NCBI GenBank assembly: GCA_001303705.1
Contig: LJUI01000038.1
Span: 1-18,530, forward strand
Reading direction: 5' to 3'
DNA: 18,530 bases
DNA from: a candidate division TA06 bacterium SM23_40
Lineage (GTDB): Bacteria > LJUI01 > SM1-40
The notes under the pieces are model-generated. The model was not told where the DNA came from. It made no database searches and worked only from the letters and a program-made list of their open reading frames with translations. The translations under genes were made by a program, and so were the position numbers. How positions within the stretch are numbered: position 1 is the first letter of the stretch; the number at the start of each line of letters is the position of its first letter. Positions 1-18,530 of this stretch are shown here, in pieces.

Positions 1-32
1 AGGCTTCTGAATCACTAGCCTTCGTCACGGAT

Positions 33-1178
33 CTACTGCATGACGGTCCAGGGTCCTTGCCTGTGGGCCAGCGTGTATGCTGACCCCGCCTCGACAGCTC
101 GGTACTCGAAGTCCGCCAAACTCTCCCGCTCGGCGAGCCCTGCACCAGACAGGTCCACGAGTTCTGCAGGGTAGGTGCCGTAGGTGAAGTAGTACACCTC
201 GAGGGCGAGCTCGATCCGTGACTGCATGTAGCTCTCCCGTGAGTTGGCAGGCTGTTCCCCGGATCCATCCGAGAGGAGGCGCCCCAGTAGGGTGGTTTCT
301 TTCGAAGACGGTGCGGGCGGATTGAGGAACATGCGGATCGTAGGTCCGGCGAGGACGTTCAGAAAGGTCAGGCCGAGAAGGAAGACCAGCGTCGCTCCCG
401 CCATTGAGACAACCTTCAGTCTCCTCGCCAGCTCTCCACTCGTCTGCTCGATCGTGGAGGCCGGTCCCTCGGCGGCGAGCTTCTTGATCGCTCCGACCTC
501 GAGCAGATTGTATACGGCTTGGTACGTCCGGAAGCGTCCCAGACCACTTCTATCGATCAGTTCCTCGAGACTCGTCCTGCCATCGATCAGTTCGAGTGTC
601 CGCTGCTCTTCAGCGTCCAGCTCCAGGGAAAGAATGGGATGCGACTCTCGAGCGAAACGGTGGTGATCGCCGGAGAGCGCACGCTCTATGCGCGGCCACT
701 CATCTATGCGTCGCATGCCCTCCAGGGTCATGGCCTGTGCGTCGAGTGATACTTTGATGGAGCTGGCCGGGTAGATCGTTCCTCCCGGAGTGAACTTGTA
801 GGTTCCCTCCTGCCAGGTGAGGAGGTTGTCGATGATCTCCTGGATCTTGAATCGAATGAGTTCTGAGAGGCCGTCGCGGGACATGTAGCCCTCGCGCACG
901 ATCAGCTCTTCGAACGGGATGCCGAATTCCGTGCGGAGTACAGAGAGTTGATCCATCTGTTCTCTCGAAACACGGCCCGATGCGACAAGATACGCCTCGA
1001 GTGGATTTTCCTGTCCGCGCCGTTCCTCGACCGCGCCGGCGATCCTGCCGGCTTCGAACCCTATCGAGATGCTCTCTTTCTTCTTCGTAAACGTGAGAAT
1101 GCCAGTCTTCTCCTGGCTGGCGATCAGCTGGAGTATCTCTGCTACACCGAAGTCCCTGAGGCTACCCTGCAATGCCAT
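33..1178 (-). CDS. DUF4388 (PATAN) domain membrane-anchored protein
   Basis: 381 aa. Residues 1-135 match the DUF4388/PATAN pattern (start MALQGSLRDFGVAEILQLI, then a GILTF segment and a helical half containing FGIPFEELIV), known from bacterial signalling and motility proteins as a protein-interaction module. Residues about 185-233 look like a small winged-helix domain (LELIDGRTSLEELI...YNLLEVGAI). Residues 256-277 form one hydrophobic segment, so the N-terminal part is probably cytoplasmic and about 100 residues lie outside. The tail (about 320-345, with ALEVYYFTYGTYPAELVDL) resembles the processed part of type II pseudopilins, but there is no pilin-type N-terminus. ATG at 1178 has a GGAG about 8 nt upstream and overlaps the preceding gene's end by 17 nt, which suggests translational coupling. 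The PATAN call is fairly firm; the cellular role is unknown. Confidence 0.82.
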   Translation of the reverse strand: MALQGSLRDFGVAEILQLIASQEKTGILTFTKKKESISIGFEAGRIAGAVEERRGQENPLEAYLVASGRVSREQMDQLSVLRTEFGIPFEELIVREGYMSRDGLSELIRFKIQEIIDNLLTWQEGTYKFTPGGTIYPASSIKVSLDAQAMTLEGMRRIDEWPRIERALSGDHHRFARESHPILSLELDAEEQRTLELIDGRTSLEELIDRSGLGRFRTYQAVYNLLEVGAIKKLAAEGPASTIEQTSGELARRLKVVSMAGATLVFLLGLTFLNVLAGPTIRMFLNPPAPSSKETTLLGRLLSDGSGEQPANSRESYMQSRIELALEVYYFTYGTYPAELVDLSGAGLAERESLADFEYRAVEAGSAYTLAHRQGPWTVMQ

Positions 1179-3324
1179 TAGTCGACTCCGTCCCTTGTCG
1201 GTGCATCGCCTGCTGGCGAGCGTAGATCGGGACTCTCAAGAGAATGCTGCGGACCGCGCTCGAATAGATGACGAGCGTGAACAGGATCGAGGACGCGATC
1301 AACAGAGTTGACCGAGGTGGTGTGACGGTTGTCTGCATCGGGACGAGGAGACTCCTGTGCCACCAGAGGGCAAGGAGAGACGTCCAGATGAAGAGGAAGG
1401 CTATCCCCCTCAAGAAGTTGCCGATGTAGATGTGTCCTGCGCCCGGATAGAGTATGGTGAACACCGTCGCCAGGATCTTCGTCCTCCGCATCCGTCTTTT
1501 CCATATTCCCTCCAGCACCCGCACCCGGACAGTTGAAGAACTGGTGTGCAATCCTTTGCTGCTGCACTCACGACAGTAGGCGTTGACACCTTCGATGTGC
1601 CGACACCGAGAGCAGATAGGCCGACCACACGCCGAGCATCGCGGATGGAGCACCATCGACTTGGCTCGCGAACGCACAAGGACGACAAGGAAGAGGGCAA
1701 GGATGGAGAGGCCTGTGGCGCGGAAAGGAGCAGCCCCAAGTGGATTCGCGTATGAGAATGAGGCGGGGTAGAAGAGCCATCCCCGGGTTGCGATCCGCCA
1801 CAGCCGAAGGGGCCCGATCTGCTCATCGATGACAAGACAATTGATACTCGAACTCTTCGTCCCGACATATCGGTTGACGAGTTCGAGGTCGAGTTCGGAG
1901 GCGGTCTTCAGCGCGGCCGACGATTCGGCGAGACGCAAATCCTGCAAGTAGACGTGTCCCAGGTTGAAGTGGATGGCTGCCGAACTCGGGTTGAGCTTCT
2001 TCGCTTTCTCGTATTCGTCTACGGCTCGATCGTAATCGCCAAGGGCATAGTACACATTCCCCAGATTGTTGTGAAGCATCGGATTTCGTTCATCTACCCT
2101 GATCGCCTGTTGCAGCACGGTCCTGGCCTTGTCGAATCTGCCCACGCGCTTCATGAGCAGAGCGAGGCTGGCGAGCGCTTCCGTGGCATCGGGATCGGAT
2201 TCGGTGCGTCGCTCCAGTTCTGCCGCCAGCCTTCGGTCCCACGGCGACTGCTGAGCGCGGCTGATGAGGGCGGTCTCCTCCATCGGGTGAAGCGCTGTGG
2301 CGAGACGACAGCTCAGGCTTGCCAAGAGCGGAGCGGCGAAGAGGGCAACAACCACGAGCAGAAGAATGGTCTTTTCCTTGCGCTGCAGGCATGTCCAGGA
2401 GATGGCCGTCGCGAGGAGCCCGAACCAGAGGGGATGGATACCCCAGGTGAGAGGGAGCAGGAGAATGACCCAGCTCGATGCGGAGCGGAGCCAGGGCGGC
2501 ATCATCTTGGGGTGCCGCTCAGCCAGGAGATGGTGGGTCAGGGGAAGGTGTCGCACGGCGATCATGAGGAGGACGACGGCGGCGATGGCCGCCAGGATGA
2601 ATGTTCCGTGCAGGTAGAGGTTCATCGCAATCTGGAACTGGCTGTCGAAGTCCTGGAGCATGGCGCGCACAGCTGAGAGCACGTCTATTAGAGCTTGCGG
2701 ACTCCGTTGCGCCAGGTGGAGCCTCGCGAGCGCGAGGTGAGGGGCGTAGGATGTCGGATCAAAGGCCGCAGCTGTCTGAAAATGGCGCTCGGCACGGGGG
2801 CGATTACCCGCACGGTACGCCTGCCACCCGCTTCTCAGGAAGAAACTGCTGACGTAGTCGAGGTTCGTCGCGCCGCGCTCCCGCCCGATCTCCAGAGCCC
2901 GATCGAATTCCATCTGTGCCAGTTTCTGGAGATTTCGTTCGTCATAGAGCACACCGAGCAGGATGTGCGTCTCGAGATCGCTGTCTGCCTTGCGAAGGGC
3001 GAGCAGGTACCGCTGTCCCGCTTCCTGAGATCGTCCCAATCTGCGCAGGGCCTCGCCAGAGGCGAACTGGAGGAACGGATTGTGGGCGACGCTGTCGACC
3101 ATGGCGAGCCTGCTACACCGTCGGACTGCCAGGGTGAGTGTCGCGGGAGGAATTTCCTCGTCCAGTGAGAAGGGATCGAACTCGGTGATGAGGCGTTCGA
3201 TCTGTTGCCTCTGACGGAGTGCGGCATTGACTCCTGGCTGAGGAGTTACGGGAGACGCACCTGGGCGCACTGGTGCGGAGACGCACGCGATGAGGAGGAT
3301 CGAACTGAGGAATTGCCTGACCAC
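1162..3324 (-). CDS. TPR-repeat membrane protein with zinc-binding segment and TM2-like domain
   Basis: About 720 aa from the GTG at 3324. That start gives a lipoprotein-like N-terminus (hydrophobic stretch ending LLIAC, candidate lipidated Cys14). The frame stays open to 3516, but that extension runs across a TATACT/TATAAT promoter element and encodes nothing signal-like, so I reject it. In order: a TPR-like helical region (about 75-220), a hydrophobic segment (LHGTFILAAIAAVVLLMIAV), two or three more membrane segments, canonical TPR units around LHNNLGNVYYALGDYDRAVDEY, another membrane segment, a Cys-rich segment at about 562-590 (CSACGRPICSRC...YCREC, a probable zinc site), a TM2-like part (PGAGHIYIGNFLRGIAFLFIW, about 624-645) and a last membrane helix. 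It is followed in an operon by the DUF4388 gene. Function unknown; a membrane scaffold or assembly role is inference. Lipidation and many membrane helices sit oddly together, so the exact N-terminus is uncertain. Confidence 0.78.
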   Translation of the reverse strand: MVRQFLSSILLIACVSAPVRPGASPVTPQPGVNAALRQRQQIERLITEFDPFSLDEEIPPATLTLAVRRCSRLAMVDSVAHNPFLQFASGEALRRLGRSQEAGQRYLLALRKADSDLETHILLGVLYDERNLQKLAQMEFDRALEIGRERGATNLDYVSSFFLRSGWQAYRAGNRPRAERHFQTAAAFDPTSYAPHLALARLHLAQRSPQALIDVLSAVRAMLQDFDSQFQIAMNLYLHGTFILAAIAAVVLLMIAVRHLPLTHHLLAERHPKMMPPWLRSASSWVILLLPLTWGIHPLWFGLLATAISWTCLQRKEKTILLLVVVALFAAPLLASLSCRLATALHPMEETALISRAQQSPWDRRLAAELERRTESDPDATEALASLALLMKRVGRFDKARTVLQQAIRVDERNPMLHNNLGNVYYALGDYDRAVDEYEKAKKLNPSSAAIHFNLGHVYLQDLRLAESSAALKTASELDLELVNRYVGTKSSSINCLVIDEQIGPLRLWRIATRGWLFYPASFSYANPLGAAPFRATGLSILALFLVVLVRSRAKSMVLHPRCSACGRPICSRCRHIEGVNAYCRECSSKGLHTSSSTVRVRVLEGIWKRRMRRTKILATVFTILYPGAGHIYIGNFLRGIAFLFIWTSLLALWWHRSLLVPMQTTVTPPRSTLLIASSILFTLVIYSSAVRSILLRVPIYARQQAMHRQGTESTNGIAG

Positions 3325-3445
3325 GGTCCTGCTTTCCGTGCCGGTGATGACCCGGGGAGAGATGATGGCACGGCCCGGAGAGCAGAAAACCCCCAGAAAG
3401 GACTGGGCCGATGCCTCGTCCCCCCCAAGGGTCAGACGGCCAGTT

Positions 3446-3456
3446 ATTATAGTATA
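3446..3456 (-). promoter_or_regulatory. -10 element for the TPR/DUF4388 operon
   Basis: On the minus strand this reads TATACT immediately followed by and overlapping TATAAT, both near-perfect sigma-70 -10 hexamers. No good -35 is seen 16-18 nt upstream. Transcription would start near 3440 and give a leader of about 115 nt before the GTG at 3324. The leader contains a short hairpin (CCCAG, 6-nt loop, CTGGG) followed by TTTT, which might act as a weak attenuator. Confidence 0.45.
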
Positions 3457-3897
3457 CCCCACCTGGGCGGTCGTCTGCCGCGACCTCTCGAGTCGCGACA
3501 GGCGACCCCACACCATGCCTCACCCTAAAAATAACCCGTTTTGTCAATCGCACAACCCCATTTTTCGTTTCTTTTCGGAACATGCCCTCTGGGCCTGTGT
3601 AGGGAGAGTGCTGCCTCTGTCTCCGGTCAGCCTCTCAGCAGTGCGCGCCGCTGGCGCCATGATCATCCCTCGATATCCGCCTGTACAGGCGGTCATGCGG
3701 GATCCACAAGCACGGAATACCTGGCAAGCGCGCCGGCGGGCCCGCTGGCCCACGAGGCCGATCCCGGAGCGCATTCTTCCCTGCCCTGGTCCGTGCGCCG
3801 GACCCGGCGCGCGCAGGGGGAGGCGGCGAGGTTCAGGCGCCGGCCCCGAGGCGCGAGTGTGCCGGAGCAGAACCTGGGGGGCACAGGGATTTGGCTG
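3457..3897. other. Divergent intergenic region without a supported gene
   Basis: About 440 bases between the two divergent promoters. An A/T-rich patch lies at 3525-3580. A perfect 16-bp palindrome, CCGCCTGTACAGGCGG, is at 3677-3692. A hairpin GGTCCG-TGCGC-CGGACC is at 3788-3804 in a very G+C-rich stretch. Open frames here show no family pattern and no ribosome binding site. No tRNA or other recognisable RNA is visible. Confidence 0.5.
3677..3692. repeat. Perfect 16-bp palindrome, possible operator
   Basis: CCGCCTGTACAGGCGG is identical to its reverse complement. It lies between two divergent promoters, about 220 bp from each, so a dimeric regulator site is possible. No second copy was noticed in the window. 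Confidence 0.3.
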
Positions 3898-3926
3898 TTG
3901 ACACTAGTGGGGTCGCTGACTATACT
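3898..3926 (+). promoter_or_regulatory. Sigma-70 promoter for the Na/phosphate cotransporter gene
   Basis: TTGACA at 3898-3903 (perfect -35), a 17-nt spacer, and TATACT at 3921-3926 (5 of 6 -10 bases). Transcription would begin near 3933. The first plausible start codon downstream is at 4203, so the transcript would carry a leader of about 270 nt. This is the best consensus promoter in the window. Confidence 0.8.
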
Positions 3927-3932
3927 CGGCGT

Positions 3933-4202
3933 GGGTAGTCTCTCGATACATGGGCCATTGATGCCTCGGGCATTCACGCGGTGATCGGTTCAGGGATATG
4001 CTGGAGGCGTCGGGCTGGCATCACCGTGGCACTCAGATTCCGGGCGCCGGTGTGGTGTTGCGCGGTGCACGGGTTGACGGTTGAAGGCAGACCGGGCGCA
4101 GTGGCGGCAGGCACCGGCCGGCTGTATCGGGGCAGTGAGGGAGTGAGCAGGTCGTCACGGCCGATCACTCCTTGTCAATTCTTCTCTCGCCTGGGAAACG
4201 TG
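3933..4202 (+). ncRNA. Long, possibly structured 5' leader of the Na/phosphate cotransporter gene
   Basis: GTGATCGG (3981-3988) is complementary to CCGATCAC (4161-4168), and three G-U pairs could extend it, closing a domain of about 190 nt. Nested inside are GCCGGTG (4046-4052) with CACCGGC (4112-4118), and TGCGC (4059-4063) with GCGCA (4096-4100). The arrangement (closing stem, nested stems, then a short linker to the start codon) is like a cis-regulatory RNA, but it matches no riboswitch class I recognise. The coding frame is open through part of this leader, but the encoded stretch has no signal-peptide or domain character. Confidence 0.35.
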
Positions 4203-6335
4203 ATGAGGGGCCGCTATCAGGACAACCGTAGCCTCCGGATCTCAGTCCGTGGCTGGCCGCTTCTCTTCGTCTGCGCACTCATCGGCATGTGGACGGGCTC
4301 GGCGATGTCGTCGATTCCCTCTTCTCCTGAGGTATCCCGAGGGGCCGACACCGTGGAGCAGGATGTGGTTCGCATCCTCAAGGCTGTGGGTGTGTTGGGA
4401 GACGACATCTCCGGCGATCAGCAGGTCGGGCGGACAGGAAGGGTTCTCGCCCGGCCTCTGGTTGTGCGAGTCCAGGGGGATGAGGGTCGGTATCTGCCCG
4501 ATGTTCTGGTGCGGTTTGACCTCATTGCAGGACCTGGCTGGGGGGAGGAGCCGTCGGGGCCCGACCAGAGGCGGACGTGGGAGACGATCTCGGACGATGA
4601 GGGGTACGCGAAGACCCACCTTGTTCTGGGCGAGGATTCGGGGACGTACATCATTACTGCCCGGGCTGCTCAGGTGGCGAGCAATGAGGTCGTCTTCAAG
4701 CTCATTGCCCTCCCACGAGGGTGGGGACTGCTTACGTTCTTCGGTCTCGCTGGCGGGCTGGCGATCTTCCTCTTTGGCCTTCGGTTCGCGGGACGCGGCC
4801 TGACGAAGGCGACCGGCAATCGGCTGCGTGAGATGTTCTGGGGGTTCACACACCGGCGCAGCCTGGGGCTTGTGGTCGGTACCCTGGCGACGGCAATCCT
4901 CCAGAGCAGCACGGCGACTACCGTCATGCTCGTCAGTTTCGCCGGGGCAGGGTTGATCACGCTCGTCGGAGCGCTCCCCATCATCCTCGGCGCTGACATC
5001 GGAACCTCGCTCACGGTCCAGCTCCTCGCCTTCCGCATCGGGGACTATGCAATTCTCATCATCGCCCTCAGCTTCCTGGCCATGACCGTGATCGGCCAGC
5101 GACCGTATCGACACATCGCCCAGGCAATATTCGGATTCGGGCTGCTCTTCTTCGGCATCAAGATCATGTCGGACTCGATCATCTATCTCCCGATGCTCCC
5201 CGGGTTCGAGAGAGCCCTCGGGCAGATAGGAGAGCACCCGATCCTTCTTCTTGTGGTGGCGATGGTCTTCTCCGGTCTCGTACATTCGAGTGCGGCGACA
5301 ATCGGTATCGCCCTCACCCTGGCGCTGCGTGGGCTGATCGACCTTAATGCCGCGATGCCCCTGATCCTCGGAGCCAATGTGGGGACCTGCGGCACGGCCC
5401 TCCTGGCAAGTCTCGGGCAGGCGGTCGAGGCGCGACGAGTGGCGCTCGCCCATGTCGTGTTCAAGGTCGGCATCGTCGTTATCGCACTGCTCGCGATGGC
5501 ACCATTCGTGGCCGCGGTCGAACGCACCGCTCAGTCGGTCCCCCGGCAGATCGCGAACGCCCACCTGTTCCTCAATCTGGCCGCAGCAGCGATTTTCCTG
5601 CCGCTCCTCGTGCCGTACCGGAGGATGATCGAACGTGTGCTGCCGGAGGGTCCGGGGAGGGCGGGCAGGTTCAGGGTGCGGTATCTCGACCAGCGCGTGC
5701 TCGATACTCCCGTTCTCGCGCTCAGTCAGGCGACGCGTGAGGTATTGCGCATGGCTGAAATCGTGCAGGGGATGTTCCGAGATTCGATCGAGGTCTTCAG
5801 GACGGGTGACGAGGATCTTCGAAAGCGAATCGTTGAAGATGATGACAAGGTCGATCTGCTCCAGGAGTCGATCACGCCCTATCTGACCCGGCTGAGCCAG
5901 GAGGAGCTGACCGAAGAACAGTCGGAACGTGAGGTGGCGCTCATCAAGATCGTGAGTGAGCTCGAGCGGATCGGGGATCTCATCAGCAAGCAGCTGATGG
6001 TCTATGCTCAGAAGAAGATCAAAGAAGGGTTCTATTTCTCGAAGGAGGGATTCCGCGAGATCATCGATTTCCAGGGGCAGGTGGAGGAGGGGCTGTCACT
6101 GGCTATAGGGGTTCTCACGACATTCGACCCGGCACTGGCGCGCAGGTTGATAGAGCTCCGGAATCCGCTGCATGAGCGGTTTAGAGAGCTGCAGGCCGCG
6201 CACATTTCGCGTCTCTGCGAGGGGCGGAAGGAATCCCTTGATACCAGTACTATCCACCTCGATCTGCTCGACGACATCGAACGGATCGGTTTCCACGTCA
6301 CGAACATCGGCTCGATTCTGTTGGGGCGCGTTTGA
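4203..6335 (+). CDS. Na/Pi cotransporter family protein with N-terminal Ig-like domain and C-terminal PhoU-like domain
   Basis: 710 aa from ATG 4203 (GTG at 4200 is also possible; GGGAAA lies just upstream). Residues 17-35 form a signal or first membrane helix. About 84-165 resembles a bacterial Ig-like (invasin/Big) domain: VRVQGDEGRYLPDVLVRFDL, then GYAKTHLVLGEDSGTYIITARA. The transporter core follows, with the two inverted-repeat signatures of the Na/Pi-cotransporter II family: QSSTATT at 234-240 and HSSAATI at 361-367, each in a run of hydrophobic helices. From about 510 to the end is a charged helical region typical of the PhoU-like tail of bacterial NptA/YjbB-type proteins. The expected role is sodium-coupled phosphate movement across the inner membrane; direction cannot be told. 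The next gene starts 15 nt after the stop, so the two are probably co-transcribed. Confidence 0.9.
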   Translation: MRGRYQDNRSLRISVRGWPLLFVCALIGMWTGSAMSSIPSSPEVSRGADTVEQDVVRILKAVGVLGDDISGDQQVGRTGRVLARPLVVRVQGDEGRYLPDVLVRFDLIAGPGWGEEPSGPDQRRTWETISDDEGYAKTHLVLGEDSGTYIITARAAQVASNEVVFKLIALPRGWGLLTFFGLAGGLAIFLFGLRFAGRGLTKATGNRLREMFWGFTHRRSLGLVVGTLATAILQSSTATTVMLVSFAGAGLITLVGALPIILGADIGTSLTVQLLAFRIGDYAILIIALSFLAMTVIGQRPYRHIAQAIFGFGLLFFGIKIMSDSIIYLPMLPGFERALGQIGEHPILLLVVAMVFSGLVHSSAATIGIALTLALRGLIDLNAAMPLILGANVGTCGTALLASLGQAVEARRVALAHVVFKVGIVVIALLAMAPFVAAVERTAQSVPRQIANAHLFLNLAAAAIFLPLLVPYRRMIERVLPEGPGRAGRFRVRYLDQRVLDTPVLALSQATREVLRMAEIVQGMFRDSIEVFRTGDEDLRKRIVEDDDKVDLLQESITPYLTRLSQEELTEEQSEREVALIKIVSELERIGDLISKQLMVYAQKKIKEGFYFSKEGFREIIDFQGQVEEGLSLAIGVLTTFDPALARRLIELRNPLHERFRELQAAHISRLCEGRKESLDTSTIHLDLLDDIERIGFHVTNIGSILLGRV

Positions 6336-6349
6336 CGGGAGGTTCTGCT

Positions 6350-7204
6350 ATGCGAGGTCGTGTGAGTGTTGCGAGACAATTCCGCAGAGTGCATCGGGGA
6401 AGAGGGTGGCGTCTGTACTCTGGCGTGGCCGCCGTTGTCGCCCTCGCCCTCGTGGTGGCATGTGCCACCACCGGGCCGGGCAAACGGGATATCATCCTTA
6501 TCAGTACGCCGCAAGAGGTGGCGATCGGTCAGCAGGTCGTCGGCCAGGTGGAACAGGAGGAGCGGGTCCTGAACGATCCGGTCGTCAATGCCTATCTCTC
6601 GCGGGTGGGCAGCAGGGTCGTTCAGGTCTGCGATCGGCCCAAGCTCGCCTACACGTTCAAGGCGCTGGAAAGTGATGAGATAAACGCCTTCGCGGTGCCC
6701 GGTGGATTCGTCTATGTATACACCGGCTTGATGAAGGAGCTGGGCAACGAGGCGCAGCTCGCCGCAGTTCTGGGCCACGAGGTGGCACACATCGTGGCGC
6801 GCCACTCCATCAAGAAGCTGCAGCAGATCTACGGATATTCGCTCCTCCTCGAGCTCGCGGGCGGGAAGGAGATCAGCCCGGCAGCGCGCCTTATCGCGGA
6901 TGTCGGCGCCACGCTCATCCTCCAGGGATACTCGCGCGACAATGAGTTCGAGGCCGACGAATACGGCACGCTCTATGCATACCGCGCCGGGTACACACCA
7001 GATGGGATGGTTGAGCTCCTGGAGACGTTCCAGGACCTCGACCAGAGTCGGCATACCTTCATAGAGCAACTCCTCGCTACTCATCCACCGGTCCCCGATC
7101 GGATCGAGAGAGTTGAGGAAGAGATCGGGACATTTCCGGCGAGTGCGCTGACGCTCCCGGATCACGCCGCGGAGTATGTCGATATCAGGTCGCGGCTGCC
7201 TTAG
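6350..7204 (+). CDS. M48 family metalloprotease, putative lipoprotein
   Basis: 284 aa. ATG 6350 is preferred because GGGAGG sits 7 nt upstream; a TTG at 6332 in the same frame lacks this. The N-terminus has basic residues, a hydrophobic stretch and a lipobox (LVVAC, Cys38), so it is probably anchored in the envelope. The zinc site is visible as HEVAH at 143-147, with the third ligand in NEFEADEYG (Glu199). The order and spacing match M48 peptidases of the LoiP/BepA type, which handle outer-membrane or periplasmic protein quality control. There is no TPR tail, so it is closer to LoiP/YcaL in size than to BepA. The ATG lies 15 nt after the transporter stop. Substrate unknown. Confidence 0.9.
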   Translation: MRGRVSVARQFRRVHRGRGWRLYSGVAAVVALALVVACATTGPGKRDIILISTPQEVAIGQQVVGQVEQEERVLNDPVVNAYLSRVGSRVVQVCDRPKLAYTFKALESDEINAFAVPGGFVYVYTGLMKELGNEAQLAAVLGHEVAHIVARHSIKKLQQIYGYSLLLELAGGKEISPAARLIADVGATLILQGYSRDNEFEADEYGTLYAYRAGYTPDGMVELLETFQDLDQSRHTFIEQLLATHPPVPDRIERVEEEIGTFPASALTLPDHAAEYVDIRSRLP

Positions 7205-7291
7205 CCGGATGACACGCAGGGAGTGCGGTCAGCCCGGGACACTGAAGTAACCGTTCTCATGAATGCGAAGACGTGGGCGAAGGGATCGGCC

Positions 7292-10198
7292 ATGGGGCAC
7301 AGCCGGAGACGCCGGGAGGCAGAAAGGGATAGTTTGAAGGCATACCGTATCGAAGTAGCGATGAGCCCCGACCTGCGGGACGCTGCGGGTGAGGCGCTGA
7401 AAGATGATATCCTCGATCTGGGCATCGAGAGCGTCCGTTCGGTACGCACCGCTCAGGTATACCGGCTTGAAGGCGATCTCTCCCGCGCTGACGTAGAACG
7501 TATCGCGTCCGATCTGCTTGCCGACGGCGTGAGCCAGCGCTATTCCATCGGGGGATCGGCGTTCGCCGAGGGGGGAGAGCAATTCCATGCTGTCGAGGTT
7601 GCCTACAATCCCGGGGTGATGGACCCGGTCGCCATTAGTGTGCTCAAGGCGATCGCAGATCTGGGCATCTCTGGAGTCGATCGAGCGAGCACGGCACAGA
7701 GGTATTGCATCGAGGGCGCGCTCAGCGAAGAAGCGCTGGCCACGATCACCAACAGGCTCCTTGTCAACCGGGTGATACAGCATCTCGCAACCGACGTCGA
7801 GCGTACAAGCCTGCCTTCTGCCACATACCGCCTCGAGATCCGGCGCATTCCGATCACGGATGCGAGCCCGGAGGAACTTGAGGAGCTTTCCGACTCCGGC
7901 CAACTCTTTCTCGACCGGCGAGAGATGGCGGCCATCCAGGACTACTTCCGCGGACTCGGGCGGGAGCCCACGGACGTCGAACTGGAGACACTCGCACAGA
8001 CCTGGAGTGAACATTGCGTCCACAAGACGATGAGGGGACGCGTCGACTACGGGGGGCACCTCATCGACGGTCTGCTCCAGTCGACGATCGTGCGTGCGAC
8101 CAAGGAGCTGGCCAAAGACTGGTGCATCTCCGTCTTCGAGGACAACGCCGGCATCATCGCCTTCGATGATGAGTACAACATCTGTTTCAAGGTCGAGACC
8201 CACAACCATCCGTCTGCCCTTGAGCCGTACGGAGGAGCGGGTACTGGAATCGGGGGCGTGCTGCGGGATCCTATGGGGACGGGCCTGGGAGCTAAGCCGA
8301 TCCTCAGTACTGATGTCTTCTGCTTTGCGCCGCCCGATACTCCCTACGACGCCCTGCCCGATGGGGTGCTCCATCCCAAGCGGATCATGAAGGGCGTGGT
8401 GGCCGGGGTCCGGGACTATGGAAACCGAATGGGCGTCCCCACGGTCAATGGTGCCGTTCTGTTCGACGAGGGTTACCTCAGTAATCCGGTCATCTATTGC
8501 GGGAATGTCGGGCTGATCCCACGAAACAGGTGTGAGAAACGGGTGAGCCCTGGTGACATGATCGTCCTCGTGGGGGGACGAACCGGCCGCGACGGGATAC
8601 ACGGGGCCACATTCTCGTCAGGAGAGTTGACGCCGGAGTCGGAGGTCGTCTCCGCCGGGGCTGTCCAGATCGGGAATCCCATCGTAGAGAAGAAGCTGCT
8701 CGATGCCCTTCTCGAGGCGAGAGAGAAGGAGCTGTACCGGTGCATTACTGATTGCGGCGGGGGCGGTCTCTCCTCCGCCGTAGGGGAGATGGGGCAGGAT
8801 GTCGGCGTTCTCGTCGATCTGGAAAAGGTGCCGCTCAAGTATGAGGGTCTCCGGTACGACGAGATATGGATATCGGAGGCGCAGGAGCGGATGATCCTCG
8901 CGGTCCCTCCCGACAAAGTAGAGGAGTGCTTGCAAGCGTTCGCGGACGAAGATGTCGAGGCGACCGTCATCGGAACGTTCACGGGAGATGGGCAGCTCCG
9001 TCTGCACTACGACGGCACTCCCGTCGGAGATCTCTCCATGGAGTTCTTACACCGTGGCTATCCTCGCAGCGAGAAGGCCGCCGAGTGGACACCCCCCACG
9101 TTCGGCGAGCCCGAGTTCGGAGATCCTGGCGAACTGGGCGATTGGCTTCTCTCCCTTCTCGGATCATGGAACATTGCAAGCAAGGAATGGGTGGTACGCC
9201 AGTACGATCACGAGGTCCAGGGCGGGAGCGTGCTCAAGCCGCTGGTAGGAGCACTGTGCGATGGTCCCGGGGATGCCGCGGTCTGGCGGCCGCGTCTCGA
9301 CTCGTACAGGGGGATAGCTGTGGCCAACGGGATCAACGCCCAGTACGGGAAGATAGATCCGTACTGGATGGCGGCATCGGTGATCGACGAGGCGCTGAGA
9401 CAGATCGTGGCGGTGGGAGCGAGTCTGGACCATGTTGCGCTCCTCGACAACTTCAGCTGGGGCGATCCCGACGATCCGCAGCAGCTCGCGGGGCTGGTTC
9501 GAGCCTGTCAGGGATGCTATGACATCGCCAAGGTGTTCGGCACCCCGTTCATCTCCGGAAAGGACAGTCTCAACAACTGCTATCTTGTCGATGGGAACCT
9601 CGTCTCGATTCCTCCGACGCTTCTCGTCTCCGCCCTGGCAGTGGTCGATGACGTGCGGGCGTGCATATCGATGGATTTGAAGGAGCCCGGCGATTACCTC
9701 TATATAGTGGGTCTGACCTACGAGGAGCTCGGCGGATCGCAGTACTATTGCCGGCGAGGGCTGATCGGCAATCGGGTCCCCCGTGTCGATGCCCATGCCT
9801 CGCGGCGTGCGATGAGTGCACTCTCCAGGGCGTGCCGGTCCGGGCTGGTCCGCTCTTGTCATGACTGCTCCGAAGGGGGGCTGGGAGTGGCCGCGGCGGA
9901 GATGGCGTTTGCCGGGAACCGCGGGCTGGAGATCGATCTGGCGCGCGTCTCGACGGGAGAGCAGATATCCCGGAACGACTACCTCCTCTTCTCCGAGTCG
10001 AATTCCCGGTTCCTCGTCGAGGTCCATCCCGACCGTGCAGAGGAGTTCGAGGCCGTGCTCGGGGATGTCCGACATGCACGTATCGGCGTCGTCTGCGAGG
10101 AGGGTCGGTTCGTCGCACGGGGACTGGGCGGAGAGAATGTAATGGATCTGGAGATCGCGGCGATGCGCGAGGCGTGGCAGGCCCCGCTCAGATGGTGA
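7292..10198 (+). CDS. purL: Phosphoribosylformylglycinamidine synthase PurL with two fused N-terminal PurS domains
   Basis: About 968 aa from ATG 7292 (AAGGG 7 nt upstream). ATG 7259 and TTG 7334 (AAAGGG 5 nt upstream) are alternatives; the TTG would start almost exactly at the first domain. Residues about 18-88 (YRIEVAMSPDLRDAAGEAL...) and about 98-170 (HAVEVAYNPGVMDPVAISVL...) are two successive PurS-like units. The catalytic PurL part follows: SEHCVHK at 239-245, the substrate/ATP loop ETHNHP at 302-307 followed by GGAGTGIGG, and DCSEGGLGVA at 858-867. The enzyme converts FGAR, ATP and glutamine-derived ammonia to FGAM, step four of purine synthesis. The glutaminase partner is the separate purQ downstream. 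The window has no stand-alone purS, which fits the fusion. This resembles the large E. coli-type PurL, whose N-terminal domain mimics a PurS dimer, but here the glutaminase is not fused. Confidence 0.95.
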   Translation: MGHSRRRREAERDSLKAYRIEVAMSPDLRDAAGEALKDDILDLGIESVRSVRTAQVYRLEGDLSRADVERIASDLLADGVSQRYSIGGSAFAEGGEQFHAVEVAYNPGVMDPVAISVLKAIADLGISGVDRASTAQRYCIEGALSEEALATITNRLLVNRVIQHLATDVERTSLPSATYRLEIRRIPITDASPEELEELSDSGQLFLDRREMAAIQDYFRGLGREPTDVELETLAQTWSEHCVHKTMRGRVDYGGHLIDGLLQSTIVRATKELAKDWCISVFEDNAGIIAFDDEYNICFKVETHNHPSALEPYGGAGTGIGGVLRDPMGTGLGAKPILSTDVFCFAPPDTPYDALPDGVLHPKRIMKGVVAGVRDYGNRMGVPTVNGAVLFDEGYLSNPVIYCGNVGLIPRNRCEKRVSPGDMIVLVGGRTGRDGIHGATFSSGELTPESEVVSAGAVQIGNPIVEKKLLDALLEAREKELYRCITDCGGGGLSSAVGEMGQDVGVLVDLEKVPLKYEGLRYDEIWISEAQERMILAVPPDKVEECLQAFADEDVEATVIGTFTGDGQLRLHYDGTPVGDLSMEFLHRGYPRSEKAAEWTPPTFGEPEFGDPGELGDWLLSLLGSWNIASKEWVVRQYDHEVQGGSVLKPLVGALCDGPGDAAVWRPRLDSYRGIAVANGINAQYGKIDPYWMAASVIDEALRQIVAVGASLDHVALLDNFSWGDPDDPQQLAGLVRACQGCYDIAKVFGTPFISGKDSLNNCYLVDGNLVSIPPTLLVSALAVVDDVRACISMDLKEPGDYLYIVGLTYEELGGSQYYCRRGLIGNRVPRVDAHASRRAMSALSRACRSGLVRSCHDCSEGGLGVAAAEMAFAGNRGLEIDLARVSTGEQISRNDYLLFSESNSRFLVEVHPDRAEEFEAVLGDVRHARIGVVCEEGRFVARGLGGENVMDLEIAAMREAWQAPLRW

Positions 10199-10300
10199 TC
10201 ACGGCCGATTGGTGATCATCGGCCGTTCGGTCCCCGTTGACCAGCTGATGACATCGGCCGGTCGATAGACGTGTGCCTGCTGGTAGTTGTCGGCCATCCG
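10193..10300 (+). repeat. Degenerate CGGCCG-containing repeats and a hairpin after purL
   Basis: Two adjacent near-identical units (TGGTGATCACGGCCGAT at 10193 and TGGTGATCATCGGCCG at 10210) begin in the last codons of purL. They create an inverted repeat, CGGCCGAT (10202-10209) and ATCGGCCG (10218-10225), with an 8-nt loop. ATCGGCCG recurs at 10253 and TCGGCCA at 10290, so the motif recurs at about 18, 35 and 36 nt. No T-run follows the hairpin, so it is not a standard terminator; it might block exonucleases at the purL mRNA end. Confidence 0.4.
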
Positions 10301-10377
10301 ATCATCGTTACCGACGCAACCTCCCTCGCGCTGGCGCGGCCGTTGTGGGGACTGAGGGTGGAGAGGGGAACGAGCTC

Positions 10378-10815
10378 ATGCAGTTTGTCGATGTGCTGTA
10401 CACGATCCTGATCGTCGTAGGAAGCGACGTCAGGGCGGAGGAACGGGATCGCCCGCTCGCCTATCGTCTCAAAGGAGAGATCGATGCGCGCGGGGACCCT
10501 GAGCAGTTGAAGAAGGCAATCGTCTTGGGAGATCAGTGGTATCTCCAGAACAAGGTCTATCAGGCGTGTCCCACCATCGCCATCGGCGGCGCAGGGGTGA
10601 ACCATCTCACGGCTATGTGGATGACGAGCCTGCCAGCCACGATATCGAAAGGCAAGACAGCCTTTATACAACTCGATGAGGACTTTTCCGATACCCGGGT
10701 GGCGATCTGGGGCACCAACCACGTGGCGACCGGTGCCGCTGTCGACGTCTTCGTCACCCAGCACCTCAATAGATATCTGGATGTCGTCTGGAAGAGGCAG
10801 AAGAAGGGTTCGTAG
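10378..10815 (+). CDS. Hypothetical protein, 145 aa
   Basis: I do not recognise this family. ATG 10378 is preceded by GAGAGGGG about 9 nt upstream. The same frame opens at GTG 10273, but that extension is Arg/Gly-rich and looks non-coding. The protein looks soluble with alternating beta and alpha segments: TILIVVGSD, a charged helix ERDRPLAYRLKGEID, then AIVLGDQWYL, PTIAIGGAGVN, TAFIQLDEDF and VAIWGTNHVATGAAVDVFV. The GGAGVN and TGAAVDVF pieces faintly recall repeats of archaeal S-layer or cell-wall-binding domains (hydrophobic strand, GGP-x-VN, final helix), but this is weak. There is no signal peptide or membrane helix of the usual kind, although the N-terminus is hydrophobic. It lies between purL and the ECF sigma gene on the same strand. 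Confidence 0.6.
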   Translation: MQFVDVLYTILIVVGSDVRAEERDRPLAYRLKGEIDARGDPEQLKKAIVLGDQWYLQNKVYQACPTIAIGGAGVNHLTAMWMTSLPATISKGKTAFIQLDEDFSDTRVAIWGTNHVATGAAVDVFVTQHLNRYLDVVWKRQKKGS

Positions 10816-10881
10816 ACGCACTGGCTCCTCCCGCGCAGGTCCGTGGATCCGAGTTTGCGGTCTGTAATCCTATCGGCCGGC

Positions 10882-10909
10882 GGAACTTTCATCAGGCCCG
10901 GTTGTCAAA
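10882..10909 (+). promoter_or_regulatory. ECF (sigma-E-type) promoter upstream of the sigma factor gene
   Basis: GGAACTT at 10882-10888, a 16-nt spacer and TCAAA at 10905-10909 match the known E. coli sigma-E -35 and -10 consensus at every base, with the usual spacing. Transcription would start near 10915, only about 15 nt before the proposed start codon and just upstream of the GAGGAGGAGGG ribosome binding site. The position directly before an ECF sigma gene is the classic autoregulatory arrangement. Confidence 0.72.
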
Positions 10910-10916
10910 CCTAGTG

Positions 10917-10926
10917 AGGAGGAGGG
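10917..10926 (+). promoter_or_regulatory. Strong Shine-Dalgarno deciding the sigma factor start
   Basis: AGGAGGAGGG is the strongest ribosome binding site nearby. At normal spacing (4-7 nt) it points to codon ATC at 10930, which is in the sigma factor frame. An in-frame TGA at 10915 prevents any earlier start. There is no in-frame ATG, GTG, TTG or CTG between that stop and GTG 10981. Confidence 0.6.
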
Positions 10927-10929
10927 AAG

Positions 10930-11541
10930 ATCTCGACAGAGGAGAGGGCGGATGCCGCAGCGCTCGACGACCACGAGCTCGTGCGGAACTGTCAACGTGG
11001 CGACAGGGCTGCGTTTGACGAGTTGATGCTTCGCCACCAGGCCCGAATATTCAATGCCGCCTGTCGCCTCTTGGGAGACATCGACGAGGCCGAAGAGGTG
11101 GCTCAGGATACCTTCGTCAGGGCCTACCGTGGGATCGGCGGATTTCGCTTTCAGTCGAGTTTCTTTACCTGGCTCTACCGCATCCTCCTCAATCTCGCCG
11201 CCAATCGACGAAAGGCGCGGGCCAGACAGCGGAGAATCCGTGTCGACTCGCTCGACCGCATGGCTGAGGGTGATGACGGATGGGCACCTCGGGAGCCGGC
11301 CGACCGAACCTGCGACCCGGAGCAAGAGCTCGAGCGTCGCGAGCTGGCTCAACAGATCGAGCAATGTCTTGCCGAGCTGTCTCATGACCACGCTGCCGTC
11401 GTGGTCATGAGAGACGTTCAGGGCATGTCATATGAGGAGATCGCCGGCGTCCTCGAGTGTTCTGTGGGAACGGTGAAGTCGCGCCTCCATAGGGCCCGTG
11501 CTGAGTTGAGGAAGTTGATGAGCCGGTATGGAGAGTGGTGA
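10930..11541 (+). CDS. ECF RNA polymerase sigma factor (RpoE-like)
   Basis: 203 aa if started at ATC 10930, or 186 aa from GTG 10981. The region before 10981 reads in frame as ALDDHEL joined to VRNCQRGDRAAFDEL, which is the normal start of sigma region 2 in this family, so the GTG start would cut a conserved piece. Region 2 follows (FDELMLRHQARIFNAACRLL, DEAEEVAQDTFVRAYRG, FFTWLYRILLNLAANRRK). After a charged linker comes region 4 (VVVMRDVQGMSYEEIAGVL, SVGTVKSRLHRARAEL), the helix-turn-helix that binds the -35 element. The gene has its own sigma-E-type promoter and is followed by an anti-sigma gene. It should direct RNA polymerase to envelope-stress promoters. An ATG at 10952 is in a different frame and is followed by a stop after about 24 codons. 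Confidence 0.92.
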   Translation: MSTEERADAAALDDHELVRNCQRGDRAAFDELMLRHQARIFNAACRLLGDIDEAEEVAQDTFVRAYRGIGGFRFQSSFFTWLYRILLNLAANRRKARARQRRIRVDSLDRMAEGDDGWAPREPADRTCDPEQELERRELAQQIEQCLAELSHDHAAVVVMRDVQGMSYEEIAGVLECSVGTVKSRLHRARAELRKLMSRYGEW

Positions 11542-11606
11542 GGAGGTACTCAGAAGTCGAAAAGGCGATCTTCAAGGTGATGGCGGACGTGACGGAGAAC
11601 GTATAG
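11538..11606 (+). CDS. Possible 22-aa microprotein or translational coupler
   Basis: GTG at 11538 overlaps the sigma factor stop as GTGA. It opens a 22-codon frame (begins VRRYSEVEKAIFKVMADV) ending at TAG 11606, 16 nt before the anti-sigma ATG. The peptide has balanced composition and would bridge ribosomes from the sigma gene to the anti-sigma gene. GGAGAG precedes it but at very short spacing. It may be chance; comparison with relatives would be decisive. Confidence 0.22.
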   Translation: MRRYSEVEKAIFKVMADVTENV

Positions 11607-11622
11607 AAGAGGATCATCGAGT

Positions 11623-12705
11623 ATGGACGGTTCGGATCACGACCGCATGCGCAGACTGCTTCCGGCCTATGTGGAGGGCGATCTCGCGGAGGAGGAGCGG
11701 GAGCAAGTCTCTCAGCACCTCAGCGAGTGTTCTGAGTGCGCTGCCGAGGCGCGGTCGATGGAGCGGGTGCGTGATGCGCTCCGGGGGCTTGAGCAGGTTG
11801 ACGTACCGCTCGGTTTCGGGGACGCGGTCTGGCGCAAAATCGAGCGGGAGCCGGTCTGGCGCACATGGCTTCGTCGCGTCTTCATCTTCGCCCCGCAGCG
11901 GATGCCGATGAAGGGGCTGGCGACGGCGAGCGCATTGGTGCTCATCGTCGCCCTGACCTACCTCGTGTCCACCCGTCTTCAGGAGCGCGGCGTGCCGAGC
12001 GATGCGGTCCTCATGTCTGATGCCGGGCCTGTCGAGGAGGAGCCGGCTCGGGGGGTTCTCACAGACAAGAAGGAGAGCGTGGGCACGGAATCTCTTGCCG
12101 AGGGTGAGGTCGACATCCAGTCGCTCGAGGACGAGGAAGCGTCGCTCGCCTACCACGAGAGGGCGACTCCCGCGTCCGGTGCTCGTGAGGAGGAGATGAG
12201 GCCGGACCTTTCGACTCTCGACCGCGCGGCCGAACGGGGAGAGGGAGTTCGCGCCCCTGAGCCGGCGACCTCTGAGAAGATGGTGCTCGCCGAACGCGAT
12301 GAGGCTGAGGCCGTGGAAGACTTCATGGGTGCGGCGTCTCAGCAAGCTGTCGATGAGCTCCGACCAGGTGCCGTACTCGAGGCGCCAGGCGCTATCCTCA
12401 TGCCGAGCGGCGGGGCGCGGATAGAACTGAACTGGCTCCCCGCCGGGGAGCGGCAGGTCGTCTTCCTGCGCGTTCACCTCGATGTCGACGGGAGCGTGCT
12501 CGATGTGGAGATGGAGCGTCCTGGCGATGTTGAGGTGGACTCCACGGTCCTCGACATCGTTCACAGCTGGAAGTTCGCTCCGATCGTCGTCGACGGGAGA
12601 GCACAGAAGGTCTGGGTGACGGTGCCGGTTGCGGTGTCCGAGCCGATGGAGGAGAGCTCGGAGGAGACGATACCATCCGAGGGCGGGGGCTCCTCTACGT
12701 TCTAG
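11623..12705 (+). CDS. ZAS-type anti-sigma factor with C-terminal TonB-like domain
   Basis: 360 aa. The N-terminus has the zinc-binding anti-sigma motif H-x3-C-x2-C (His32, Cys36, Cys39) in a helical region that would bind the sigma factor in the cytoplasm. One membrane helix spans about 98-119 (GLATASALVLIVALTYLV). A long acidic, Glu/Ala-rich linker (about 125-245) would lie in the periplasm. The C-terminus (about 261-342) matches the TonB C-terminal fold: VHLDVDGSVLDVEMERPGD, LDIVHSWKFAPIVVDGRAQKVWVTVPV. Standard ZAS proteins lack this domain, so it may sense the envelope or contact an outer-membrane partner (inference). GAGGAT lies 9 nt before the ATG. It is presumably co-transcribed with the sigma gene, and its stop is 16 nt before purQ. 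Confidence 0.88.
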   Translation: MDGSDHDRMRRLLPAYVEGDLAEEEREQVSQHLSECSECAAEARSMERVRDALRGLEQVDVPLGFGDAVWRKIEREPVWRTWLRRVFIFAPQRMPMKGLATASALVLIVALTYLVSTRLQERGVPSDAVLMSDAGPVEEEPARGVLTDKKESVGTESLAEGEVDIQSLEDEEASLAYHERATPASGAREEEMRPDLSTLDRAAERGEGVRAPEPATSEKMVLAERDEAEAVEDFMGAASQQAVDELRPGAVLEAPGAILMPSGGARIELNWLPAGERQVVFLRVHLDVDGSVLDVEMERPGDVEVDSTVLDIVHSWKFAPIVVDGRAQKVWVTVPVAVSEPMEESSEETIPSEGGGSSTF

Positions 12706-12721
12706 TCGAGGGAGGAGAGGC

Positions 12722-13513
12722 GTGAACAGCGTCCGTGTGCTCATACTGAGGACGGCGGGGACGAACTGCGATCTCGAGACAGCTCACGCGTTCGAGCGAG
12801 CGGGTGCAGAGGTAGGCCTTGTTCACATCAATCGGCTCAAGTTGCATGAGGTGGAGCTCGCTCCCTATCACATCTTCGCCATCCCCGGAGGATTCACGTA
12901 CGGCGACGACATCGCGGCAGGCAAGATCCTCGCCAACGAGCTCCGCCGATTCATCTTCGACGAGATATCTCAGTTCATCGCTCAGGGGAGGCTGGTGCTC
13001 GGGATCTGTAACGGGTTTCAGGTTCTGGTCAAGGCCGGCCTTCTCCCGGATCCCGCGAATGCGGACGGACCGCAGCAGGTGACGCTCACGTATAATGACT
13101 CCGGGCGGTTTGAAGATCGCTGGGTCTGGCTGCGCGTCGTCAACGGCGATCGGTGCGTCTTTACGCGGGGGATCGGGCATCTTCTCCACATGCCGGTCGC
13201 CCACGCCGAGGGCAAGTTCATCGCAAAAGAGAGTACGGTTCTGCAGCGGCTCCAGACGGCGGGATCGATCACATTCGAGTACGTCCATCCCGAGGGCCGC
13301 CCGGCGGACTATCCCTGGAATCCCAACGGTTCGATCGGGGGGATAGCCGGCATCTGCGATGCGAGCGGCAGGATTCTTGGTCTGATGCCTCATCCTGAGC
13401 GACATGTGGATCCTACACAGCATCCACGGTGGACGCGCGAGGGACTGAAGCACGAGGGAGACGGACTTGTGATCTTCCGCAACGCAGTGGAATTCGCGCG
13501 GAAGCATCTGTGA
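12722..13513 (+). CDS. purQ: Phosphoribosylformylglycinamidine synthase glutaminase subunit PurQ
   Basis: 263 aa. The GTG start at 12722 has GGAGG 6 nt upstream. The in-frame extension upstream to 12629 is Arg-rich, overlaps the anti-sigma gene and is not credible. The class I glutamine amidotransferase triad is visible: Cys96 in GICNGFQ, His224 and Glu226 in PHPERH. The N-terminus (VLILRTAGTNCDLETAHAFERAGAE) and the GGFTYGDD segment are typical of PurQ. The length fits the longer bacterial PurQ type. It supplies ammonia to PurL. It sits 16 nt behind the anti-sigma gene rather than next to purL, so its transcription probably depends partly on the ECF promoter or on read-through. Confidence 0.95.
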   Translation: MNSVRVLILRTAGTNCDLETAHAFERAGAEVGLVHINRLKLHEVELAPYHIFAIPGGFTYGDDIAAGKILANELRRFIFDEISQFIAQGRLVLGICNGFQVLVKAGLLPDPANADGPQQVTLTYNDSGRFEDRWVWLRVVNGDRCVFTRGIGHLLHMPVAHAEGKFIAKESTVLQRLQTAGSITFEYVHPEGRPADYPWNPNGSIGGIAGICDASGRILGLMPHPERHVDPTQHPRWTREGLKHEGDGLVIFRNAVEFARKHL

Positions 13514-13555
13514 GTTCGGGCCGGAGTGTCGGGCCGACGGGAGGACCATAGGGGA

Positions 13556-13978
13556 GTGAGAGAGGGCGAGCCGCTGCCCCGGGACGCGGTAAAGCGTCGA
13601 TTCGTCGGGGAGACGATCGAGGTCTCGTTTCCCGACTCCGCACGCCTGGTGAAGAAACCGGGAGCGCCAGTCTCCTTCACCTGGCGGGGCAAGATCTACA
13701 GAATCGCGAGGGTGGTGGCGGAGTGGCATGAGCATTCTCGTTTCCCCCACGGGGTCGAGAGCTGGAGTCGTCCGCCCTATGCTGTGAGGAGCCGCAGTGC
13801 CCACGGTTCGTGGGGTGTCGGCCGTGTGTACTACCGCGTGGAAACCGATGAAGGGATGGTCTTTGAGCTGTACTATGATCGACGGCCGAGGGGGCAGCGG
13901 CGCGAGGGCCAGTGGGTCCTGTTCGCCCGGTGTGACGTCCCCGGGGATCGAGGGACGGGAGATGAGTCAGACGACTGA
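13556..13978 (+). CDS. DUF6504 family protein
   Basis: About 140 aa from GTG 13556 (GGGAGG 11 nt upstream and a closer AGGGGA); GTG 13526 is an alternative in frame. The core (PVSFTWRGKIYRIARVVAEWHE, then GRVYYRVETDEGMVFELYYDRR and GQWVLFARCD) matches DUF6504, a small beta-rich family often found near translesion polymerase genes in other bacteria (from memory). No membrane segment or signal. It follows purQ by 42 nt and overlaps the next gene by 17 nt, so the two are likely translated together. Function unknown; a link with DNA repair is only suggested by the family's usual neighbours. Confidence 0.72.
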   Translation: MREGEPLPRDAVKRRFVGETIEVSFPDSARLVKKPGAPVSFTWRGKIYRIARVVAEWHEHSRFPHGVESWSRPPYAVRSRSAHGSWGVGRVYYRVETDEGMVFELYYDRRPRGQRREGQWVLFARCDVPGDRGTGDESDD

Positions 13979-14447
13979 GAGACCGCTCATAAATGTCGAG
14001 TCGCACGAGCCGGGATCGGCAAAGGGAATCTATCATCTGGTCATACATCTTTCGCAATCCCGGGGTATCGCAGTCGGAAGGCTGGGCTGGCATTTCTTCC
14101 CCCGTGGGTACTATGTATACACGGGGAGCGCACTCAGCGGGCTCGGCGCCCGGCTCAATCGACACCTGCGGGAGGACAAGCGGGACCGCTGGCACATCGA
14201 CTATCTCTTGCGCGCAGGGCGGCTGACCGAGATCTGGTATCATGTAACCGGCAGGCGGCTCGAATGCACTGCCAACCAGGCAATCGCGAACATGCCCGGC
14301 GCGCGCGAGGTCGTCTGCGGATTCGGATCGTCCGACTGCCGATGCCGCACGCACCTCTGGCACTTCCGTGTCAGACCGAGACTCGATCGCTCGCGATTCC
14401 GGCCCGCGGCGCGCGCGGCACGCGTCGAGTCGGTCGATCGTTCGTGA
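13962..14447 (+). CDS. DUF123 family protein (GIY-YIG nuclease-like)
   Basis: 161 aa from ATG 13962, with GGGACGGGAG immediately upstream. The frame is open back to 13797, but that part overlaps the DUF6504 gene and is not protein-like. DUF123 signatures are clear: KGIYHLVIHL, WHFFPRGYYVYTGSALSGLGARLNRHL, KRDRWHIDYLL and near the end GFGSSDCRCRTHLWHF. The YYVYTGSA piece corresponds to the YIG part of GIY-YIG nucleases. In archaea the family is found beside or fused to endonuclease III, suggesting DNA repair. The last 25 residues are Arg/Ala-rich and poorly conserved-looking. Confidence 0.85.
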   Translation: MSQTTERPLINVESHEPGSAKGIYHLVIHLSQSRGIAVGRLGWHFFPRGYYVYTGSALSGLGARLNRHLREDKRDRWHIDYLLRAGRLTEIWYHVTGRRLECTANQAIANMPGAREVVCGFGSSDCRCRTHLWHFRVRPRLDRSRFRPAARAARVESVDRS

Positions 14448-14506
14448 TGTCGTCTTAGACCCTATACGCGCCTGGTGGCGGGGCCCTCACTCGCGATCGA
14501 GGGCTC

Positions 14507-14512
14507 GGGAGG
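14507..14512 (+). promoter_or_regulatory. Shine-Dalgarno fixing the murA TTG start
   Basis: GGGAGG lies exactly 7 nt before TTG 14520, from which translation yields the expected MurA N-terminus. The earlier in-frame GTG at 14475 has no comparable site. Confidence 0.65.
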
Positions 14513-14519
14513 CTGTCCG

Positions 14520-15782
14520 TTGGATCGGTTCGTCATCCAGGGCGGGAAGAGGCTGACGGGAGAGGTGACGGCGAGCGGGGCGAAGAACGCGGTCCTGCCC
14601 ATCATGGCCGCAACGCTCCTCACTTCCCAGGAGTGCCGAATCGGGAACGTTCCACGTGTGGCGGATGTGACGACGATGAGGCGGGTGCTGGAAGTGCTCG
14701 GCTCCGAGGTCACTCACACTGATCACGAACTGGTGATCCGGTCGGGCAGCTCCCTGAGTCATGAAGCACCGTATGATCTCGTCCGCACAATGCGTGCCTC
14801 CTACTATGTGCTCGGTCCTCTCCTCGCCCGCGCCCACCGCGCCCGTGTCTCCCTGCCGGGAGGATGTGCGATCGGGGCACGGCCGATCGACCTCCATCTG
14901 CGAGGAATGGGCGAGCTCGGGGCCGATGTAGCGGTCGAGCACGGGTATGTCGTCGCCAGTTGTGGCCGGCTTCAGGGGAACCGGATGTCCCTCCTCGGCC
15001 CGGTGGGATCGAGCGTGGGGGCGACGATCAACGTGATGATGGCAGCAACTCTCGCAGAAGGGACGACGGTCATCGAGGGTGCGGCCCTCGAACCGGAGGT
15101 GTCCGATGTCGCGTCCTTCCTGAGAGCGATGGGCGCCGCGATCGAAGGAGATGGCACACCGTTCATCACGATACACGGAGTCGAGGAACTCCACGGTGCC
15201 GAGCATGAGACGATTCCCGACAGGATCGAGACCGGGACCCTCGCCGCTGCCGCGGCGATCACGGGCGGGGAGATCTCGATCGCCAAGTGTCGTCCTGACG
15301 ATCTGCAGGCTGTGCTCTCGGTTCTGCGCAAGGCCGGGGTCTCGATCGAGGTCGGCGACGATCATCTCGCGGTATGGGCTGCTTCAGGACTTCGTTCAGT
15401 CGATGTGACGGTAGCTCCCTACCCGGGTTTCCCCACTGACATGCAGGCCCAGATTACGGCGCTCATGTCAATCACTCCGGGAACGAGCATCATCACCGAG
15501 ACGATCTTCGAGAATCGATTCCTTCACGTCTCAGAACTTCTGCGGCTCGGCGCCGAGATCAAGATCGAAGGTTCGAGTGCAATCGTGAGAGGAGTAGAGC
15601 GGCTCTCCGGAGCCTACGTGATGGCGTCTGACCTGCGGGCATCGGCAGCGCTCGTTCTCGCGGGTCTGGTGGCCTCAGGCGAGACGGTGGTCCGGCGCGT
15701 GTACCACCTCGACCGTGGGTACGAGCGGTTCGATGAGAAACTGGCGGGCCTCGGCGCCCGGATCAGGCGCGAGGAGGAATAG
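14520..15782 (+). CDS. murA: UDP-N-acetylglucosamine 1-carboxyvinyltransferase MurA
   Basis: 420 aa from TTG 14520, almost the length of E. coli MurA (419). Starting here gives the standard LDRFVIQGGKRLTGEV beginning; GTG 14475 would add 15 untypical residues. Key residues are present: Lys22 and Asn23 in SGAKNAVLP, and Cys116 in PGGCAIGARP, equivalent to E. coli Cys115, the residue that fosfomycin alkylates. DRIETGTLAAAAAITGG and FPTDMQAQI are family signatures. It transfers enolpyruvate from PEP to UDP-GlcNAc in the cytoplasm, the first committed step of peptidoglycan synthesis. Its stop overlaps the ispG start by one base. Confidence 0.96.
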   Translation: MDRFVIQGGKRLTGEVTASGAKNAVLPIMAATLLTSQECRIGNVPRVADVTTMRRVLEVLGSEVTHTDHELVIRSGSSLSHEAPYDLVRTMRASYYVLGPLLARAHRARVSLPGGCAIGARPIDLHLRGMGELGADVAVEHGYVVASCGRLQGNRMSLLGPVGSSVGATINVMMAATLAEGTTVIEGAALEPEVSDVASFLRAMGAAIEGDGTPFITIHGVEELHGAEHETIPDRIETGTLAAAAAITGGEISIAKCRPDDLQAVLSVLRKAGVSIEVGDDHLAVWAASGLRSVDVTVAPYPGFPTDMQAQITALMSITPGTSIITETIFENRFLHVSELLRLGAEIKIEGSSAIVRGVERLSGAYVMASDLRASAALVLAGLVASGETVVRRVYHLDRGYERFDEKLAGLGARIRREEE

Positions 15783-16861
15783 TGGGCGGGCCATTAGGTG
15801 AGCGCAGGGCGACGCGTCAGGTGATGGTAGGAGATGTTCGGGTCGGCGGCGGCGCGCCTGTTGTTGTCCAGTCGATGACCAAGACCGACACGCAGGATGT
15901 CGAGGCGACCGTTGCACAGATCCAGAAGCTCGAAGACGCGGGCTGTGAGATCGTGCGGGTCGCCGTGCGCGACATGGACTCATGCGCCAGGCTCGGGGAG
16001 ATCAAGGCGGCTATCTCCATCCCCCTGGTTGCTGACATCCACTTCGACTATCGGTTGGCCCTCGAGGCGATTCGGCAGGGAGTAGATAAGCTCCGCCTCA
16101 ATCCCGGAAACATCGGGGGTCCCGCGAGGGTCGCGGAGATCGTGGCCGGTGCCCGGGAGAGCGGAATCCCGATACGGATCGGCGTCAATGCAGGTTCGCT
16201 CGAGCCGGACCTCCTGGAACAGTACGGGCATCCGACCGCGGAAGCGATGGTCGAGAGCGCGCAGCGCCATGTTCGGCTGCTCGAGGGATTGGGCTTCCAC
16301 GAAATCGTCATATCGCTCAAGGGATTCGATGTCCCGATGACGATCGACGCGTATCGCCGGATGTCCGAGCGGGTCGACTATCCGCTCCACATCGGCATCA
16401 CCGAGGCCGGCCTCCCCCCGTGGGGGAGCATCCGCTCTGCCGTGGGACTGGGCATACTCCTCGCAGAAGGGATCGGCGACACGATCCGCGTCTCATTGAC
16501 CGCCGATCCTGTCGAGGAAGTCCGCGCCGCCTACGAGATCCTGAAATCCCTCAACCTACGAGAGAAGGGTCCGATCATCATCTCCTGTCCCATCTGCGGC
16601 CGATGTGAGGTAGATATCGAATCGATGGCGGCGCGGGTTATCGAAGAACTCCGTTCGTGCGACCTTCCCATTCGCGTGGCCGTGATGGGGTGTGAGGTGA
16701 ACGGTCCGGGAGAGGCGAGAGAGGCCGACGTCGGCATCGCTGCGGGAAGGAACGGCGGCATCCTCTTCGTGCGGGGGAAAAAAATCCGCCGCGTAGACAA
16801 AGACGAACTGCTCGACGCCCTCCTGAGCGAAGTAGCCCGCCTCACTCGGGGACGTTGGTAG
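15782..16861 (+). CDS. ispG: 4-hydroxy-3-methylbut-2-enyl-diphosphate synthase IspG (GcpE)
   Basis: 359 aa, the usual length of the two-domain bacterial form. GTG 15782 shares its G with the murA stop (TAGTG) and AGGAGGA lies 3-9 nt upstream, so translation is coupled. The TIM-barrel half contains VVVQSMTKTDTQDVEATVAQI and LVADIHFDYRLAL. The iron-sulfur half has Cys269 and Cys272 (CPICGRC, with Cys275 close by) and Cys304 (GCEVNGPGE, with Glu311 as the likely fourth ligand region). It makes HMBPP from MEcPP in the MEP isoprenoid pathway using a [4Fe-4S] cluster. Pairing with murA links undecaprenyl-carrier precursor supply to peptidoglycan synthesis. Confidence 0.96.
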   Translation: MGGPLGERRATRQVMVGDVRVGGGAPVVVQSMTKTDTQDVEATVAQIQKLEDAGCEIVRVAVRDMDSCARLGEIKAAISIPLVADIHFDYRLALEAIRQGVDKLRLNPGNIGGPARVAEIVAGARESGIPIRIGVNAGSLEPDLLEQYGHPTAEAMVESAQRHVRLLEGLGFHEIVISLKGFDVPMTIDAYRRMSERVDYPLHIGITEAGLPPWGSIRSAVGLGILLAEGIGDTIRVSLTADPVEEVRAAYEILKSLNLREKGPIIISCPICGRCEVDIESMAARVIEELRSCDLPIRVAVMGCEVNGPGEAREADVGIAAGRNGGILFVRGKKIRRVDKDELLDALLSEVARLTRGRW

Positions 16862-16873
16862 TCGATGTCGTCA

Positions 16874-16900
16874 GGGACGTACCTGGGTTTTGAAGGTTAT
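16874..16900 (+). repeat. Direct repeat copy A (27 nt)
   Basis: Begins GGGACGT and ends TGAAGGTTAT. It aligns without gaps to 17520-17546 with 22 of 27 bases identical, including an exact 10-base run. Both copies are intergenic and flank the RRM gene. The match is only a little stronger than chance would allow in a window this size. Confidence 0.3.
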
Positions 16901-16935
16901 TCGTCGGGAAATTTGCCTTGACCGCGAAAAGATTA

Positions 16936-16964
16936 TTGCGGGACGCGTGTTCAGGTCTTATAGT
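16936..16964 (+). promoter_or_regulatory. Probable promoter of the RRM protein gene
   Basis: TTGCGG at 16936-16941, 17-nt spacer, TATAGT at 16959-16964 (5 of 6 -10 bases), inside a locally A/T-rich patch. Transcription would start near 16971 and give a leader of about 139 nt. Confidence 0.5.
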
Positions 16965-17041
16965 ATATTGATGTCGGGCGAATGTCCGGGGTTGGGCGGA
17001 GGGGGCAATCAGAGTCCTCTCGGGTTTCATCACATCTTCAT

Positions 17042-17105
17042 GAGGAGGTCGGAATCGCCTTGTTACTACCTCCAAATGAGCGAGAGGAGCACAGAGAGAG
17101 GAGGT
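17042..17105 (+). promoter_or_regulatory. Decoy SD / anti-SD / SD arrangement in the RRM leader
   Basis: GGAGGT occurs at 17044-17049 and again at 17100-17105, where it is the real ribosome binding site 5 nt before the ATG. Between them ACCTCC at 17068-17073 can pair with either copy but not both. The surroundings of the two copies are also alike (GAGGAGGTCGGAATC versus GAGGAGGTCAGAATG). Pairing with the second copy would hide the ribosome binding site; pairing with the first would free it. Confidence 0.4.
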
Positions 17106-17109
17106 CAGA

Positions 17110-17373
17110 ATGCGGGGCACCAAGCTGTATGTGGGCAATCTCAGCTATTCTGTCACTAGCGAGCAGCTGGAAGGACTATTCTCCACTTACGGTGAGGTGA
17201 GAGAGGTCAGGATAATTGAGCGAAAAGGTTTCGGATTTGTCGAGATGTCCAGTCAAGCCGAAGCCGAACAGGCAAAAGAAGCATTGAACGGTACCGAATT
17301 CGAGGGGCGTACGCTGACGGTTGACGAAGCGCGTCCACCGAGGGCGAAACGGAGAAGCGGGTATCGGGCATAA
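17110..17373 (+). CDS. Small RRM-domain RNA-binding protein
   Basis: 87 aa, essentially a single RNA recognition motif. RNP2 is LYVGNL at residues 6-11 and RNP1 is KGFGFVEM at about 39-46, with aromatic residues at the usual RNA-stacking positions (Tyr7, Phe41, Phe43). The C-terminal tail is basic (RPPRAKRRSGYRA). This is the architecture of bacterial single-RRM proteins such as cyanobacterial Rbp, several of which respond to cold. Start ATG 17110 is set by AGGAGG 5 nt upstream. The leader is long and may be regulatory, so autogenous control is plausible but unproven. It stands alone, separated from ispG by 248 nt. Confidence 0.95.
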   Translation: MRGTKLYVGNLSYSVTSEQLEGLFSTYGEVREVRIIERKGFGFVEMSSQAEAEQAKEALNGTEFEGRTLTVDEARPPRAKRRSGYRA

Positions 17374-17392
17374 TTGAGATCGACAGGTAGGA

Positions 17393-17398
17393 TATACT
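17393..17398 (+). promoter_or_regulatory. Possible -10 element after the RRM gene
   Basis: TATACT lies 20 nt after the RRM stop codon. A -35 at 16-18 nt spacing is not evident (TTGAGA is present but only 13 nt away). If active it would start a transcript near 17405 covering the hairpin-rich stretch before the lipoprotein gene. Confidence 0.3.
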
Positions 17399-17400
17399 CG

Positions 17401-17505
17401 CAGACAAACGGGGATGCAGCGGTATTTCACCGTTGGCGCGTGTAGAATGCCTGTGTTCAAGGATGCCTTCGGGGCACCGTAGCGGGCAGCTCTGTCTTTG
17501 ATCTC
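17401..17505 (+). ncRNA. Candidate structured RNA, three-way-junction shape
   Basis: AGACA (17402-17406) can pair with TGTCT (17493-17497) and enclose two hairpins: CAGCGGT (17417-17423) with ACCGTTG (17429-17435) around a 5-nt loop, and TGCCTG (17448-17453) with CGGGCA (17483-17488), with an inner TGCC/GGCA stem around TTCGG. It matches no riboswitch, 6S, SRP, tmRNA or RNase P signature that I can recognise. Stem closure is short, so this is tentative. Confidence 0.3.
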
Positions 17506-17519
17506 GCGGCCGGTGAGTA

Positions 17520-17546
17520 GGGACGTTGGTAGGTTCTGAAGGTTAT
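17520..17546 (+). repeat. Direct repeat copy B (27 nt)
   Basis: Second copy of the repeat at 16874-16900. Part of it (GTAGGTT, 17529-17535) is also the left arm of the long hairpin reaching 17600. Confidence 0.3.
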
Positions 17547-17600
17547 CGATGAGAGACCGCATGGTGCGAAACGGTCGGCATGTCTCATCCTCCAACCTAC
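17529..17600 (+). ncRNA. Candidate three-tier hairpin in the lipoprotein leader
   Basis: Three nested complementary pairs: GTAGGTT (17529-17535) with AACCTAC (17594-17600), GATGAGA (17548-17554) with TCTCATC (17583-17589), and GACCG (17555-17559) with CGGTC (17572-17576). The two inner stems are adjacent on the left side with a 6-nt bulge on the right. All 19 pairs are Watson-Crick. Confidence 0.42.
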
Positions 17601-17606
17601 GGCACA

Positions 17607-17635
17607 CCTCTCTCGTCGGCAGTCCACGAGAGAGG
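17607..17635 (+). promoter_or_regulatory. Hairpin that would hide the lipoprotein ribosome binding site
   Basis: CCTCTCTCGT (17607-17616) is a perfect 10-base complement of ACGAGAGAGG (17626-17635) with a 9-nt loop. The right arm contains most of the GAGAGAGGGG ribosome binding site, 6 nt before ATG 17642. It has no T-run, so it is not a terminator. Confidence 0.5.
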
Positions 17636-17641
17636 GGCTGC

Positions 17642-18530
17642 ATGATTGCTGGAACCTGCAAATCTCCTCGAGTGTTGCGTCGAGGTCGGACCAGCCTGAT
17701 ATTCAATCCCCAACATCGCTGGATACTAGTCGCATTGATCCTGTGCGGGTGTGGGCGGAAGGCGCCGCCGCCGGGTATGCGGCCGGACAGGACTCCCCCC
17801 TCGGTGGTGAGTGTCGCGGCGCAGGAGCGGGAGCGCGTTGAGGTCGTTTTCGATGAGCCGATCGACCGGATGGATCTGAGGGATCTGGACCACTTCACGG
17901 TGACGGTCGCCTCCGACTCGACAGATACGCTCGGGCTACTCCTCGCTATCGGTCGAGAGGACGGGCGTCGCGTCTATCTGATCACGGCTCCCCAGGACTC
18001 GATGGACTACGAGATGCGCATCTTCGACCTGAGCGACGCGGCGGGGAATGCACTCACTGAGACGAGCATGGTATTTGCTGGGAGCCTCACGCCGGATGAG
18101 AGTCCTCCTGCGGTATTGCGATATGAGCCCGCCGACCGTCGGATGAATGTCCCCCAATCGAGTCCTATTATTATCACCTTCGACGACAGGATGAACCGCA
18201 GCGCTACGGGTGCCGCGATCTCCATCGAGCCCACGGTCGAGGGCGCGATCGCATGGTCGCGGCAGTCGAGCATATTCCATTTCTTTCCCTCCGACACGTT
18301 TCCCAGCGATAGCATGATACGTGTGCGGGTCGGCAAAGATGCTGCCGATCGAGGAGGCAATCAGCTCGGCAGGGAAGTGGAGTGGAGCTTCATCACCGAA
18401 GTCCGTCTCGACACCATTCCCCCAAGACTGAAAGACGTAGAACCCGACAGTGGGGCCGTACAGGTTCCTGTCAGCTCGGACATCGTCTTCACATTTAACG
18501 AAACGATGATCGCCACCGATCGGGCGGTGG
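17642..18530 (+). CDS. Lipoprotein with repeated Big_5 (SbsA-type Ig-like) domains, 3' end beyond the window
   Basis: At least 296 codons, open to the window end. ATG 17642 has GAGAGAGGGG 6 nt upstream. A hydrophobic stretch ends in LVALILCGCG, giving a lipobox with Cys39 the likeliest lipidated residue. Three Ig-like units of the Big_5 type follow. The first starts about residue 48 (TPPSVVSV...VEVVFDEPID...MRIFDLSDAAGNAL). The second starts about 151 (SPPAVLRYEPADRRMNVPQSSPIIITFDDRMN...). The third starts about 255 (IPPRLKDVEPDSGAVQVPVSSDIVFTFNETM) and is cut by the window. The pattern PP-x-V, P-x-(N/V)VP-x-SS-x-I-x-(F)TF(D/N) is characteristic. Such proteins are envelope-anchored and usually of unknown or adhesive/scaffold role. 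Confidence 0.88.
   Translation, partial: MIAGTCKSPRVLRRGRTSLIFNPQHRWILVALILCGCGRKAPPPGMRPDRTPPSVVSVAAQERERVEVVFDEPIDRMDLRDLDHFTVTVASDSTDTLGLLLAIGREDGRRVYLITAPQDSMDYEMRIFDLSDAAGNALTETSMVFAGSLTPDESPPAVLRYEPADRRMNVPQSSPIIITFDDRMNRSATGAAISIEPTVEGAIAWSRQSSIFHFFPSDTFPSDSMIRVRVGKDAADRGGNQLGREVEWSFITEVRLDTIPPRLKDVEPDSGAVQVPVSSDIVFTFNETMIATDRAV

Follow-up and report, generated by a model that had tools for sequence, protein, structure and literature searches.

We describe here a zinc anti-sigma (ZAS) factor that, judging from its sequence, bears a TonB_C-type domain at the end where a sensor would be expected; ZAS factors with varied C-terminal domains, taken as sensors, are already known, and it is the TonB_C-type end that appears to be rare. 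The protein is encoded in a window of 18,530 nucleotides (the whole stretch of DNA that was analysed) from a candidate division TA06 bacterium, and the predicted arrangement is an ECF sigma factor gene followed by the ZAS gene, with a promoter before both, and a ZAS product with one membrane helix and a TonB_C-type end on an acidic tether. Membrane anti-sigma factors differ chiefly at their periplasmic ends, and only a minority of them can be assigned a signal. To find a TonB_C-type domain there is an unusual and testable hint to the thing sensed, pointing to strands of outer-membrane proteins or to TonB boxes. The best supported of the readings considered is that the pair may act as an envelope-stress switch of the sigma-E type, in which the TonB_C-type domain would bind strands as the periplasmic sensor and would not transduce energy; we consider the case for and against it to be about evenly balanced.

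The gene pair and its promoter

The sigma and anti-sigma genes lie on the same strand, 81 bases apart, and are flanked as a pair by purL and purQ (open reading frames of the window, with Pfam). The first gene (10930-11541, + strand) encodes an RpoE-like ECF sigma factor, with Sigma70_r2 at E 3e-13 and Sigma70_r4_2 at E 1e-18. Its top NCBIfam match is RpoE (TIGR02939) at 150 bits, and because this score lies below the family cut-off of 236, we would say that the factor seems to work like RpoE/ECF02 rather than that it is a member of the family. Upstream of it, at 10882-10909 (+), stands a sigma-E-type promoter, GGAACTT-N15-GTCAAA, the single match in the window where 0.01 was expected, and near-perfect with respect to the published sigma-E consensus (-35 GGAACTTTT, -10 GTCAAA; PMC1804206). 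The same motif was present upstream of 12 of 64 ECF genes, the window's among them, against 0.28 expected; the 64 are the window's gene and the homologues nearest to it, a number of which nearly duplicate one another. On the strength of this promoter and of its recurrence, autoregulation of the ECF sigma factor from 10882-10909 is likely, and the combination of an RpoE-like ECF gene with a near-perfect sigma-E promoter probably makes the pair an autoregulated sigma-E-type envelope-stress switch.

Across the genome, three sites of the strict motif were counted against four in the reversed control, the two besides the window's own lying inside same-strand open reading frames, and 17 sites of the relaxed motif against 12, which is no clear excess; the regulon may therefore be tiny. 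Only two other sigma-E-like sites are well placed, on contigs C16 and C132, and these may be chance matches. The former (L230:400-478, GGAACTT...GTCTAA) stands 49 bases before the gene for a 1076-residue membrane protein, DUF4175-like by eye. The latter (L231:1859-1980, GGAACCC...GTCTAA) stands 93 bases before the gene for an alpha-2-macroglobulin-like protein of 1626 residues, which contains a CFEQ motif of the thioester type and is a possible target in envelope defence. In Firmicutes-type relatives (L080:6543-6570, L083:1424-1451, L089:4199-4226 and similar ones), GGAACTTTT...GTCNAA is found between the ECF and anti-sigma genes, not before the ECF gene.

Several further observations concern the surroundings of the pair. 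The ECF frame is open upstream to an ATC at 10930-10932, behind a strong ribosome-binding site (GGAGGAGGGAAG), and the listed start, a GTG at 10981, has no ribosome-binding site; the sigma gene may begin at the non-AUG codon ATC at 10930, or the assembly may be in error at that base. A 180-residue open reading frame (10273-10815) that separates purL from the sigma gene matched no Pfam family at E up to 1, and PurL itself (7223-10198) apparently has two PurS-like repeats at its N-terminus, as judged by eye from the translation. Phage origin was ruled out, there being no PHROG match.

The anti-sigma protein and its TonB_C-type end

The second gene (11623-12705, +) runs in one unbroken frame of 360 codons from the ATG at 11623 to a stop ending at 12705, and encodes a membrane anti-sigma factor of 360 aa with a C-terminal TonB_C-type domain (Pfam, NCBIfam, and profile scores against shuffles). 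Two separate genes for the anti-sigma and TonB_C parts were ruled out by this single open frame. The limits of the gene and the zinc motif H32, C36, C39 are exactly those of the original prediction. The motif belongs to a zinc anti-sigma domain (residues 10-40; 11650-11742, +), which matches zf-HC2 above the curated cut-off (E 9.6e-10) and whose best PDB relative by sequence is RsiW (5wuq, E 0.0017). Both marks of ZAS class I are present, an HxxxCxxC motif in the anti-sigma domain and an adjoining ECF sigma gene, and the factor would accordingly be expected to bind zinc as well as its sigma factor.

The one membrane helix that had been foretold was recovered as a single hydrophobic helix at residues 97-117 (11911-11973, +; LATASALVLIVALTYLVS), with a Kyte-Doolittle maximum of 2.03 at 98-116; it contains no histidine and is preceded by the ~95-residue cytoplasmic ZAS domain. 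Since basic residues (R and K) stand before the helix, the C-terminal two thirds of the protein should, by hydropathy, be periplasmic. This part opens with an acidic linker (residues 118-255; 11974-12387, +; 25% D/E, net charge -21, 6.5% P), whose acidity had been rightly foreseen and whose length had been put too low, at about 120 residues in place of the 138 given by these limits. It closes with an acidic tail (residues 339-360; 12637-12702, +; 27% D/E, no K or R). A Pfam search of the protein at E up to 1 gave no match to the FecR domain (PF04773).

Between linker and tail, at about residues 273-338 (12439-12636, +), lies the TonB_C-type domain without helix alpha-I, delimited with TIGR01352, our own profile and AlphaFold2/Foldseek. 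With residues 275-338 as the matching part, TIGR01352 passes its NCBIfam cut-off (32.8 bits vs 27.1), and Pfam TonB_C (PF03544) just missed its cut-off of 24.6 bits in the protein scan, at 24.2, and cleared it in the genome scan, at 27.1. A profile of 33 TonB_C domains, from which the window's own was excluded, scored 30.7 bits, against a maximum of 5.7 among 1000 shuffles of residues 241-345. The predicted core of strand, strand, helix and strand is well kept, with a score 25 bits above any shuffle, and this shuffle test ruled out a chance match; the TonB_C-like domain announced at the outset is genuine.

As TonB_C alignments yielded no related loci, the structure of residues 245-348 was predicted with AlphaFold2 from the single sequence. 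The model is poor overall (mean pLDDT 59.6) and of low confidence, and within it the order is strand-strand-helix-strand, with core block means of 64-87. Its first 16 Foldseek matches in the PDB (350,542 chains) were all C-terminal domains of the TonB family, at weak E values of 0.19 to 1.0, and VIA-align gave a middling Z of at most 5.1. STN and PupR-type folds were not among the fold-search matches of the model, an absence that amounts to no exclusion. We base the TonB_C assignment on the sequence, with which the structure model agrees.

In an alignment with 11 TonB_C sequences, the YPxxARxxGxEG segment, which is helix alpha-I, is absent from the window's domain, and it is because of this absence that the profile match begins only at profile position 11-17. 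The last strand, VWVTVPVAV, the one that pairs with a TonB box, is retained. Matches that start only at profile position 9-17 also occur elsewhere, mostly in TolA-like or TonB-like proteins, some of which have a different segment in the place of alpha-I, and on these alignments the truncated form does not appear to be unique to this protein. Energy-transducing TonB has a short N-terminal membrane anchor, the histidine of which couples it to ExbB-ExbD. Of the two features expected of such a transducer, alpha-I with YPxxA and the short histidine-bearing anchor, the anti-sigma protein has neither.

Occurrence of the pairing

The search for the same domain pair in other genomes, to which the original prediction had pointed, came back empty. 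TonB_C was found in none of the 113 other distinct anti-sigma-domain reading frames in the loci fetched, 68 of which extend at least 100 residues beyond the membrane helix, and an anti-sigma domain in none of 60 other TonB_C reading frames sampled. The pairing looks rare rather than unique, "rare" being the lower-grade statement and the one that befits a small sample biased to ECF neighbours. Scans of genomes and viral contigs returned no orthologue of the anti-sigma protein, with no phylum mate among the genomes searched, and a sigma-factor scan of the genome contigs returned only ECF relatives at 36-45% identity, whose neighbours are without TonB_C. A joint ZAS and TonB_C profile made of chimeric rows was run over 386 genomes and found both parts only in the window, among at most seven best candidates per genome, a weak result in that the two parts were listed separately.

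Beside the closest ECF homologues, several other ZAS anti-sigma factors have long linkers that end in domains of other kinds (DUF4349, PrcB_C, some unassigned), in agreement with a published survey that describes C-terminal domains varying from one anti-sigma group to the next and interprets them as sensors (PMC7406223). Among 5.4 million open-access papers we found no report of a ZAS and TonB_C fusion; subscription journals and InterPro architectures lay outside this search, and a few such sequences there would be no surprise. TonB_C was also seen at the end of proteins of another kind, namely a peptide-binding-like protein of the same genome (contig C147, L002:1-1734; SBP_bac_5 type by eye, Pfam 69 bits) and, in another genome (L236), a 770-residue protein with a solute-binding-like start, so that fusions of solute-binding and TonB_C parts occur in at least two lineages.

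Readings of the domain and comparison with known systems

Under the envelope-stress reading, the cytoplasmic zinc domain would keep hold of the sigma factor in the resting cell, and the TonB_C-type domain would bind, via its exposed edge strand, either a partner in the envelope or an outer-membrane protein that has not been assembled. Altered binding would leave the acidic tether opened to, or shielded from, a site-1 protease; intramembrane cleavage would then free the sigma factor, which would go on to transcribe the operon that encodes it, together with other genes for the envelope. Ligand, proteolysis and regulon are steps that we infer. The ZAS domain with its sigma factor, the promoter, a TonB_C-type domain lacking alpha-I, the other presumed sensors on relatives and the existence of a separate, ordinary TonB all speak for this reading, and the few promoter sites genome-wide and the quality of the model (pLDDT as above, Foldseek E 0.19 or worse) speak against it. 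A periplasmic sensor that uses only the fold had been the second choice of the original prediction, and it fits better than the first, direct sensing of an outer-membrane transporter.

In that first choice, the TonB_C-type domain would span the periplasm and pair with a transporter's TonB box, the substrate-dependent exposure of which would switch the sigma factor on, without a FecR relay or an STN domain. The partners that this calls for do co-occur: six TonB-dependent transporter barrels are encoded by the genome, two of the six with clear TonB-box-like EELVV segments after the signal peptide in their translations. A TonB_C fold is predicted, with its box-pairing strand kept, and the 138-residue linker, if extended, would reach the outer membrane. 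By eye, no STN domain was seen before the plugs in the translations of the six. The sole FecR-domain protein found in the genome has the look of an exported protein, with no anti-sigma domain seen in it, and no FecR-type relay was found in the assembly, which is ~90% complete; the lineage seems to have transporters yet no such relay, so that this part of the prediction held, and the direct sensing attached to it fared less well. Against it stands the loss of alpha-I, which in TonB-transporter complexes faces the plug, where its Arg166 may act, and the region of which, around TonB residue 160, crosslinks to the TonB box (PMC6118199, PMC11658791). The window has no transporter gene, and none of the six transporter genes has a sigma-E-like site. 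Canonical sigma factors of cell-surface signalling (CSS) usually control their own transporter gene, and here no transporter gene was found on the contigs of the 17 sigma-E-like sites genome-wide, which argues against transporter control by this sigma factor. Direct docking is weakened by the loss of alpha-I together with the lack of a genetic link, and we regard direct transporter sensing as unlikely.

It is also conceivable that the domain is a degenerate remnant of a TonB gene fused by chance, which would only stabilise or space the periplasmic end, sensing being done elsewhere, for example by the tether or the zinc site. Such an origin would suit the lost alpha-I, the occurrence of the fusion in this genome alone against 113 other sampled anti-sigma factors, and the presence of TonB_C on the peptide-binding-like protein of the same genome, from which the module can be seen to move; the core is nevertheless well kept, 25 bits above any shuffle, and we find a mere remnant unlikely as well. 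Also unlikely in our view is a one-protein line from the outer membrane, in which the anti-sigma factor itself would dock on a transporter's TonB box and stand in for the FecR relay of cell-surface signalling as well as for its STN signalling domain. Direct docking, if true, would link the outer membrane to transcription by a shorter route than we found in any cell-surface signalling system so far described. An interaction of the TonB_C-type domain with TonB or ExbD is the least credible, for although TonB C-terminal domains can dimerise via their last strand (PMC6118199) and the genome encodes an ordinary TonB, alpha-I included, on contig C129 as well as two ExbD proteins on C94, neither tonB nor exbD is linked to the locus and no evidence for a specific interface was found.

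The envelope-stress reading invites comparison with RpoE-RseA of Escherichia coli (ECF02), which has, like the pair described here, a sigma-E-type ECF factor and a GGAACTT...GTCAAA promoter before its own operon; RseA, too, is membrane-bound, with a cytoplasmic N-terminus and a periplasmic C-terminus. The zinc anti-sigma domain is shared with RsiW, the anti-sigma factor of sigma-W in Bacillus subtilis (PDB 5wuq). Neither RseA nor RsiW is known to have a TonB_C domain. Release in the sigma-E system is by proteolysis through DegS and RseP. RseA depends on periplasmic RseB and on DegS (PMC8103513), whereas no RseB gene adjoins the pair here.

With TonB proteins, such as that on contig C129, the anti-sigma protein has in common the TonB_C core, a long acidic tether and a single membrane helix; those proteins differ in keeping alpha-I with its YP motif and in having no cytoplasmic anti-sigma domain, and the tether of the C129 protein is 19% proline as against 6.5%. 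Anti-sigma factors of FecR-type cell-surface signalling (FoxR, PupR) likewise combine an anti-sigma domain and a single membrane helix with a small C-terminal periplasmic domain, which strand-pairs with an outer-membrane protein (PMC11637429). In FoxR and PupR, however, a beta-solenoid is followed by an STN-like last subdomain, which makes contact with the transducer's STN signalling domain, whereas the protein described here has a TonB_C-like end and no FecR domain that we could find. A TolA/TonB-like C-terminal domain within an ECF pathway is known from VreA of the PUMA3 system of Pseudomonas aeruginosa, the modelled alpha-1 of which is shorter than that of TolA (PMC2729926). VreA resembles the present protein in having such a domain within ECF signalling, and differs from it in bearing an STN domain and in being a periplasmic protein of its own, distinct from the anti-sigma factor VreR.
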